This document shows positions 1-64,000 of a stretch of DNA of 64,000 nucleotides, piece after piece. The stretch is from assembly GCF_022654015.1 (NCBI RefSeq), contig NZ_CP073063.1:310001-374000 (forward strand). The letters are read 5' to 3'. A program made the position numbers and the translations under genes. This DNA comes from Brevundimonas diminuta. Lineage in GTDB: Bacteria > Pseudomonadota > Alphaproteobacteria > Caulobacterales > Caulobacteraceae. Every line of letters starts with the position of its first letter. Position 1 is the stretch's first letter. Below the pieces are notes generated by a model. That model was not told the origin of the DNA, searched no databases, and saw nothing but the letters and a program-made list of their open reading frames with translations.

Positions 1-1
1 T

Positions 2-730
2 GAACAGCTGCGTCGCGGCGGCCTAGACCCCTCGCCCTGCTATTTCTCGATCAGCGACAGCGATCTTCAGCGCATGCTGGCCTTCGTCCGCAGCGAGATC
101 GAGCCGCTGGTGACGCTCAGCCTGGGCGCGGACACAATCGCGGTGAACTCGGATTCCGCCGGGCGGATGGCGTCCAAGATTCTGTCGAACACGCCCGGTG
201 ATCAGCTGGACGCCCTGAGACTGACGCTGCGCCTGGCGCCCGAACAGTATCAGGAGGGCGTCTTCTGCTGGAAAGGCTTCCTCTACTATAAATGGACGCT
301 CGCCGCCCTGCTGGGCGAGGTCGCCGGCGTCGCCGAGGCCGTGCGCACCATCAAGCCCGTCGGCAAGGTCGATCACGCCGCCAAGGAATATCTGGCGCGC
401 AGCCGCGATGTCCTGCGCGGTCGCATCATCAAGACCTGCGACGAGGTCAGTCGCACCCTGCGTGTCTATGACGACGCCTACGCCAAACTGACGCAGGAAG
501 GCCGCCCCATCGCCTTCCGCGACTTCCTGCTGGACGCCCCCTCCATGTTCGCCAAGCTGGGCGATCAGCTGGGCGCCGTCCAGCACATCGTCAGCTACTG
601 GCGCTTCCGCTTCGGCTCCTCCGCCGCTCCGGTGAACGTTGAGGAGCTGATGGACATCTTCATGGACTTCGAAACCGGCCTGCTCGGCCGCGGCGAACTC
701 CCCGACGACATCGGCATGATCGCCGCCTAG
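2..730 (+). CDS. Conserved hypothetical protein, 5' end cut by window edge
   Basis: The frame is open from base 2 to a TAG at 728-730, so 242 residues are visible and the true start lies outside the window. I do not recognise the family. The protein looks soluble and mostly helical, with no membrane segment. An aromatic patch (FCWKGFLYYKW, about residue 89) and an acidic C-terminal part (DIFMDFETGLL) stand out. It converges on polA with a 7-base gap. Codon use resembles the neighbours, so it looks resident rather than acquired. No function is proposed. Confidence 0.75.
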   Translation, partial: EQLRRGGLDPSPCYFSISDSDLQRMLAFVRSEIEPLVTLSLGADTIAVNSDSAGRMASKILSNTPGDQLDALRLTLRLAPEQYQEGVFCWKGFLYYKWTLAALLGEVAGVAEAVRTIKPVGKVDHAAKEYLARSRDVLRGRIIKTCDEVSRTLRVYDDAYAKLTQEGRPIAFRDFLLDAPSMFAKLGDQLGAVQHIVSYWRFRFGSSAAPVNVEELMDIFMDFETGLLGRGELPDDIGMIAA

Positions 731-737
731 CCCGATC

Positions 738-3650
738 CTAGTGCGCCGCGTCCCAGTTGGACGCCGCGCGGGCATCCACCACCAGCGGAACTGTCAGGGC
801 CACGGCCGGGTCTGCAGCGTTCTCCATCACGCGTTTGATGACGGCGATAGCGCGGTCGGCCTCGGCTTCCGGCGCCTCGAACACCAGTTCGTCGTGGACC
901 TGAAGCAGCATGCGCGTGGTCAGGCCGGCTTCGGTCAGGGCGGCGGGCATGCGGATCATGGCGCGGCGTATGATGTCGGCGGCTGCGCCCTGGATAGGGG
1001 CGTTGATGGCGGCGCGCTCGCCGAACTGGCGCTCGGCGCCGGACTTGGAGTGAATGGCCGGGATGTGGATCCGGCGGCCGAAGACGGTCGAGACAAAGCC
1101 GGTCTGGCGCACCTCGGCCTTCGTCTTGTCCATATAGGCGCGGATGCCGGGGAAGCGTTCGAAATAGGTCTTGATATAGGCCCCGGCCTCGCCCTGATCG
1201 ATGCCCAGCTGGTTGGCGAGGCCGAAGGCCGAAATGCCGTAGACGATGCCGAAGTTGATGGCCTTGGCGCGGCGACGGGTTTCGGACGGCATGCCCTCGA
1301 CGGGTACGCCGAACATCTCCGACGCCGTGGCCGCGTGGATGTCCAGCCCGGCCTTGAAGGCGCGCTTCAGTTCGGGGATGTCGCCGATGTGGGCCAGGAG
1401 ACGCAGCTCGATCTGGCTGTAGTCGGCGCTGATCAGGACATTGCCAAGGGCGGCGATGAAGGCCTGGCGGATCTCGCGGCCCGTCTCGGTGCGGATCGGG
1501 ATGTTCTGCAGGTTGGGATCGCTGGACGCCAGACGGCCCGTGGTGGCGGCGGCCAGTTGATAGCTGGTGTGCACCCTATCGGTCATGGGGTCGGCGGCGG
1601 CGGTCAGGGCGTCGGTATAGGTGCCCTTCAGCTTCGACAGCTGGCGCCAGTCCAGGATCGCACGCGGCAGATCGTGGCTGAGCGCCAGTTCCTCCAGCAC
1701 GCTGGCGTCGGTGCCCCATTGACCCGAGGCGGTCTTCTTGCCGCCCGGCAGGTTCAGTTCGCCGAACAGGATCTCGCCGATCTGGCGCGGCGAGCCGATA
1801 TTGAAGGGCCGCCCGGCGATCTCATGAGCCTGGGCCTCCAGCTCGGCCATGCGCAGGCCGAATTCGCTGGATAGCCGCTTCAGCCGGTCGGGATCGATGC
1901 GGACGCCGTTCAGCTCCATGTCCGCCAGCACCGTCGGCATGCCGCGCTCCAGCGTCTCGTAGACGGTGGACAGGCCCTCCCGCGCCAGGCGGGGTTTCAG
2001 AATCCGCCACAGCCGCAGGGTCACATCCGCATCCTCGGCCGCATATTCCGACGCCGGTTTCAGCGCGACGTGCTTGAAGGATTTCTGGCTCTTGCCGGTA
2101 CCCGCCACGCTCTTGAACGGAATCGGCTCGTGGCCCAGGTGCAGGCGCGCCAGCTCGTCCATGCCGTGCCCGTGAAGCCCGCCCTCCAGCACATAGGAGA
2201 TCAACATCGTGTCGTCGTAGGGCGCGACGCGGATGCCCCGACGCCCCATGACGGCGATGTCGTATTTGGCGTTCTGAAGCACCTTCAGGACCGACGGGTC
2301 TTCCAGCAGCGTTTTCAGCTTGGCCAGGGTCGTGGGCTTGTCCAGCTGATGGATCGGCTCGGGCGTCTCTCCCGCTTCGCCAAAGAGACCACCCTCGCCG
2401 GCCTGCGGCTCGTGCTCGTGCGTCAGGGGGATGTAGCAGGCCTCGTTCGGCCCCACCGCCAACGACACGCCGCACAGGCCAGCATGGGTCGCCGACAACG
2501 TATCGGTCTCGGTGTCGAAGCCGACGACGCCGACCTCGGTCGCGCGCGCGATCCAGCGATCCAGCGCCTCTTCGGTCTGGACGCATTCGTAGGCCGCGTG
2601 ATCGAAGGTCTGAACCTCGGCGGGGCCTTCGACGACCTGGCCATAGCGAGGGGTGGCGACCGGCGCGTTTAGGTTCGGCGCACGCTTGGGCGCAAAGGCG
2701 GAAACGTCGCTGGGCCCGGCCTTGCCGTCGCCGACGCGGCGCTGCAGCGAGCGGAACTCCATCGTCTCCAAGAAGGCCGACAGGATCGCAGGATCGGGAT
2801 CGCGCACGGCGAAATCGTCGATCGCCTCGGGTGCCGGCGCATCGCAGGTCAGGCGCACCAGTTCGCGCGACAGACGGATCTGGTCGGCGAAGTCGATCAG
2901 AGTCTGGCGGCGCTTGGGCTGTTTGATCTCACCCGCATTGGCCAACAGGGTGTCCAGATCGCCGTATTCGTCCAGCAGCTGCGCCGCCGTCTTCGGTCCG
3001 ATGCCTGGGGCGCCGGGGACGTTGTCCACGCTGTCGCCGATCAAGGCCTGCAGGTCGACCATCTTCTCAGGGCCGACGCCGAACTTTTCGAAGACCTCAG
3101 GCTCGGCCAGACGCCGATCCTTCATCGGATCCCACATCACGACGCCGCCGCCGATCAGCTGCATCAGATCCTTGTCGGACGAGACGATCACCGCCTCCCC
3201 GCCCGCGTCGCGCGCCTTGCAGGCGTATGTGGCGATCAGGTCGTCGGCCTCATAGCCGGGCAGCTCGACGCAATGGACTCCGAACGCCGCCGTCGCCTCG
3301 CGCACCAGCGGAAACTGCGGCACCAGGTCCTCGGGCGGCGGCGGACGGTGGGCCTTGTACTGATCGTACAGGGTGTTGCGGAACGTCTTTTCCGAATGGT
3401 CGAAGATGGCCACCAGGTGCGTCGGGCCATCCGCGCCCTTCATGTCCTTCAGCAGCTTCCAAAGCATGTTGCAGTAGCCCTGGACCGCGCCGACCGGCAG
3501 GCCGTCGGACTTGCGCGTCAGAGGCGGCAGGGCGTGATAGGCGCGAAAGATGTAGGCCGAGGCGTCGATCATCCACAGCCGCAGCGCAGGGCCATCCTGC
3601 GTCATCGGGCGTTCGGTCTCTGGATTTTCGGGCGCAGTCGTCTCGGTCAT
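738..3650 (-). CDS. polA: DNA polymerase I
   Basis: 970 residues, with all three domains of the long type. The N-terminal 5'-3' exonuclease (about 30-310) has IDASAYIFRAYHALPP and GYEADDLIAT. The 3'-5' proofreading domain (about 370-570) keeps Exo I (GFDTETDT), Exo II (QNAKYDIAV) and Exo III (YAAEDADVTL), so it should be active. The family A polymerase domain follows (SADYSQIELRLLAHI, INFGIVYGISAFGL, QVHDELVFE). It fills gaps and removes primers during replication and repair. ATG 3650 is preferred; an upstream TTG at 3671 and ATG 3605 are alternatives. The lipoprotein gene lies just upstream. Confidence 0.97.
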   Translation of the reverse strand: MTETTAPENPETERPMTQDGPALRLWMIDASAYIFRAYHALPPLTRKSDGLPVGAVQGYCNMLWKLLKDMKGADGPTHLVAIFDHSEKTFRNTLYDQYKAHRPPPPEDLVPQFPLVREATAAFGVHCVELPGYEADDLIATYACKARDAGGEAVIVSSDKDLMQLIGGGVVMWDPMKDRRLAEPEVFEKFGVGPEKMVDLQALIGDSVDNVPGAPGIGPKTAAQLLDEYGDLDTLLANAGEIKQPKRRQTLIDFADQIRLSRELVRLTCDAPAPEAIDDFAVRDPDPAILSAFLETMEFRSLQRRVGDGKAGPSDVSAFAPKRAPNLNAPVATPRYGQVVEGPAEVQTFDHAAYECVQTEEALDRWIARATEVGVVGFDTETDTLSATHAGLCGVSLAVGPNEACYIPLTHEHEPQAGEGGLFGEAGETPEPIHQLDKPTTLAKLKTLLEDPSVLKVLQNAKYDIAVMGRRGIRVAPYDDTMLISYVLEGGLHGHGMDELARLHLGHEPIPFKSVAGTGKSQKSFKHVALKPASEYAAEDADVTLRLWRILKPRLAREGLSTVYETLERGMPTVLADMELNGVRIDPDRLKRLSSEFGLRMAELEAQAHEIAGRPFNIGSPRQIGEILFGELNLPGGKKTASGQWGTDASVLEELALSHDLPRAILDWRQLSKLKGTYTDALTAAADPMTDRVHTSYQLAAATTGRLASSDPNLQNIPIRTETGREIRQAFIAALGNVLISADYSQIELRLLAHIGDIPELKRAFKAGLDIHAATASEMFGVPVEGMPSETRRRAKAINFGIVYGISAFGLANQLGIDQGEAGAYIKTYFERFPGIRAYMDKTKAEVRQTGFVSTVFGRRIHIPAIHSKSGAERQFGERAAINAPIQGAAADIIRRAMIRMPAALTEAGLTTRMLLQVHDELVFEAPEAEADRAIAVIKRVMENAADPAVALTVPLVVDARAASNWDAAH

Positions 3651-3687
3651 GGCCGGAACATAGGGCTCCAACGCCCTCGCGTCAGCG

Positions 3688-4305
3688 TCAGAATTCGGTC
3701 CAGCTCGATCCGGGATCGCGTTGACCCGGCTGGGCCTGCTGCTGACCCCAGGACACGACCATGAAGGCCTTGTGGCTGCGGATGCGATAGGTGCCGATCA
3801 TCGGCACCACCGCGCCCAGCGGCGCACCGGTCTTGGCTTCGTAAAGGAAGCCGGAAAACTCGGCGACCCCAACCCGGTCCCGGTGGCTGTAGACCGACAG
3901 TTCCGGCAGGGAGACGACGTTGAAGGTCTCGTTGATCGGGATCCGCATCTCGGGGATGCCGAAGACGCGCCGCATCTGCTCCAGCGACAGGGCGCCGGCG
4001 CGGATCTCGAACACGGCGTTCGCCTCGTCTTTGTTGCGGGCCAGGCTGAAACCGGCGTCTGAGATCGCCCCCCGGATCGCGCTGACGGCATAGCGGGTGC
4101 CCTCGCCCTGGAAATAGGCGTCGTCGATGAAGACGGAAGCGCCCGTCGGCAGCGGCAGGACCAGCCCCTCGACCGCCCGGTCCGAGGCGCGCGCCAGGAG
4201 CAGCTGCTCCGTCGCCGTGCGGCCGGTGTTGCTCTCGGTGGTCGAGGCGCAGGCCGACAACACGACCGCCGCAACCGTCAGCAGAGCCGCCGTCCGCGCC
4301 GTCAT
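3688..4305 (-). CDS. Putative lipoprotein (DUF6655-like)
   Basis: 205 residues with a lipoprotein signal: a basic N-terminus, a hydrophobic stretch of alanine, leucine and valine, then the lipobox LSAC near residue 18. The mature part carries conserved-looking segments (FIDDAYFQGEG, RNKDEANAVFEIRAGAL, GVAEFSGFLYEAKTG) that recall DUF6655 lipoproteins of Caulobacterales; this assignment is from memory. The ATG overlaps the TGA of the glyoxalase gene as TGATG (a GTG one codon earlier is also possible), so the two are translationally coupled. Function unknown; outer-membrane or periplasmic location is inferred from the lipobox. Confidence 0.75.
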   Translation of the reverse strand: MTARTAALLTVAAVVLSACASTTESNTGRTATEQLLLARASDRAVEGLVLPLPTGASVFIDDAYFQGEGTRYAVSAIRGAISDAGFSLARNKDEANAVFEIRAGALSLEQMRRVFGIPEMRIPINETFNVVSLPELSVYSHRDRVGVAEFSGFLYEAKTGAPLGAVVPMIGTYRIRSHKAFMVVSWGQQQAQPGQRDPGSSWTEF

Positions 4306-4745
4306 CACCAGGCGCCGACGTTCGGCATGGATGCCCAGGGCTCAGCCGGCGCCAGCGGCGCGCCTTCCTGAAGCAATTCGATGGAGATGCCGTCGGGCGA
4401 GCGGACGAAGGCCATGTTGCCGTCGCGCGGCGGACGGTTGATCGTCACGCCGCCGTCCATCAGCTTCTGGCAGGCGGCGTAGATATCATCGACCTTATAG
4501 GCCAGGTGACCGAAGTTGCGGCCACCCTGATACTCTTCCGGATCCCAGTTGAAGGTCAGCTCGACCTCGGGGCAGCGTTCCGCCGCCGACTGTTCCAGAT
4601 TCTTGGGCGCTGCGAGAAAGACGAGCGTGAACCGACCCGCCTCGTTCTCGGTGCGGCGCACCTCCTGCAGACCCAGAAGGTCGCAATAGAAGTGCAGCGA
4701 GGCGTCGATGTCCTTTACCCGGACCATGGTGTGCAGATAGCGCAA
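4305..4745 (-). CDS. gloA: Lactoylglutathione lyase (glyoxalase I, VOC family)
   Basis: 146 residues, the usual size. It isomerises the methylglyoxal-glutathione hemithioacetal to S-lactoylglutathione. All four metal ligands can be placed: His5 (LHTMVRV), Glu62 (VELTFNW), His80 (NFGHLAY) and Glu123 (ISIELLQ). The gene must start at the TTG at 4745, because the next ATG would remove His5; GGAG sits 8 bases upstream. It is followed with a 1-base overlap by the lipoprotein gene and then polA. A few VOC proteins with this fold have other substrates, but the full ligand set supports glyoxalase I. Confidence 0.88.
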   Translation of the reverse strand: MRYLHTMVRVKDIDASLHFYCDLLGLQEVRRTENEAGRFTLVFLAAPKNLEQSAAERCPEVELTFNWDPEEYQGGRNFGHLAYKVDDIYAACQKLMDGGVTINRPPRDGNMAFVRSPDGISIELLQEGAPLAPAEPWASMPNVGAW

Positions 4746-4826
4746 GGCTCGTCTCCGTCCGAACAGCGTGTCAGCCGTCTATAGACCCAACCGCCGCGAC
4801 ACCGCGACTGAACTGAGGTTACGGTC

Positions 4827-5066
4827 TCAGTGGGCCTCGGGCGCGCGGGCCGCGGGGCTCAGATATTCGTTCTCGTCGTGGGCGTGGGCCGACAGGACGA
4901 AACGCCGGTCGCAATAGCCGCACTCGATGAAGTCGTCCTCGCCCATGTCCATATAGACCAGCGGATGCCCCAGTGCCCCGCCGCCGCCGTCGCAGGCCAC
5001 GCGTTTGGTCGAGACGACGATCTCTTCGGGCGGCGGGAAGATGGCGTCGGAATGGCGGGGAGGCAT
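4827..5066 (-). CDS. CHCC-type zinc-finger domain protein
   Basis: 79 residues from the ATG at 5066. The spaced ligands Cys25, His34, Cys49 and Cys52 (ending CGYCDRRFVL) match the CHCC zinc finger of NDUFS6-like proteins and small bacterial relatives. In mitochondria the homologue is a complex I assembly/subunit protein; in bacteria its role is not established. An upstream start at 5126 would add 20 proline- and arginine-rich residues and is less likely. It lies between the small membrane protein gene and gloA on the same strand. Confidence 0.8.
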   Translation of the reverse strand: MPPRHSDAIFPPPEEIVVSTKRVACDGGGGALGHPLVYMDMGEDDFIECGYCDRRFVLSAHAHDENEYLSPAARAPEAH

Positions 5067-5122
5067 GGTCCGGTCCGGGTCTGAAAGGCTTGCGGGCTTC
5101 CTAGGCGGACCGGCCCCGAAGG

Positions 5123-5416
5123 TCAAACCTCACTGGGCGTCGCCGGGCGACGGCCCAGAAGACGGTTCAGCATCGCCTTGCGCTTCTTGAACAGCGTCAG
5201 GCCCAGACAGGCCGCACCGACCCACAGACCGATCTCGCCGATCACCAGCAGGGCGGCGCCGGCGATGGCGGCATGCGTCATCTCGATCTGATCGGTCTTG
5301 CCCGCCAGCAGCGCGAGTCCTCCACCGATGTAGCCAATGGCGCAGACCGCCATGGCGACGAAGCCGATCAGGCGAGTGCGGGTCAGAGGCGTCTTGGCTT
5401 TTTGAACGGGGGTCAT
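5123..5416 (-). CDS. Small two-helix membrane protein (transporter-suffix-like)
   Basis: 97 residues with two hydrophobic segments (about 16-37 and 50-73) followed by a basic tail (KKRKAMLNRLLGRR). This resembles the short transporter suffix domain proteins, named because the same segment occurs at the end of some transporters; that assignment is tentative. ATG 5416 has GGAG about 8 bases upstream, so it is preferred over ATG 5428 and TTG 5431. It is divergent from the ABC ATPase gene, and the shared 185-base gap is rich in GACA/TGTC motifs. Confidence 0.65.
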   Translation of the reverse strand: MTPVQKAKTPLTRTRLIGFVAMAVCAIGYIGGGLALLAGKTDQIEMTHAAIAGAALLVIGEIGLWVGAACLGLTLFKKRKAMLNRLLGRRPATPSEV

Positions 5417-5437
5417 GGCGGTCTCCATCAAGTTCAG

Positions 5438-5464
5438 TTGTCTTTATGACAAGCAAGCTAGACA
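5438..5464. promoter_or_regulatory. Operator-like GACA/TGTC half-sites, left cluster
   Basis: An inverted repeat TTGTC-N5-GACAA (5438-5452) is followed by a further TAGACA half-site (5459-5464). The cluster lies just upstream of the small membrane protein gene (start 5416). A plausible leftward promoter, TTGACT with 17-base spacing to TAGCTT, overlaps it. Binding by a dimeric repressor is inferred; no regulator gene is adjacent. Confidence 0.4.
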
Positions 5465-5489
5465 CGCGAAATGGTCAAGTCAAGCACCA

Positions 5490-5534
5490 TTGACACATGG
5501 ACAGGCCTACTTGTCTAATACTGTTGGTTAGACA
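5490..5534 (+). promoter_or_regulatory. Promoter with overlapping palindromic operator for the ABC ATPase gene
   Basis: A -35 like TTGACA (5490-5495) is spaced 18 bases from a -10 like TCTAAT (5514-5519). The inverted repeat TGTCTAA-N9-TTAGACA (5512-5534) covers the -10 and the likely start site, a layout typical of TetR- or MarR-type repression. Two more GACA half-sites fall in the spacer. The ATPase gene starts at 5602. Confidence 0.55.
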
Positions 5535-5601
5535 GGTTGGCGATTGCGGTCCCTCGCCCTACCTATGCCGCTCGCCGTCCCGTCCGAGTGAATAACCGAC
5601 C

Positions 5602-6576
5602 ATGTCAGAGACCCCCGCCCTGCCCGACAACGCCATCGAGGTGCGGGGACTGAAGAAGACCTATGCCGGGTCCAAGAAGGCCGCTCCCAAGACGGCCCTG
5701 CGGGGCGTCGATCTGGTCATTCCGCGCGGCTCGGTTTTCGGCCTGCTGGGCCCGAACGGCGCCGGCAAATCGACCCTGATCAACATCCTGGCCGGGGTGG
5801 TGAAGAAATCCGAAGGCTCTGTGACCATTTGGGGCCGTGACATCGACAAGGAGCCGCGCGACGCCGCCGCCGCTCTGGGCGTCGTGCCACAGGAGATCGT
5901 CGCCGACGTCTTCTTCACCCCGCGTGAATCGTTGGAGGTGCAGGCGGGCTTTTACGGCGTGCCCAAGGACGAGCGCCGGTCCGACGAACTGCTGGCCGCG
6001 TTGGGCCTGTCGGACAAGGCCAACGCCTATGTCCGCGCCCTGTCCGGCGGCATGAAGCGCCGCCTGATGGTGGCCAAGGCCCTGGTCCACAATCCGCCCA
6101 TCCTGATCCTGGACGAGCCGACGGCCGGCGTGGACGTCGAACTGCGTCGCCAGCTGTGGGCCTACGTCCGCCGCATCAACGAAGAGGGGGTGACCATCGT
6201 CCTGACCACCCACTATCTCGAAGAGGCGCAGGAGCTTTGCGACACCATCGCCATCGTCAACCGGGGCGAGGTGGTGGCGTGCGAGCCGACGCCGCAGCTA
6301 CTGCGCCGTCTGGACAGCCGCAATGTCGTCGTGACCCCTGAAACGCCCCAGGCGACGCCGCCGGTGCTGGCTGGCTTCGAGGTCACGCCCCGTCCGGGCG
6401 GCGCCTTCGCGGTCGCCTACAAGAAGGGACAGTCGTCGGTCGAACAGGTCATCAACGCCGTGCGCGCCGCCGGCGTCACCATCGCCGACATCACCACCGA
6501 AGATCCGGACCTGGAAGACGTCTTCCTGGCCCTGACCTACGGCGACACATCACGGGTCGATCCAACCAGGGACTAA
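5602..6576 (+). CDS. ABC transporter ATP-binding protein (NodI/CcmA type)
   Basis: 324 residues. Walker A GPNGAGKS at 50-57, the signature LSGGMKRRL near 150, Walker B ILILDEPTAGVD near 170 and the switch histidine in TTHYLEEAQ define an ABC ATPase of the ABC-2 exporter type (NodI, drug and polysaccharide exporters). The last 90 residues form the usual C-terminal extension. No permease gene is adjacent: upstream is a divergent small membrane protein, and downstream the convergent hydrolase overlaps by 4 bases. The partner permease must be elsewhere. Substrate unknown. Confidence 0.88.
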   Translation: MSETPALPDNAIEVRGLKKTYAGSKKAAPKTALRGVDLVIPRGSVFGLLGPNGAGKSTLINILAGVVKKSEGSVTIWGRDIDKEPRDAAAALGVVPQEIVADVFFTPRESLEVQAGFYGVPKDERRSDELLAALGLSDKANAYVRALSGGMKRRLMVAKALVHNPPILILDEPTAGVDVELRRQLWAYVRRINEEGVTIVLTTHYLEEAQELCDTIAIVNRGEVVACEPTPQLLRRLDSRNVVVTPETPQATPPVLAGFEVTPRPGGAFAVAYKKGQSSVEQVINAVRAAGVTIADITTEDPDLEDVFLALTYGDTSRVDPTRD

Positions 6577-7454
6577 TCGATCTCGGCCAAAAACTCGAAG
6601 ATCGCGGCCTTGGCCTCGGCCTCGTCCAACATGGGCGCGTGGCCGATGCCGGGAACCTCGACATAGGCCATGGTCGGGGCCGCCTTCTTCATCCGCGCAG
6701 CGATGTCGGCGCTCAGCAAGTCGGAGTTGGCTCCCCGCACCAGCAGCGTCGGCCTCTTCTTCGCCAGCCGCCTGAACATGGGCCACAGATTGGGGACCAA
6801 CGCCTTGGCCCCGGCCGCCCGGATCGGCACGGCGATGTCGGGATCGTAGTCCAGCGCGATCTCGCCGTTTGGCTGCTGGCGGAAAATGCGTCGCGCGAAG
6901 GCGTCCCAGTCCGCATCCGTATAGTGCGGGAAGGCCACCGAATTGATCCGCTTCGCATAGGCCGCCGCATCGGCCCACGAGCCGATCTCGACCGGCTGGC
7001 CGCTGTAGGCTGCGATCCGCGCCAGACCTTCCGGCGCCACCTCCGGCCCGATGTCGTTCAGGATCGCCGCGACCACCGCCTTGGGCCGGATCGCCGTCAG
7101 CGCCATGGTGATGAGCCCGCCCATAGAGGTGCCGACGAAGACGGCGCGGTCGATCCCGGCCTGCTCCATCAGGGCCAGAACGTCGCGCGCATAGACATCG
7201 GGCATATAGGTCATGGGGTCGGGCGCACGGTTCGACAGGCCACGCCCGCGCACATCCACCGCCAGCACCCGCCGCCCGCTCTGGGCCAGCAGCGGCGCGA
7301 TGGCTTCGAAATCGGCGCTGTTGCGGGTCAGGCCGTGGATGGCGATCACCGGCGGCCGCGCAGTTCCGGCGGCGGGCGCATAATCCCGCGCAAAGAGAGA
7401 GAGGCCATCCGGCGAGGTCCAGCGGCGTTCAACGAATAGATAGGGCGCGCTCAT
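6573..7454 (-). CDS. Alpha/beta-fold hydrolase
   Basis: 293 residues. The oxyanion loop (AIHGLTRNSADF, near 40), nucleophile elbow GTSMGGL (Ser about 110) and late histidine (GIGHAPMLDE, about 270) give a standard Ser-Asp-His alpha/beta hydrolase. Substrate cannot be told from sequence; esterase or lactonase-like activity on a small carbon compound is likely. It stands alone, converging on the ABC ATPase gene with a 4-base overlap. The ATG at 7454 gives the expected short N-terminus. Confidence 0.85.
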   Translation of the reverse strand: MSAPYLFVERRWTSPDGLSLFARDYAPAAGTARPPVIAIHGLTRNSADFEAIAPLLAQSGRRVLAVDVRGRGLSNRAPDPMTYMPDVYARDVLALMEQAGIDRAVFVGTSMGGLITMALTAIRPKAVVAAILNDIGPEVAPEGLARIAAYSGQPVEIGSWADAAAYAKRINSVAFPHYTDADWDAFARRIFRQQPNGEIALDYDPDIAVPIRAAGAKALVPNLWPMFRRLAKKRPTLLVRGANSDLLSADIAARMKKAAPTMAYVEVPGIGHAPMLDEAEAKAAIFEFLAEID

Positions 7455-7517
7455 TGGCGATGTCCTCCGATTTTGGATCAGAGTAATTCACCAGGCGAGG
7501 AAATGCGACGCCCGGTC

Positions 7518-8027
7518 TTAGAGACCGACCACATCGCGGACGAAAGCGTCCAGATCGCCGCCTTCGAAGAGATAGCCCGCCACCCCCGCCCGCTCTCCGG
7601 CCTGCAGATCCCGCTTCTGATCGCCGATGATGAAGGACTGCGTCGGATCCAGATCGTGCTCAGCTATAGCCCGCAGCAACATGCCCGGATTGGGTTTGCG
7701 ATCAGGGTGGTCGGGATGGCGATAGCGCGCCTCGATCGCCTCGGGATGGAAGGGCGCGGAATAGACGGCGTCGATAATCGCCCCCTCTTCGGCCAGTCGC
7801 GCGACCAGCAGATCGTTGAAGGCGTTCATCGTCTCTTCGCCGAACAGGCCCCGCGCCACGCCCGACTGGTTCGTCACGATCACGGTGCGATAACCGGCTT
7901 GGTTCATCCGCCGCACCGCCGCCGCCGCACCGGGGATCAGCTTCAGATGCTCAGGCCGATGCGGATAACCGCTGTCCTCGATCAGCACCCCGTCCCGATC
8001 CAGAAAGGCGGCGGGCCGGCCGGTCAT
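7518..8027 (-). CDS. gmhB: HAD-IIIA phosphatase, heptose 1,7-bisphosphate phosphatase-like
   Basis: 169 residues. The HAD motifs are all present: AFLDRDGVLIEDSGY (nucleophile Asp, acid Asp), TNQSGVARG (motif II) and FIIGDQKRDLQAG (motif IV). The pattern and length match D-glycero-D-manno-heptose-1,7-bisphosphate 7-phosphatase, which makes the LPS heptose precursor; the related HisB-N phosphatase is the main alternative. The ATG at 8027 overlaps the stop of the AGE-family gene by 4 bases, so the pair forms an operon. Confidence 0.75.
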   Translation of the reverse strand: MTGRPAAFLDRDGVLIEDSGYPHRPEHLKLIPGAAAAVRRMNQAGYRTVIVTNQSGVARGLFGEETMNAFNDLLVARLAEEGAIIDAVYSAPFHPEAIEARYRHPDHPDRKPNPGMLLRAIAEHDLDPTQSFIIGDQKRDLQAGERAGVAGYLFEGGDLDAFVRDVVGL

Positions 8028-9100
8028 GCGTTGCTCCGAAGCAGTTCCGAAAAGGCGGTCATCAGGTGATAGAGGCTGGACGCAGGCGCCGCCGTATCGT
8101 GAGAGCGGCCTTCGGCGTCGTAGCTGTCCACCCATAGGCCCGGCACGGCGGTGGCGAGATGCGTGTCGAACACGGCGTCGATCAAGCCTGAAACGCCCGC
8201 GTCGCCAAAACTCAACCCCGTACGAATGGCCTCGGTCTGGGCCCACAAACGCCGCCCGCCATCCAGCGTCTCTCCCGCAGGGCCGATCTCACGGATGGCG
8301 AATCCGTCGCGGTAACCCTGCGCCGCCGCCCGACGGTGCAGCGCCGTGGCCAGCTCTGAATCTTTCCCGGCCTGTTTCAGCAGCCAGGTCCATTCTTCGA
8401 GGTGGCCCGGCTCGATCACGTGACCCGTCGCTGTATCGGCGGACCAGTCCTCAGTGAAATATTCGCGGATCGCGCCGTCGATCAGGAAGCAGTGTTTGCA
8501 CAGGTCCAGCGACGCCCGCGCCGCCGCCTCGAACGCCGGATCGGGCGCGATCGCCTGCCAGGCCAGCATGGCCTCCAGCATATGCATGTGGGGATTTTGG
8601 CGACGCGGCAGGCGTGGCGGCAGGGCCTCCTCCCATCCTCCCCGCGAAGACGCCATCAACCGATCGATCGCAGCCAGCGTCTCAAGCGCCAGAGGCCGCG
8701 CTCGCGCATCATCCAGGACGCGGTGCGCCGCCGCGAGCGCGAACAGAACGAAGGCCAGGTCGTAAAGATCAGGCGTCTCATCGACCACCACGCCGTCGTC
8801 ATCGGTCGCCGCGACCCAAAGGCCGTCGTCACGTCGGCGGTCGGCTATCAGTTGATCCAGCCCGGCCTTGGCCACCGCACGGCCCTGCGCCCATCCCAAG
8901 GCCGCCGCTTCACAGAACACATAGACCTGACGCGCCTGAACCCGTGTGCGACGACGAAGACCGGTCACCGGCCGGCCGTCGAAATCCAGCTGCTCGAAGA
9001 ACCGCCCCTGCGCGTCCACGCCCCGCTCGGCCCACAGCGGCAGGGCATGGTCGAACAACCAGTTCGAGACCCTGGTCCGGGCGGCGGAAAGCGTCGTCAT
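8024..9100 (-). CDS. AGE-family sugar epimerase/isomerase
   Basis: 358 residues with the (alpha/alpha)6-barrel pattern of N-acylglucosamine 2-epimerases and mannose isomerases: HMHMLEAMLAWQ near 165, GHVIEPGHLEEWTWLL near 225 and LWAQTEAIRTGL near 290, with the expected histidines. It probably isomerises mannose or a phosphorylated or N-acylated hexose; which one cannot be read from the sequence. It is followed with a 4-base overlap by the gmhB-like gene, which suggests a shared role in cell-surface sugar supply. Confidence 0.8.
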   Translation of the reverse strand: MTTLSAARTRVSNWLFDHALPLWAERGVDAQGRFFEQLDFDGRPVTGLRRRTRVQARQVYVFCEAAALGWAQGRAVAKAGLDQLIADRRRDDGLWVAATDDDGVVVDETPDLYDLAFVLFALAAAHRVLDDARARPLALETLAAIDRLMASSRGGWEEALPPRLPRRQNPHMHMLEAMLAWQAIAPDPAFEAAARASLDLCKHCFLIDGAIREYFTEDWSADTATGHVIEPGHLEEWTWLLKQAGKDSELATALHRRAAAQGYRDGFAIREIGPAGETLDGGRRLWAQTEAIRTGLSFGDAGVSGLIDAVFDTHLATAVPGLWVDSYDAEGRSHDTAAPASSLYHLMTAFSELLRSNA

Positions 9101-9275
9101 GGCGCTGGCTTAGGACGCAAGCCGACGGGCGCCAAGACCTGTGTGCGGTAGCAAAGGGCAACGCGATGTGACGCCGCGCGATTTGGCCCGCGCGCCCGAT
9201 CTTGCTAGGACGACCCGACATTCGCGGCCCGCCTGTCCGGCCGCCGCCCCCGATCCCCCGTGGAGAGCGTCCCCC

Positions 9276-10439
9276 ATGATCCCCTTCATCGACCTTCAGG
9301 CCCAGCGCCAGCGCCTTGGCGGCAAGATCGAGGCCGCCGTTCAGGAGGCCGTCGTCGGCGGCGCCTGGGTCATGGGTCCGCAGGTCCGCCAGTTCGAGGC
9401 CGACCTCGCCGCCTTCGGTCAGGCCAAACACGCCTTGGGCTGCGGCAACGGCACCGACGCCCTGATCCTGCCGTTGATCGCCTGGGGCGTCCGCACCGGC
9501 GACGCCGTCTTCTGCCCCAGCTTCACCTTCACGGCCACGGCCGAGGTCGTGCCGTGGTTGGGCGCCTCGCCCGTGTTCGTGGACGTCGACGCCCACACCT
9601 ACAATATGGACCCGGCCAAGCTTGAGGCGGCCATCGAAGCGGTCAAGGCCGAAGGGCGCCTGACGCCCAAGGTCGTCATCGCCGTCGACCTGTTCGGTCA
9701 GCCCGCCGACTATCCCGCCATCCGCGCCATCTGCGACCGCCATGGGCTGAAGCTGATCTCGGATTCGGCGCAAGGTTTCGGATGCACCCTGAACGGCGAC
9801 CATCCCCTGAAGTGGGCCGATGTCACCACGACCAGCTTCTTCCCGGCCAAGCCCCTGGGCTGCTACGGCGACGGCGGTGCGGTGCTGACCAACGACGACG
9901 ATCTGGCGCAGGAAATGGATTCCCTGCGCGTGCACGGCAAGGTCGTCGCCAAGGACCTGGAGGCCGGCGCCGCCGCCTTCGCCCACGACCCCAAATATCT
10001 GGCCATGCGCATCGGCATGAACAGCCGGCTGGATACCATCCAAGCCGCCATCCTGATCGAGAAGCTGAAGGTCTTCGGTCAGGAGATAGAATGGCGCAAC
10101 CGGATCGCCGCCCGCTACAACGAGTTGCTCGCGCCCCATGTCTCGGCCGTGCCCCACGTCATCCACGGCGGCGTCTCCATCTGGGCGCAATACACGATCG
10201 AGCATGAGGATCGCGACGGTCTGGCCGCGCACCTTAAGGATCAGGGCGTGCCCACCGCCGTCTATTATCCGGTGCCCATGCACATGCAGCCGGCCTATCA
10301 GCGCTTCCCGCAGGGCGCGGGCGGCCTGCCCGTCACCGAACAGCTGAGGGACCGGGTCCTCAGCCTGCCGATGCACGCCGATCTGGACGAGGCGACCCAG
10401 GACAAGGTCGTCGCCGCCGTCGCCAGCTACAAGGGCTAA
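9276..10439 (+). CDS. DegT/DnrJ/EryC1/StrS sugar aminotransferase
   Basis: 387 residues from the ATG at 9276 (MIPFIDLQAQ), preceded by GGAG. It is a PLP enzyme of the nucleotide-sugar aminotransferase family, with GCGNGTDAL near 55, PSFTFTATAE near 80 and the PLP lysine in SFFPAKPLGCYGDGGA near 190. Members close to this type (WbpE/VioA group) aminate a UDP- or dTDP-keto sugar for O-antigen or other surface glycans. The adjacent Gfo/Idh/MocA gene, 4 bases downstream, fits an oxidation then transamination pair. Confidence 0.88.
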   Translation: MIPFIDLQAQRQRLGGKIEAAVQEAVVGGAWVMGPQVRQFEADLAAFGQAKHALGCGNGTDALILPLIAWGVRTGDAVFCPSFTFTATAEVVPWLGASPVFVDVDAHTYNMDPAKLEAAIEAVKAEGRLTPKVVIAVDLFGQPADYPAIRAICDRHGLKLISDSAQGFGCTLNGDHPLKWADVTTTSFFPAKPLGCYGDGGAVLTNDDDLAQEMDSLRVHGKVVAKDLEAGAAAFAHDPKYLAMRIGMNSRLDTIQAAILIEKLKVFGQEIEWRNRIAARYNELLAPHVSAVPHVIHGGVSIWAQYTIEHEDRDGLAAHLKDQGVPTAVYYPVPMHMQPAYQRFPQGAGGLPVTEQLRDRVLSLPMHADLDEATQDKVVAAVASYKG

Positions 10440-10443
10440 GCCG

Positions 10444-11376
10444 ATGCCGAACACCCCCGCCCTCAAGATCGGCGTCGCCGGCGTCGGCGTCATGGGCCGC
10501 AACCATGCGCGCGTCGCCTCCGAGATGCGCGAGTTCGACCTGACCACCGTCTTCGATCCCGATGCGGTGACGGCCGAGGGCGTCGCCGCCGCCTATGGCG
10601 CATCGCCCGTCACGGCGGCTGAAGCCTTCGTCGATGCCGGTCTGGACGCCGCCATCGTCGCCACGCCCAACCGCTTCCATGCCGAAATCGGCGTCGCCCT
10701 GCTGGAAAAGGGCGTCCACGTCCTGGTCGAAAAGCCGATCGCCGCCAGCGTCGCCGACGCCCAGCGCATGATCGATGCGGCCAAGGCCAATGACCGGGTC
10801 CTGATGGTCGGTCAGGTCGAGCGCTTCAATCCGGCGGTCGAAACCGTCAAGCGCGCCGTCGCCGATGACGACATCATCTCGATCCAGATCACGCGGGTCG
10901 GTCCCTTCCCGCCGCGCATGGGCGAGGTCGGCGTGGTCATCGACCTGGCCGTCCATGATATCGACATCATCCGCCACCTGACGGGTTCCGAGATCGTCGA
11001 GGTCCAGCCGCAACTGGCCCGCACGCGCGCCGATCGCGAGGACACGGCCCTGCTCCAGTTCCGCCTGGACAGCGGGGTGATCGCCCACATCACCACCAAC
11101 TGGGTCACCCCCTACAAGACCCGCACGCTGCAAGTCGCGACCAAGACGAAGTTCATCGTCGCCGATCTGATCACGCGCCAGGTCACCGAATACTTCGGCC
11201 AGCAGCCGGACGGCTCCTACTCGACCCGGATGCTCAACAGCTGGCCGGCCGAACCGCTGAAAAAGGAGCTGGAGGCCTTCGCCCGCGCCATTACGACCGG
11301 CGAAACGCCGGCCGTCACCGGCGAAGACGGCCTGCGCAATCTCGAGGTCGCGCTGCGCTGCCTCGGCGAGCACTGA
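10444..11376 (+). CDS. Gfo/Idh/MocA family NAD(P)-dependent oxidoreductase
   Basis: 310 residues. The N-terminal Rossmann motif GVAGVGVMGRNHARV, then EKPIAAS (lysine of the active site) and NPAVETVKRAV and HDIDIIRHL mark the family. These enzymes oxidise or reduce sugars or nucleotide sugars. The start is 4 bases after the aminotransferase stop with AAGGG as ribosome site, so the two are one transcript. WbpB-like 3-dehydrogenase activity on a UDP-sugar is plausible by context but not proven by sequence. Confidence 0.88.
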   Translation: MPNTPALKIGVAGVGVMGRNHARVASEMREFDLTTVFDPDAVTAEGVAAAYGASPVTAAEAFVDAGLDAAIVATPNRFHAEIGVALLEKGVHVLVEKPIAASVADAQRMIDAAKANDRVLMVGQVERFNPAVETVKRAVADDDIISIQITRVGPFPPRMGEVGVVIDLAVHDIDIIRHLTGSEIVEVQPQLARTRADREDTALLQFRLDSGVIAHITTNWVTPYKTRTLQVATKTKFIVADLITRQVTEYFGQQPDGSYSTRMLNSWPAEPLKKELEAFARAITTGETPAVTGEDGLRNLEVALRCLGEH

Positions 11377-11423
11377 TCGGATCAGGCCCCGTTCTCGCCG
11401 CAAAACCTGAGGAAGAGAAACGT

Positions 11424-11927
11424 ATGCGCCGTATCACCGCCACCGCTCTCGCCCTGATCGCCGTCGGTTCGGCGGCGGCGCCCGCGCAGGCGGACACCCG
11501 CTACCTGGCCTATAATGCGTCGGACCGGATCACCCAAGCGCTGACCAAGGGCGTCACCTTGCAGGTGCGGCGCGGCCTGTTCGGCGCGGTGCAGGTGGAG
11601 CGTCTGTTCTCCACCACCGCGCGCGGCACTGCGGGCTTCACGCGCGGCGGACCGGACGCCGCGCGACGCGTCTTGCCGCAAGGCGCCGAGGAAAACGACA
11701 TCTACGCCATCGATCAGGACGGCGACGGCCGCGGCCTGTCGCGCGCCCTGTGTCCCGGCGCCGACGAGGTCTGGCTGATCATGGGCCGCGTCCGTGCGCC
11801 TCGACCCCTGACCATGCAGGCTGTGGGTCGGTGGTCGGACGGCGCCTATCGACACTGCGTGACGCTCAGTTACGACTGGCGCGGCGAATGGGCGACGGCG
11901 CCGCAGGCGCAAACGCAGCGAGACTGA
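11424..11927 (+). CDS. Exported hypothetical protein
   Basis: 167 residues with a clean signal peptide (MRRITATALALIAVGSAAAP then AQA, cleavage near 23). The mature protein contains LFSTTARGTAGFTRGG and ends in a glutamine- and threonine-rich tail. I do not recognise a domain. A strong ribosome site (GAGGAAGAG) precedes ATG 11424. It lies 47 bases after the oxidoreductase gene and could be the last gene of that transcript. Periplasmic location is inferred. Confidence 0.7.
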   Translation: MRRITATALALIAVGSAAAPAQADTRYLAYNASDRITQALTKGVTLQVRRGLFGAVQVERLFSTTARGTAGFTRGGPDAARRVLPQGAEENDIYAIDQDGDGRGLSRALCPGADEVWLIMGRVRAPRPLTMQAVGRWSDGAYRHCVTLSYDWRGEWATAPQAQTQRD

Positions 11928-11981
11928 TCCGCGTCCTGACTGTTTCATAATCAGCACGCGCAAGCGGACAATTGTGACGAT

Positions 11982-12118
11982 TTGACTTTTATGATCGTCA
12001 GTGACACTTTGAGCACACGAGCGGCGGCGGCCGTTCTACCGCCCTGGAATATCCCCCTCCCCGGCGGCGAGAGAGACGAACCTCCCAGAGCCCGGCCCGT
12101 CGCGGTCGGGCTTTTTTT
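11982..12118 (+). ncRNA. Candidate intergenic small RNA with own terminator
   Basis: The 217-base gap between the exported protein gene and xthA holds a TTGACT element (11982-11987), a GC-rich segment with two C-rich stretches (CCCCCTCCCC near 12054 and CCTCCC near 12081), and a strong intrinsic terminator. C-rich loops complementary to Shine-Dalgarno sequences are typical of alphaproteobacterial trans-acting sRNAs. The -10 box is poor (CACTTT), so the 5' end, expected near 12016, is uncertain. It could instead be only a long 3' UTR. Confidence 0.35.
12089..12118 (+). terminator. Rho-independent terminator
   Basis: A 9-base-pair stem with one G-T pair (AGCCCGGCC / GGTCGGGCT), loop CGTCGC, is followed directly by a run of seven T (12112-12118). 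This is the strongest intrinsic terminator seen on the plus strand in the window. It ends transcription from the exported protein gene or from the candidate sRNA, 27 bases before xthA. Confidence 0.9.
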
Positions 12119-12144
12119 ACGCCGTGCGCCTGCTAGACGGGGGC

Positions 12145-12942
12145 ATGACTCTTCGCCTCGCCACCTGGAACATCAACTCCGTCCGCCTGCGCATCGACCA
12201 GGTCGCCCGTTTCGTCGCCGAACGCGCGCCCGATGTCCTGATGCTGCAGGAGATCAAATGCACGACAGACCAGTTTCCGCGCGGCGCTTTCGAGGAGATG
12301 GGCATACCCCACCTTCGCGTGGCGGGCCAGAAAGGCTGGCACGGCGTCGCCATCGCCAGCCGTCTGCCGCTTGAGGACAGCGACACCTTCCAGGTCTGCA
12401 AACTGGGTCACGCGCGCTGCGTCTCGGCCCGCGTGTCCGGCATCGACGTGCAGAACTTCTACATCCCGGCCGGCGGCGACGTTCCCGACCGGACGCTGAA
12501 CCCCAAGTTCGATCACAAGATGGACTTCTATGAACAGCTGACCGCCATCGTGGCCAAGCAGGACAAGTCTCGTCCCCTGGTCATGGCCGGCGATTTCAAT
12601 ATCGCCCCCGGCGAAGGCGATGTCTGGAACCACCGCTATATGTCCAAGATCGTCAGCCACACGCCGATCGAGGTCGAGACCCTGAACCGCCTTCAGGACA
12701 CCGGCGGTTTCGCAGACGTGCTGCGCGACCGTTTCCCAGAGCCCCAGAAACTGGCCAGCTGGTGGAGCTACCGCGCCGCCGACTTCCGCAAATCGAATCG
12801 CGGCCTGCGCCTGGACCACATCTGGACGTCGCCCGGCCTGACTCCCGCCGTGGTCAAGAACACCGCACGCATCCATGACGACGTCCGCGAGTGGGATCGT
12901 CCCAGCGACCATGCGCCGGTGACGGTCGATCTGGACGTCTGA
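12145..12942 (+). CDS. xthA: Exodeoxyribonuclease III
   Basis: 265 residues, normal length. It is an apurinic/apyrimidinic endonuclease and 3'-5' exonuclease of base excision repair. EEP-family motifs are present: TWNINSVRLR, LMLQEIKC (catalytic Glu), YIPAGGDVPDR, MAGDFNIAP (Asp, Asn), GLRLDHIW and the final SDHAPV (His). The ATG at 12145 gives the standard N-terminus MTLRLATWN; the TTG or GTG codons upstream would run into the terminator. It converges on the MocR gene with a 4-base gap. Confidence 0.93.
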   Translation: MTLRLATWNINSVRLRIDQVARFVAERAPDVLMLQEIKCTTDQFPRGAFEEMGIPHLRVAGQKGWHGVAIASRLPLEDSDTFQVCKLGHARCVSARVSGIDVQNFYIPAGGDVPDRTLNPKFDHKMDFYEQLTAIVAKQDKSRPLVMAGDFNIAPGEGDVWNHRYMSKIVSHTPIEVETLNRLQDTGGFADVLRDRFPEPQKLASWWSYRAADFRKSNRGLRLDHIWTSPGLTPAVVKNTARIHDDVREWDRPSDHAPVTVDLDV

Positions 12943-12946
12943 ACCC

Positions 12947-14395
12947 TCAATAGACGGCGACGGGCTTGGGCGACGCCAGCGCTTTTCGACCGCGACCGAC
13001 CCTCTTGGCGGCGCGCCCGAGCCGAATCACCACCTCATCCAACTGATCTTCCGGCAAGGTGTAGGGCAAGCGCAGCCGGCGTTCGAAGGCGCCGTCGACG
13101 CCGAATCGCGGACCGGCGGCGAGACGCAGGCCTTCGGCTTCGGCCGCGATCGTGAGTGCGGAACTGATCGGCGCCGGCAGCCGCGCCCACACGGACAATC
13201 CCCCAGCCGGGCGCGGACAGACCCAGTCAGGCAGTTTTTCAGCGAGCCGCGCCCGCAGATGATCCCGCCGGGCGCGCAAGAGGGGTCGGCGCGCCGCCAG
13301 GGCCTTGCCGCCGTCATTCAACAGTTCGACCGCCGCCAACTGCTCCAGAATCGGAACACCCAGATCGAATCTGGCGCGGCTTTGGGCAAGACGCTGGATC
13401 ACCGCCCGGTCAGCGCGGATCCAGCCGATGCGCAAACCGCCCCAGACGCTTTTGGACATCGAACCCAGCCTGACGATCCGCGGCGCATCGACGGCGGAGG
13501 CGCTGAGCGCCGGCGGTCCGCTCAAGGTCAGTTCGACCAGGGTCTCATCCAGCACCAACAGGGTCTCGGCCCCCTTCAGCCCCGCCAGCAAGCGCGTCCG
13601 GTCCGCCCCTCGCATCATCCGCCCGGTCGGATTGTTGTGGTCCAGCACCAGATAGGCCATCGCCGCGTTGCTGCTTCGGCAGGCCGCAATCAGACCCTCG
13701 ACATCCCAACCCTCCTCGCCCTCGCCGTCCAGCAAGGCGACGGGCACGGCGCGGCCGCCCGCCGCCAGGATGGCGTCGATCGCCTGCGGATAGGTGGGAT
13801 GGTCGAACACCACCGGGGCGCCGGGACGCGTCGTCAGGCGCAGAAGATGCACCAGTCCGTTGTGCGCGCCGTGCGTGATCAGAATCTGCCCCGACGAGGT
13901 CGCCAGGCCGCGCCGCCGATAGCCGGCCGCCACCGCCTCACGCAGTTCCTCCAGCCCCGCCGTCTCATAACCATGTCCCGGCAGGTTCGCCGGCAACCGC
14001 TCCAGCGCCCGCACATAGGCCGCATGCACATTGGGATCGGCCGGCAGGACGGCGGCGGTCATGTCGATCAGGCCGGCCCTGTCCGTTGGCGTCGTCTCAT
14101 GACGCGGCGCCGGTCCGGTCGGCAGGCTGGTGCGCGCGGCGGCGCCCTGCCCGCCGGTCAGGAACCCGTCGTCCCGCAAGCGTCCGTAGGCGGCCGAGAC
14201 GGTCGTGCGGCTCAAGCCCAGCGCCTGAGCCAGTTCCCGTTCGCCGGGCAACCGCGCCGCCAAGGGTAGTCGGCCATCCAGAATCAGCAGTCGTACCGCC
14301 CCCGCCAGCTGCCGATAGGCTGCGCCAGCGCCCGGCGACCGCCAGGCGCCGAGATGGCGTGTCAGGGAAACAAGACCGATCGACCGCGACGACAT
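12947..14395 (-). CDS. MocR-type transcriptional regulator (GntR wHTH + aminotransferase fold)
   Basis: 482 residues. An N-terminal GntR winged helix (LPGERELAQALGLSRTTVS, about 50-70) is joined by a linker to a fold-type I aminotransferase domain (about 110-470). The PLP lysine lies in SMSKSVWGG, about residue 315, and the NNPTG motif is present. MocR proteins use PLP or an amino compound as effector and usually regulate the divergent neighbour. Here that is a YczE-like membrane protein gene at 14458, and an inverted repeat lies in the 62-base gap. Start chosen: ATG 14395. Confidence 0.9.
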   Translation of the reverse strand: MSSRSIGLVSLTRHLGAWRSPGAGAAYRQLAGAVRLLILDGRLPLAARLPGERELAQALGLSRTTVSAAYGRLRDDGFLTGGQGAAARTSLPTGPAPRHETTPTDRAGLIDMTAAVLPADPNVHAAYVRALERLPANLPGHGYETAGLEELREAVAAGYRRRGLATSSGQILITHGAHNGLVHLLRLTTRPGAPVVFDHPTYPQAIDAILAAGGRAVPVALLDGEGEEGWDVEGLIAACRSSNAAMAYLVLDHNNPTGRMMRGADRTRLLAGLKGAETLLVLDETLVELTLSGPPALSASAVDAPRIVRLGSMSKSVWGGLRIGWIRADRAVIQRLAQSRARFDLGVPILEQLAAVELLNDGGKALAARRPLLRARRDHLRARLAEKLPDWVCPRPAGGLSVWARLPAPISSALTIAAEAEGLRLAAGPRFGVDGAFERRLRLPYTLPEDQLDEVVIRLGRAAKRVGRGRKALASPKPVAVY

Positions 14396-14411
14396 GAGGC
14401 CAGAATGGCAT

Positions 14412-14438
14412 AACTGGCTCTGTTTTCCACAGCCAGTT
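14412..14438. promoter_or_regulatory. Operator-like palindrome between MocR gene and membrane protein gene
   Basis: Arms AACTGGCT (14412-14419) and AGCCAGTT (14431-14438) are perfect inverted repeats 11 bases apart, with further symmetric TG/CA inside. It sits in the middle of the 62-base divergent gap, 20 bases from the membrane protein ATG and 17 bases from the regulator ATG. Binding by the adjacent MocR regulator is inferred. Confidence 0.65.
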
Positions 14439-14457
14439 TGGCGCATCCGATCGGTTT

Positions 14458-15057
14458 ATGACCCGTCGCCTGATCCAGCTGTTCATCGGCCTCGTCCTCT
14501 ACGGCCTCTCCATCGCCTTAATCGTTCGCGCCGATCTCGGTCTGGATCCGTGGAACGTACTGAACCAAGGTGTGTTCGAACGGTTCGCCGGGCCAGCCGG
14601 AATCAGCTTCGGTCTGGTGGTCAATATAATCGGTATGGCCGTGCTGCTGTTGTGGATTCCCTTGCGCCAGAAGCCAGGGGTCGGGACCGTCGCCAATGTG
14701 CTGGTCATCGGCACGGTCGCCAACGTCGGCCTGGACTGGATCCCGTCCCACCTGGGCCTACCGCTTCGAGCCGGCGTGCTGATCGCAGGGATCGTTTTGA
14801 ACGGCGTCGCCAGCGGGGCCTATATCGGCGCAGGCCTCGGTCCCGGCCCGCGCGACGGCCTGATGACCGGCATCGTCGCCCAAACCGGCTGGCCCGTGAA
14901 ATGGGTTCGGACCAGTATCGAACTGACCGTCATCGCCGTCGGCTGGCTGCTCGGCGGATCGGTCGGCCTAGGGACGGTGCTTTACGCCGTGACCATCGGC
15001 CCGCTGGTCCACGTCTTCCTGCAGCTGTTCACGGTCCGCCCGAAGACGGCCGACTGA
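14458..15057 (+). CDS. YczE/YitT-like integral membrane protein
   Basis: 199 residues with about five hydrophobic segments and glycine-rich turns (VRADLGLDPWNV near 22, GLGPGPRDGLM near 128, VRTSIELTVIAVGWLLGG). This pattern is that of the YczE family, poorly characterised membrane proteins that in Bacillus are controlled by a divergent MocR regulator (YczR). The same arrangement is seen here. No clear ribosome site precedes ATG 14458, so the mRNA may have a very short leader. Transport of a vitamin B6-related or amino compound is only a guess. Confidence 0.8.
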   Translation: MTRRLIQLFIGLVLYGLSIALIVRADLGLDPWNVLNQGVFERFAGPAGISFGLVVNIIGMAVLLLWIPLRQKPGVGTVANVLVIGTVANVGLDWIPSHLGLPLRAGVLIAGIVLNGVASGAYIGAGLGPGPRDGLMTGIVAQTGWPVKWVRTSIELTVIAVGWLLGGSVGLGTVLYAVTIGPLVHVFLQLFTVRPKTAD

Positions 15058-15060
15058 GCC

Positions 15061-15747
15061 TTACGGCTGGAGCCGGTATCCGCCCGCATCGGTCAGCAGC
15101 AAGCGCGCGTGACCGGGTTCCGGCTCGATCTTCTGGCGCAGACGATAGATGTGGGTTTCCAGCGTATGGGTCGTGACCCCGGCGTTGTAGCCCCAGACCT
15201 CGGTCAGCAACTCTTCGCGCGACACCGGTTTGGCCCCGGCGCGATAGAGGTATTTCAGGATGTTGGTTTCCTTCTCGGTCAACCGCACCTTCTTGCCCTT
15301 GGCGTCCATCAGCACCTTGGCGGCGGGCCGGAACTCGTAGGGGCCGATGGTGAAGACGGCGTCTTCCGACTGTTCATGGCTACGCAAATGCGCGCGAATG
15401 CGCGCCAGCAGCACGGCGAACCGGAAGGGCTTGGTGACATAGTCGTTGGCCCCGGCGTCCAGGCCCAGGATGGCGTCGGCGTCCGCCGACTGCGCCGTCA
15501 GCATGATGACCGGCGTCGAAACCCCGTCCTTGCGCAACAGGCGACAGGCCTCGCGGCCGTCCATGTCGGGCAGATCGACGTCCAGAAGGATCAGGTCGGC
15601 GCGAATCTCGCGCCCCATCCGCACCCCGTCCGTGGCGGTCGACGCCTGCTGGGTCCGAAACTCCTCATGCAGGTTCAGCTGCTCGGCCAAGGCCTCGCGC
15701 AGGTCGTCGTCGTCGTCGATGATCAGAATGGTCTTGGGCGTAGGCAT
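15061..15747 (-). CDS. cenR: OmpR-family response regulator, CenR-like
   Basis: 228 residues. Receiver domain: acidic cluster IIDDDDDLR, phosphoacceptor in LILLDVDLPDMDG, Thr in MLTAQS and Lys in YVTKPF. The C-terminal winged helix runs from about 130 (LTEKETNILKYLYRAG, HTLETHIYRLRQKI). The sequence type and its place close to parB/parA near the origin agree with CenR, the essential cell-envelope regulator of C. crescentus; this identity is from memory and synteny. No histidine kinase is adjacent, so it is an orphan here. ATG 15747 fits MPTPKTILIIDDD. Confidence 0.75.
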   Translation of the reverse strand: MPTPKTILIIDDDDDLREALAEQLNLHEEFRTQQASTATDGVRMGREIRADLILLDVDLPDMDGREACRLLRKDGVSTPVIMLTAQSADADAILGLDAGANDYVTKPFRFAVLLARIRAHLRSHEQSEDAVFTIGPYEFRPAAKVLMDAKGKKVRLTEKETNILKYLYRAGAKPVSREELLTEVWGYNAGVTTHTLETHIYRLRQKIEPEPGHARLLLTDAGGYRLQP

Positions 15748-15812
15748 GGGACAGACAATGGCGAGGCTTGGCCCCCGCGCCAAGGCTTGGGGGTGCGAAT
15801 ATTCACATCGGG

Positions 15813-16529
15813 TTACGAGCTAGAGGGCGTTTCGGGTCGATTTCGTTCCCCGAACAAGGCCGTTCCGACCCTGACGTGCGTCGCACCACACCGGATGGCG
15901 GCCTCATAATCGCCGCTCATGCCCATCGACAGGACCGACAAACCGTTGCGTTCGGCCATGTCCCGCAACATCTGAAAATGCGGCTCTGCGTCCTGATCCG
16001 CCGGGGGAATGCACATCAATCCCTCGACCGTCAGCCCATAGGTGTCGCGGGCCGCTGCGATCAGGGCGTCGGCGGCATCGGGCAGGACGCCGGCCTTCTG
16101 GGGCTCCGCGCCCGTGTTCACCTGGACCAGGACGCGCGGGGATCGGCCGCGCTTTTCACCCGCCTGCGCCAAGGCTCGTGCAAGCTTTTCGCGGTCCAGG
16201 GTTTCGATCACATCGAACAGGGCGACCGCATCCTCGGCCTTGTTGGTCTGCAAGGGGCCGATCAGCCGCAGCTCCAGGCCCGGCACGACCCCGCGACGGT
16301 CGGCCCACCGGCCCTCGGCCTCCTGCACCCGGTTTTCGCCGAAGATCCGCTGACCCGTCGTCAGGATAGCGTCGATAGCCTCTGGGGCTTGCGTCTTGGA
16401 AACGGCGGTCAGGGTCACGCCCGTTGGATCCCGACCGGCCGCATGGCAGGCGGCGTCGATGCGCGCCCGCACCTCGACGACCCTTTCGGCGATGGACGGG
16501 GCGGAAAAAGCGGAGGAAGAAGAGGTCAT
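15813..16529 (-). CDS. YggS-family PLP homeostasis protein
   Basis: 238 residues. TIM-barrel PLP-binding protein of the YggS/PROSC family, with the PLP lysine in AVSKTQAPEAI (about residue 45), IFGENRVQEAE and the C-terminal phosphate-binding segment GMSGDYEAAIRCGATHVRVG. These proteins buffer free PLP and have no known catalytic reaction. Its ATG (16527-16529 on the complement) overlaps the ATG of the divergent ThiE-like gene as CATG, so no intergenic DNA exists between the two. The next gene on this strand, cenR, starts 66 bases downstream of its stop. Confidence 0.92.
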   Translation of the reverse strand: MTSSSSAFSAPSIAERVVEVRARIDAACHAAGRDPTGVTLTAVSKTQAPEAIDAILTTGQRIFGENRVQEAEGRWADRRGVVPGLELRLIGPLQTNKAEDAVALFDVIETLDREKLARALAQAGEKRGRSPRVLVQVNTGAEPQKAGVLPDAADALIAAARDTYGLTVEGLMCIPPADQDAEPHFQMLRDMAERNGLSVLSMGMSGDYEAAIRCGATHVRVGTALFGERNRPETPSSS

Positions 16530-17172
16530 GATCCTGCCGGCCGGTTACAGCGACGATGCGCGCGCGCTCTGGAACGCCGCGACCGCTCTAAACCGCGCCG
16601 CCGCCGCTGTCAGCCCGGCCGCCGCAGCCTTGCCGGCGATGCTGTTCTTCACCGACCCGGATCGCACGCCCCGACCGTGGGAGACGGCGGCGCGCCTGCC
16701 TGCCGGCTCGGCCGTGGTCTATCGCGCCTTCGGCGCCTCCGATGCCATTGAGACGGGGCATCGGCTTCGGGAAGCGACGGCCGATCGGGACGTGAAACTG
16801 CTGGTCGGGCTGGCCCCCGATCTGGCCGAGGCGATCGACGCCGACGGGCTGCACCTTCCCGAACGTGCCGCGGACCAAGTAGCGCGCATCCGCTCGGACC
16901 GACCCGGCTGGATTCTGACGGCGGCCTGGCACGGCCTATCCCCGCCGCCTAAAAACCTGAACGCCCTGATCCTGTCGCCAGTGTTTGCGGCTGGCGGCGC
17001 GTCCGCCAGCAAAATCGCCTTGGGCGTCGCGGCATTCGAGCAGAACGTGAAAGCCGCCCGCCTGCCCGTCTATGCGCTGGGCGGCGTCACGCCAGAAAAC
17101 GCCGAAACGCTCGCATACACTGGCGCCTGCGGCCTGGCGGCGGTTGATGCGATCCAGTCGGCGTTTCGCTGA
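16528..17172 (+). CDS. Divergent thiamine phosphate synthase-like (ThiE/TenI fold) protein
   Basis: 214 residues. The fold is recognised by LFFTDPDRTP, ADGLHLPE, LILSPVF and ALGGVTPEN, in ThiE/TenI order. The substrate-binding Asn-Asp-Arg motif that precedes the GVHLG segment in true ThiE is replaced by LVGLAPDLAEA, and the serine/threonine-rich phosphate loop is altered, so the canonical reaction is doubtful. GGAGGAAG about 9 bases upstream of ATG 16528 supports the start. It is head-to-head with yggS, which may point to a B-vitamin related role. Confidence 0.7.
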   Translation: MILPAGYSDDARALWNAATALNRAAAAVSPAAAALPAMLFFTDPDRTPRPWETAARLPAGSAVVYRAFGASDAIETGHRLREATADRDVKLLVGLAPDLAEAIDADGLHLPERAADQVARIRSDRPGWILTAAWHGLSPPPKNLNALILSPVFAAGGASASKIALGVAAFEQNVKAARLPVYALGGVTPENAETLAYTGACGLAAVDAIQSAFR

Positions 17173-17182
17173 CTTGTCGAAA

Positions 17183-17563
17183 TCAGAACTTGAAGATGGT
17201 TTCCAGACGGACGCGGGGCTGGGCCCGGCCGTTGGTTTCGGGCGCGCGCGCCGGATCGGCTTCCGGCGTGCTGACCGCGGCGGCGGCGCCCACACGCAGA
17301 CGGTCGTTCAAGCGATAGTAGGCGCCGGCCTCGACATCACCCCAGTCGGTCTCGCGACCCACAGGCTGGTTCAGGTTGAAATCCAGGCCCCAGCGGCCAC
17401 GATCGTTAAGGCGCAGGCCGCGACGCTGCGGCGCCGGCGCATTGCGCTGCGCCGCCTGGGCCTCCGAAAGGGAAACGGCGGATGTGCTTTGGGCGAGCGC
17501 CGACGTCGACGCGGCCATCGCCGTCGTCGCCATCATCACAGCCAGAAAACCGCCGAACCGCAT
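17183..17563 (-). CDS. ntrZ: NtrZ-like periplasmic protein
   Basis: 126 residues. An N-terminal signal peptide (hydrophobic, ending ALAQS near 25) precedes a short mature domain with WGLDFNLNQPVGRETDWGDV, GAYYRLNDRLRVG and the terminal PRVRLETIFKF. This matches my recollection of NtrZ, the periplasmic inhibitor of the NtrY sensor kinase in Caulobacter; confidence is moderate. ATG 17563 has GAAGGA about 6 bases upstream, better than the ATG at 17602. The gene converges on the ThiE-like gene (10-base gap). Confidence 0.65.
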   Translation of the reverse strand: MRFGGFLAVMMATTAMAASTSALAQSTSAVSLSEAQAAQRNAPAPQRRGLRLNDRGRWGLDFNLNQPVGRETDWGDVEAGAYYRLNDRLRVGAAAAVSTPEADPARAPETNGRAQPRVRLETIFKF

Positions 17564-17636
17564 ACCAAATCCTTCGAACCCCGCCATGAGGCGGCGTTTC
17601 AACCCTGAACCGACCTTATATGGTCGTGAGCCCCGC

Positions 17637-17665
17637 GATTAGACACCGGGTGTCTGCGCGGTCAA
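17637..17665 (-). promoter_or_regulatory. Promoter of ntrZ-like gene with palindrome in the spacer
   Basis: On the complement, TTGACC (17660-17665) is spaced 17 bases from CTAATC (17637-17642). The spacer contains the perfect palindrome AGACACC-G-GGTGTCT (17641-17655). A regulator bound there would lie on the promoter itself. The ntrZ ATG is 74 bases downstream of the -10. Confidence 0.5.
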
Positions 17666-17926
17666 CGCAATGAGCCGGCGATAACAAGGTTCCCGCGCAT
17701 TGTTGTCGGCGTATGTGTCTCAAGCGTCACGGGATTCCGGCGGATTCCGGCGAAATCTCGCATGCCCTTCACAAAACACCGCGACGCGCGATGCGACGGG
17801 AACCGACTTCGCCTTGTCATCGCCCCTTTTCGCCGTGTTATAGAGCCTGGCAGTCGGCATTCCCCATGCCGTGCGCGCGTGCGGGCGAGGGCTCTCACGT
17901 CCCTGAGTTTACGGAGACTTCTCTTG
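17666..17926. other. Intergenic stretch without a recognisable gene
   Basis: Together with the promoter above this forms the 363-base gap between ntrZ and the DUF3576 lipoprotein gene. It holds an exact 10-base tandem duplication GGATTCCGGC (17732-17751). A weak rightward promoter is possible: TTGTCA (17814-17819) with 18-19 bases to TTATAGA (17838-17844), giving a leader of about 75 bases. Short open frames here lack ribosome sites and family likeness. Confidence 0.5.
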
Positions 17927-18391
17927 ATGAGCCTCAACAAGGCCCTGGTTCGGAACGTCGCGGTCGTGCTGGTCTCGGGCGTGGCCCTGGGCGCGTCCCT
18001 GTCGGCCTGCTCGAGCATTCCCTTCGTCGGCGGCAAGAAGTCTGCGCCCAAGACGAACGTGCAACAGGGCATCGGCGTCAACGCCTTCCTGTGGCGCGCC
18101 TCGCTGGACACCCTCAGCTTCATGCCGCTGCTGACCGCCGATCCGTGGGGCGGCGTCATCAACTATGACTGGTACATCAACCCCCAGACGCCGAACGAGC
18201 GCTTCAAGGCGACCGTCTTCATCCTGGACACCCGTCTGCGCGCCGACGCGCTGAACGTCACGGTGACCAAGGAAGTGAAGGGCGCCGATGGTCAGTGGAC
18301 CGCCGCCCCGGTCGCCGCCCAGACCGAAGCCGATCTGGAAAACGCCATCCTGACCAAAGCGCGCCAGCTGAACCTGTCCAACGCAGGCTAA
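17927..18391 (+). CDS. DUF3576 lipoprotein
   Basis: 154 residues. A signal with lipobox LSAC (Cys about 28) is followed by a short basic linker and the conserved body (GVNAFLWRASLDTLSFMPLL, PWGGVINYDWY, FKATVFILDTRLRADAL). This is the alphaproteobacterial DUF3576 lipoprotein, usually just upstream of leuS, as here; it is thought to act in the outer membrane but its role is unknown. GGAG 10 bases upstream supports ATG 17927. A 27-base palindrome spans its stop codon. Confidence 0.9.
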   Translation: MSLNKALVRNVAVVLVSGVALGASLSACSSIPFVGGKKSAPKTNVQQGIGVNAFLWRASLDTLSFMPLLTADPWGGVINYDWYINPQTPNERFKATVFILDTRLRADALNVTVTKEVKGADGQWTAAPVAAQTEADLENAILTKARQLNLSNAG

Positions 18392-18403
18392 GCCTGCGTT
18401 GGA
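18377..18403 (+). terminator. Stop-codon-spanning hairpin (possible terminator)
   Basis: Perfect 13-base arms TCCAACGCAGGCT and AGCCTGCGTTGGA with one base between them. The left arm codes for the last residues (SNAG) and the stop codon TAA sits at the centre. Only a short T-rich tract (GTGTTTG) follows, so it may be an attenuating or RNA-stabilising hairpin rather than a full terminator. Confidence 0.5.
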
Positions 18404-18413
18404 GTGTTTGTAG

Positions 18414-18443
18414 GCGCTATCGCCCTTCGGGCTGCTTGAGCGC
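18414..18443 (+). repeat. Short palindromic repeat, copy A
   Basis: 30 bases starting GCGCTATCGCCC and ending GGGCTGCTTGAGCGC. Outer arms GCGCT/AGCGC and an inner GCCC-TTC-GGGC hairpin make it palindromic. It differs at a single base from copy C at 34404-34433. It lies between the DUF3576 gene and leuS. Confidence 0.75.
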
Positions 18444-18481
18444 GACGCGTCCAAGACTTTTTAGGACGCATTACTTCTTGG

Positions 18482-18511
18482 GCGCTGTCGTCCTTCGGGC
18501 TAGTTGAGCCG
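18482..18511 (+). repeat. Short palindromic repeat, copy B (degenerate)
   Basis: Matches copy A at 24 of 30 positions (GCGCTGTCG at its start, TAGTTGAGCCG at its end). Copies A and B lie 38 bases apart in the same orientation upstream of leuS; the DNA between them includes a small GCGTCC/GGACGC hairpin. Confidence 0.55.
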
Positions 18512-18548
18512 GGAGGGCGTCAGCGCCCTTTCGACTTTCAGGACGACC

Positions 18549-21128
18549 GTGGCCCGTTACGAACCCAAGACCGCCGAACCCCGCCAACAGGCCCGATGGG
18601 CCGAGGCTTCCGCCTTCGTCACGAAGGATACCGGTCGGCCGAAATACTATGTGCTCGAGATGTTCCCCTATCCGTCGGGTAACATCCACATGGGTCACGC
18701 CCGCAACTATGTGATGGGCGACGTGGTGGCGCGGTCCAAGCGCGCGCAGGGGTACGACGTTCTGCATCCGATGGGCTGGGACGCCTTCGGCATGCCGGCC
18801 GAGAACGCGGCCATGGAGCGCGGCATCCACCCAAAAGGCTGGACCTATTCCAACATCGCCAATATGCGCGAGCAGCTGAAGCTGCTCGGCCTGTCGCTGG
18901 ATTGGTCGCGTGAGTTCGCCACCTGCGACCCGGAATACTACGGAAAGCAGCAGGCCTGGTTCCTGGAGCTGTATCGGCGCGGTCTGGTCTATCGCAAGGA
19001 TGCGGTGGTCAACTGGGATCCCGTCGACAACACGGTCCTGGCCAACGAACAGGTCATCGACGGACGCGGCTGGCGCTCGGGCGCCCTGGTCGAGAAGCGC
19101 AAGCTGAACCAGTGGTTCCTGCGCATCACCGACTATGCCGACGACCTGATCGACGGCCTGAAGACCCTTGACCGCTGGCCCGAAAAGGTCCGGCTGATGC
19201 AGGAGAACTGGATCGGCAAGTCCAAGGGCGCGACCCTGTGGTGGGACATCGCCGAGGCGCCGACCTTCCTGCCCGCCTCCCCCGAGGGCGAACCCAACCA
19301 CGCCCGCGATCCGATCGAGGTCTACACCACCCGCCCCGACACCCTGTTCGGCGCCAGCTTCCTGGCTCTGGCGCCTGACCATCCCCTGACCAAGGCCATC
19401 GCCGAACATCGGCCGGACGTGGCGGACTTCATCAAGGCTTGTGCTCAGACCGGCACCAGCGAGGCCGAGATCGAAAAGGCCGAGAAGCTGGGCGTGGATC
19501 TGGGCGTTCGCGTCCGCCATCCCTTCGATCCGGACAAGACCCTGCCCGTCTGGGCCGCCAACTTTGTGCTGTCCACCTATGGCTCGGGCGCCATCTTCGG
19601 CTGCCCCGCTCACGACCAGCGCGACCTGGACTTTGCTCGCAAATATGATCTGCCGGTGACGCCGGTCGTTAAACCCGACGACTCCGACACCGTCGAGATC
19701 GGGACCGAGGCCTATGTCGGCCCCGGCCGCATCTTCAACTCCGACTTCTTGGACGGCATGGACGTCGAGGCCGCGAAGGCCGCCGCGATCGCCAAGGTCG
19801 AGGCCGCCGGCCAGGGCCGCGCCGAGACCATCTATCGCCTGCGCGACTGGGGCGTCTCCCGCCAGCGCTATTGGGGTTGCCCGATCCCGATCATCCACTG
19901 CCCGTCCTGCGGCGTGGTCGAGGTGCCCGCCGACCAGTTACCCGTCGTCCTGCCTGACGATGTGACCTTCGACGTGCCCGGCAACCCGTTGGCGCGTCAC
20001 GCGACCTGGAAGCACGTCAAATGCCCGTCGTGTGGCGCGGATGCGACGCGCGAGACCGACACGCTCGACACCTTCGTCGATTCCAGCTGGTATTTCGCCC
20101 GCTTCACCGATCCGACGGCCGAGGCGCCGATCGACAAGGCCGCCGCCGACCGCTGGCTGGCTGTCGATCAATATATCGGCGGGGTCGAGCACGCGGTCCT
20201 GCACCTGCTGTACGCCCGCTTCATCACCCGCGCCCTGTCTGACGCCGGAATGCTGTCGGTGAAGGAGCCGTTCGCCGGCCTGTTCACCCAAGGCATGGTC
20301 GTTCACGAGACCTATCGCCGCGCCGACGGCGCCTGGGTCGAGCCGACCGATGTGGAGCTCAGGAACGACAACGGCGTCCGCTCGGCCCGCCAGCTTTCGA
20401 CCGGCGAGACCCTGGTCATCGGCGACATCGAGAAGATGTCCAAGTCCAAGAAGAACGTCGTGGCCCCGGCCGAGATCCTGGAAAGCCACGGGGTGGACGC
20501 CGGTCGCCTGTTCGTCCTGTCCGACAGTCCGCCCGAGCGGGACGTGCAGTGGACCCCCGGCGGCGTCGAAGGCGCCAGCCGCTTCGTCCAGCGCGCCTGG
20601 TCCCTGTTCGACACCTATGACGCCGGTTTCGCGGGCGAGGACAAGGCCAACGCCGAGCTGCTGCGCGAGACGCACAAGGCCATCAAGGCCGTGTCCGAAG
20701 GGGTCGAAGGCTTCCGCTTCAACTCGGCCATCGCCAAGCTCTACGCCTTCGTCGCCACCATTCGCGACAATGCCCAGGCCGGCGGCGACGCCAAGCGTCA
20801 GGCCCTGTCGGCGCTGGCCCGCCTGATCGCCCCCTTCACCCCGCACCTGGCCGAAGAAGCCTGGACGCGGCTGGGTGAGGACGGGATGGTTCTGGACGCG
20901 CCGTGGCCCGTGTGGGACGCTGCGCTCGCGGCCGACGACGAGGTGGTCCTGCCCATCCAGATCAACGGCAAGCGTCGCGCGGAAATCCGCGTGCCGCGCG
21001 GCATGGAGCCGTCCGAGGTCGAAGCCCTGGTCCTGGCCGACGAAACGGTCAAGGCGCGGCTGGAGGGTCTGAGCGTGAAGAAGATCGTCGTGGTCAAGGA
21101 CCGCATCGTCAATCTGGTGGCCGGCTGA
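18549..21128 (+). CDS. leuS: Leucyl-tRNA synthetase
   Basis: 859 residues. Class Ia synthetase charging tRNA-Leu. The HIGH motif (HMGH, about residue 47), the CP1 editing domain (about 220-420, with [13 protein letters not shown]), a zinc-ribbon-like insert ([18 protein letters not shown]), and KMSKS in [10 protein letters not shown] (about 628) are in order. GTG 18549 (VARYEPK) with AGGA 6 bases upstream is preferred; an in-frame TTG 15 codons earlier falls inside repeat copy B. lptE and holA follow with overlaps, a common leuS-lptE-holA operon. Confidence 0.96.
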
Positions 21129-21607
21129 TGCGTATTGCGGCGGCTCTCGCGGTTCTCGCGTCTCTGGCGGTGTCCGCCTGCGGCTTCACGCCCATGTACG
21201 CCGAGCCGGCCGTGGGGTCATCCCTGCGCCGGATCGCCGTCACGACGCAGGACGACCGCCTGGGCTATCGCTTGCGCGAGCAGCTGGAAGACGTGCTCGC
21301 CTGGGATCGCGGCGCGACGCCGCTGTATCGCCTGACGACAGAGGTCCAGCAGAACCGCCGCTCGCTGGGTCGCCGTATCGACGACACCGCCACCCGCTAT
21401 GAACTGACGGTCAAGGCCACCTGGACCCTGACTCCGGCCGCCGGCGGAACGCCCGTCAGCGGCACGGAAACGGTCACCACGACCTACGCTGCCGCCGACC
21501 AGCCCTATGCCGCCATCGCCGCCCAGCAGGATGGCGAGGAGCGCGCCGCCGCCGAACTGGCTCGCCTGATCCGACTGGATCTGATGCAGGCGCTGTCGAA
21601 CCCGTGA
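21128..21607 (+). CDS. lptE: LPS assembly lipoprotein LptE
   Basis: 159 residues with a lipobox VSAC (Cys about 18) followed by the typical GFTPMYA. LptE plugs the LptD barrel in the outer membrane and is needed to place LPS at the surface. The remainder is an alpha/beta sandwich with low sequence conservation, as normal for this family. The ATG overlaps the leuS stop (TGATG) and the stop overlaps the holA GTG, so the operon position supports the call. Confidence 0.88.
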   Translation: MRIAAALAVLASLAVSACGFTPMYAEPAVGSSLRRIAVTTQDDRLGYRLREQLEDVLAWDRGATPLYRLTTEVQQNRRSLGRRIDDTATRYELTVKATWTLTPAAGGTPVSGTETVTTTYAAADQPYAAIAAQQDGEERAAAELARLIRLDLMQALSNP

Positions 21608-22656
21608 TCCTGGCCAAACGCCCCGAGATCGATCGCTTTCTGAAGGCGCCCGATCCGGCGATCCGGGCGGCGGTGATCCACGGCAAGGACCGATCGGGCG
21701 TCGCCGAGCGGGCCGAGGTGCTGTGCAAAACGGTCACGCCCGATCTGAACGACCCTTTCAACGTCACCGTCCTGACCGACAGCGACATCGATGGCGATGA
21801 AACGAAGCTGGAAGAGGCGCTGACGGCCATGTCCCTGATGGGCGGTCGCCGTCTGGTGCGCATCCGTCTGTCGGCGCTGAAACCCGGCGTGGACAAAGCT
21901 CTGGCAGCCGCGCTGAAAATCCACGCCGATGGCGGCTACAATCCCGACGCCATGATGGTGGTCGAGGCCGACCAGTTGGGCCGTGAATCCGCGCTCAGAA
22001 AGGCGGCCGAGAAGGAGAACGGCGCGGTCGGCATCGTCTGCTATGAGGACGAGACCGGCGATGTCGCCCGCATGGTTCGCGAGGCCCTGGCCGCCGACAA
22101 GGTGGGCCTGACCTCCGACGCGCTGGACCGCTTCGTCGCGCGCCTGCCGCGCGAGCGGGGTTTAATGCGGCAAGAGATCGAGCGTCTGGCCCTGTTCATT
22201 GGCCCCGGCTCCGGCAAGACGCTGGATATGGACGCGCTTGAGCATCATCTCGGCGTCGAGCCGGACGCCTCCCTGTCAGATGCGGCGCTTCAGGCTTTCG
22301 GCGCGCGACCCGGCCCGGCGCAAGCGGGGCTCAGGCGCGCCTTCGCCGAGGGCGAATCGTCGGTGCTCGCCGTTCGCTCCGCCGCGATTCACCTCGGAAA
22401 GCTTCGCCGGATCAATATCTTGCAGGTCAACGGCGCTAACGCCAAGGAGGCCGCCAAGGCGGCCGGCGTCTTCTGGAAACAGGAGGCGGAAATGCTGCGT
22501 CAGGCGCGGTCCTGGCGGCTGGAAGCCTTGGACGAAGTCTTGGACAGCATCAACACGGCCGATGTCGCGACCAAGACGACTGGAATGCCCGACCAACTGA
22601 TCGCCGAACGCCTGCTGCTGGAAATCGCAGGTCGCGCCAGACGGCTGGGGCTTTAG
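21604..22656 (+). CDS. holA: DNA polymerase III delta subunit
   Basis: 350 residues, normal for the family. Delta is the clamp-loader wrench that opens the beta ring. Recognised by VIHGKDRSGV near 20, the AAA+-like N-domain without Walker motifs, LPRERGLMRQEIERLALF near 185 and DEVLDSINTADVATKT near 325. It starts with GTG at 21604 inside the lptE stop. The gene converges on a small hypothetical gene (2-base gap). Confidence 0.93.
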   Translation: MILAKRPEIDRFLKAPDPAIRAAVIHGKDRSGVAERAEVLCKTVTPDLNDPFNVTVLTDSDIDGDETKLEEALTAMSLMGGRRLVRIRLSALKPGVDKALAAALKIHADGGYNPDAMMVVEADQLGRESALRKAAEKENGAVGIVCYEDETGDVARMVREALAADKVGLTSDALDRFVARLPRERGLMRQEIERLALFIGPGSGKTLDMDALEHHLGVEPDASLSDAALQAFGARPGPAQAGLRRAFAEGESSVLAVRSAAIHLGKLRRINILQVNGANAKEAAKAAGVFWKQEAEMLRQARSWRLEALDEVLDSINTADVATKTTGMPDQLIAERLLLEIAGRARRLGL

Positions 22657-22658
22657 CC

Positions 22659-22841
22659 CTAGCCGCGCTTGGACGCCTTGCGGAAGGCGGGCTGGGCCAT
22701 GGCGACGTTGCGCGCCGACACAGCCTTCTCTTCCGCCTTCGCGCCCGGCTGGGCGTTGAATCCGTGTCCAGCCTTGGCCTTCTTGGCGGCGAGCGCCTGT
22801 TTCAGCTTGTCGGCGGCGGTGGGTGTCGTGTCTTCAGTCAT
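22659..22841 (-). CDS. Small basic hypothetical protein
   Basis: 60 residues, rich in alanine and lysine: an N-terminal acidic and threonine-rich start, a helix DKLKQALAAKKAK, and a basic C-terminus PAFRKASKRG. No domain recognised. Codon use and its place 26 bases downstream of parB on the same strand suggest a real gene, probably restricted to this group. It might be expressed with parB. Confidence 0.55.
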   Translation of the reverse strand: MTEDTTPTAADKLKQALAAKKAKAGHGFNAQPGAKAEEKAVSARNVAMAQPAFRKASKRG

Positions 22842-22867
22842 ATCGGCACCCTATCACAGTCCGCTGC

Positions 22868-23758
22868 TCAGCCGCGCATCAAACGGCGGCACAGGTCGTC
22901 GAGCTGCTCCAGCGAGCCGTAGCCGATCGTCAGCTCGCCCTTGCCCCCCTTGTCCGACAACTGGACCTTCAGGCCCAGCGCATCGGCCAGATCCTGCTGC
23001 AGGGCGGCGACATCGGCCGCGCCCTCGCCGCCTGCGGCCGCCGACGCCGACTTGGCCTTGGTCGGCTTCGGTCCCTCCACCGCTCGACGCGCCAGAGCCT
23101 CGGTCTCACGGACGCTGAGACCATCCACGAAGGCGATGTCCGCCAGCTGACCCGGATCGGGCGTATTGATCAGCGCCCGGGCATGACCCGCCGACAGCTT
23201 GCCTTCACGCACATAGAACAGCACCCGCTCAGGCAGTTGCAGCAGGCGCATGGTGTTGGCCACGTGGCTGCGGCTCTTGCCGATCACGCCCGCCACCGCA
23301 TCCTGCGTTCGTCCAAAGCGCTCCATCAAAACGCGATAGGCCTCGGCCTCTTCCAGAGGATTCAGGTCCGCGCGCTGGACGTTCTCGACGATCGCGACTT
23401 CGAACACTTCGACGTCGTCCATCTCGTGGACCACGATCGGCACTTCGGTCAGGCGCGCCGCCTGCGACGCGCGCCAGCGGCGTTCGCCGGCGATGATCTG
23501 CCAAACGCCGTCCTCCCCCGGTTGGGTCCGCACCAGGATCGGCTGCAGCACGCCCTTGTCGCGGATCGAGGCGGTCAGTTCCTCCAGATCCTCCTGTCGG
23601 AAGGTCTTGCGGGGCTGGTCGGGATTGGGCTTCAGGCTTTCGATCGGCACGCGTTGCACACCGGCGGGCACGGGCGCGTCGGATGCGACCGGCGCTTCGG
23701 CGTCCTGTCCCAACAACGCCGACAGGCCGCGGCCCAGACCTCTTTGTCGTTCAGCCAA
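22868..23758 (-). CDS. parB: Chromosome partitioning protein ParB
   Basis: 296 residues. Starts RGLGRGLSALLG after a few residues, then the CTP-binding ParB/Srx domain with the GERRWRA box (about residue 90), a helix-turn-helix that reads parS (AVAGVIGKSRSHVANTMRLL, about 140-160) and a C-terminal dimerisation region. ParB is a CTP-dependent sliding clamp loaded at parS. The only sensible start is TTG at 23758, with GGAAGAG 4 bases upstream. parA lies 24 bases upstream on the same strand and four parS sites lie nearby. Confidence 0.97.
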   Translation of the reverse strand: MAERQRGLGRGLSALLGQDAEAPVASDAPVPAGVQRVPIESLKPNPDQPRKTFRQEDLEELTASIRDKGVLQPILVRTQPGEDGVWQIIAGERRWRASQAARLTEVPIVVHEMDDVEVFEVAIVENVQRADLNPLEEAEAYRVLMERFGRTQDAVAGVIGKSRSHVANTMRLLQLPERVLFYVREGKLSAGHARALINTPDPGQLADIAFVDGLSVRETEALARRAVEGPKPTKAKSASAAAGGEGAADVAALQQDLADALGLKVQLSDKGGKGELTIGYGSLEQLDDLCRRLMRG

Positions 23759-23782
23759 GATACTCTTCCGTTCTATTAAAAC

Positions 23783-24601
23783 TCAGGCGGCCAGCTTCAG
23801 CCGCTGGCGTTCGCGCTTCACCACTTCTTTGGCCAGTCGCAAATAGGCCTGGCTGCCGGCGCACTTCAGATCATAGATCAGCGCGGGCTTGCCGAACGAC
23901 GGCGCCTCGGCGACGCGGACGTTACGCGGGATCACGCTCTCATAGACCTTGTCGCCGAAGTGCGCGCGGACGTCGTTCGCCACCTGTCCCGACAGGGCGC
24001 TACGACGGTCGAACATGGTCAGGACCAAACCCTGAATTTCCAGCGATGGATTGAGGCTGTGCTTGACCATATCGATGGTGCGCATCAGCTGGCTCAGGCC
24101 TTCCAGGGCGAAGAACTCGCATTGCAACGGCACCAGCACCGCATCCGCCGCCGCCATCGCATTCAAAGTCAGCAAATTCAGCGAGGGGGGGCAGTCGATC
24201 AGCACATAGTCATACGCGGTAGGGCCATCGTCGTGGGCGCGCAGGGCGTCGCGCAGCCGATAGGACCGGCGATCCGCCTGGCTTAGTTCGATTTCGACGC
24301 CCGACATATCGGCGTCAGCCGGCACGATCCACAGACCCGGCACCGTAGTCTGTACCGACGCATCGGCGACGGAGCGCTGATCCACGACGACATCATAGAT
24401 GGTGACTCGACGTGTTTCACGTGGAACACCCAGACCCGTCGAGGCATTGCCCTGCGGGTCCATATCCACGATCAGCACACGCTCTCCAATCGCGGCCAAG
24501 GCGGTTCCAAGGTTGATCGCCGTCGTCGTCTTGCCCACTCCACCCTTTTGGTTGGACACCGCGAGGACGCGGGCGGGCTTTCTAGCGCGTTGAGCGGGCA
24601 C
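23783..24601 (-). CDS. parA: Chromosome partitioning ATPase ParA
   Basis: 272 residues. Deviant Walker A (SNQKGGVGKTTT, about 16-27), Walker A' DMDPQGNAST and Walker B YVLIDCPPSLN identify the chromosomal ParA/Soj ATPase that drives origin segregation. The start is GTG at 24601, overlapping the end of rsmG by 20 bases; no ATG lies before the Walker motif. A parS-like site (24413-24428) lies inside the coding region at VPRET. Confidence 0.97.
   Translation of the reverse strand: MPAQRARKPARVLAVSNQKGGVGKTTTAINLGTALAAIGERVLIVDMDPQGNASTGLGVPRETRRVTIYDVVVDQRSVADASVQTTVPGLWIVPADADMSGVEIELSQADRRSYRLRDALRAHDDGPTAYDYVLIDCPPSLNLLTLNAMAAADAVLVPLQCEFFALEGLSQLMRTIDMVKHSLNPSLEIQGLVLTMFDRRSALSGQVANDVRAHFGDKVYESVIPRNVRVAEAPSFGKPALIYDLKCAGSQAYLRLAKEVVKRERQRLKLAA
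24413..24428. other. parS-like site 1, inside parA
   Basis: TGTTTCACGTGGAACA matches the 16-base parS palindrome TGTTTCACGTGAAACA at 15 positions. On the parA strand it codes for VPRET; the single change makes Pro where a perfect site would code Ser. Confidence 0.75.
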
Positions 24602-25214
24602 GGCGGAGGCTCCGGATTGTCACGATGCGGCCGCGCACGTCGCTTTGCGACGGGGCCAGTTCAGCCTCGAAATGCCAGGATTTGCGCGCTTCGATCAACT
24701 CGGATTCGGCACGCTCCCCCTTCAGGAACAGACCTTGTGCACCCCTTTGGAAGTAGGGCTGTGCATAACTCAGCAGTTTCTCCATCGGCGCAACGGCGCG
24801 GGCGGTGACAACGTCGCATGTCAAAGATTGCGCCTCAGCCCGACCAACGACGACCGTCGCCGGCAGGGACAATGCATCCACCATCTCCTGAAGAAATCGG
24901 CAGCGTTTGGCCAGGCTGTCGATCAGCCAGACATGCGCCCCTTCCCGTCCCTTCAACATGATGGAAAGCACCAGGCCTGGGAAGCCGGCCCCGGCGCCCA
25001 GATCGGCCCAAGTTCGGGCTTCTGGCGCCAGGTCGAGCAGCTGCGCGCTGTCCCAGACGTGGCGGTTCCAGAAGTCTGGCAGACTATCCGGCCCCACAAG
25101 ATTCATCACCGCGTTGGCTTCGACTAACCGCAGTCGGAAGGCCTCAAGGTCGGCCATTTGCTCCGAAGACGCATTGGCGCGCGAACGAAAGGCTTGCTGT
25201 TCGATCTCCAACAT
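24582..25214 (-). CDS. rsmG: 16S rRNA (guanine-527-N7)-methyltransferase
   Basis: 210 residues. GidB/RsmG methylates G527 of 16S rRNA using SAM. Motif I DLGAGAGFPGLVLSI (about 75-90), an N-terminal helix region, PATVVVGRAEAQ and VTARAVAPMEKLL fit the family. ATG 25214 overlaps the mnmG stop by one base (TGATG). It is followed by parA with a 20-base overlap, the classical gidA-gidB-parA-parB order. Confidence 0.95.
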   Translation of the reverse strand: MLEIEQQAFRSRANASSEQMADLEAFRLRLVEANAVMNLVGPDSLPDFWNRHVWDSAQLLDLAPEARTWADLGAGAGFPGLVLSIMLKGREGAHVWLIDSLAKRCRFLQEMVDALSLPATVVVGRAEAQSLTCDVVTARAVAPMEKLLSYAQPYFQRGAQGLFLKGERAESELIEARKSWHFEAELAPSQSDVRGRIVTIRSLRRARSTR

Positions 25215-27094
25215 CAAGCCGCGACCGACGCCTTGGGCGCGCGCTTCACATGGGCCAGCAGCGCCGTCAGCGCGCCCGGCGTCATTCCCTCGATCCGGCC
25301 GGCCTGGCCCAGGGTACGAGGTTGGACGCGAGCCAGCTTCTCCTTGACCTCGTTCGAAAGACCGCCGACGGCGCCGTAGTCGAGATCAGTCGGAAGCATC
25401 AGCCCCTCCTCAGCCTTCAGAGCGTCGGCATCCTGCGATTGGCGATCCAGGTAGTTGGCGTAAGCCGCGTCAATCTGGACCTGCTCCTGTACGTCAGGGC
25501 TCCACGTCGAGATGATGGGTACGGCTGGAACGAAGTGATCCAAAGTCACGTCGGGGAAGGCCAACAGTTCGCGCATCGACCTTCGCCGCCCGTCAGCATT
25601 GACCGAGATACCGAGCGCGCCAGCCTCGTTCGGCGTAAACAGTGTTTCACGTGAAACAGTGCTCGCTGCTGCAAGCGCCGCGGCCTTGCCTTCAAACCGA
25701 ATGCGCCGCTTCTCGCCGACGATGCCCAGCTTGATCGCAAGGGGTGTCAGCCGAAGATCGGCGTTGTCCGCTCGCAGCGTCAGCCGATACTCCGCCCGGC
25801 TGGTGAACATCCTGTACGGTTCGGTCACACCGCGCGTCACCAAGTCGTCGATCATGACGCCGATATACGCCTGATCACGCCCCAGGATCACCGGCTCCTG
25901 CCGGGCTGCCGACCGCGCGGCGTTCAGCCCCGCCATCAGCCCCTGAGCCGCAGCCTCCTCATAACCCGTGGTGCCGTTGATCTGTCCGGCCAAATACAGC
26001 CCGGGGCGCTTCTTGACCTCCAGCGCCGCCGTCAGCTCGCGCGGATCGACGTAGTCGTATTCGATGGCGTAGCCGTATCGGAAAACCTCAACCGCTTCCA
26101 GGCCGGGAATGGTACGCAGGAAGGCGAGTTGCGTCGCCTCCGATACCGAGGTCGAAATCCCATTCGGATACACCGTTGGATCGTCCAGCCCTTCCGGCTC
26201 CAGGAAGATCTGATGGCTGGTCTTGTCGGCGAACCGAACGACCTTGTCTTCGATCGACGGACAATACCGCGGCCCCCGGCCCGACAGCTTGCCGCCATAG
26301 ACGGCGCTCTCGCCAAGGTTCTCAGCGATGATCCGATGGGTTTCCTCGGTCGTGTGCGTCACGCCGCAGGCGATCTGGGGCACGTCGATCCGGTCGGTCA
26401 GGAAGGAAAAGGCTGACGGCGCATCGTCCGCCTCCTGCATTTCCAGACGGTCCCAGGCGATTGTTCGCCCGTCCAGGCGTGCCGGCGTGCCTGTTTTCAG
26501 ACGCCCCATCATCAGGCCGGCCGCGTGAAGATCGGCGGCCAGACCGGTCGAGGGCTCCTCGCCATGCCGCCCCGCCGGTATGCGTTCGTCGCCGCGATGA
26601 ATGACGCCGTTCAGGAAGGTGCCGGTCGTCAGCACGACCGCCCCGGCGCGAACCGTCTCTCCCGCGCCGGTGACGACCCCGACGACACGGCTGCCTTCGC
26701 GAATAAGCCGCTCGGCCGTCCCCGCCATCAGGGTCAGATTGGGCGTGCCCTTCAGTTCGGCCTGCATGGCCTCGCGATAGAGGCGGCGGTCGATCTGACT
26801 GCGCGGACCCCGAACGGCGGCGCCCTTGGATCGGTTCAGCAGGCGGAATTGGATGCCGGACACATCGGCCAACCGTCCAATGACGCCGTCCATGGCGTCG
26901 ATCTCGCGAACCAGATGGCCCTTCCCCAGCCCTCCGATGGCCGGGTTGCACGACATCTCGCCAATCGTCTCCAGCTTCTGGGTCAACAGAACCGTGTTGG
27001 CGCCGGCGCGTGCTGAGGCCGCCGCCGCTTCGCAGCCGGCATGGCCGCCGCCGATGACGACGACGTCGAAGAGGAGATCAGGGGGAGAATTCAT
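25214..27094 (-). CDS. mnmG: tRNA uridine-34 carboxymethylaminomethyl modification enzyme MnmG
   Basis: 626 residues. FAD enzyme that with MnmE modifies U34 of several tRNAs. Rossmann motif [14 protein letters not shown] near 11, [23 protein letters not shown] near 48, and the C-terminal helical domain that binds MnmE ([17 protein letters not shown] near 575) are all seen. ATG 27094 ([17 protein letters not shown]) is preferred to the TTG at 27112. A perfect parS lies within the gene at 25643-25658 (residues VSRET). Confidence 0.96.
25643..25658. other. parS site 2, inside mnmG
   Basis: TGTTTCACGTGAAACA, a perfect 16 of 16 match to the bacterial parS consensus. It is read as VSRET in MnmG, a linker region in the C-terminal third. 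It is the best parS in the window. Confidence 0.93.
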
Positions 27095-27165
27095 CGCCGC
27101 CACATAAGCCAAAACGCGTATGATCGCCAGAGGTGGGCCAATCGGATCGGCCCGCGACCCGCATC

Positions 27166-27181
27166 TGTTTCACGTGAAACG
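27166..27181. other. parS site 3, between mnmG and mnmE
   Basis: The core GTTTCACGTGAAAC (27167-27180) is perfect; the outer bases are T and G instead of T and A. It lies in the 102-base gap between mnmE and mnmG, 72 bases upstream of the mnmG start. Confidence 0.88.
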
Positions 27182-27196
27182 CTGGTATGGCTGGAC

Positions 27197-28504
27197 CTAC
27201 TTTCCGATACAGAAGGTTGAAAAGACTTCGCCCAGAATGTCCTCGACACCGATCGCGCCGGTGACGCGGGCCAGAGCATCGGCAGCCCGCCTCAAGTCAT
27301 CGCCTGCCATTTCCGGCGCAACATCAAGCGCCTTGCGCGCCGCATCGACGCTTTCCAGCGCCTCAAGCAAACGCAGCCGATGCCGTTCCTGGGTCACAGC
27401 TGGGAAGTCAGCGCCTGAAAGATCTTGCGCAAGACGAGCAGCAATCCAGTCCCGAAGCTCGATCAGGCCGTCGCCAGTGGTGGTGCTGACCGCGAGAGTC
27501 TCATGGCCGCCGCGTGCTAAACTGACGCCAAGGTCGGACTTGGTCGCCACGATCAGATCGCCATCCTTGACGTAACCCGCCGCCACCCCGTCCATATCAC
27601 CGGGCGCGCGAACCCAAAGACGCAGGTCGGCGAGTTCGGCGCGCATCCGGGCGCGGCGCACACCCTCAGCCTCGACCGGGTCATCGCTATCTCTCAAGCC
27701 AGCCGTATCCGACAAGGTCACGGCATAGCCGCCGATCACCAGATCGGCGTCCAGCACATCCCGCGTGGTGCCCGCGATCGGCGTCACGATGGCCGCTTCA
27801 CGCGCACCCAGCGCATTGAACAGCGACGACTTGCCGGCGTTGGTCTCTCCGATCAGGACAATGCGATAGCCGTCTCTCACCCGTTCGCCACGCCGCCCCG
27901 TATCGGCCGCGTGTCGCAGGTCAGCGCCGAGTCGGTCCAGCACCGGCCCCGCCGTGCGGGCCAGATTGTCCGGCACCTCTTCATCGGGAAAATCGATCTC
28001 GGCCTCGACCAGGGCCAGGGCGTGGAGAAGGTCACGACGAAAACCAGCATAGGTCTCGCTGAGCTTGCCGTCCAACTGCCCCAACGCCTGCTTGGCCTGG
28101 GCGCTGGTTTCCGCGTCGATCAGATCGGCGACCGCCTCAGCTTGCGCCAAGTCCATGCGGCCGTTCTGAAACGCGCGGCGCGTGAACTCGCCGGGGTCCG
28201 CCGGTCGCAAGCCTAGCGCGATCAAGGCGCGGCTGGCGGCCTCGACGACGGCACGACCGCCGTGCAGATGCAGCTCGGCGGCGTCTTCACCGGTGTAACT
28301 GTTGGGCGCCACAAAACGCAGCACCAGCGCCTTATCGATGTGATCGCCGGCATGGCTGAGATCGCGCACCGACGCCATGCGCGGTTTCAGACGGGTTGCG
28401 CCCAGCGCCGTCAACGCGGCCTCGACGCTCGGGCCCGACAAACGAAGCACCGCGATGGCGCCTCGGCCGGGCGGTGTCGCCAAGGCGAAGATGGTGTCGA
28501 TCAT
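27197..28504 (-). CDS. mnmE: tRNA modification GTPase MnmE
   Basis: 435 residues. The N-terminal tetrahydrofolate-binding domain (IFALATPPGRGAIAVLRLSG), central helical domain and inserted G domain (GETNAGKSSLFN near 225, DTAGLRDSDD near 270, TKSD near 330) are in order, ending in the C-terminal CIGK with its catalytic cysteine. With MnmG it installs the cmnm5 group at U34. ATG 28504 is clear. Downstream, mnmG starts after 102 bases that include parS 3. Confidence 0.97.
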   Translation of the reverse strand: MIDTIFALATPPGRGAIAVLRLSGPSVEAALTALGATRLKPRMASVRDLSHAGDHIDKALVLRFVAPNSYTGEDAAELHLHGGRAVVEAASRALIALGLRPADPGEFTRRAFQNGRMDLAQAEAVADLIDAETSAQAKQALGQLDGKLSETYAGFRRDLLHALALVEAEIDFPDEEVPDNLARTAGPVLDRLGADLRHAADTGRRGERVRDGYRIVLIGETNAGKSSLFNALGAREAAIVTPIAGTTRDVLDADLVIGGYAVTLSDTAGLRDSDDPVEAEGVRRARMRAELADLRLWVRAPGDMDGVAAGYVKDGDLIVATKSDLGVSLARGGHETLAVSTTTGDGLIELRDWIAARLAQDLSGADFPAVTQERHRLRLLEALESVDAARKALDVAPEMAGDDLRRAADALARVTGAIGVEDILGEVFSTFCIGK

Positions 28505-28540
28505 CGACTCAGACCGAGCGGCTCCGAAGCGAGCGCGTGC

Positions 28541-28765
28541 TCACTTCACCGCCGCTTCCATCAGACGACGGAACTGGTCCTGGGCCTGGAGGCCGAAGCT
28601 GGTCCAGGTCTTCATCAGTTCCTCGGGCTGCATGGCGGCGACATTGGCCTCCATCCGTTTCTGCATCTCCGCAACCATGGCGTCGTTCAGCGGCGTCACG
28701 TCCGGAAGACCAAGAAAGGCACGAGCCTCCGCCGGGGTGCACTCGACTTCCACATTGACCTTCAT
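28541..28765 (-). CDS. DUF6489-type small protein
   Basis: 74 residues from ATG 28765 (MKVNVEVECTPAEARAFLGL). The pattern CTPAEARAFLGLPDV, then MVAEMQKRMEANVA and a C-terminal FRRLMEAAVK is that of DUF6489, a small protein found between rho and mnmE in alphaproteobacteria; name recalled, function unknown. An upstream extension to 28816 would run through parS 4 and is rejected. It lies 36 bases from mnmE. Confidence 0.85.
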   Translation of the reverse strand: MKVNVEVECTPAEARAFLGLPDVTPLNDAMVAEMQKRMEANVAAMQPEELMKTWTSFGLQAQDQFRRLMEAAVK

Positions 28766-28777
28766 CGCGCGGTTTCC

Positions 28778-28793
28778 TGTTTCACGTGAAACG
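28778..28793. other. parS site 4, between rho and DUF6489 gene
   Basis: The core GTTTCACGTGAAAC (28779-28792) is perfect; the last outer base is G. It sits 13 bases upstream of the DUF6489 ATG, where ParB binding could also affect that gene's expression. Confidence 0.88.
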
Positions 28794-28847
28794 CTTTTTC
28801 CGTCCTGACGCCGCACGCGCGGCGCGCGGCTGTTTGAGGATGACGGA

Positions 28848-30281
28848 TCAGGTGTTCATCGACTGGAAGAAGTCCGAGTTGTTCTTCGACTGACGCAGCT
28901 TGTCGAGTAGGAACTCGATCGCGTCCTGCGGACCCATCGGGTTAAGGATGCGGCGCAGGACATAGGTCTTGGCCAGCTGATCCTTCGGCGTGATCAGGTC
29001 TTCCTTGCGGGTGCCCGACTTCAGCACGTCGATGGCGGGGAAGATGCGCTTGTCGGCGACCTTACGGTCCAGCACGATTTCCGAGTTGCCGGTGCCCTTG
29101 AACTCTTCGAAGATCACCTCATCCATGCGGCTGCCCGTGTCGATCAGGGCCGTGGCGATGATGGTCAACGAACCGCCCTGCTCCACATTGCGCGCGGCGC
29201 CGAAGAAGCGCTTGGGCCGTTGCAGGGCGTTGGCGTCCACGCCGCCCGTCAGCACCTTGCCCGACGACGGGACGGTGGCGTTGTAGGCGCGGCCCAGACG
29301 CGTGATGGAGTCGAGCAGGATCACCACGTCCTTCTTGTGCTCGACCAGACGCTTGGCCTTTTCGATCACCATTTCCGCGACGGCGACGTGGCGGGTGGCT
29401 GGCTCGTCAAAGGTGGAGGCGACGACCTCGCCCTTCACCGTGCGCTGCATGTCCGTCACTTCTTCGGGACGTTCGTCGATCAGCAGGACGATCAGGAAGA
29501 CTTCCGGGTGGTTGCGTTCGATCGACTTGGCGATGTTCTGCAACATCACCGTCTTACCCACGCGCGGCGGCGCCACGATCAGGCAGCGTTGGCCCTTGCC
29601 CAGCGGCGCGACGATATCGATGACCCGGCCCGAGCGATCCTTCAGCGTCGGATCCTGGATTTCCATGTGCAGCCGCTCTTCGGGATAGAGCGGCGTCAGG
29701 TTGTCGAACAGGACCTTGGTCTTGACCGCTTCGGGGTCTTCCAGATTGATCGTGTCGACCTTGAGCAAGGCGAAGTAGCGTTCGCCTTCGCGCGGGGCGC
29801 GCACGGCCCCGTGGACGGTGTCGCCCGAACGCAGGCCGAAGCGGCGGATTTGCGACGGCGAGACATAGACGTCGTCCGGCCCCGGCAGATAGTTGGCGTC
29901 CGAGCTGCGCAGGAAGCCGAAGCCGTCCGGCAGAATCTCCAGCACGCCGTCGGCGATGATCTCGACTTCCTCGTCGGCCAGGGCCTTCAGGATGGCGAAC
30001 AGCAGATCCTGTTTGCGTAGGTTGGAGGCGTTCTCCACCTCCAGCTGTTCAGCGAAGGCGACCAGGTCAGCCGGGGTCTTCTCGTTCAGTTCGGCGAGCG
30101 TGATGCGGCCGTTGGCGACGACGGGCTCGCCGTCCTCTTCGTCGTCCGCTGTCGTATCCACGCCGGAGTCGGCGCCCGCCGCCTCGCCGGCTTCATGCGC
30201 AGCGCCGTGATGGGTGGGGGTTTCAACCTCCACGCCTTCGTTCTCGGGGGTGTCGGGATTGGTGTCGCGGACGTCGGTCAT
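28848..30281 (-). CDS. rho: Transcription termination factor Rho
   Basis: 477 residues. About 60 N-terminal residues are acidic and low in complexity ([14 protein letters not shown]), then the Rho N-domain ([19 protein letters not shown]), the cold-shock-like RNA-binding domain ([20 protein letters not shown]) and the ATPase with Walker [10 protein letters not shown] near 235 and [14 protein letters not shown] near 320. It is a hexameric RNA helicase. ATG 30281 is chosen. A 7-base-pair hairpin lies 20 bases upstream of the start. Confidence 0.97.
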
Positions 30282-30301
30282 GATGCAGGCTCGCGGGCGC
30301 A

Positions 30302-30319
30302 CGCAGCCAGACGGCTGCG
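30302..30319 (-). promoter_or_regulatory. Hairpin in the rho leader
   Basis: CGCAGCC-AGAC-GGCTGCG (plus-strand reading) is a perfect 7-base-pair stem with a 4-base loop, ending about 20 bases before the rho ATG. The 207-base rho leader is otherwise without a gene. A role in translation or in rho autoregulation is a guess. Confidence 0.35.
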
Positions 30320-30488
30320 GCGCGGGTCTCTGAAAATGTCTGGCCGGAAGGCCGAAGGGAGGTGCGACGGGCTCCGGCTGGCTCCAAGGCCTGCAGGCGT
30401 CACGAAAGAGAGGGACCGCCTGCGCAGGACGCCGAACGGTTCGTCGTCAGCGGAACCACAGGCGGCGGATCAGGTCAAGCGGAGCCGC

Positions 30489-30956
30489 TTATCGCAACGT
30501 CCACTCGGTCGTCACCGACAGCACCATGACGATGGCCAGAACGAAAGGCACTTCATTGGTCATGCGCCAGAACTTGCCCGAATATTTCGACGTGCCGGCC
30601 GCGATCTTCTTCCTTTGGGCCGCCAGGAAGCCATGCCAACCACTGAGCAGGAAGACACCCGCCAGCTTGGCGATCATCCAAGGCTCGCCCAGAAACGCCG
30701 CGCCGCGCGCCGAGACGTCGATGTGGATCAGCCACAGACCGAAGACCCAGGCCAGGATCATCGCCGGATTCAGGATGATGCGCAGTAGCCGCGTCTGCCA
30801 CAGGCGCAACAAGGTCTGCATCTCGCTTTTCAGCGGTTCGGGCTTGGCGTTCTGTTCGGCGTCATAGGCGTACAGCCGAGGCAGGAACAGCAGACCCGCC
30901 ATCCAGGCGATCACCGCCAGAATGTGTAGCCCGCGGGCGAGATCGTAGGTGTTCAT
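30489..30956 (-). CDS. hemJ: Protoporphyrinogen IX oxidase HemJ
   Basis: 155 residues with four hydrophobic segments. The conserved histidine in LHILAVIAWMAGLLFLPRLY and the lysine-rich loop AAQRKKIAAGTSKYSGKFWRMTNEVP-like region fit HemJ, the heme-linked enzyme that oxidises protoporphyrinogen IX. Its ATG overlaps the hemH stop by 4 bases, which places it in a heme operon with hemE and hemH. The older label is CopD/UPF0093 membrane protein. Confidence 0.92.
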   Translation of the reverse strand: MNTYDLARGLHILAVIAWMAGLLFLPRLYAYDAEQNAKPEPLKSEMQTLLRLWQTRLLRIILNPAMILAWVFGLWLIHIDVSARGAAFLGEPWMIAKLAGVFLLSGWHGFLAAQRKKIAAGTSKYSGKFWRMTNEVPFVLAIVMVLSVTTEWTLR

Positions 30957-32014
30957 GCCGCCTGCCTTGCCTTGCGATGCGGGCAGGCCTTCCAGTCCGC
31001 CTTGCAGCCCTGACCGAACGGCGCGACGCCTCTGTGGGACAGTGCGCCCACCGCCGCCTCGGCCAGAGCGTCGATGAACAGCGGCTCGATCCCGACCGCC
31101 GGCGCCCGCAAATAGGGACTGGCCCCTTTTTCGTGGGCCAGTTCGCCGTATTCAATATCCAGCTCGACCAGGGTCTCGATATGCTCCGAGACGAAGGCGA
31201 TAGGCGTGACGACGACCCCGACGCCGTCTTTGGCCGCGGCTTGAATGGCTTCCGGCGTCGACGGGCCCAGCCATTTCATCGGCCCGACCCGGCTTTGGTA
31301 GCAGATGGCGTGGTCGATCGGCCCGCGTCGGGCCTCGATCGCGGCGACCACGGCAGCGACGGTCGTCTCAATCTGCTCCTGATAGGGATCGCCCTTGCCG
31401 GTCACCAGCTTCTCGGGGATCCCGTGGGCGGAGAACAGCACCCGGACCGGCTGACCCACCGCCTCGTCCAGCTTCTCGCCGATCGCCTGAGCCTGGGCCT
31501 CAACCCAACCTGTCGCGGCCGGATAGCAGCAGACGGCGCGACTGACGCCCGGGCCGGCATAGGCGGCGTTCCAGGCCTTCAACGAGGATTCCGTCGTCGT
31601 GGTCGAAAACTGTGGATAGAGCGGCAGCAGGACGACCTCGTCGGGTCCGAACGCGGCGACCTCGGCCGCCGTCTCTTCGGTCAACGGATGCCAGTAGCGC
31701 ATGGCGATGAAGACCTTGACCTCATAGCCGCCCAGCCGCGCGCCAAGCACCGCCTGCAAAGCCTCGGCCTGGCGACGGGTTTCGGGCAGCAGCGGCGATC
31801 CCCCGCCCATCAGGGCGTAGTTGGCCTGGGCGCTGGTTTCGCGCCGGCTGGAGATCAGTTTGGCCAGAGGCGTGCGCAAGATCCCCGGAAGGCCGATGAT
31901 GGCCGGATCGTTGAACAGGTTGAACAGAAACGGCTTGACCGACGCCTGATCGTCCGGCCCGCCCAGATTGAACAACACCACCGCAATGCGGCGGCCGGGG
32001 GTCGCATCGCTCAT
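30953..32014 (-). CDS. hemH: Ferrochelatase
   Basis: 353 residues. Inserts ferrous iron into protoporphyrin IX, the last step of heme synthesis. The catalytic histidine in LFSAHGIPEKL (about 195), acidic metal-channel segment FVSEHIETLVELDIEY (about 275) and N-terminal VLFNLGGPD are typical. A cysteine-containing tail (QGCKADWKACPHRK) is seen at the C-terminus and might mark an Fe-S type ferrochelatase. The ATG overlaps the hemE stop by 4 bases. Confidence 0.95.
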   Translation of the reverse strand: MSDATPGRRIAVVLFNLGGPDDQASVKPFLFNLFNDPAIIGLPGILRTPLAKLISSRRETSAQANYALMGGGSPLLPETRRQAEALQAVLGARLGGYEVKVFIAMRYWHPLTEETAAEVAAFGPDEVVLLPLYPQFSTTTTESSLKAWNAAYAGPGVSRAVCCYPAATGWVEAQAQAIGEKLDEAVGQPVRVLFSAHGIPEKLVTGKGDPYQEQIETTVAAVVAAIEARRGPIDHAICYQSRVGPMKWLGPSTPEAIQAAAKDGVGVVVTPIAFVSEHIETLVELDIEYGELAHEKGASPYLRAPAVGIEPLFIDALAEAAVGALSHRGVAPFGQGCKADWKACPHRKARQAA

Positions 32015-33069
32015 TGGGCGCCGATCCGTCTCAGAACCTGTTCGACATGGTCGATCGGCACGTCCGGCAGGATGCCGTGGCCGAGGTTGAACAGCCAGGG
32101 CCCCTGCCCCCAGGCCTCCATCAGCCGGTCGACACGTCGGTCCAGCAGATCGCCGCCGGCGCGCAGCAACAGCGGGTCGAGCGCGCCCTGGATCGGCTTG
32201 ATCTGCTGCACGCGTTTACCGACCTCGAGCGGGCAGGCGGTGTCTAGGGCGACGGCGTCGACCTCGACCTCTTCAGCATACCGCTCTGCAAGCGCCGCAG
32301 AGCCCCGTGGGAAGCCGATGAGGGGTACGGTGACCCCCAGCTCCCGCGTGCGCTTCACAAGCGCTTGGTGGGGCTTCAAGACCAATCTTTCGAACAGGTC
32401 GTCCGGCAGCCCCTCGGCCCAACTCTCGAAGATCTTCAGAACTTGGGCGCCGGCGTCCGCCTGCATCTTCAGATATCGGGCGGTGGCCTCGACCAGAACC
32501 TCCAGCGTCTCGTCGACACGCTCGGGATCGGCATAGGCGTAGGAGCGGGCCTGGGCGCGTTCGCCCTTGCCGATGGTGCGCGCCTGGCCGTCCAGCATAT
32601 AGGTCGCCACGGTCCAGGGGGCGCCGGCGAAGCCGATCAGGGCCCGTTCCGGCTCCAGGGCCGCGCGCACGATGGACAGGGTCTCGCCCACCGCCGACAG
32701 ATGCTCGCCCGCCGCCGGGGCCAGTTCAGACATCCGACCCGGGATCGGCATTTCGCCCAGACGCGGCCCCTCCCCCGTCTCGAACCAAACGTCCTGGCCC
32801 AGGGCGCGGGGGATCAGCAGGATATCGGCGAAGACGATGGCCGCATCGAACCCGAACCGCCGCATCGGCTGGAGCGTCGCCTCGGCCGCCATCTCGGGGT
32901 TCAGGCAGAAGGCGATAAAGTCGGGCGCCTCGGCCCTTAGCTTGCGATATTCCGGCAGATACCGACCGGCCTGGCGCATGAACCACACCGGCGGACGCTC
33001 CAGCGTCTCTCCACGGAGAGCCCGGAGCACCAAGGGTGTCGGATCGGCAGTCTGGGTCTGATCGGTCAT
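32011..33069 (-). CDS. hemE: Uroporphyrinogen decarboxylase
   Basis: 352 residues. Decarboxylates uroporphyrinogen III to coproporphyrinogen III. The signature PVWFMRQAGRYLPEYR near 28, GFAGAPWTVATYM near 143 and the C-terminal FNLGHGILPD are present. The gene is the first of a leftward heme operon (hemE-hemH-hemJ) and borders the proposed replication origin, as in C. crescentus. No clear ribosome site precedes ATG 33069. Confidence 0.96.
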   Translation of the reverse strand: MTDQTQTADPTPLVLRALRGETLERPPVWFMRQAGRYLPEYRKLRAEAPDFIAFCLNPEMAAEATLQPMRRFGFDAAIVFADILLIPRALGQDVWFETGEGPRLGEMPIPGRMSELAPAAGEHLSAVGETLSIVRAALEPERALIGFAGAPWTVATYMLDGQARTIGKGERAQARSYAYADPERVDETLEVLVEATARYLKMQADAGAQVLKIFESWAEGLPDDLFERLVLKPHQALVKRTRELGVTVPLIGFPRGSAALAERYAEEVEVDAVALDTACPLEVGKRVQQIKPIQGALDPLLLRAGGDLLDRRVDRLMEAWGQGPWLFNLGHGILPDVPIDHVEQVLRRIGAQ

Positions 33070-33264
33070 GCCGGAGGATTAAGGTCACAGCCCCCCGCTC
33101 TCAATCCCTAATCAGATTAAGAATTAAAAGATTCGAAGTGGCAGGTAGGGCGGTGGAATGGCGGGGATGACTCGATCGGCGGCGACGGAACAAAAGCGGA
33201 TATCCACGCCTGGCCTATCGTTAACGGGGATGTCGAAACGGCTGATCCCGCCGGTGGACAATCC

Positions 33265-33279
33265 CTAACGAAACCTTAA
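33265..33279 (-). promoter_or_regulatory. CtrA-like site 1 in origin
   Basis: CTAA-N7-TTAA on the plus strand, that is TTAA-N7-TTAG on the complement, 7 of 8 fixed bases of the CtrA consensus TTAA-N7-TTAA. It is the near mirror of site 2. Confidence 0.55.
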
Positions 33280-33316
33280 CAGGTAAGGGTTTGCGGGGAC
33301 TTGCGGCTGTGAACGC

Positions 33317-33343
33317 GGTTAAGCGACGTTAACCTTTCATTAG
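33317..33343 (+). promoter_or_regulatory. CtrA-like site 2 with overlapping TTAA palindrome in origin
   Basis: TTAA-N7-TTAG at 33329-33343 (TTAACC start as in strong CtrA sites). It overlaps the perfect palindrome GGTTAA-N6-TTAACC (33317-33334). The best DnaA-box match begins 3 bases to the right, so CtrA and DnaA would contact adjacent DNA. Confidence 0.6.
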
Positions 33344-33345
33344 GA

Positions 33346-33354
33346 TTTTCCACA
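33346..33354 (+). promoter_or_regulatory. DnaA box
   Basis: TTTTCCACA, one mismatch from TTATCCACA. It is the best DnaA-box match in the proposed origin and lies next to CtrA-like site 2. Confidence 0.6.
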
Positions 33355-33519
33355 GCGGTTTGAAATTCGGTTTTCCGCCTTGGGATGATCCAGCGGCTGA
33401 CTGCTGACGCGATCCACCATCATCCCCGCTCGCGGGCGGATCGATCAGCGGCTAAGAGAAACGGCGCCCCGATGGTCCAACGCCGTCCCCCAACTTTCAA
33501 CAGGGAGACAGACAGTCTC

Positions 33520-34389
33520 ATGAGCCCTGCGAGACCCTCGGGACCGGCCCGTCTGGCCACCTATTTCCACGTTCATCTGGTGTCGGACTCCACCGGCGAG
33601 ACCTTGAACGCCATGGCCAAGGCGGTGACCGCGCGTTTCGACGGCGTCATTCCGATCGAGCACATCTATTCCCTGGTGCGATCGTCAAAGCAGATGGAGC
33701 GGGTGCTGCAGGAGGTGGAGTCCGCGCCGGGCGTCGTTCTCCACACCTTGGTCGACCGCGATCTGCGCGAGCAGCTGGAAGAAGGCTGCCGTCGCCTGGA
33801 CATGCCGCAGATCGGCGCGCTGGATCCCTTGGTCGGCGCCATGTCGCGCTATCTCGGCGCGGCCCTGTCCACCCGCGTCGGCGCCCAGCACGCGCTGGAC
33901 CACGACTATTTCAACCGGATCGCGGCGCTGGACTTCGCCATGGCCTACGACGACGGTCAGGGTTCGCTCGATCAGCTGGAGGGCGCCGACGTCGTCCTTT
34001 GCGGGGTCAGCCGCACGTCCAAGACCCCGACCTGCATCTATCTGGCCCACCGGGGCATCCGGGCGGCCAACGTGCCTCTGGTGCCGGGTCAGGAGGATGG
34101 CGAGCGGCTGACCAAGCTGAAGAACCCCTTGGTGATCGGCCTGACCGTATCGCCGGATCGACTGGTTCAGATCCGCCGCAACCGCATCGACAATCTGAAC
34201 GCCAGCCAATCGTCGAACTATACCGATCAGGACGCCGTGCGCGACGAGACGATCAAGGCCCGGCGGGCCTTCGAGCGGCGCGGCTGGCCGACCATCGACG
34301 TGACCCGCCGCTCGGTCGAGGAGACGGCGGCGGCGATCACCAATCTTCTGAGCGAGCACCGCAACCACAAGATCGGGACGACCTGGTGA
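33520..34389 (+). CDS. ppsR: Pyruvate, phosphate dikinase regulatory protein (DUF299 kinase/phosphotransferase)
   Basis: 289 residues. Bifunctional Ser/Thr kinase and phosphorylase that switches PEP synthase or pyruvate phosphate dikinase off and on. Conserved VHLVSDSTGETL near 17, HTLVDRDLREQLEE near 83, the P-loop-like GVSRTSKTPTCIYLA near 165 and the C-terminal RRSVEETAAAI are seen. ATG 33520 follows GGGAGA at 11 bases; ATG 33472 is a less likely alternative. It is the first gene rightward of the origin (RP001 position in Caulobacter). Confidence 0.92.
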   Translation: MSPARPSGPARLATYFHVHLVSDSTGETLNAMAKAVTARFDGVIPIEHIYSLVRSSKQMERVLQEVESAPGVVLHTLVDRDLREQLEEGCRRLDMPQIGALDPLVGAMSRYLGAALSTRVGAQHALDHDYFNRIAALDFAMAYDDGQGSLDQLEGADVVLCGVSRTSKTPTCIYLAHRGIRAANVPLVPGQEDGERLTKLKNPLVIGLTVSPDRLVQIRRNRIDNLNASQSSNYTDQDAVRDETIKARRAFERRGWPTIDVTRRSVEETAAAITNLLSEHRNHKIGTTW

Positions 34390-35021
34390 AAAGCATTCCT
34401 GCTGCGCTATCGCCCTCCGGGCTGCTTGAGCGCGGAACTCTCATCCTGGCGTCCAAGAGCGCGGCCCGCCGCGCCATGCTGGTAAACGCCGGCGTCGCCT
34501 TTGAGGTGCGCGTCGCCGATGTGGACGAGGACGCCATCAAGGCCGTCTCGACCGACCTGGACGCCGCCGCCCTCGCCGTTCGTCTCGCGGAAGACAAGGC
34601 CCTTGCCGTTTCGCGCGACGACGAGACCGCCTGGGTGCTGGGCTCGGATCAGACCCTGGCCTTTGACGGCGGCCTGGTCTCCAAGGCCAGGTCTCTGGAC
34701 GCGGCGCGCCAGCGGCTGAAAGCCATGCGCGGCAAGTCGCACCAACTGCATTCCGGCGCAGCGCTGGCGACCAAGGGCCAGATCGTCTGGTCCGGCGTCG
34801 ATACGGTTCAGATGCGGATGCGCGATTTCTCGGACGCCTTCCTCGACGCCTATCTGGCGGCCGAGGGTGAGGCCCTGCTGTCCTGCGTCGGCTCTTACCG
34901 GCTGGAGGGGCTGGGCTCGCAGCTGTTCGAGGCGGTGGACGGCGACTATTTCACAGTGCTGGGTCTGCCGCTCTGGCCGGTGTTGAAAGAGCTACGTCGC
35001 GCGGGGGTGATCGCGGCATGA
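34386..35021 (+). CDS. maf: Maf-family nucleotide pyrophosphatase
   Basis: 211 residues. Hydrolyses non-canonical or modified nucleoside triphosphates. Body motifs: LILASKSAARRAML, GSDQTLAFDGG and CVGSYRLEGLG. The likely start is GTG 34386, overlapping the ppsR stop as GTGA. This gives about 15 residues before the usual Maf N-terminus; they are encoded by a copy of the short palindromic repeat (34404-34433), reading ALSPSGLLERG. aroE follows with a 4-base overlap. Confidence 0.92.
   Translation: MKSIPAALSPSGLLERGTLILASKSAARRAMLVNAGVAFEVRVADVDEDAIKAVSTDLDAAALAVRLAEDKALAVSRDDETAWVLGSDQTLAFDGGLVSKARSLDAARQRLKAMRGKSHQLHSGAALATKGQIVWSGVDTVQMRMRDFSDAFLDAYLAAEGEALLSCVGSYRLEGLGSQLFEAVDGDYFTVLGLPLWPVLKELRRAGVIAA
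34404..34433 (+). repeat. Short palindromic repeat, copy C, inside the maf 5' coding region
   Basis: 29 of 30 bases identical to copy A near leuS (the one change is T to C in the hairpin loop). Here it lies within the reading frame at the start of maf, so the repeat is translated. Confidence 0.8.
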
Positions 35022-35848
35022 GCACGCACCGCATAACCGGGGCCGCCATGGTCGCCGGGGTCTCCGGAAATCCGGTCGCCCATTCGCTCAGCCCGGTCAT
35101 TCACAACGCCTGGCTGGCCGCGGGCGGCATCGACGGCGCCTATGTTCCCTTCGCCCCAGCCGATGCGGCCGGGTTTGAGGCCCTGGTCGCGGCGGGACGT
35201 GCCGGTCTGATCATGGGGCTGAACGTCACCGCCCCGTTCAAGGAACAGGCCTTCGCCCTGGCGGATCAGGCGACGGCGGCGGCGCGGCTGACGTCTTCGG
35301 CCAATATCCTGCAGTTCGAAAACGGGCGGGTGCTGGCCGACAGTTCCGACGGGATCGGCCTGATGCGCGGCCTGAGGGAACAAGCGCCGGACCTGGACGT
35401 GGCGGGGCGGCCGGTGGTGATGCTGGGCGCCGGCGGCGCGGCCCGCGCAGGCTCCGGCGCCTTGGTCGAGGCCGGCGCCAAGGTGCGCATCGTCAACCGT
35501 TCGCCCGAACGCGCCCAGGCCCTGGCCGCCGATCTCGGGCCGTCGGTTCGGGTCATGACGGCCGATGACGCTTTTGACGGCGCAGCCTTGGTCATCAATG
35601 CGCTGAGCGTCCCGCCCAGTATTGACTTCGACCGGATCGCGCCCGGCACGGTGGTGATGGACATGACCTACAAGCCGCTGGCCACGCCCTTCCTGATGGC
35701 GGCGCGCGAACGCGGCCTGCCGACGGTGGATGGATTGGCCATGCTGATCGGCCAGGCGGCGCCGTCGTTCGAAGCCCTGTTCCGCCGCCCGCCGCCGCCT
35801 CTCGATCTTCGCGCCCTGTTGATGACGCATCTGGGCGAGACGGCATGA
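35018..35848 (+). CDS. aroE: Shikimate dehydrogenase
   Basis: 276 residues. Reduces 3-dehydroshikimate to shikimate with NADPH. Substrate site [14 protein letters not shown] (about 17-30), catalytic lysine in [11 protein letters not shown] (about 74), and the NADP Rossmann motif [12 protein letters not shown] (about 136) are clear. ATG 35018 overlaps the maf stop (ATGA); a second ATG ten codons later is possible. coaE follows with a 4-base overlap. Confidence 0.95.
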
Positions 35849-36477
35849 TCCTGCTCGGTCTCACCGGCTCCATCGGCATGGGCAAGTCGACGACGACGGC
35901 CATGTTCGCCGATCTGGGCGCGGTCGTCTGGAACGCCGACGATGCGGTTCACCGCCTCTACGCGCCTGGCGGTGCGGCGGTTGGTCCGGTGGGCGAAGCC
36001 TTTCCCGGCGTCGTCGTGGACGGCGCGGTCGATCGCACGCGTCTGGCCGAGGCGCTTGGGGAAGACGACACCGCCTTTCGACATCTGGAAGCCATCGTGC
36101 ACCCCCTGGTCGCCCAGGGTCGCGCGGCCGATCTGGAGGCGGCGCGCACGGCGGGTGTGCAACTGGCGGTTCTGGACATCCCCCTGCTGTTCGAGACGGG
36201 TGGGGACAGCGCCGTCGACGCCGTCGTGGTGGTCACCGCCGATCCGGCGATCCAGGCGGAGCGGGTCCTGGCCCGTCCCGGCATGACCCGCGAACGGTTC
36301 GACGCCATCCTGGCGCGCCAGATGCCGGACGCGGAAAAGCGCGCCCGCGCCGATTTCGTCATCGACACCGGCCGGGGTTTGGAGGCCGCGCGGGCCGAGG
36401 TCGAGGCGATCGTCGTCGCCGTTCTTGACGCGTCGTGGATATCTCCCCGGCGCGGCGCGGCGAGCCTTTCGCGCTGA
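35845..36477 (+). CDS. coaE: Dephospho-CoA kinase
   Basis: 210 residues. Last step of coenzyme A synthesis. Walker [13 protein letters not shown] near 5-16, [11 protein letters not shown] near 31, [12 protein letters not shown] near 112 and the lid region [12 protein letters not shown] near 150 are typical. The ATG overlaps the aroE stop by 4 bases. dnaQ starts 25 bases after its stop, so the five-gene set from ppsR to dnaQ appears to be one transcript. Confidence 0.94.
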
Positions 36478-36501
36478 GGCGAATGCCGCCATTAAGGGCG
36501 A

Positions 36502-37224
36502 ATGGCGCGCGAGATCGTTCTGGATACGGAAACCACCGGCTTCGACCCCAAGACGGGCGACCGGCTGATCGAGGTCGGCTGTATCGAGATTCAGGATCTG
36601 CTGCCGACGGGGCGGACTTTCCATCGGTTCGTCAATCCCGAGCGGCTGATCCCGCCCGACGCCATCCGGGTTCACGGCATCACCGACGAAAAGGTCAAGG
36701 ATGCGCCCAAGTTCGCCGAGATCGCCGACGAGCTGATCGAATTCATCGGCGATGCGCAGATGATCGCCCACAACGCCGCCTTCGACCGCAACTTCATCGA
36801 CTTCGAATATGCGCGGTGCGGTCGCCCGATCACCGGCGAGGCGCGCTGGATCGATACGCTGAAACTGGCCCAGACGCGGTTTCCGGGCATGCCCAACTCG
36901 CTGGACGCCCTGTGCAAACGCTACAAGGTGTCGCTGGTCGAGCGGACGCTGCACGGCGCCCTGATCGACGCCCGCCTGCTGGCCGAGGTCTATCTGGAGC
37001 TTCGCGGCGGCAAGGAACGGGTGCTGGACCTGTCGTCGGCGCCGGTCGGTCGTGGTCCCGGCGGCGTCATCGAAACCGCCGCCTACGGACAGCGTCCCCG
37101 CCCCCTGGCGCCGCGCTCCACGCCCGAGGAACAGGCCGCCCACGTCGCCTTCCTCGCCAAGGCGCTGAAGGACCGCTCACTGTGGGAAGCCTACGGTCTG
37201 CCAGCGCAAGAAAACGCGGCTTAA
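36502..37224 (+). CDS. dnaQ: DNA polymerase III epsilon subunit (proofreading exonuclease)
   Basis: 240 residues. DEDDh exonuclease with Exo I LDTETTGFDPKTGDR (Asp and Glu near 7), Exo II HNAAFDRNFIDFEY (Asp near 98), and the histidine-aspartate Exo III HGALIDARLLAEVY (about 153). The C-terminal 50 residues form the flexible part that contacts the polymerase alpha subunit. It ends the operon leaving the origin; repeat copy E lies 30 bases downstream. Confidence 0.95.
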   Translation: MAREIVLDTETTGFDPKTGDRLIEVGCIEIQDLLPTGRTFHRFVNPERLIPPDAIRVHGITDEKVKDAPKFAEIADELIEFIGDAQMIAHNAAFDRNFIDFEYARCGRPITGEARWIDTLKLAQTRFPGMPNSLDALCKRYKVSLVERTLHGALIDARLLAEVYLELRGGKERVLDLSSAPVGRGPGGVIETAAYGQRPRPLAPRSTPEEQAAHVAFLAKALKDRSLWEAYGLPAQENAA

Positions 37225-37253
37225 GTCACCGTTCCCAACCCAGCACAATAGAT

Positions 37254-37304
37254 GCGCTCAAGCAGAGAGCGACCGCGTCGCGAACGTAGCGCGGCGCGCA
37301 GCGC
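37254..37304 (-). repeat. Short palindromic repeat, copy E (long form)
   Basis: Begins GCGCTCAAGCAG, the reverse complement of the CTGCTTGAGCGC end of copies A and C, and ends GCGCAGCGC. It fills most of the gap between the convergent dnaQ and dapB genes. Several GC-rich hairpins can form, so it may also stop transcription from both sides. Confidence 0.6.
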
Positions 37305-37311
37305 CCCTAAA

Positions 37312-38061
37312 TCATGCCTGCCGGAAGCCCAGCACGTCCTGCATGTCATAGAGACCGGGGCCGCGCGTCCGCACCCAAGCGGCGGCGGCGACAGCGCCCT
37401 TGGCGAACAGCGACCGATCGATCGCCGAATGGCTGAGGGTCAGCACTTCATCTTCCGAGGCGAACAGCACCGTATGTTCGCCGATGATGCCGCCGGCGCG
37501 GATGGAGGAAAAGCCGATCTTGCCGCTTTCGCGCTCGCCCTGGACCCCGTCGTAGGGTTTGGAGCGCAGGTCATCCAGATCCGCGAACCGGCCCTCGGCG
37601 GCGGCTTCGCCCAGCATCAGGGCCGTGCCCGACGGTGAATCCACTTTCCGGCGGTGATGGGCCTCGGTGATCTCGATGTCCCAATCCTGGGCGTCCAGAC
37701 GCTGGGCCGCGTGCTGGACCAAGCCGATCAGGATGTTCACGCCCAGAGAGAAGTTGCCGCTCTTGACGATGGCGACCTTCTCGGCGGCCTTCATCAGGTC
37801 GGCTTCCTGCTCGTCCGTGAAGCCGGTCGAGCCGATCACCAGGGCCGGGCCGCCGCGCTCGGCAGCGCTCTGGGCCAGAGCCACCGAGGCGGCCGGGGTC
37901 GAGAAATCGATGATCACGTCGCACAGCGACAGGTCGGCGGTTTCGCCCCAATCGAAACGGGCGGCGACCACCACATCTTCACGGGCGTCCAGAACCTGAG
38001 AGACCGCACGCCCCATCCGGCCACGATAGCCGGAAATGCCGGCATGGAAGATTGCGCTCAA
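37312..38061 (-). CDS. dapB: 4-hydroxy-tetrahydrodipicolinate reductase
   Basis: 249 residues. Reduces HTPA in the lysine and diaminopimelate pathway. NAD(P) motif GISGYRGRMGR near 8, IDFSTPAAS near 51, GSTGFTDEQ near 77 and the catalytic EAHHRRKVDSPSGTA near 135 are present. The start is TTG at 38061, overlapping the dnaJ stop as TTGA, with AAAGAGAA about 7 bases upstream. Coupling with dnaJ is unusual but also known from related genomes. Confidence 0.94.
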   Translation of the reverse strand: MSAIFHAGISGYRGRMGRAVSQVLDAREDVVVAARFDWGETADLSLCDVIIDFSTPAASVALAQSAAERGGPALVIGSTGFTDEQEADLMKAAEKVAIVKSGNFSLGVNILIGLVQHAAQRLDAQDWDIEITEAHHRRKVDSPSGTALMLGEAAAEGRFADLDDLRSKPYDGVQGERESGKIGFSSIRAGGIIGEHTVLFASEDEVLTLSHSAIDRSLFAKGAVAAAAWVRTRGPGLYDMQDVLGFRQA

Positions 38062-39260
38062 ACCGCGTTCTCTTTCGACCCGTCCGCGTCCTGACTGCCC
38101 AGGATGTCGGCCCAGAAACGCTTCGCCTTTCCGGCAAAGCTGGAATTCCTGGGGTTCTGCCCCTCCCCGAACGAGAGGGCAAGCTCTTCAAGCAACTCAC
38201 GCTGGCGCGCGGTCAGATCGGTGGGCGTCTCGACGAACAGCTCGACCACCAGATCGCCCCGGTTGCGGCCGTTCAGATGGGGCATGCCCTTGCCCTTGAT
38301 GCGCACGGTCTTGCCGGTCTGGGCGCCGGCCGGCACGGCGACCGAGGCCTTGCACTTGCCGTCGCAGGCCGTGGAGACCAGGCAGGGCGCGTCGATCTCG
38401 CCGCCCAGGGCCGCCACCGTCATCGGCACGGGCACGGTGACGAGCAGGTCCAGGTTGTCGCGCTCGAACAGGTCGTGCGGCGTGACCGAGATGAAGACGT
38501 ACAGATCCCCGCGCGGTCCGCCGCGCTGGCCCGCATCGCCCTCGCCCGACAGCCGGATGCGCGAACCGTCGTCCACGCCGGCCGGGATTTTCAGGTTCAG
38601 GGTGCGGGTTTTGCGCACCTGTCCGTGCCCGTGGCAGGTGGTGCAGGGATCGGCAATCATCTGACCCTGGCCGTGGCAGCGGGGGCAGGTGCGCTCGACC
38701 TGGAAGAAGCCGTTGGCCTGGCGCACGCGACCGGCGCCCTGGCAGGTGGTGCAGGTGACGGGCTTGGTGCCCGGCTTGGCGCCGGACCCCTCGCAGGTGT
38801 CGCAGGTCATGGTCGAGGGGATGTCGATCTCGACGTCTTCGCCCTTGTAGGCCTGCTCCAGGGTGATCTCCAGATCGTAGCGCAAATCCGAGCCCCGGCG
38901 CGGTCCGCCCTGCTGGCCCCGGCCCTGGCGTCCGCCGAAGGCGTCGCCGAACGCATCGCCGAAGACCTGGGAGAAGATGTCGTTGATGTCCGAGAAACCC
39001 TGGCCGCCCTGGCCGAAGGGATTGCCGCCCCCGCCGCCGTTCACGCCCGCATGGCCGTAACGGTCATAGGCCGCGCGCTTGTTGTCGTCCGACAGCACCG
39101 TATAGGCCTCGGACAGTTCCTTGAACTTGGCCATCGACTCTTCCGAACCGCCGTTGCGGTCGGGGTGATGCACCATGGCCAGCTTGCGGTAGGCGGCTTT
39201 CAGGCCGGGGGCGTCGATCGTGCGTTCGACACCCAGAACTTCGTAATAATCACGCGCCAT
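38058..39260 (-). CDS. dnaJ: Chaperone DnaJ
   Basis: 400 residues, type I Hsp40. J domain with HPD (VHHPDRNGG, about 32), Gly/Phe-rich region (GGGGGNPFGQGGQGF, about 75-90), four zinc-finger repeats (CDTCEGSG, CTTCQGAG, CPRCHGQG, CTTCHGHG, about 150-220) and the C-terminal substrate domains. It stimulates DnaK ATPase. dnaK lies upstream, but a rho-independent terminator separates the two, so dnaJ may have its own promoter in the 175-base gap. Confidence 0.97.
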   Translation of the reverse strand: MARDYYEVLGVERTIDAPGLKAAYRKLAMVHHPDRNGGSEESMAKFKELSEAYTVLSDDNKRAAYDRYGHAGVNGGGGGNPFGQGGQGFSDINDIFSQVFGDAFGDAFGGRQGRGQQGGPRRGSDLRYDLEITLEQAYKGEDVEIDIPSTMTCDTCEGSGAKPGTKPVTCTTCQGAGRVRQANGFFQVERTCPRCHGQGQMIADPCTTCHGHGQVRKTRTLNLKIPAGVDDGSRIRLSGEGDAGQRGGPRGDLYVFISVTPHDLFERDNLDLLVTVPVPMTVAALGGEIDAPCLVSTACDGKCKASVAVPAGAQTGKTVRIKGKGMPHLNGRNRGDLVVELFVETPTDLTARQRELLEELALSFGEGQNPRNSSFAGKAKRFWADILGSQDADGSKENAV

Positions 39261-39375
39261 CGGGCGTTCGTCCTCATACTTCCCCGTTCGTTTTCGCCTC
39301 GCCTCTTATCGAGCGTTGGTCGAAATCGATGTCCCGGCTGACATGGGGTCCGGGACCAATGATGCAAGTTTCATG

Positions 39376-39409
39376 AAAAGGCCCCGCCTATCGCAAGACA
39401 AGCGGGGCC
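39376..39409 (-). terminator. Rho-independent terminator after dnaK
   Basis: On the complement the stem GGCCCCGC/GCGGGGCC (8 base pairs, 14-base loop) is followed by TTTTC. It lies 27 bases after the dnaK stop and upstream of dnaJ on the same strand. Confidence 0.8.
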
Positions 39410-39435
39410 GTATCATTTCAGCGACCTGTGACGGA

Positions 39436-41343
<1,908 letters not shown>

Positions 41344-41482
41344 GTGTTCTTCAGTCTCTCTGGTTCGGCGGGCGATGCGGCGGCCTTCGACGAAGCGCTG
41401 CGCGTGACCGCCCCCGGTTGGGTTGGCGTGGATCAGGCTGGATAGCCCCAAGTTTCGCGGGGTTTCTCCGAAGCTGGCCCCG

Positions 41483-41510
41483 ATATGGGAAAATCCCCCC
41501 CGCCCGCAAG
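41483..41510 (-). promoter_or_regulatory. Candidate sigma-32 (heat shock) promoter of dnaK
   Basis: On the complement CTTGC (41506-41510) is followed after 16 bases by CCCATAT (41483-41489). This resembles the alphaproteobacterial RpoH pattern CTTG with a 17-18 base gap to CYTAT. The dnaK ATG is 140 bases downstream. Confidence 0.55.
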
Positions 41511-41523
41511 GGCGTTATTGCGA

Positions 41524-41548
41524 TTCAACGCTTTCGAAGAACGTTGAA
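41524..41548. promoter_or_regulatory. Inverted repeat upstream of the dnaK promoter
   Basis: TTCAACG-N11-CGTTGAA with matching outer A/T bases; the spacer itself contains the palindrome TTCGAA. It lies between the dnaK heat-shock promoter and the divergent periplasmic protein gene (start 41635) and could control either. No known family is recognised. Confidence 0.45.
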
Positions 41549-41634
41549 ATTCAAAGATGCGGAGACAGCGATCGTCGGGCATAAGATTTCCCATCGCGCT
41601 CAGGGGACCGCGATGAAGGAAGGGAGAGGAAACA

Positions 41635-42003
41635 ATGATCAAGACCATGCTCAAGGCGGCCGTCGCCGCCGCCATTCTGGTCGGCGCTGCGGCCGCCGCC
41701 GCGCCGTCTGCTGGGGCGCCGGCCATACAGTCGCGTGACGGCTATGATCGCCACGTCACCATCAAGAACCGCACCGGCTGGACCATGTTGCGCTTCTACG
41801 CGTCGGATTCGCGCAGCGACGACTGGGAAGAGGACATCCTGGGCTCGGACGTTCTGGAAAGCGGGCAGGATGTGCGCATCAACATCGATGACGGCTCGGG
41901 CGCCTGCATCTATGACTTCAAGGCCGAGTTCACCAACGGTCAGGAGCTGACGCGGTCGCGCATCAATGTCTGTGAGGTCAGCGAATACACCTACACCCGT
42001 TGA
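41635..42003 (+). CDS. Small exported hypothetical protein
   Basis: 122 residues. Signal peptide (hydrophobic alanine-rich stretch, cleavage near 25) and a mature domain of about 95 residues with TIKNRTGWTMLRFYAS, a DDWEEDILGSDVL segment and two cysteines (ACIYDF, NVCEVSEY) that could form a disulfide. Proteins of this type are common in Caulobacterales and often mislabelled; the function is unknown. A very strong ribosome site (AAGGAAGGGAGAGG) precedes the ATG, so high expression is likely. alkB follows directly. Confidence 0.8.
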   Translation: MIKTMLKAAVAAAILVGAAAAAAPSAGAPAIQSRDGYDRHVTIKNRTGWTMLRFYASDSRSDDWEEDILGSDVLESGQDVRINIDDGSGACIYDFKAEFTNGQELTRSRINVCEVSEYTYTR

Positions 42004-42004
42004 G

Positions 42005-42604
42005 GTGAAGACCGCCGTCAAGGGCTTCCGGCTCTGGCCGGGCGCGTTCGACGCCGCGGCGCAGGCTGATCTGGTCGCCGAGGTGTTCGGCCGGCTGGAT
42101 GACGCGCCCCTTTATCGGCCGACCACGCCGGGCGGGCGGCCCTTTTCGGTTCAGATGAGCAACTTCGGGCCGCTGGGCTGGGTCTCCGACCGGGGCGGCT
42201 ATCGCTATCAGTCGACCCATCCCGAGACCGGGCGACCTTGGCCGGCGATCCCGACTATGCTGCTCGACCTGTGGGACGCCACGGTCGGCTGGCCCACGCC
42301 GCCGGACGCCTGTCTGGTCAATCTGTATCGCGATGCGGCGAAGATGGGCCTGCACCAGGACAAGGACGAGGCCGACCTCGGCGCGCCCGTCCTGTCGGTG
42401 TCGCTAGGGGACACGGCGACGTTCCGCATCGGCGCGGCGGAGGGGGGACGCACCACGACGCTGAGGCTGGACAGCGGCGATGTCTGCGCCCTGACCGGAC
42501 CCGCACGCCTGGCCCGTCACGGCGTCGACCGCGTGCTGGCCGGATCGTCGCGCCTGATCCCCGGCGGCGGCCGGCTGAACCTGACGCTGCGTTGCGCCGG
42601 TTGA
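42005..42604 (+). CDS. alkB: Alpha-ketoglutarate-dependent dioxygenase AlkB
   Basis: 199 residues. Repairs 1-methyladenine and 3-methylcytosine in DNA by oxidative demethylation. Iron ligands in LHQDKDEADL (His, Asp) and ARHGVDR (His), and the 2-oxoglutarate-binding arginines near the C-terminal LNLTLRCAG, are present, as is the substrate segment NFGPLGW. Start is uncertain: GTG 42005, just after the previous stop, gives the usual length; ATG 41966 would overlap the previous gene by 38 bases. Confidence 0.93.
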   Translation: MKTAVKGFRLWPGAFDAAAQADLVAEVFGRLDDAPLYRPTTPGGRPFSVQMSNFGPLGWVSDRGGYRYQSTHPETGRPWPAIPTMLLDLWDATVGWPTPPDACLVNLYRDAAKMGLHQDKDEADLGAPVLSVSLGDTATFRIGAAEGGRTTTLRLDSGDVCALTGPARLARHGVDRVLAGSSRLIPGGGRLNLTLRCAG

Positions 42605-42647
42605 TCGCCGGATTTTTGGACTGGCTTTCGCCGTCCGGCTGCGGCGT

Positions 42648-43406
42648 ATGTCGGAGATGGATGATCTGAAGCGCCGTTGGGCCCGGCTGGAGCCCCATGT
42701 CACCGTTGTCGGACCGGACGACGACCGACCCCGTTCTGCCGTGCTGATGTTCCACGGCTGCGGGGGCCTGCGCGACCATCTACCCCGCTATGCCGAGGTC
42801 GCCAAGGCGGCGGGCTGGCGCGCCTTCATCGTTGATTCCTACGGCCCGCGCGGCTGGGGCCGGGCCTTCACCCTGACGGCGGTCTGCACGGGCCTGTCGT
42901 TCAGGGGCTATGAGCGGGTGGGCGACGTGCTGGCGGCGATCCAGGGCGTTTCGGCCCGGCCGGATGTCGATGCGACGAAGCTGGCCCTGGCCGGCTGGAG
43001 CCACGGCGGTTGGTCGATCATGGAGATGATGAGCGGCGCGCCGACGCCCGGCGCCTTTGGCGTGACCGATCCCGCCGAGGCCGACCTGTCCGGCGTCAAG
43101 GCGGTGTGGCTGGCCTATCCCTATATCGGCCCGTTCGCCTTCAACCGGCTGAAGCCCTGGCGGCATTGCCCGCGCGTCCTGGCCGTCACCTGCAAGCGCG
43201 ACCACCTGACGACCGTTCGCAACGCCGAGCAGGTCAACGCCATGATCCGAAACTGCGGCTCCGAAGTCGAAAGCTGGATCGCCGGGGGCACTCACGCCTT
43301 CGACGAACCGACCAACAACGGCCCCATGCGCCACGACCCGGAACTGACGACCGAAGCCCTGCGCCGCTTCGGCGCCTTCCTGACCGACGCCGTCCCACAC
43401 AGCTGA
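42648..43406 (+). CDS. Dienelactone hydrolase-like alpha/beta hydrolase
   Basis: 252 residues. Oxyanion segment LMFHGCGGLRDHLPRYAE near 35, nucleophile GWSHGGWS (Ser about 122), an acid in TCKRDHLTTV near 185 and the late histidine in GGTHAFDEP near 220 give a dienelactone hydrolase family member. The natural substrate is unknown. It lies 43 bases after alkB on the same strand, and could be the third gene of that transcript. ATG 42648 is used; ATG 42657 has no room for a ribosome site. Confidence 0.85.
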   Translation: MSEMDDLKRRWARLEPHVTVVGPDDDRPRSAVLMFHGCGGLRDHLPRYAEVAKAAGWRAFIVDSYGPRGWGRAFTLTAVCTGLSFRGYERVGDVLAAIQGVSARPDVDATKLALAGWSHGGWSIMEMMSGAPTPGAFGVTDPAEADLSGVKAVWLAYPYIGPFAFNRLKPWRHCPRVLAVTCKRDHLTTVRNAEQVNAMIRNCGSEVESWIAGGTHAFDEPTNNGPMRHDPELTTEALRRFGAFLTDAVPHS

Positions 43407-43428
43407 AAAAGAAAACTCTCCCGCGCTC

Positions 43429-43464
43429 TTGACGGGCGACCCATCACGTAACAATTGCAGTTAC
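43429..43464 (+). promoter_or_regulatory. Promoter and palindrome abutting the Rrf2 start codon
   Basis: A TTGACG element (43429-43434) lies upstream and the inverted repeat GTAAC-N7-GTTAC (43448-43464) ends exactly at the base before ATG 43465. With normal spacing the transcript would begin close to the ATG. Autoregulation by the encoded Rrf2 protein is inferred. Confidence 0.6.
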
Positions 43465-43944
43465 ATGAAAAGGGATTCCCGCCTGTCCAACATTCTCCAT
43501 GCCCTGCTGCACATGGCCGAGCATGAGACACGCACCGGCTCGCCCATGACCTCGGACCAGCTGGCGGTGTGCCTGTCCACCAATCCCGTAGTGGTGCGCC
43601 GAACCATGGCCGGGTTGCGCGAGCAGGGATTGGTGGCGTCGGAAAAGGGGCATGGCGGCGGCTGGCGTCTGTCGCGACCGCTGGATCAGGTCACCCTGGG
43701 CCAGGTGAACGCTGCCCTAGGCGGTGCGGATCTGTTTCCGGCCGCTCCGCCCATCGAGGCTGACGGCTGCCTGGTCGAGGCGGCGGTCAACGACGCCCTG
43801 GCCGAGACCTACGCCGCCGCCCGCGCCCTGCTGATCGCGCGCCTGAACGACATAACCCTGGCCGATCTGGCGGCGGATTTTTCGCGCCGCATGGCCGAAC
43901 ATCCCAAGAGAGACCTGCTCCATGCCCACGCCCGAAAGTCCTGA
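43465..43944 (+). CDS. Rrf2-family transcriptional regulator
   Basis: 159 residues. Winged helix of the Rrf2 family (LSTNPVVVRRTMAGLREQGLV, about 37-57, with wing KGHGGGWRLSR). Only two cysteines are present (Cys36, Cys102), so the three-cysteine Fe-S cluster site of IscR/NsrR is absent; a thiol switch or no cofactor is likely. No space for a ribosome site exists before ATG 43465, so a leaderless mRNA is possible. The flavin reductase gene overlaps its 3' end. Confidence 0.9.
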   Translation: MKRDSRLSNILHALLHMAEHETRTGSPMTSDQLAVCLSTNPVVVRRTMAGLREQGLVASEKGHGGGWRLSRPLDQVTLGQVNAALGGADLFPAAPPIEADGCLVEAAVNDALAETYAAARALLIARLNDITLADLAADFSRRMAEHPKRDLLHAHARKS

Positions 43945-44863
43945 GCCCATGTCGCACGACGCTCTAATCATCGGCGGCTCCTATGCCGGCCTGTCCGCCG
44001 CCATGCAGCTGGTTCGCGCGCGCCGCCGCGTTCTGGTCATCGATGACGGCCGGCCCCGCAATCGGTTCGCCGCCCGCGCTCATGGCGTCCTGACCAATGA
44101 TGGAAAGCCCGGCGCTGAGATCACGGCATCTGCCCGGTCTCAGGTCGCGGCCTATCCCACCGCCGCCTTCCGCATGGCGGAGGCGGTCGAGGTCGAACGG
44201 ATCGATGGCGGTTTCTCGGTCGCCTTCGCTGACGGCACACGTACGCGCGGTCGCCGGCTGCTGCTGTCGCACGGGGTCGAGGACGTGCTGGCCGACATCC
44301 CGGGGGTGAAGGAACGCTGGGGCCGCACCGCCCTGCACTGTCCCTGGTGCCATGGCTATGAGATCGGCGGCGGCCCCATCGGCGTGCTGGGGCGCGGCGA
44401 TCACGCGGTTCCGTATGCGGCGACGGTCGCCGAATGGGGCCAGGTCACCCTGTTCATGGACCTTGATCAGGGCCTGTCGCCCGAGGACGCCCATCTGCTG
44501 GATCGACGCGGGGTCACCATCGAGGCCACGCCCATCGCGCGGCTGGAGGGCGAGGCGCCGGGCCTGAGCGGCGCGCGGCTGACCGACGGACGGTTCCTCG
44601 ACCTGAAGGCCATCTTCGTCGGCGCCAATGTGCGGGTCGCCAGCCCCTTCGCCGAGCGGTTGGGTTGCGAGATGACCGATACCCCTATGGGGCGAGTGAT
44701 CAAGGTGGACGCCATGCAGCAGACGACCCAGCCGGGCGTCTTCGCCGCCGGCGACCTGGCGCGCGCCGCCTCCAACATCACCTTGGCGACCTCGGACGGC
44801 ATGATCGCCGCCCACGCTCTTTTCAGATCCCTGGTCGAGGAAGAGACGGCGATCGCCGCCTAG
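43922..44863 (+). CDS. Thioredoxin reductase-like NAD(P)/FAD-dependent oxidoreductase
   Basis: 313 residues. FAD motif IIGGSYAGLSAAMQL near 16, the redox pair CPWC in LHCPWCHGYE (about 140), the NAD(P) motif GVLGRGDHAV near 155 and the final GVFAAGDLARA near 275 match low-molecular-weight thioredoxin reductase relatives. Its electron acceptor is unknown. ATG 43922 (23-base overlap with the Rrf2 gene) or ATG 43949 may be used. It is probably controlled by the Rrf2 protein and faces the osmC gene. Confidence 0.9.
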   Translation: MPTPESPEPMSHDALIIGGSYAGLSAAMQLVRARRRVLVIDDGRPRNRFAARAHGVLTNDGKPGAEITASARSQVAAYPTAAFRMAEAVEVERIDGGFSVAFADGTRTRGRRLLLSHGVEDVLADIPGVKERWGRTALHCPWCHGYEIGGGPIGVLGRGDHAVPYAATVAEWGQVTLFMDLDQGLSPEDAHLLDRRGVTIEATPIARLEGEAPGLSGARLTDGRFLDLKAIFVGANVRVASPFAERLGCEMTDTPMGRVIKVDAMQQTTQPGVFAAGDLARAASNITLATSDGMIAAHALFRSLVEEETAIAA

Positions 44864-45324
44864 TCGACCGTCGCCTCGACCGTGATGGTCGCGCGGACCG
44901 AATGGGCCATTTCGCAATGATCGTGGGCCTGGTGGTGCAGGGCGTCGATCTCGGCCTGATCGGGCTCGCGGCCGGTGAAGCTGGTGAAGGGTCGTAGCGT
45001 CACCTCGGCGAGGTAGCGCTTGCCGTGATCGTCCTTGCCCATCTTGCCCGAGGCCTCGTCGACATAGGTGTCGACCACCAGGCCGGCGTTGGCGGCGAAG
45101 GCGAGGAACCACAGCATATGGCAGCTGGACAGAGAGGCGATCATCGCCTCTTCCGGATCGACGCCGGCCGGATCGGACATCGGCACGGGCACGCTGGAGG
45201 GCGCCGACGACCCCGGCACCACCGCCCCGCCGTCGAAGGTCCAGGAATGGGCGCGGCTGTAGCCCTTGTCCAGAAAGGGCTGGTCGCCCCGGTTCCAGAC
45301 GACCTTGGCCTCGTAGACGCCCAT
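44860..45324 (-). CDS. OsmC-family peroxiredoxin-like protein
   Basis: 154 residues. The two reactive cysteines are in SLSSCHMLWFLA (about 62) and HDHCEMAHSV (about 138), at the spacing of OsmC/Ohr organic hydroperoxide reductases; PEEAMIASLSSC is the usual context. It is convergent with the flavin disulfide reductase gene (4-base overlap). Its ATG overlaps the trpS stop by one base (TAATG), so it is expressed with trpS. Confidence 0.9.
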   Translation of the reverse strand: MGVYEAKVVWNRGDQPFLDKGYSRAHSWTFDGGAVVPGSSAPSSVPVPMSDPAGVDPEEAMIASLSSCHMLWFLAFAANAGLVVDTYVDEASGKMGKDDHGKRYLAEVTLRPFTSFTGREPDQAEIDALHHQAHDHCEMAHSVRATITVEATVD

Positions 45325-46379
45325 TACGCTCTCCAGAAGCCGACGATCTTCTTGACCTCGTCCACCACGGGATCGGCGACCTCGGCGGCGCGCTCGGCGC
45401 CGGCCTTCAGCACGCGGTCGATCTCGGCCGGGTCGTCCATCAGGCGGCGCATCTCGGCGGTCACGGGCGCCAGCGACGACACCGCCAGGTCCGCCAGCGC
45501 CGGCTTGAAGGCGCCGAAGCCCTGGCCGCCGAACTGTGCGATCACCTGTTCGCGGGTCAGGCCCGCCAGCGCCGCATAGATGGCGACCAGATTCTTGGCC
45601 TCGGGCCGTTCGTTCAGCCCGTCCAGGGTTTCCGGCAACGGCTCTGGATCGGTCTTGGCCTTCTTGATCTTGGAGGCGATCGTGTCGGCGTCGTCGGTCA
45701 GGTTGATGCGGCTGTTATCGGACGGGTCCGACTTGGACATCTTGGCCGCCCCGTCGCGCAGGGACATGACGCGGGTCGCCGGCCCCTGGATTATCGGCTC
45801 AGGCACGGGGAAGAAGCCGGGAACGCCAAAGTCGTTGTTGAACTTGGCGGCGATGTCGCGGGTCAGCTCCAGATGCTGTTTCTGGTCCTCGCCGACCGGC
45901 ACCTCGGTCGCCTTGTACAACAGGATGTCGGCCGCCTGGAGCACAGGATAGGTGTAGAGGCCGACCGAGGAGCGTTCCTTGTGCTTGCCCGACTTCTCCT
46001 TGAACTGGGTCATCCGGTCGAGCCAGCCGAGGCGGGCGACGCAGTTGAAGATCCAGGCCAGTTCCGCATGGGCGCGCACGGCCGATTGCGGGAAGATGAT
46101 CGCCTTTTCCGGATCCAGGCCAGAAGCCAGATAGGCGGCGGCGATCTCGCGCGTCTGGGCCGTCAGTTTGGCCGGATCCTGCCACACGGTGATGGCGTGC
46201 ATGTCGGCGACGAAGACAAAGACCGGCGCGTCCTGGTCCTGCAGTTCGACGAACCGCTTCAGGGCGCCGAGGTAGTTGCCCAGATGCAGCGCGCCTGAGG
46301 CCTGGATGCCGGACAGGATGCGGCGCGGGCCGTCATAGTTAGGGACGGGGGTCGCAACGTCCGGGGTTTGGTCGGTCAT
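45324..46379 (-). CDS. trpS: Tryptophanyl-tRNA synthetase
   Basis: 351 residues, class Ic. [17 protein letters not shown] contains the HIGH-type motif (about 27), and [13 protein letters not shown] the KMSKS motif (about 217); [16 protein letters not shown] fits the tryptophan site region. ATG 46379 is chosen over upstream codons. murJ lies 125 bases upstream on the same strand, and an OsmC-family gene follows with a 1-base overlap. Confidence 0.96.
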
Positions 46380-46504
46380 GGGATCGGGTCTCGGAAGGTC
46401 GAAAGGCAGGCGTGGCGAGGCAGGCGGCGGTTCAGCCGCGCCATCGCAGGTCATGGATCAGGCCCGAGGTCGTCATGGCCTCGCGCTTATCGGTTCGCCG
46501 CCTG

Positions 46505-48100
46505 TCAGTCCAGACCGGAGACCGCGCCGCCGCCGGGCTCGCGCCTCAGCGTGGCCTTCAGTTCCGAGAGCGTGACGGCCCGGAACGCCAGCAGGCAGAA
46601 GCCGTAAAGCCCGGCCCCGGCGCCGCAGACCACCAGGACGGCGATCTCCTTGGCTAGGAACAGTCGGCTAAGCTGCGGATAGAAGACGTCGGCGGCGAAG
46701 AGCAGAGCGGCCATCATGGCGCTGGCGGCGATCACGCGGGCGATGCGTGACATAAAGGCCGGCGACGGCCGCCAGCTGTTCTCGCGGATCAGGACGCCGC
46801 CCAGCAGCGCGACATTGACCCAGGCCGAGGTGCTGGTGGCGATGGCCAGGCCCAGCACTCCGTCCCAACCCTGGCGGCGGAACCAGAAGAACAGGGCCGA
46901 ACCCAGGATGACGGTGATGACCACGCTGGCCACGGCGAAGATCATCGGACGACGCGTGTCCTGGCGCGCGAAGAAGGGCGGGGTCAGAACCTTGGCCAGG
47001 ACGAAGGCCGGCACGCCCCAGGCGAACTGACGCAAAACGTCGGCGGTGCGGGCGGCGTCGGCCGAGGTGAAAGCCCCGCGCGTCACCGTGGCGTCGATGA
47101 TGAAGAAGGGAATGACGAACAGGGCCACGGCGGCGGGCAGGGTGAAGGCCATCGCCAGGTTGATGCCGTCGTCCAGCGTCTTCTGCCCACCCTCGTGATC
47201 GCCGTCGACGAACGCCTTGGTCAGGCGCGGCACCAGGGCTAGGCCGATGGCGACCCCCACCAGCCCCAGCGGCAGTTGGTACAGCCGGTCGGCGTTATAG
47301 AGCACCGAGCGCGCGCCCTCGTCCGACCCGGTTAGGAACTGCGACACCAGAGAGTTGATCTGCAACGCCCCGCCCGCCAGGGCGCCGGGCACGGCGAGCG
47401 CCAGGGTGTGACGCACATTCGGGGTGATGCGCGGCAGGCCGATCTTCAGCCGAACGCCCAGACGCCGCACGCCCCACCACAAGAGGCCGGCCTGGATCAG
47501 GCCCGACACCGTCACCGCCGCCGTCACCATCAGCAGCACCGTCTCCTGCGGGATCGGCAGGATCAGCGGCGGCATAAGGGCGGCCAGGGTGCACAGGTTC
47601 AGAAACACCGGCACGGCCGCTGACAGGGCGAACCTACCACCCGTGTTCAACACGCCCGACAGCAGCGAGGCCACGGTCATACAGGCCAGATAGGGCATGG
47701 CCAGCTGGGTCGCGATCACGGCCGCGCGCAGCACCATCGGCTGGTCGCGATAGGCCGAAAGCAGCCACGGCATGATCCAGGGCATCACGACCTGCAGCAG
47801 GATGCAGAATCCGGCGACGACCGCCAGCATGAAGCTGAGCGCCTCGGACGCCGTGACGGCGGCGGCCTCCTCGCCCTCGCGCGCCCGAACCCCGCCATAG
47901 ACCGGCACGAAGGCCTGGGCGAAGGCGCCCTCGGCGAACAGGCGGCGGAAAATGTTGGGCAGCATCAACGCCGTGGTGAAGGCGTCCATCATCGGCCCCT
48001 GGCCGAAGCGCGCCGCCAGCGCCATGTCGCGCACGAAGCCGAGAATTCGACTGCCCAGCGTCAGGGTCGACTGCACCAGGGTGTTTCGGGCGAGGCTCAT
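46505..48100 (-). CDS. murJ: Lipid II flippase MurJ
   Basis: 531 residues with about 14 membrane helices. MurJ moves lipid II across the inner membrane for peptidoglycan synthesis. The N-terminal STLTLGSRILGFVRDMALAA and MLPNIFRRLFAEGAFAQAFVP (split here for length) segments are the family hallmarks. ATG 48100 starts MSLARNTLVQS. A REPIN-like element lies in the 170-base gap to the upstream gene glnD. Confidence 0.95.
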   Translation of the reverse strand: MSLARNTLVQSTLTLGSRILGFVRDMALAARFGQGPMMDAFTTALMLPNIFRRLFAEGAFAQAFVPVYGGVRAREGEEAAAVTASEALSFMLAVVAGFCILLQVVMPWIMPWLLSAYRDQPMVLRAAVIATQLAMPYLACMTVASLLSGVLNTGGRFALSAAVPVFLNLCTLAALMPPLILPIPQETVLLMVTAAVTVSGLIQAGLLWWGVRRLGVRLKIGLPRITPNVRHTLALAVPGALAGGALQINSLVSQFLTGSDEGARSVLYNADRLYQLPLGLVGVAIGLALVPRLTKAFVDGDHEGGQKTLDDGINLAMAFTLPAAVALFVIPFFIIDATVTRGAFTSADAARTADVLRQFAWGVPAFVLAKVLTPPFFARQDTRRPMIFAVASVVITVILGSALFFWFRRQGWDGVLGLAIATSTSAWVNVALLGGVLIRENSWRPSPAFMSRIARVIAASAMMAALLFAADVFYPQLSRLFLAKEIAVLVVCGAGAGLYGFCLLAFRAVTLSELKATLRREPGGGAVSGLD

Positions 48101-48123
48101 GCGATCTTTGGCTCTATTCTCCC

Positions 48124-48252
48124 CGCTCACCCCCGCGAAAGCGGGGATCCAGTGCTTTCGCGACGCACTGACCTGTCCGTGATTGGCATATCGCCAACTC
48201 GAAAAGCCTGATCGCCCAAAGACCTGGGTCCCCGCTTTCGCGGGGATGAGCG
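48124..48252. repeat. REPIN-like element with two inverted REP units
   Basis: 129 bases bounded by inverted arms of about 35 bases. Each arm begins CGCTCA and contains the hairpin CCCCGCGAAAGCGGGG followed by CCAG; the arms differ at a few positions. The centre (about 59 bases) is unrelated unique sequence. Such paired REPs are mobilised in trans by RAYT/TnpA-REP proteins; none is encoded here. It lies between glnD and murJ. Confidence 0.85.
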
Positions 48253-48270
48253 GACATTTGATCCTATCGC

Positions 48271-50976
48271 TTAGCGCGCTTGTTCGCCGGGCGATACGGG
48301 CTTTGCGCGCGGGCTGCGGCGGCCCAGGTCGGAGACGTCGCGTGCGCTGGCGCGGGCCGAGGCGACCTTGCGTCCGGCGGGCGCGGGCGCGCGACTGTCC
48401 AGCACGGCCTCAAGTGCGGTGCGCAATTCGGCGATCCGCTGTTCCGAGGTGATCTTTCGCCCTTGGCGATCCACGACGTAGAAACTGTCCACCGCCCGCT
48501 CGCCATAGCTGGCGACATGGGCGGAGCGGATGCTCAGGCCTTCGTCGTTGAATACGCGCGACAGGTCCGCCAGCAGGCCCGGCCGATCGGCGCAGGACAC
48601 CTCGACCACGGTGGCGACCTCGCTGGCGTGGTGATCGACCATGACCACGGGCCGGACTTCGAAGGCGGCCTTGCGCGCATTGCCGGTCGGATCGGGCGCC
48701 TGGCCGATGCGGCCCTCGCCCCGCGCGGCCTTTTCCAGCGCCTCGACCAGAGCCTTCAGCCGGCGTGGTTCGGCTTGGCCATAGGGCAGGCCCGCTCCGT
48801 CTTGAACACGAAACACGTCCAGGACGACGCCGTCCTCGGTCGCCACCCGGGCGTCGGTCACGTCGGCGCCCAGGGCGGCCATGGTCTGGGCCAGATCGGC
48901 GAACAGACCCGGCCGGTCGGCGGCGGCGATGGAGATTTCGGTGGTCTGGACCGTCAGCCCCTGCACCGGCGCGGTCGGGGCCGCCTCGGCCGCCGCGCCC
49001 GTCTCGCGCGCCCGCTGGACGAGGGCCGGGTGCGCCGCCAGCGAGTCCTCGCGCGTCACGTCCTCGCCCCGGAACAGGGCGGCGACCTGGTTGTAGAGGG
49101 TGCGCATCAGCTGACCCTTCCAGCCGTTCCACACGCCCGGCCCCACGGCTCGGATATCGGCGACCGTCAGAACCAGCAGCATCCGCAGTCGCTCGGGATC
49201 GCCGACCAGTTCGGCGAAGGCACGGATGGTCGCCGGGTCCGACAGATCGCGCTTCTGGGCATAGTCCGACAGCGCCAGATGGCTGCGCACCAGCCAGACG
49301 ACCAGTTCGATCCGGCGCGGATCGACGCCCAGCCGCTCGCACGCCCGACGCGCGGCGATGGCGCCATCCTCCAGCTGCCCCCGCTCGCCGCCCTTGCCCA
49401 CGTCGTGCAGCAGCATGCCCAGCATCAGGGCTTCCATGTCCGAGATCAGATGCACGATCTCGCTGGCCATCGGGTGGTCGGTCTTCAGCTTGCCGCGCGC
49501 GATGTCGTTGATGATGCCGATGGCCTGAAGCGTGTGCTCGTCGACCGTATAGGCGTGGTACATGTTGAACTGGGTCTGGCCGACGATCCGCCCCCATTCG
49601 GGCAGGAACCGGCCCAGCAGGCCCGTCTCGTTCATGATGGTCAGGACGCGATAGGGCCTTTGCCCGTGCGCCAGAATGTCCAGGAAGGCCCGCGTCGCCG
49701 CCGGATCGCGCCTCAGCCGGGGCGTCACCAACGACAGCGACCGCGTCACCGCCGAAAAGGCGTCCGGGTGCAGGTCCAGGTCATGCTTGTCGGCGCAGAC
49801 GAACAGGGTCAGCAGCTTGACCGGATCGGCGGCGAACACCACAGGCCCTCCGACCGACAGACGGCCCTGGTCGATCCAGAATCCCTCGACCTCCAGCTTG
49901 CGCCGGGGGGCGGGCCGAAACGGCGCCATCAGCCGCGACAGGCCGTGCGCCGTCTTCTGGTGGCGCGCCTCCAGCTTGGCCGACATGGCGCGGGTCAGGG
50001 CGCCGACGTCGCGGGCCACCAGAAAGTATCGCCGCATGAACCGCTCGACCGCCGGTTCGTCGCCACGCCCGCGCCAGCCCATGCGCCGGGCCACCTCGGG
50101 CTGCATGTCGAACGTCAGCTTCTCTTCGGCCCGGCCCGCGATCAGATGCAGATGGATGCGGACCTGCCACAGGAAGTCGAACGCCTCGTCCGACGTCCGG
50201 CGCTCGCGCGGGGTGAACAGTTCGTCCATCACCGTGGCGCCCAGCCGGCTTTCGGGCGCCAGGGATCGGGCGATCCAGTACAGGGTGTTCAGGTCGCGCA
50301 AGCCCCCCTTGCCGTCCTTGACGTTGGGTTCGACCTTGTAGCGGGTCGAGCCGGCCTTCTCGTGCCGGGCGGCCCGCTCCTCCAGCTTGGCGGCGATGAA
50401 GGGGCGCGGATCGGATTTCGACACCATGTCGCGGAACCGGCCGATCATCAGCTGGGCCAGCGCCTCGTCCCCCGCCAGCGGGCGCGCCTCCAGCAGGGTC
50501 GTCCGCACCGTCATGTCTGTCCGCGACAGGCTCAGACACTCTTCGACCGAGCGCACGGCCGATCCGACCTTGGCCCCCAGGTCCCACAGCACATAGAGGA
50601 CGAACTGGATCACCTGTTCGCCGCGCGGCGTCGCCTTGGACGATCTCAAAAACAGCAGGTCCAGATCGGAATGGGGCGCCAGCACGCCCCGGCCGTAGCC
50701 CCCGACCGCGACCAGGGCCAGCCGTTCGGCCTCCACCGGCGAGGTCGGCCACAGCGTCTGGGTCGCCACCCGCCACAGGCCGGCCAGCATCTCGTCGGCG
50801 GCGGCGGCGTACAGACGCGCCACGTCGCGACCCTTCATGCCGCCGTCCAGCTTGCGCTCGGCCCGCGCGCGGGCGACGTCATAGGTCTCGCGCAAAACGA
50901 CAGAGACCGCCGCGCGCGGGTCTTCCGCGCGGGCGGCCTCGTCAAGGCGGTCATCCAGACTGGGCGAGGCGTTCAT
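48271..50976 (-). CDS. glnD: PII uridylyltransferase/uridylyl-removing enzyme
   Basis: 901 residues. The nitrogen sensor that uridylylates PII under nitrogen limitation. The nucleotidyltransferase site GGYGRGVLAPHSDLDLLFL (about 92), the HD hydrolase domain (MLLHDVGKGGERG, about 510) and two C-terminal ACT domains (AADRPGLFADLAQTMA, CADRPGLLADLSRVF) that bind glutamine are in the standard order. ATG 50976 is clear. It precedes murJ, an arrangement seen in other alphaproteobacteria. Confidence 0.96.
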   Translation of the reverse strand: MNASPSLDDRLDEAARAEDPRAAVSVVLRETYDVARARAERKLDGGMKGRDVARLYAAAADEMLAGLWRVATQTLWPTSPVEAERLALVAVGGYGRGVLAPHSDLDLLFLRSSKATPRGEQVIQFVLYVLWDLGAKVGSAVRSVEECLSLSRTDMTVRTTLLEARPLAGDEALAQLMIGRFRDMVSKSDPRPFIAAKLEERAARHEKAGSTRYKVEPNVKDGKGGLRDLNTLYWIARSLAPESRLGATVMDELFTPRERRTSDEAFDFLWQVRIHLHLIAGRAEEKLTFDMQPEVARRMGWRGRGDEPAVERFMRRYFLVARDVGALTRAMSAKLEARHQKTAHGLSRLMAPFRPAPRRKLEVEGFWIDQGRLSVGGPVVFAADPVKLLTLFVCADKHDLDLHPDAFSAVTRSLSLVTPRLRRDPAATRAFLDILAHGQRPYRVLTIMNETGLLGRFLPEWGRIVGQTQFNMYHAYTVDEHTLQAIGIINDIARGKLKTDHPMASEIVHLISDMEALMLGMLLHDVGKGGERGQLEDGAIAARRACERLGVDPRRIELVVWLVRSHLALSDYAQKRDLSDPATIRAFAELVGDPERLRMLLVLTVADIRAVGPGVWNGWKGQLMRTLYNQVAALFRGEDVTREDSLAAHPALVQRARETGAAAEAAPTAPVQGLTVQTTEISIAAADRPGLFADLAQTMAALGADVTDARVATEDGVVLDVFRVQDGAGLPYGQAEPRRLKALVEALEKAARGEGRIGQAPDPTGNARKAAFEVRPVVMVDHHASEVATVVEVSCADRPGLLADLSRVFNDEGLSIRSAHVASYGERAVDSFYVVDRQGRKITSEQRIAELRTALEAVLDSRAPAPAGRKVASARASARDVSDLGRRSPRAKPVSPGEQAR

Positions 50977-51027
50977 GTCAGCCGTCTATAGGCCCCATCC
51001 CACCCCGCGTCAGTCGGGGATTGCTGA

Positions 51028-52860
51028 CTACTCCGGGCGAACGCGCTTCTTGCGGAACGACGGGTTCAGCGTCTGCTTGCGCAGGCGGATGGACTTGGGC
51101 GTCACCTCGACCAGCTCGTCGTCGTCGATATAGGCGATGGCCTGTTCCAGCGACATCTGGCGCGGCGGGGTCAGGCGAACGGCCTCGTCCTTGCCGGCGG
51201 CGCGGACGTTGGTCAGCTGCTTGCCCTTGATCGGGTTGACGTCCAGGTCGTCCCAACGCGCGTTCTCGCCGATGATCATGCCCTGATAGGTCTTTTCGCC
51301 GGCGCCGACGAACATGACGCCGCGGTCTTCCAGGTTCCACAGGGCGAAGGCGGCGGTTTCACCGTCCGAGTTCGAGATCAGGACGCCCTTCAGACGGCCG
51401 GCGATGGCGCCCTTGTGCGGCTCATAGTGGCTGAACACGCGGTTCAGCACGCCCGAACCGCGCGTGTCCGTCAGGAACTCGCCCTGATAGCCGATCAGCG
51501 AGCGCGACGGGGCTTTCAGCTGGATGCGGGTCTTGCCGGCGCCCGATGGGCCCATGTCGGTCATTTCGGCCTTACGGGCCGACAGCTTCTCGATGACGAT
51601 GCCCGAGAACTCGTCGTCGACGTCGATCATGACGTCTTCGATCGGCTCCAGCTTCTCGCCGTTCTCGCCGGTCTGGAACACCACGCGCGGACGCGAGATC
51701 GAGACCTCGAAGCCTTCGCGGCGCATGTTCTCGATCAGAACGCCCAGCTGCAGTTCGCCACGGCCGGCGACTTCATAGGCGTCGCCGCCTTCGGTCGTGG
51801 TGACGCGGATGGCGACATTGGCCTCGGCTTCCTTCAGCAGGCGATCGCGGATGACGCGCGACTGGACCTTGTCCCCTTCGCGACCGGCCAGCGGGCTGTC
51901 GTTGACCGAGACGGTCATGGAGATGGTCGGCGGGTCGATCGGCTGGGCGTCCAGCGGCTCGGTCACTTCCATGGCGCACAGGGTGTCGGCCACGGTCGCC
52001 TTGGACATGCCCGCGATGGCGACGATGTCGCCCGCTTCCGAACCCTCGTCCAAGGCCTGACGCTTCAGGCCGCGGAAGGCCAGCACCTTGGTGATGCGGC
52101 CGCGTTCGATTTCCTTGCCTTCACGGTCCAGGGCGTGGATCGCCATGCCGGGAACGGCCTTGCCGCTCTCGATCCGGCCGGTCAGCAGGCGGCCCAGGAA
52201 GGGATCGCTTTCGATCAGCACGTCCAGCATGCGGAACGGCTTGTCCTTGTTGGCCTGAACGGCGGGCGGCGGGACGTGATCGACGATCAGGTCGAACAGC
52301 GGCGCCAGATTGTCATTGGGCTGGTTCAGGTCCAGCGTCGCCCAGCCGTTGCGGCCCGAGGCGTAGATGTGCGGGAAGTCCAGCTGCTCGTCCGTCGCGC
52401 CGATGGCGGCGAACAGGTCGAAGGTCTCGTTGTGGACGCGGTCCGGATCGGCGTGGGCGCGGTCGACCTTGTTGATGCACAGGATCGGGCGCAGGCCCAT
52501 CTTCAGCGCCTTGGTCAGCACGAACTTGGTCTGGGGCATGACGCCCTCTTCGGCGTCCACCAGGATGACGCAGCCGTCCACCATGCCCAGGATGCGCTCG
52601 ACCTCGCCGCCGAAGTCGGCGTGGCCGGGGGTGTCGATGATGTTGATGCGGGTTTCGCCCGCCTTGCCGTTCCAGAGCACCGAGGTGCACTTGGCCAGGA
52701 TGGTGATGCCGCGCTCTTTTTCCTGGTCGTTGGAGTCCATGGCGCGCTCGGTCGTCGCCTCATTGGCTCGGAACACGCCGGATTGGGCGAGCAGTTGGTC
52801 AACCAGGGTCGTTTTGCCGTGGTCAACGTGGGCGATGATGGCGACGTTGCGCAGGTTCAT
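51028..52860 (-). CDS. typA: Ribosome-associated GTPase TypA/BipA
   Basis: 610 residues. Translational GTPase with G1 [15 protein letters not shown] (about 10), G3 [12 protein letters not shown]4 NKVD, and the elongation-factor-like domains II, III and V plus the BipA C-terminal domain. It helps ribosome assembly and stress adaptation. ATG 52860 starts [16 protein letters not shown] stable hairpin lies about 20 bases upstream of the start. glnD begins 51 bases downstream of its stop. Confidence 0.97.
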
Positions 52861-52879
52861 TTGAGTATCGCGAAAAGGC

Positions 52880-52902
52880 GCGGCCGGCATACGGGCGGCC
52901 GC
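52880..52902 (-). promoter_or_regulatory. Hairpin in the typA leader
   Basis: GCGGCCG-N9-CGGCCGC, a perfect 7-base-pair GC stem ending about 20 bases upstream of the typA ATG. A separate 14-base perfect palindrome GAGGCGCGCGCCTC lies at 52924-52937. Either could influence typA expression; in GC-rich DNA they may also be chance. Confidence 0.3.
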
Positions 52903-53093
52903 TGGTCATGAAAAGGCATGCGGGAGGCGCGCGCCTCTTACAGGCATGTGGACAGAAAGACCAGAGCGGGCGTTCGTCGCGCCGATCGACGCCTTACCGA
53001 TATTTCATCCCCGACGCCGCATCCGACGCCGCCGACGGACGCCTCTTTCCCACGACGGGCCTGACGCAGGCCCATTCCGAAGGGGAGATGATT

Positions 53094-53399
53094 ATGGGTT
53101 TGATGATCGCAGCCGCGCTTGCCGCCGCCCTGGCCGCGGGCGAGGTGCCAGGCATGCATGTGAACGCCGAGGGGTTGAACATGGCTCGACCCGGCGAGGC
53201 GATGATCCTGGCCGGCCGCATTCGCGCCGCCAGCCATGACTGGTGCGCCGTCAATCGCGCGGTTCTGACGCCTGACAGTCTTGGCGACGCCAGCGTCTGC
53301 GAGCGTGAAATGAGACGCCGGGCCTATATCGCCCTGCCCCGTCCCCAACGCATGCACTTCGTGCGTGCGGGCGGCCATACCGCCCTCAATCGGCGCTAG
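53094..53399 (+). CDS. Small exported UrcA-like protein
   Basis: 101 residues. A short hydrophobic alanine-rich N-terminus (GLMIAAALAAALAAG) acts as signal peptide. The mature part has a cysteine pair in HDWCAVN and DASVCEREM with spacing like UrcA-family proteins, and ends in a basic tail. The UrcA link is tentative. AGGGGAG 6 bases upstream supports ATG 53094; ATG 53088 overlaps that site. It converges on the GNAT gene with a 4-base overlap. Confidence 0.55.
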   Translation: MGLMIAAALAAALAAGEVPGMHVNAEGLNMARPGEAMILAGRIRAASHDWCAVNRAVLTPDSLGDASVCEREMRRRAYIALPRPQRMHFVRAGGHTALNRR

Positions 53400-53893
53400 A
53401 GCGGCCGCAGCATATAGCGGGCGTCGGCGCCGTAGCTGGCCAGCTTGGCCGCCATGGCCTCGGCGGGCTGCTCGACGAAGCCGTGTCGTGACCAGAAGCC
53501 GACCGCGTCATTGACCGCGACCAGGGCGATGGCGGTCCAACCGTCCTCCGTCGCCTGTTCGGCCAAACGCTCGACGATGGCGCCGGTCACGCCGCCGCCC
53601 CGCGCCTCAGGGTGCAGGGCCAGATCGTGTAGATAGATCAGGTCGGGCTGGGCCGGCAGGCCTTCGATCATCGTGTTCAGCGGCGGCGCGCTCTCGGTTT
53701 TCCACGGATAGGCGATCAGATAGCCCCGCGCGGCGCCCTCCCCATCCGCCAGCACGAAACAGCCGCGCGGATAAAGCGCCAGACGGTTCTGGAAACAGGC
53801 GCGATCTTCGAAATGGTCGGGAAACGAAAGCCGCGCCACCTCCACCACCGCATCGATGTCCGTCGGCCGCATGGGCCGCCATTGCAGAGGCAT
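53396..53893 (-). CDS. GNAT-family N-acetyltransferase
   Basis: 165 residues. Acetyl-CoA dependent acetyltransferase fold with the motif A segment LALHPEARGGGVTGAIVERL (about 95-115), where RGGGVTG is the pyrophosphate-binding loop, and a C-terminal NDAVGFWSRHGFVE. The substrate cannot be predicted. The ATG overlaps the DUF1178 stop by one base (TGATG), so the two are coupled. Confidence 0.85.
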   Translation of the reverse strand: MPLQWRPMRPTDIDAVVEVARLSFPDHFEDRACFQNRLALYPRGCFVLADGEGAARGYLIAYPWKTESAPPLNTMIEGLPAQPDLIYLHDLALHPEARGGGVTGAIVERLAEQATEDGWTAIALVAVNDAVGFWSRHGFVEQPAEAMAAKLASYGADARYMLRPL

Positions 53894-54327
53894 CAGTTCA
53901 CCTTTGCCGGATCGACGGGCGCAGCCGGCAGGGCCGAGACCGGCACCCCGTCGTCCTTCAGCTTCTTGACCTCGGCGGGCGTGGCCTCGCCATAGATTTC
54001 GCGCTTCTCGGACCGGCCCTCGTGGATGTCGCGGGCCTCGCGGGCGAAGGCGTCGCCGACATAGTCGAAATTGGCCTCGACATGGGCGCGCACCTCGCGA
54101 GCGGCGGCCATCATCATCGTCTGCATCTTGGCGGCGACGTCAGTGGCGGGATCGGCCTTGCGAGCGCCGCTGACGGCCGGGGCCATGATCGCCTTTTCGA
54201 CCGCGTGCGAACTGCAGAATGGGCATTCCACCAGCCCCCGCGCCGCCTGGTCGTCATAGTCGGTCGAGGAGCCGAACCAGGCTTCAAAGGCGTGGGCCTG
54301 GTCGCATTTCAGGGCGTAGCGGATCAT
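53893..54327 (-). CDS. DUF1178 family protein
   Basis: 144 residues. N-terminal zinc-ribbon-like part (YALKCDQAHAFEAWFGSS, then CPFCSSHAVEKAIMAP) typical of DUF1178, followed by a helical region and the REIYGEATPAEVKKLKDDGV segment. Function unknown; in alphaproteobacteria the gene usually sits beside a nitrilase-like amidohydrolase and glutaredoxin gene, as here. ATG 54327 is clear and the upstream nitrilase gene ends 6 bases away. Confidence 0.9.
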   Translation of the reverse strand: MIRYALKCDQAHAFEAWFGSSTDYDDQAARGLVECPFCSSHAVEKAIMAPAVSGARKADPATDVAAKMQTMMMAAAREVRAHVEANFDYVGDAFAREARDIHEGRSEKREIYGEATPAEVKKLKDDGVPVSALPAAPVDPAKVN

Positions 54328-54333
54328 GGGGCG

Positions 54334-55173
54334 TCAAACGGCAGGCAGGAAATCGCGATCGTGGGTTAAGCTGGGCACGGCGGCGCGCGCCCTGGCCACG
54401 GCCTCCATGTCCAGTTTCGCACGCACGATGCAAGGCTCGTCGTGATCCGCCTTGGCGATGATCTCGCCCCAGGGTCCGACGACGGTGGATCGCCCCCAGG
54501 TGCGACGGCCGTCCTCGTGCCGTCCGCCCTGCGCCGGGGCCAGGATGAAGGCGCCCGTCTCGATGGCGCGGGCGCGCAACAGGGTTTCCCAATGCGCCTC
54601 CCCCGTCGGGGCGGTGAAGGCGGCTGGCACGGCGATCATCGACGCCCCGGCCTTGGCCAGTTGGCGATGCAGATGGGGAAAGCGGATGTCGTAGCAGATG
54701 GTCAGACCCAGCCGACCCCAGGGCGTATCCGCCACCGCCGCCCCGTCGCCGGGCCTCACCGTCGCGCTTTCGCGATAGGTCTCGCCATTGGGCAGGTTCA
54801 CGTCGAAGACATGCAGCTTGTCGTATCGGGCCACGATCCCGCCCGACCCATCGATCAGCAGCGACCGATTGGCGGCGCGGCCGTCTCCCGCCTGGCCCGA
54901 CCGGACGATAGCCGAACCGATCAGCAGCCAGACACCCAGCTCCGCCGCCAGACGACGCAGACCCAGAACGGCGGCGTCCTCGTCCTCGGTCGTGATCGCC
55001 GCCTCGCGCCTGTCGCGGCGTTGCTCCAGGACATTGGTCCCCTCGGGCGTCAGGACGAACTTGGCCCCGCCCGACGCCGCCTCGCGGATCAGGGGCTCGA
55101 CATGGGCCAGCGCCGCCTGCGCGCTCGCCGGCGTGCGCGTCTGGATCAGGGCGATGTCGAGCCCGCTGCTCAT
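54334..55173 (-). CDS. Carbon-nitrogen hydrolase (nitrilase superfamily, Nit1-like)
   Basis: 279 residues. The Glu-Lys-Cys triad is visible: Glu in VLTPEGTNVL (about 44), Lys in YDKLHVFDVNLPN (about 115) and Cys in LTICYDIRFPHL (about 153). The type resembles Nit1/NitA, which hydrolyses deaminated glutathione. That role would suit the neighbouring glutaredoxin gene, which lies 3 bases upstream on the same strand. Activity on another amide is possible. Confidence 0.88.
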   Translation of the reverse strand: MSSGLDIALIQTRTPASAQAALAHVEPLIREAASGGAKFVLTPEGTNVLEQRRDRREAAITTEDEDAAVLGLRRLAAELGVWLLIGSAIVRSGQAGDGRAANRSLLIDGSGGIVARYDKLHVFDVNLPNGETYRESATVRPGDGAAVADTPWGRLGLTICYDIRFPHLHRQLAKAGASMIAVPAAFTAPTGEAHWETLLRARAIETGAFILAPAQGGRHEDGRRTWGRSTVVGPWGEIIAKADHDEPCIVRAKLDMEAVARARAAVPSLTHDRDFLPAV

Positions 55174-55176
55174 GGA

Positions 55177-55434
55177 TCAGGCGGCCAGAAGTCCGTCCAG
55201 CTTGCCGTCGCGATCCAGTGCGTGGATGTCGTCGGAACCGCCGACGTGCTGGCCGTCGATGAAGATCTGCGGGAATGTCATGCGGCCGCCCGACTTCTCG
55301 ACCATCTCGGCCTTCTTGTCGGGATCGTTGGAGGCGACGATCTCCGTATAGTCCACGCCCTTCTTCTTCAGCAGCGACATGGCGCTGAAGCAGTAGGGGC
55401 AGCCAGGCTTGGTGTAGATGACGACGTCGGCCAA
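55177..55434 (-). CDS. grxC: Glutaredoxin 3
   Basis: 85 residues. Dithiol glutaredoxin with CPYC (TKPGCPYCFSAM, Cys about 12 and 15), the cis-proline segment MTFPQIFIDG and glutathione-binding GGSDDIHAL. It reduces disulfides with glutathione. The start is TTG at 55434 with GGAG 9 bases upstream; there is no ATG before the active site. It heads the grxC-nitrilase-DUF1178-GNAT series. Confidence 0.93.
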   Translation of the reverse strand: MADVVIYTKPGCPYCFSAMSLLKKKGVDYTEIVASNDPDKKAEMVEKSGGRMTFPQIFIDGQHVGGSDDIHALDRDGKLDGLLAA

Positions 55435-55463
55435 ATTCAGATCTCCAGAAATGAGGGCGCCCT

Positions 55464-55493
55464 AAAGCAGCGAACCGCCGCGCGGCGAGCGCT
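55464..55493 (-). repeat. Short palindromic repeat, copy F (partial)
   Basis: AAGCAGCGAACCG and GCGCGGCGAGCG match the reverse complement of copy D (63220-63259) with a few changes; the GCGCTC end is missing. It lies between comF and grxC, flanked by GCCCTA/TAGGGC arms that could form a hairpin. Confidence 0.45.
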
Positions 55494-55498
55494 AGGGC

Positions 55499-56293
55499 CT
55501 ACATAATAAGTTCACGGGCGTTTCGCACCCGCGCGATGACGGCGAGATCCACGGCGCGCGCTCCGGCGTCGATCAGGGCGCGCGCGCAGGCCTCTCCGGT
55601 CGCGCCCGTGGTCAACACATCGTCGATCAGAAGGATGCGTCGTCCCCGAATCCGACGCCGGCCCGCCTCCGTCACGGCGAAGGCCTTCTTGACGTTCAGC
55701 CGCCGTCCGCGCTGGCTCTTGCCGCCCTGGCTGGTCGTGTGGGTCGTGCGGACCAGCGCGTCGGGCAGATAGTCGCGGCCGGCGTGCCGGGCCAGCGGCC
55801 GGGCGATCTCGGCCGCCTGATTGAACCGTCGCGACAACAGGCGAAACCGATGCAGCGGCACGGGCAGGATCACGTCCGCGTCTTCAACCAGATCGGCCGC
55901 AGCGCGCCCGATCCATCGCGCGAACAGGGGCGCGAACTGCTGCTGGTCCCCGTGCTTGAACCTCAGGATCAGGCCGCGCGACGCCTCGTCATACAGGCAT
56001 GCCGCACGCGCCCGCTCAAACGCATAGGGCTTGGCGATACAGGCGGCGCAGCGATCCTCGGCGAAGGCGCCGCCGTCAAAGTCGAAGGCCGCCCCGCAGC
56101 CGTCGCAGACCGGCGCCTCCAGAAATTTGATCCGGCTCCAGGCGTCGGGCGTCAGGCCGGCCGCAGCCGTCGCCTCCCGGCTGTCGTGCGCCATCGGCGG
56201 CAGGATCAAGTCGGCCAGTCCCCGCCCCGCTCCGCGCAAGTGACGCCCCGCCTCTTCCCAGGCGCGTCGCCAGCCCCCATCCTGTGCGTCCAT
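55499..56293 (-). CDS. ComF family phosphoribosyltransferase-like protein
   Basis: 264 residues. An N-terminal zinc ribbon (CDGCGAAF, then CAACIAKPY) and a C-terminal PRTase motif (RRILLIDDVLTTGAT, about 230) define ComF. In competent bacteria ComF works in DNA uptake; elsewhere its role is unclear. The ATG at 56293 overlaps the divergent methyltransferase ATG as CATG; an upstream start at 56332 would run into that gene. Confidence 0.88.
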   Translation of the reverse strand: MDAQDGGWRRAWEEAGRHLRGAGRGLADLILPPMAHDSREATAAAGLTPDAWSRIKFLEAPVCDGCGAAFDFDGGAFAEDRCAACIAKPYAFERARAACLYDEASRGLILRFKHGDQQQFAPLFARWIGRAAADLVEDADVILPVPLHRFRLLSRRFNQAAEIARPLARHAGRDYLPDALVRTTHTTSQGGKSQRGRRLNVKKAFAVTEAGRRRIRGRRILLIDDVLTTGATGEACARALIDAGARAVDLAVIARVRNARELIM

Positions 56294-57194
56294 GACCGCC
56301 CCCCAATCCTCTTCCGACGGCCCCCCGCGCATCTTCGACGCCGTGCGACGTCAGGCGCGGCTGGCGCGGTCCGCCGCCCAGTTCCCCCAGGCCGACTTCC
56401 TGCATGCCCGCGCCGCCGCCAACGCCGCCGAGAGCCTGGAAGCCATATTGCGCGATTTTCCCGTTGCGGTCGATCTGTCTGCCCATCCAGGCGTGTTCGA
56501 TGCGGCGGTTCGGTCAAGCGACGCCGCTGGACGGGTCGGCCCCGTCCAGACGCCCGTCTCTCTGGCCCAACGCGCAGCGCCGGGGGCGGACGCTTTGCCG
56601 CTGGCCGACGCCTCGACCGATCTGATCGTCTCCCTTTTGACCCTTCACTGGGCCAACGACCTGCCCGGCGCCCTGGCCCAGATCCGGCGCGCGTTGAAAC
56701 CGGACGGTCTGTTCATCGGCACGCTGTTCGGCGCGGGCACGTTGAAAGAACTTCGCGCCGTTCTGACCGAGGTCGAATTGGAAGAGCGCGGCGGCGCCCA
56801 GGCGCGCGTCTCGCCCTTCGCCGACGGCTATGACGGGGCGGCCCTGTTGCAGCGCGCCGGGTTCGCCCTTCCAGTATCGGACGTGGACCGCTTCACCGTC
56901 CGCTACGCCGACCTGTTCGCCCTGATCCGCGACCTGCGCGCCATGGGCGAGACCAATGTGCTGTACGGGCCCGTTCGACCCTTAAGCCGCCGCATCGTGG
57001 CGCGCGCCGCCGCCCTCTATGCCGAGCGATACGGTCTCGACGACGGCCGCATCCCGGCGACCTTCGAGATCATTCACCTGGCCGGCTGGAAACCCCACGA
57101 CAGCCAGCAGAAGCCCCTGCCGCGCGGCTCGGCCAAGACGCGGCTGGCCGATGCCCTGGGCGTCAAGGAAATGACCGGCGAAGAGCAGGACTAG
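56292..57194 (+). CDS. BioC/NDUFAF5-like methyltransferase-domain protein
   Basis: 300 residues. Class I SAM-methyltransferase fold: motif I appears as AVDLSAHPG (lacking the usual GxGxG), the acidic motif II region and DLIVSLLTLHWANDLPGAL near 115, then LKPDGLFIGTLFG near 137. In alphaproteobacteria this protein, next to comF, is the relative of mitochondrial NDUFAF5, a complex I hydroxylase/assembly factor; the altered motif I fits that group. ATG 56292 overlaps the comF start. It converges on the pilin gene (4-base overlap). Confidence 0.82.
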   Translation: MTAPQSSSDGPPRIFDAVRRQARLARSAAQFPQADFLHARAAANAAESLEAILRDFPVAVDLSAHPGVFDAAVRSSDAAGRVGPVQTPVSLAQRAAPGADALPLADASTDLIVSLLTLHWANDLPGALAQIRRALKPDGLFIGTLFGAGTLKELRAVLTEVELEERGGAQARVSPFADGYDGAALLQRAGFALPVSDVDRFTVRYADLFALIRDLRAMGETNVLYGPVRPLSRRIVARAAALYAERYGLDDGRIPATFEIIHLAGWKPHDSQQKPLPRGSAKTRLADALGVKEMTGEEQD

Positions 57195-57379
57195 CTGATC
57201 GCGGCCTGTATGGCGGCGCTCAGCTTGTTCACCGTGGCGGCCAGGCCGCCGTTCTGGCTGTTCGCCAGGGCGCTGATCGAAGTCACGATCGCCAGGAAGA
57301 TCAGGGCGCAGAGCAGGCCGTATTCAATGGCTGTGGCCCCGCTCTCATTGCGCAGGAACCGGCCGATAAGACGTCGCAT
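57191..57379 (-). CDS. Flp-type IVb pilin
   Basis: 62 residues. Class III prepilin: short basic leader (MRRLIGRFLRNESG), cleavage after Gly, then ATAIEYGLLCALIFLAIV with Glu5 and Tyr6 and a single hydrophobic helix, and a short C-terminal part. Flp pilins form tad/Cpa pili used in attachment. No cpa/tad assembly genes are in the window, so this copy is separate from its machinery, or is a second pilin. Confidence 0.9.
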   Translation of the reverse strand: MRRLIGRFLRNESGATAIEYGLLCALIFLAIVTSISALANSQNGGLAATVNKLSAAIQAAIS

Positions 57380-57404
57380 GGCCGGCCTCCCTGGTCGGCG
57401 GTGG

Positions 57405-57818
57405 TCAGAGCAGGTCGCGCAACCAGGCGACCAGAGGTTCGTCCGCCGGCGGCATGGGATAGTCCGAAAGTTTGCTCGGCTTCACCCAGGCCAGGCCGTC
57501 GTGTTCACGCGCCGTGACCACGCCGTCCCACCGTCGGCACAGATACAATGGCATCAACAGGTGAAACGAATCGTAAGCGTGACTGGCGAAAACGAACGGC
57601 GACAGACAGTTTTCGCTGACGTCGATGCCCAGCTCTTCCTTTAGCTCGCGGATCAGGGCCTGTTCCGGCCGCTCTCCGGGCTCCACCTTGCCACCCGGAA
57701 ACTCCCACAGGCCGGCCAGCTTCTTGCCCTCGAGACGTTTGGCAATCAGCACCCGCCCATCCACATCGATCAGGGCGACGGCGACGACCAGGACGGTAGG
57801 AAGCGACGCAGCGGTCAC
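57405..57818 (-). CDS. mutT: 8-oxo-dGTP diphosphatase MutT
   Basis: 137 residues. Nudix box GGKVEPGERPEQALIREL followed by KEELGI is complete, and the N-terminal VVAVALIDVDGRVLIAKR fits MutT. It removes oxidised GTP from the pool. The start is GTG 57818, overlapping the argJ stop as GTGA. The argJ-mutT order is common in alphaproteobacteria. A longer frame to 57872 is rejected because it lies within argJ. Confidence 0.93.
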   Translation of the reverse strand: MTAASLPTVLVVAVALIDVDGRVLIAKRLEGKKLAGLWEFPGGKVEPGERPEQALIRELKEELGIDVSENCLSPFVFASHAYDSFHLLMPLYLCRRWDGVVTAREHDGLAWVKPSKLSDYPMPPADEPLVAWLRDLL

Positions 57819-59209
57819 GAGCGATAATCGCCGTTGATCTCGATGTAGCCCTTGGTCAAATCGCAGGTCCACACGGTCGCCGACGCCCGGCCCGAACCTA
57901 CTTCGACGGTGATGTCGATCTCGGGGTTCTTCATATAGGCGGTCATCTTGGCCTCGTCGTAGGTCGGGGATGGGGCGCCGTCGACGGCGGCCTGGTGCGG
58001 ACCGAACTTGATGGCCAGACGGTCTCGGTCGACCGGTTCCTCGGTCTTGCCCACCGCCATGACGACGCGGCCCCAGTTGGCGTCCTGACCGGCGATGGCG
58101 GTCTTGACCAGGGGGCTGTCGGCGATGGACTTGGCCAGCTTGCGGGCCGAGGCCGGGCTGGCGGCGCCGTCGACCGTGACTTTGACGAACTTGGTCGCGC
58201 CCTCGCCGTCGCGCACCAGCTGGTGGGCCAGGTCCAGCATCACCTTGTCCAGGGCGGCCGAGAAGCTCTTCAGCCGGCGATCGCCGACCCGCCCGATGCG
58301 CGGCGCGCCCGAGGTTCCGGTGGCGAACAGCAGGGCCGTGTCGTTGGTCGAGGTGTCGCCATCCACCGTCACGCTGTTGAAGGTGGTGCGCACATGCAGG
58401 CCCAGCAGCGCCTGCAGCACGTTCGGATGGATGTCCGCATCGGTGACGATGAAGGCCAGCATGGTCGCCATGTCCGGCGCGATCATGCCCGATCCCTTGG
58501 CGATGCCGGCGATCCGGACCTTGTAGCCCTCGATCTCGGCCTCGGCGTAGGAGCCCTTGGGGAAGGTGTCGGTGGTCATGATGCCGCGACCCGCCCGGGC
58601 CCAGGCGTCCGCCTCCAGCCCGTTCTCGATTTCAGGCAGTTTGGCGACGATCTTCTTATCGTCCAGCACCACCCCGATCACACCGGTCGAGGCCAGCATG
58701 ACGTCGCGCTGGCGACAGCCGAACCGTTTGGCGACCTCCGAGGCCGTTCGCCGCGCGGCGTCCGCGCCGGCCTTGCCCGTGAAGGCATTGGCGCATCCGG
58801 CGTTGATCACCAGGGCGCGCACATCCTTGCCGCCCTCGGCCCCGGCCAGATGCTTCTTGCACCAATCGACGGGCGCCGACCCGATCTTGTGGCGGGTGAA
58901 GACCCCGGCGCAGCTGGTCCCGCGCGCGAACCGGAACACCACCAGGTCGTCGCGCTCATGCTTGTAGAAGCCGGCGCGCGCGGTCGCGATCTCGACCCCG
59001 CCGATCGGCGGAATGGTCGGGAACGGCACGGCCAGGGGCGAGATGGCCAGGCCGGGCTTGCCGGCGGCGGCGGGCGCAGTCGCGGCGGCCGGCGCCGCAT
59101 CCGATCCCGGCGTGCGGGTTGCGCGCTTCAGCGCCGTGGCGAACGGGTCCAGCGCCTTTTCGAACGCATGCTCGATCTTCTGGCCGGTCGTGGAGGGAGG
59201 CTTGGTCAT
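57815..59209 (-). CDS. argJ: Bifunctional ornithine acetyltransferase/N-acetylglutamate synthase
   Basis: 464 residues. Transfers acetyl from N-acetylornithine to glutamate in arginine synthesis. The precursor cleaves itself before the threonine in DMATMLAFIVTDA (about 240), which is present, along with INAGCANAFTGKAG near 150. An alanine/proline-rich extension of about 50 residues precedes the usual N-terminus (SPLAVPFPTIPPIGGV). ATG 59209 lies 1 base after the parvulin stop. Confidence 0.95.
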   Translation of the reverse strand: MTKPPSTTGQKIEHAFEKALDPFATALKRATRTPGSDAAPAAATAPAAAGKPGLAISPLAVPFPTIPPIGGVEIATARAGFYKHERDDLVVFRFARGTSCAGVFTRHKIGSAPVDWCKKHLAGAEGGKDVRALVINAGCANAFTGKAGADAARRTASEVAKRFGCRQRDVMLASTGVIGVVLDDKKIVAKLPEIENGLEADAWARAGRGIMTTDTFPKGSYAEAEIEGYKVRIAGIAKGSGMIAPDMATMLAFIVTDADIHPNVLQALLGLHVRTTFNSVTVDGDTSTNDTALLFATGTSGAPRIGRVGDRRLKSFSAALDKVMLDLAHQLVRDGEGATKFVKVTVDGAASPASARKLAKSIADSPLVKTAIAGQDANWGRVVMAVGKTEEPVDRDRLAIKFGPHQAAVDGAPSPTYDEAKMTAYMKNPEIDITVEVGSGRASATVWTCDLTKGYIEINGDYRS

Positions 59210-59210
59210 G

Positions 59211-60107
59211 TCAGGCGCCCGGAGGAGCGGAAGGAGCAGGCGATGCGGGCGGCGTTTGGGCGGGCAGGCGCACATCCACCTGGGCCTTGCCGCGCAGTTG
59301 TTCCAGCAGTTGCCGAACGCCCTCATAGGTCAGATAGCGCACGATCTGCGGTCGGGCCTGTTCCAGCGTCGGCGGGTTTTCCTTGCGCCGGTCCTCGACC
59401 CTCAGAACGGCCCAGCCGCCCTCGGTCTGGAACGGCCCAACGGTCGCACCGGCCGGCTTGTCGCGCAGGGCGTCGGCATAGGCTTGTGGCATCACGTCCA
59501 GCGTCGAATAGCCCAGGTCGCCGCCGGAAAACCGTGTCGCCTCGTCGATCGACCGCTCCGCCGCCACCGCCTCGAAGCCGGCGCCCTGGCCCAGAATGCC
59601 GATCACGGCATCCGCCTCGGGCTTGGTGCGCGACAGGATCAGCCGCACGCGGATCTCTTCCGAGGTCTTCGCCAGCCGCAACTGCTCATTATACAGGGTC
59701 TGCACCGCCTGGTCCGAGACGGCCTTGTTGACCACGCTCTCGACCAGCATGTCGCCCAGGATGCGTTCGCGCGTCGCTTCCAGACGCCGCTGCGCCAGAG
59801 GCGAGGAATCCAGTCGACGCCGCTGCGCCTCTCCGGCCAGCAGCTTTTGATCGATCACCTCGTCCAGCACCCGGCGGAAGAGATCCGACGTCACATCCAG
59901 CGTCTCGTCCTCGCCGATCAGGCCTTGCGCCACCGCCTCGCGCTTCACGTCCGAGGCCCAGATGGTCTCATCCTGCACTGTGGCCACGGCCTGGTCGCCC
60001 TGTTCGGGCGGCCGGTTGTCGCCGCCGCGCGAACAGGCGGCGGTCGAAAGCGTCGCCGTCAGCAAGGCCGCCGTCAGAATGCGTGAAGATCGCCGGAAGG
60101 GGGTCAA
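59211..60107 (-). CDS. Peptidyl-prolyl cis-trans isomerase, parvulin/SurA type, lipoprotein
   Basis: 298 residues. Signal with lipobox STAAC (Cys about 25), a SurA-like N-terminal helical domain (about 40-145) and a PpiC/parvulin domain (about 150-250: IRVRLILSR, FSGGDLGYS, VGPFQTEGGWAVLRVEDRR). It probably assists folding of outer-membrane proteins, anchored to a membrane. The only start before the signal is TTG at 60107, with GGAG 10 bases upstream. argJ follows directly. secA is divergent. Confidence 0.9.
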   Translation of the reverse strand: MTPFRRSSRILTAALLTATLSTAACSRGGDNRPPEQGDQAVATVQDETIWASDVKREAVAQGLIGEDETLDVTSDLFRRVLDEVIDQKLLAGEAQRRRLDSSPLAQRRLEATRERILGDMLVESVVNKAVSDQAVQTLYNEQLRLAKTSEEIRVRLILSRTKPEADAVIGILGQGAGFEAVAAERSIDEATRFSGGDLGYSTLDVMPQAYADALRDKPAGATVGPFQTEGGWAVLRVEDRRKENPPTLEQARPQIVRYLTYEGVRQLLEQLRGKAQVDVRLPAQTPPASPAPSAPPGA

Positions 60108-60145
60108 GGGGGCGCTCCGTCGAAGGCGGCCGAAAGCCCCTCGCG

Positions 60146-60174
60146 TTGACAGGGGTTAGGCCGGTGCTTAAGTC
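60146..60174 (+). promoter_or_regulatory. Candidate secA promoter
   Basis: TTGACA (60146-60151) is spaced 17 bases from TAAGTC (60169-60174); the segment GCTTAAGTC also resembles the Caulobacter -10 pattern GCTANAWC. The leader to ATG 60352 would be about 170 bases. The rest of the 244-base gap shows no gene. Confidence 0.35.
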
Positions 60175-60351
60175 CCGCCTGCGCCCAAGTCGAGGGGTTT
60201 TGATCGTCTGCGCGGCCCTTCGCGCGCGCCTGATGCGGCGCTCCGGGGCTGCGATCGGTCTGGGCCTCTCTCACGGCGTCCGTATCGCCGCCCCTCACGG
60301 GATTTCAGAGCCGCTCAGCTCGCAGACGCTCGACCGCTTACCGGATCCAAT

Positions 60352-63201
60352 ATGCTCGGCTTCGCCAAGAAACTTTTCGGCTCTTCCAACGACCGCAAGG
60401 TCAAGGCCTTCCAGGACCACGCACAGCGCATCAATGCGCTGGAGCCCAAGTTCGCCGCCCTGTCCGACGACGAGCTGCGGATGATGACCGACGCCTTCCG
60501 TGATCGGCTGGCGAACGGCGAAACCCTGGACAAGATCCTGCCCGAAGCCTTCGCCGTCGTGCGCGAAGCCTCCAAGCGCGTGCTGGGCCAGCGTCAGTAC
60601 GACGTTCAGCTGGCCGGCGGCATGATCCTGCACGAAGGCGGCATCGCCGAGATGCGGACCGGCGAAGGCAAGACTCTGGTAGCCGTGGCCCCGGTCTATC
60701 TGAACGCCCTGCCCGGCAAGGGCGTGCACGTCATCACCGTCAACGACTACCTGGCCCGCCGCGACGCCGAGACGATGGGCAAGGTCTATCGCTTCCTGGG
60801 TCTTGAGGTCGGCGTCATCGTCAACGGACTCAGCCAGGGCCAACGACAGCAGGCCTATAACGCCGACGTCACCTACGGCACCAACAACGAATTCGGCTTC
60901 GACTATCTGCGCGACAACCTGGTCTATGACCGGCGCGAGATGGTGCAGCGTCCGCACAACTTCGCCATCGTCGACGAGGTCGACTCCATCCTGATCGACG
61001 AGGCGCGCACGCCTCTGATCATCTCGGGCCCGACCGAGGACCGTTCGGATCTCTACAAGATCCTCGACGGCCTGATCAAAGACCTGATCAAGGACAAGGA
61101 CACCTTCGAGCTCGACGAGAAGCAGAAGCAGGTCCTGCTGACCGAGCTGGGCTCCGAGCGGATGGAAGAGGCCCTGGAGGCCGGCGGTCATTTCGCCGCC
61201 GACACCACCGGCCTTTACGACGCCGCCAACATCAGCCTGGTCCACCACGCCAACCAGGCCCTGCGCGCCAACACCCTGTATCAGCGTGACAAGGACTATA
61301 TCATCAAGGGCGGCGAGATCGTCCTGATCGACGAGTTCACCGGCCGTATGATGACCGGCCGCCGCCTGTCCGAAGGTCTGCACCAGGCCATCGAGGCCAA
61401 GGAAGACGTCAAAATCCAGCCCGAGAACCAAACCTTGGCCTCGGTGACGATCCAGAACTACTTCCGCCTGTATGAAAAGCTGTCGGGCATGACCGGCACG
61501 GCCGCGACCGAGGCCCAGGAATTCGGCGACATCTACAAGATGGACGTGCTGGAAGTGCCGACCAACCGGCCGATCCAGCGCAAGGATTATGACGACGAGG
61601 TCTATCGGACCCACGCCGAGAAGAACCAGGCCATCGCGCGCCAGATCGCCGAATGCCACCTTGCCGGTCAGCCGATCCTGGTCGGCACCGTGTCGATCGA
61701 GCGTTCGGAACAGCTGTCGGACCTGCTGAACCGCTTCGAATACAATGTCGAGACCGCGCGCACGCTGAAGCCGGAATATGCGGGCAAGGCCAAGGAAGCC
61801 GAGAAGATCGGCGACGCCGCCTATAACATCACCTACGAAACCAAGCTGCGCGGCATCCCGCACAGCGTCCTGAACGCGCGCCAGCACGAGCAGGAAGCCT
61901 ACATCGTCGCCGACGCCGGCCTGCCGGGCGTGGTGACCATCGCCACCAACATGGCCGGCCGCGGCACCGACATTCAGCTCGGGGGCAACCTCGAGATGAA
62001 GATGCAGAAGTGGTTACTTGAACAGCGCAACATGGCCGTCGAGGTCACGCCGGAAATGGAAGCGGCCAAGGAGGCCGAGTTCAAGGCCGAGATCGCCGTC
62101 CAGAAAGAAAAGGCGCTGGCCGCCGGCGGCCTGTTCGTTCTGGGCACCGAGCGCCACGAGAGCCGCCGCATCGACAACCAGCTGCGCGGCCGCACCGGCC
62201 GTCAGGGCGACCCCGGCACCTCCAAATTCTACCTGTCCTGCGAGGACGACCTGCTGCGCATCTTTGCCGGCGACCGCCTCGACTCGATCATGAAGACCTT
62301 CGGCGTGGCGGAGGGCGAGGCGATCACCCACCCCTGGCTGAACCGCGCCATCGAGACCGCCCAGAAGCGCGTCGAGACCCGCAACTACGACATCCGCAAG
62401 AATCTGCTGAAATACGACGACGTCGTGAACGACCAGCGCAAGGCCGTGTTCGAGCAGCGCCAGGAGTTCATGGACTCCGAGGATCTGTCCGAACTGGTCG
62501 GCGACTTCCGCCGCGACGTCGTGTCGGACCTGGTCGAACGCTACATGCCGCCCAAGGCCTATGCCGAGCAGTGGGACATCGACGGCCTGGACGAAAAGGT
62601 CCGCTCGACCCTGGGTCTTGAGCTGCCGCTGCACGACTGGGCCGCCGAGGAAGGCGTGTCGAACGAGGAGATCGAGGAGCGGCTGCTGGCCGCCGCCGAT
62701 GCGCGCGCCGCCGAACGTCTGGAGATGATCGGGGCCGAACAGACGCGCGGTCTGGAAAAGCAATTCATGCTGCAGATGATCGACATGCAGTGGCGCGAGC
62801 ACCTGGTCCATCTGGACCACCTGCGCGGCGTCATCGGCCTGCGCGGCTACGGCCAGCGTGACCCGCTGAACGAATACAAGACCGAAGCCTTCTCCCTGTT
62901 CGAGAACCTGCTCTACGACCTGCGCCACAATGTGACCCGCTGGCTGATGACGGTGGAGTTCCGCTTCCAGGCGCCGCCCGAACTGCCTGAGTTCCAGGAA
63001 ATCCACCTGAACCCCGGCACCGGCGAGAACGAGATGGCCAATCCGTCGGCCCAGAACCCCGAAGGCACGCTGATCGGCGACGACCGCTCCAAACTGCCCG
63101 TCGAGGCTCTGCCGCCCGGCTGGGAAATGACCGGCCGCAACTCCCCCTGCCCCTGCGGCTCGGGCCGCAAGTTCAAACACTGCCACGGGGCTCTCGTTTA
63201 A
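60352..63201 (+). CDS. secA: Protein translocase ATPase SecA
   Basis: 949 residues. Motor of the Sec system. Walker [12 protein letters not shown] near 105, [15 protein letters not shown] near 210, the second nucleotide fold ([15 protein letters not shown] near 530), helical wing and scaffold regions, and the C-terminal zinc motif [14 protein letters not shown] are complete. ATG 60352 ([15 protein letters not shown]) is standard. It has the same strand as the final partial gene, separated by repeat copy D. Confidence 0.98.
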
Positions 63202-63219
63202 GAGGCGAGCCACCGCGCG

Positions 63220-63259
63220 GCGCTCTCGCTCGCCGCGCTTCGGCTCGCTGCTTGAGCGC
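63220..63259 (+). repeat. Short palindromic repeat, copy D (long form)
   Basis: 40 bases from GCGCTCTCGCTCGCCG to GCTGCTTGAGCGC. Shares the outer GCGCT and CTGCTTGAGCGC ends with copies A and C, with a longer centre that can fold as CGCCGCGCTTCGGCTCG. It starts 19 bases after the secA stop. Confidence 0.65.
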
Positions 63260-63285
63260 TGAGTGAGATGTCCTAAAGAAGAGGG

Positions 63286-64000
63286 ATGACCTACAAGTCC
63301 CTCTTCTCCCGCGCCCTGTCGGCGGCGCCCGGTCGGCTGCATTTCGCCGCGCATAGCCATCACCTGTGGCCCGACGCCAGTTTCGAGGCGCAGCAACAGA
63401 CCTGGCTCGACGCCAATCTGCATGCCGACCACAAGTGGGACCTCGTCTTCGGTCAGGTGATCCCCGAGGCCCAGGCCCATGTCGCGGCCGAACTGGGCCT
63501 GCCCTCGCCCGACAGCATCGTCTTTTCGTCCAACACCCACGACTTCCTGCTGCGTGTGTTTTCGGGCGTGGAGACCAAGCCGGTTCGCATTCTGGCGACC
63601 GACGGCGAGTTCCACTCCTTCCGTCGCCAGGCGGAACGGTGGGAAGAGGTCGGGGCGGCGGTGGTCACGCGCGTTCCACTGGCGCCCTTCGAAACCTTCG
63701 CCGATCGCTTCGTCGCCGAGGCGTCGAGGGGCGGTTTCGACTGGATCGTCGTCAGCCAGGTCTTCTTCCGCACCGGGGGCCTGTTCGACCGGATCGAGGA
63801 GCTCGCCGCCCTGGCGAGACCCGAAGGGCCCTGGGTGCTGATCGACGGCTATCACGGCTTCATGGCGACCCCGACCGACCTGTCGGCGGTGGCGGACCAG
63901 GTCTTCTATGTCTCTGGCGGCTACAAATACGCCATGTCGGGCGAGGGCGTCTGCTTCCTGCACGCCCCGCCCGGCTTCTGCCCGCGTCCTGTCGTCACCG
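63286..64000 (+). CDS. Kynureninase-like PLP enzyme (aminotransferase class V fold), 3' end cut
   Basis: The frame is open from ATG 63286 to the window end, giving 238 residues. It begins MTYKSLFSRALSAAPGRLHF; later SSNTHDFLLRVFSG, WVLIDGYHGFM and the PLP-lysine region YVSGGYKYAMSGEGVCFLHAPP (here about 215-235) fit class V fold enzymes related to kynureninase. Ribosome site AAGAGGG lies directly before the ATG. Which reaction it performs cannot be decided from the part seen. An upstream ATG at 63268 is followed by a stop. Confidence 0.85.
   Translation, partial: MTYKSLFSRALSAAPGRLHFAAHSHHLWPDASFEAQQQTWLDANLHADHKWDLVFGQVIPEAQAHVAAELGLPSPDSIVFSSNTHDFLLRVFSGVETKPVRILATDGEFHSFRRQAERWEEVGAAVVTRVPLAPFETFADRFVAEASRGGFDWIVVSQVFFRTGGLFDRIEELAALARPEGPWVLIDGYHGFMATPTDLSAVADQVFYVSGGYKYAMSGEGVCFLHAPPGFCPRPVVT

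Follow-up and report, generated by a model that had tools for sequence, protein, structure and literature searches.

The 64,000-nucleotide window analyzed here spans positions 310001 to 374000 on a closed Brevundimonas diminuta contig of 3,209,446 bp (3.21-Mb genome, labeled G000). It contains an intergenic region of exactly 450 bp (33070..33519, unstranded; 343,070-343,519 in contig coordinates), flanked by the divergently oriented genes hemE (32011..33069, minus strand, start codon ending at 33069; above the cut-off of TIGR01464) and ppsR (33520..34389, plus strand; Kinase-PPPase, above the cut-off of NF003742), the latter taken as the ortholog of RP001/COG1806. On the left side, the minus-strand gene set comprises hemE, hemH, a UPF0093 gene, rho, mnmE, mnmG, rsmG, a ParA-like ATPase gene (23783-24601, minus strand; called parA from its domain and position), and parB (22868-23758, minus strand). 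On the right side, the plus-strand set includes ppsR, an unannotated ORF, an aroE-like gene scoring below the cut-offs of the aroE models, coaE, and dnaQ. The original prediction, which proposed this gap as a Cori-type chromosomal origin of replication, agrees with our analysis in the boundaries of the gap, in the diverging genes on both flanks, and in the hemE/ppsR neighborhood, which is that of the Caulobacter Cori. The closest named relatives fetched belong to Brevundimonas, with hemE identities of 92% in a Brevundimonas metagenome-assembled genome and 87% in B. albigilva. The contig itself begins at dnaA, whose domain is encoded at contig positions 397-879, far from the proposed origin.

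The motif content of the gap was compared with 5664 segments of 450 bp drawn from an 864-kb sample of this genome, gap-overlapping segments included. The gap as a whole is richer in AT than the genome, as looked for in a Cori-type origin (44% vs a segment mean of 34%), and is in this respect moderately unusual only, with 129 of the 5664 segments being equally AT-rich. The predicted AT-rich tract in otherwise GC-rich DNA is present next to hemE (33098..33141, unstranded; 70% AT across 33098-33137) and represents a candidate unwinding element. It is followed by the conserved purine-rich element GGCAGGTAGGGC (33140..33151, plus strand), which separates it from the first pair of W-like boxes and whose columns are partly conserved in 28 aligned gaps, window included. 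This purine-rich GTAGGGC element recurs at the same place in the gaps of relatives.

DnaA-like boxes in the gap include one with a single mismatch to TTATNCACA (the best match TTTTCCACA, 33346..33354, plus strand) and two with 2 mismatches, such as TTGTCCACC (33253..33261, minus strand), whose GTGGA core at 33254 is located 91 bp from a GGGGA core at 33163. Thus, the good match and the weak ones proposed originally do exist, but their number at up to 2 mismatches is unremarkable, because 416 of the 5664 segments hold as many. Exact copies of the canonical DnaA box, the G-box, and the TCCCCA W-box are all missing from the 450-bp gap; the G-box TGATCCACA is approached by three matches at 2 mismatches, including the weak G-box-like TGATCCAGC (33386..33394, plus strand), and we regard this box as a trait of C. 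crescentus and not as a defining feature of the family. W-like boxes of the TCCCCR type occur four times, each as TCCCCG, which is equaled by 13 of the 5664 segments. The first of them (33162-33167) belongs to a tandem pair of W-like DnaA boxes spaced by 10 bp (33153..33171, minus strand; GTGGA at 33153 and GGGGA at 33163), two further motif matches are found at 33225..33230 and 33294-33299 on the minus strand, and the fourth is located on the ppsR side inside the conserved ATCATCCCCGCTCGCG block (33423..33428, plus strand). These boxes, which the original prediction did not name, weigh more than some of the items that it listed, and TCCCCG may function as a W-box.

The CtrA-like TTAA motifs noted originally are borne out by the segment comparison: the gap has seven TTAA tetramers, a number as high in 1 of the 5664 segments, and two TTAA-N7-TTAA sites with 1 mismatch, none of them exact, as are also found in 8 of the 5664 segments. 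Sites of this kind are expected in a Cori-type origin, and both are adjacent to DnaA-like boxes: CTAA-N7-TTAA (33265..33279, plus strand) starts 3 bp past TTGTCCACC, and TTAA-N7-TTAG (33329..33343, plus strand) ends 2 bp before TTTTCCACA. Both reported GANTC sites are present but carry no weight, because 545 of the 5664 segments hold as many. Two candidate, uncalibrated matches to an IHF-like consensus occur in the gap at 1 mismatch, and the C. crescentus IHF sequence TAACGCTCTGTT is approached there no closer than with 4 mismatches. Overall, the original list of features is accurate, though some of its items weigh little.

The composition of boxes was further analyzed in 63 related gaps, selected by at least 60% hemE identity with the window excluded, including 33 Brevundimonas-like gaps (at least 74%) and 30 gaps from other Caulobacteraceae (60-74%), the groups being defined through hemE identity and not through a phylogeny of the whole set. 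These gaps almost entirely lack canonical DnaA boxes, and W-like TCCCCR boxes are common in them. Namely, exact TTATCCACA was found in 1 of the 63 gaps (and in 4 of 27 more distant ones), and the exact G-box in two, both among the 30 other Caulobacteraceae (0/33 in the Brevundimonas-like group), while at least three TCCCCR boxes were found in 58 of the 63. The mean number of TCCCCR boxes per gap is 3.94 in the Brevundimonas-like group and 4.67 in the others, and randomly chosen stretches of these loci average 0.36 and 0.38, respectively. The two groups differ in the preferred last base, as TCCCCG predominates over TCCCCA in Brevundimonas-like gaps (3.12 vs 0.82 per gap) and TCCCCA over TCCCCG in the other gaps (3.03 vs 1.63). 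For the remaining comparisons, the window was added and three gaps sharing at least 60% of their 12-mers with another were removed, resulting in a set of 61 gaps, which keeps close relatives such as L124 and contains some species twice. In an unbiased hexamer count over this set, TTAACG, GTTAAC, TCCACA, and ATCCCC were far above dinucleotide shuffles. A separate observation concerns GGCGCC, which occurred 142 times vs 28 expected from shuffles, about the level of TCCACA; it partly reflects a conserved CGGCGCCC block on the ppsR side (33463-33471 in the window), and its excess is explained by neither DnaA nor CtrA.

The arrangement of the boxes is conserved as well. Same-strand G(G/T)GGA boxes located 90-93 bp apart were found in 48 of the 61 gaps, including 31 of the 32 Brevundimonas-like gaps (window included) and 17 of the 29 others. 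The total of 53 such pairs compares with a mean of 4.5 and a maximum of 11 in 1000 random placements, a null model of placement and not of phylogeny; the gaps share ancestry, so the spacing is read as conservation and not as a set of independent origins. A second favored distance of 9-10 bp (31 pairs) corresponds in Brevundimonas-like gaps mostly to the tandem pair beside the AT tract, and in the gap of the window the box cores are at 33153, 33163, and 33254. We also considered a reading of this region as a basal unwinding system with DnaA-trios and rejected it, as in-register trios were found in 13 of 48 gaps vs a shuffled mean of 18, showing no enrichment; a search for at least three NAN triplets within 16 bp of a DnaA box gave a run of one in the gap of the window. 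The literature searched, whose coverage stops short of key C. crescentus origin papers, showed no prior report of the 90-93-bp spacing or of the CtrA-site loss described below, though earlier ones may exist.

At the genome scale, 1.16 Mb (36% of the genome; the contiguous 1-600 kb plus 28 further stretches) were scanned for 450-bp segments with at least three W-like boxes, at least three TTAA, and at least one CtrA-like site, thresholds that were set after the gap had been seen. Eight segments qualified, every one overlapping the gap. At up to 1 mismatch, the genome holds four parS-like 16-mers, all at 334,413-338,793, i.e., 4.7-9.1 kb upstream of ppsR (24413..28793 in the window, unstranded; starts at 24413, 25643, 27166, and 28778). 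In C. crescentus, parS is likewise near the origin. The single 16S gene found (303,713-305,173, minus strand) is co-directional with a fork going left from the gap, and 16S-type genes generally run co-directionally with replication. A first dif pattern had no match in the genome, and a looser one gave two weak matches at 3 mismatches (1,860,260 and 1,982,366). A 26-mer taken around the second was found once in this genome and once in G112 (2 mismatches), and was absent from the other 10 genomes searched; we regard the 1,982,360 site as an unproven dif candidate. By arithmetic, this site is 34 kb (1.1%) from the antipode of the gap at 1,948,018, and the dif-like site of G112 (1,799,797) is 132 kb (4.7%) off the corresponding antipode. 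A plasmid search was also tried and discarded, its five records giving short matches over at most 16% of the query.

The gene neighborhood and the nearby parS-like sites are largely maintained in relatives. Head-to-head hemE and ppsR genes were found at 91 of 110 loci, own locus included (61 of 80 loci found via hemE and 30 of 30 found via ppsR); ppsR was not found in the fetched stretch at 19 of the 80 hemE loci, three of which are labeled Caulobacteraceae (L080, L091, and L097). Twelve closed or nearly closed Caulobacteraceae genomes were examined, this one included, and hemE-ppsR adjacency was checked in G000, G112, and G019. In ten of the twelve, parS-like sites lie upstream, 4.7-13.4 kb away from the start of ppsR; in G047 they are 10-12 kb downstream of ppsR, with further sites elsewhere, and in G096 they are reached from ppsR across the contig end. 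In G103, five additional parS-like sites, exact or nearly so, are remote from the cluster at the origin (893836, 986200, 2695425, 3433023, and 3453271). In a comparison with 6 of 20 G112 stretches, about 19 kb around the gap (328.5-347.2 kb) is collinear between the two genomes, and segments matching the region at 355-374 kb are found to the left of the G112 ppsR, 5 of 6 matches being inverted.

The parS/parAB locus, the 16S direction, the dif-like site, the motif cluster, and the hemE/ppsR synteny together back the central claim of the original prediction, and we consider it very likely that this gap represents oriC, the origin of the chromosome, orthologous to the Caulobacter Cori. It is an expected origin in the expected place, and its assignment is made without reliance on GC skew, which supports the region weakly and pinpoints nothing. 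Among 42 sampled pieces, those up to 384 kb have negative skew, with values close to zero at 40-220 kb; the skew is positive at 410 kb and returns to negative between 1.91 and 2.01 Mb. With the gap as the origin, the skew is positive in 17 of 21 pieces of the right arm and negative in 16 of 21 pieces of the left arm. The check proposed originally, a cumulative GC-skew profile, was done on the contiguous 1-600 kb. Its minimum is at 403,551 (-3614, vs -2610 at 343,295 in the gap), displaced rightward by 60 kb or 1.9% of the chromosome, an outcome intermediate between agreement with the gap and the refuting condition named originally, a minimum far from it. The keto-excess minimum is at 399,176, and the coding-strand-corrected skew minimum is at 403,076 with a bootstrap 95% range of 50-480 kb. 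As precise locators, the coarse, contiguous, strand-corrected, and G112 versions of the skew were all rejected as broad or displaced, and so was the k-mer polarity trained away from both candidate sites; the skew switch is therefore used only as rough support. In G112, the coarse two-step fit is best at 1.14-1.27 Mb, with the ppsR position outside those within 8 of the best. As separate observations, skew of the left-arm type continues rightward past the origin for 60 kb (343-404 kb), a shift similar to that in the G112 samples, whose cumulative minimum lies 38 kb from ppsR on its right side; and GC content drops to 55.8% at contig positions 480001-500000 vs about 67% around, which is likely a genomic island.

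An origin adjoining dnaA (contig position 397, the cut point of the record), as in many bacteria, with the hemE-ppsR gap being a relic or regulatory region, draws its support from this breadth of the skew, and skew alone cannot exclude it. The coarse two-step fit barely separates a point near dnaA at 20-50 kb from the gap (7.3 vs 6.5 relative to the best; lower is better), 38% of the strand-corrected bootstrap mass falls below 300 kb, and the strand-corrected single-switch fit at 100 kb beats that at the gap (204.9 vs 229.8, with 373.8 at position 0; lower is better). The other evidence makes this alternative highly improbable. Four segments tried upstream of dnaA contained neither a W-like box nor a CtrA-like site, the 16S gene would be head-on to a fork from dnaA, the parS-like cluster is 334-339 kb distant, and the dif-like sites are, by arithmetic, 377 kb (G000) and 399 kb (G112) off the antipode of dnaA. 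Moreover, the distance between dnaA and ppsR varies from 6 to 531 kb in the nine genomes measured on one contig, self included (343 kb in G000, 531 in G112, 415 in G019, about 102 in G094, 101 in G068, 85 in G047, 80 in G098, 67 in G103, and 6 kb in G096; in G011, G084, and G101 the path crosses a contig end, and they were left out), with parS staying near ppsR.

Even less probable is an origin near 403 kb, where the cumulative, keto-excess, and strand-corrected minima all fall, 60 kb from the gap on its right side. The gap is the sole ori-like motif cluster in the contiguous 1-600 kb. In addition, the two Brevundimonas genomes compared differ by rearrangement in the right flank; such changes can displace a skew minimum and may be the cause of its displacement here. 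Passages of PMC1914354 also describe skew shifts as broad and skew as insufficient in several alphaproteobacteria. The gap does lie between divergent genes, and the regulation of promoters by CtrA and DnaA is known from parts of PMC4468827, but a mere divergent promoter region under these two regulators would be just as improbable, given the density of TTAA, the 90-93-bp box layout kept across genera, and the parS-like sites and 16S polarity that indicate replication. With the hemE-ppsR gap as oriC, the origin is now placed for this Brevundimonas chromosome, whose record is cut at dnaA, 343 kb away; therefore, origin-distance analyses counted from position 1 would be wrong.

The CtrA-like sites are missing from some of the gaps. 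At least one such site (at most 1 mismatch) was found in 55 of the 61 gaps, and mononucleotide shuffles gave a mean of 2.1 and a maximum of 6. No such site was found in the remaining six gaps, L045, L074, L135, L136, L137, and L126. The first five, among which L074 is from B. diminuta 3F5N, group in one clade of a midpoint-rooted hemE+ppsR tree (support 0.997), in which L126, from G112, is placed elsewhere. CtrA was found in 7 of 7 genomes searched, with 88-90% identity to the C. crescentus query, including the four of the six site-less cases that were searched (G097, G102, G107, and G112; L045 and L074 lay outside the search). Over residues 121-226, the CtrA proteins of these four have 2-3 differences from that of the window genome, and two comparison genomes with CtrA-like origin sites have 0-1. 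At the sequence level, this shows a loss of predicted CtrA sites with the regulator kept, and CtrA binding would accordingly be expected to be lost at the site-less origins.

We propose tentatively, with somewhat less than even confidence, that the most constant part of the Caulobacteraceae origin is neither a strong DnaA box nor control by CtrA but a scaffold of two weak same-orientation W-like boxes, 90-93 bp apart, beside an AT tract. In this view, the CtrA sites form a dispensable layer that was lost at least two times in Brevundimonas (in the B. diminuta clade and in G112) with CtrA and its DNA-binding domain kept. If true, replication would be timed in some close relatives of Caulobacter with no CtrA acting at the origin. 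The comparative pattern opens to testing the question of why weak DnaA sites serve an origin under CtrA control, and it predicts the important sites and their spacing, and natural origins without CtrA-like sites are available for comparison beside origins with them. The comparative facts, i.e., the spacing, the scarcity of strong boxes, and the CtrA-site loss, are the part that specialists might want.

Position, motifs, spacing, and synteny were read from the genomes, and the binding of DnaA and CtrA, the opening, and the firing of this origin would follow by analogy with Cori (PMC4468827, PMC4285127, and PMC1914354). By the same analogy, ATP-DnaA would assemble on weak boxes, namely the tandem W-like pair by the AT tract and the same-orientation box 91 bp further on, as well as TTTTCCACA and the ppsR-side boxes. 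DnaA would then open the AT-rich tract next to hemE and load the helicase for two forks, phosphorylated CtrA, acting from two sites 2-3 bp from DnaA-like boxes, would exclude DnaA, and ParB bound to parS, 4-9 kb away, would subsequently segregate the copied origin.

Among known systems, the gap resembles the Bacillus subtilis basal unwinding system, as presented in part of PMC8287927, in its tandem box-like pair, short GC-rich spacer, and purine-rich and AT-rich flank, in a seemingly matching order, although in-register DnaA-trios are unenriched here. It shares the same flanking genes, hemE and COG1806, with the Rickettsia prowazekii oriC according to passages of PMC1914354, a likeness drawn by flanking genes only, the Rickettsia genome being AT-rich. 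The closest counterpart is the C. crescentus origin, which excerpts of PMC1914354 place between hemE and COG1806, and for which those of PMC4285127 and PMC4468827 list two G-boxes TGATCCACA, five W-boxes TCCCCA, and five CtrA sites. Compared by description, the gap reported here differs from it in having four TCCCCG boxes and two 1-mismatch CtrA-like sites, with no exact G-box or TCCCCA, and is similar to it, as far as the same excerpts go (PMC1914354, PMC4285127, and PMC4468827), in its position between hemE and COG1806/ppsR, its weak TCCCC-type boxes, its CtrA TTAA-N7-TTAA sites close to DnaA boxes, and its AT-rich part.
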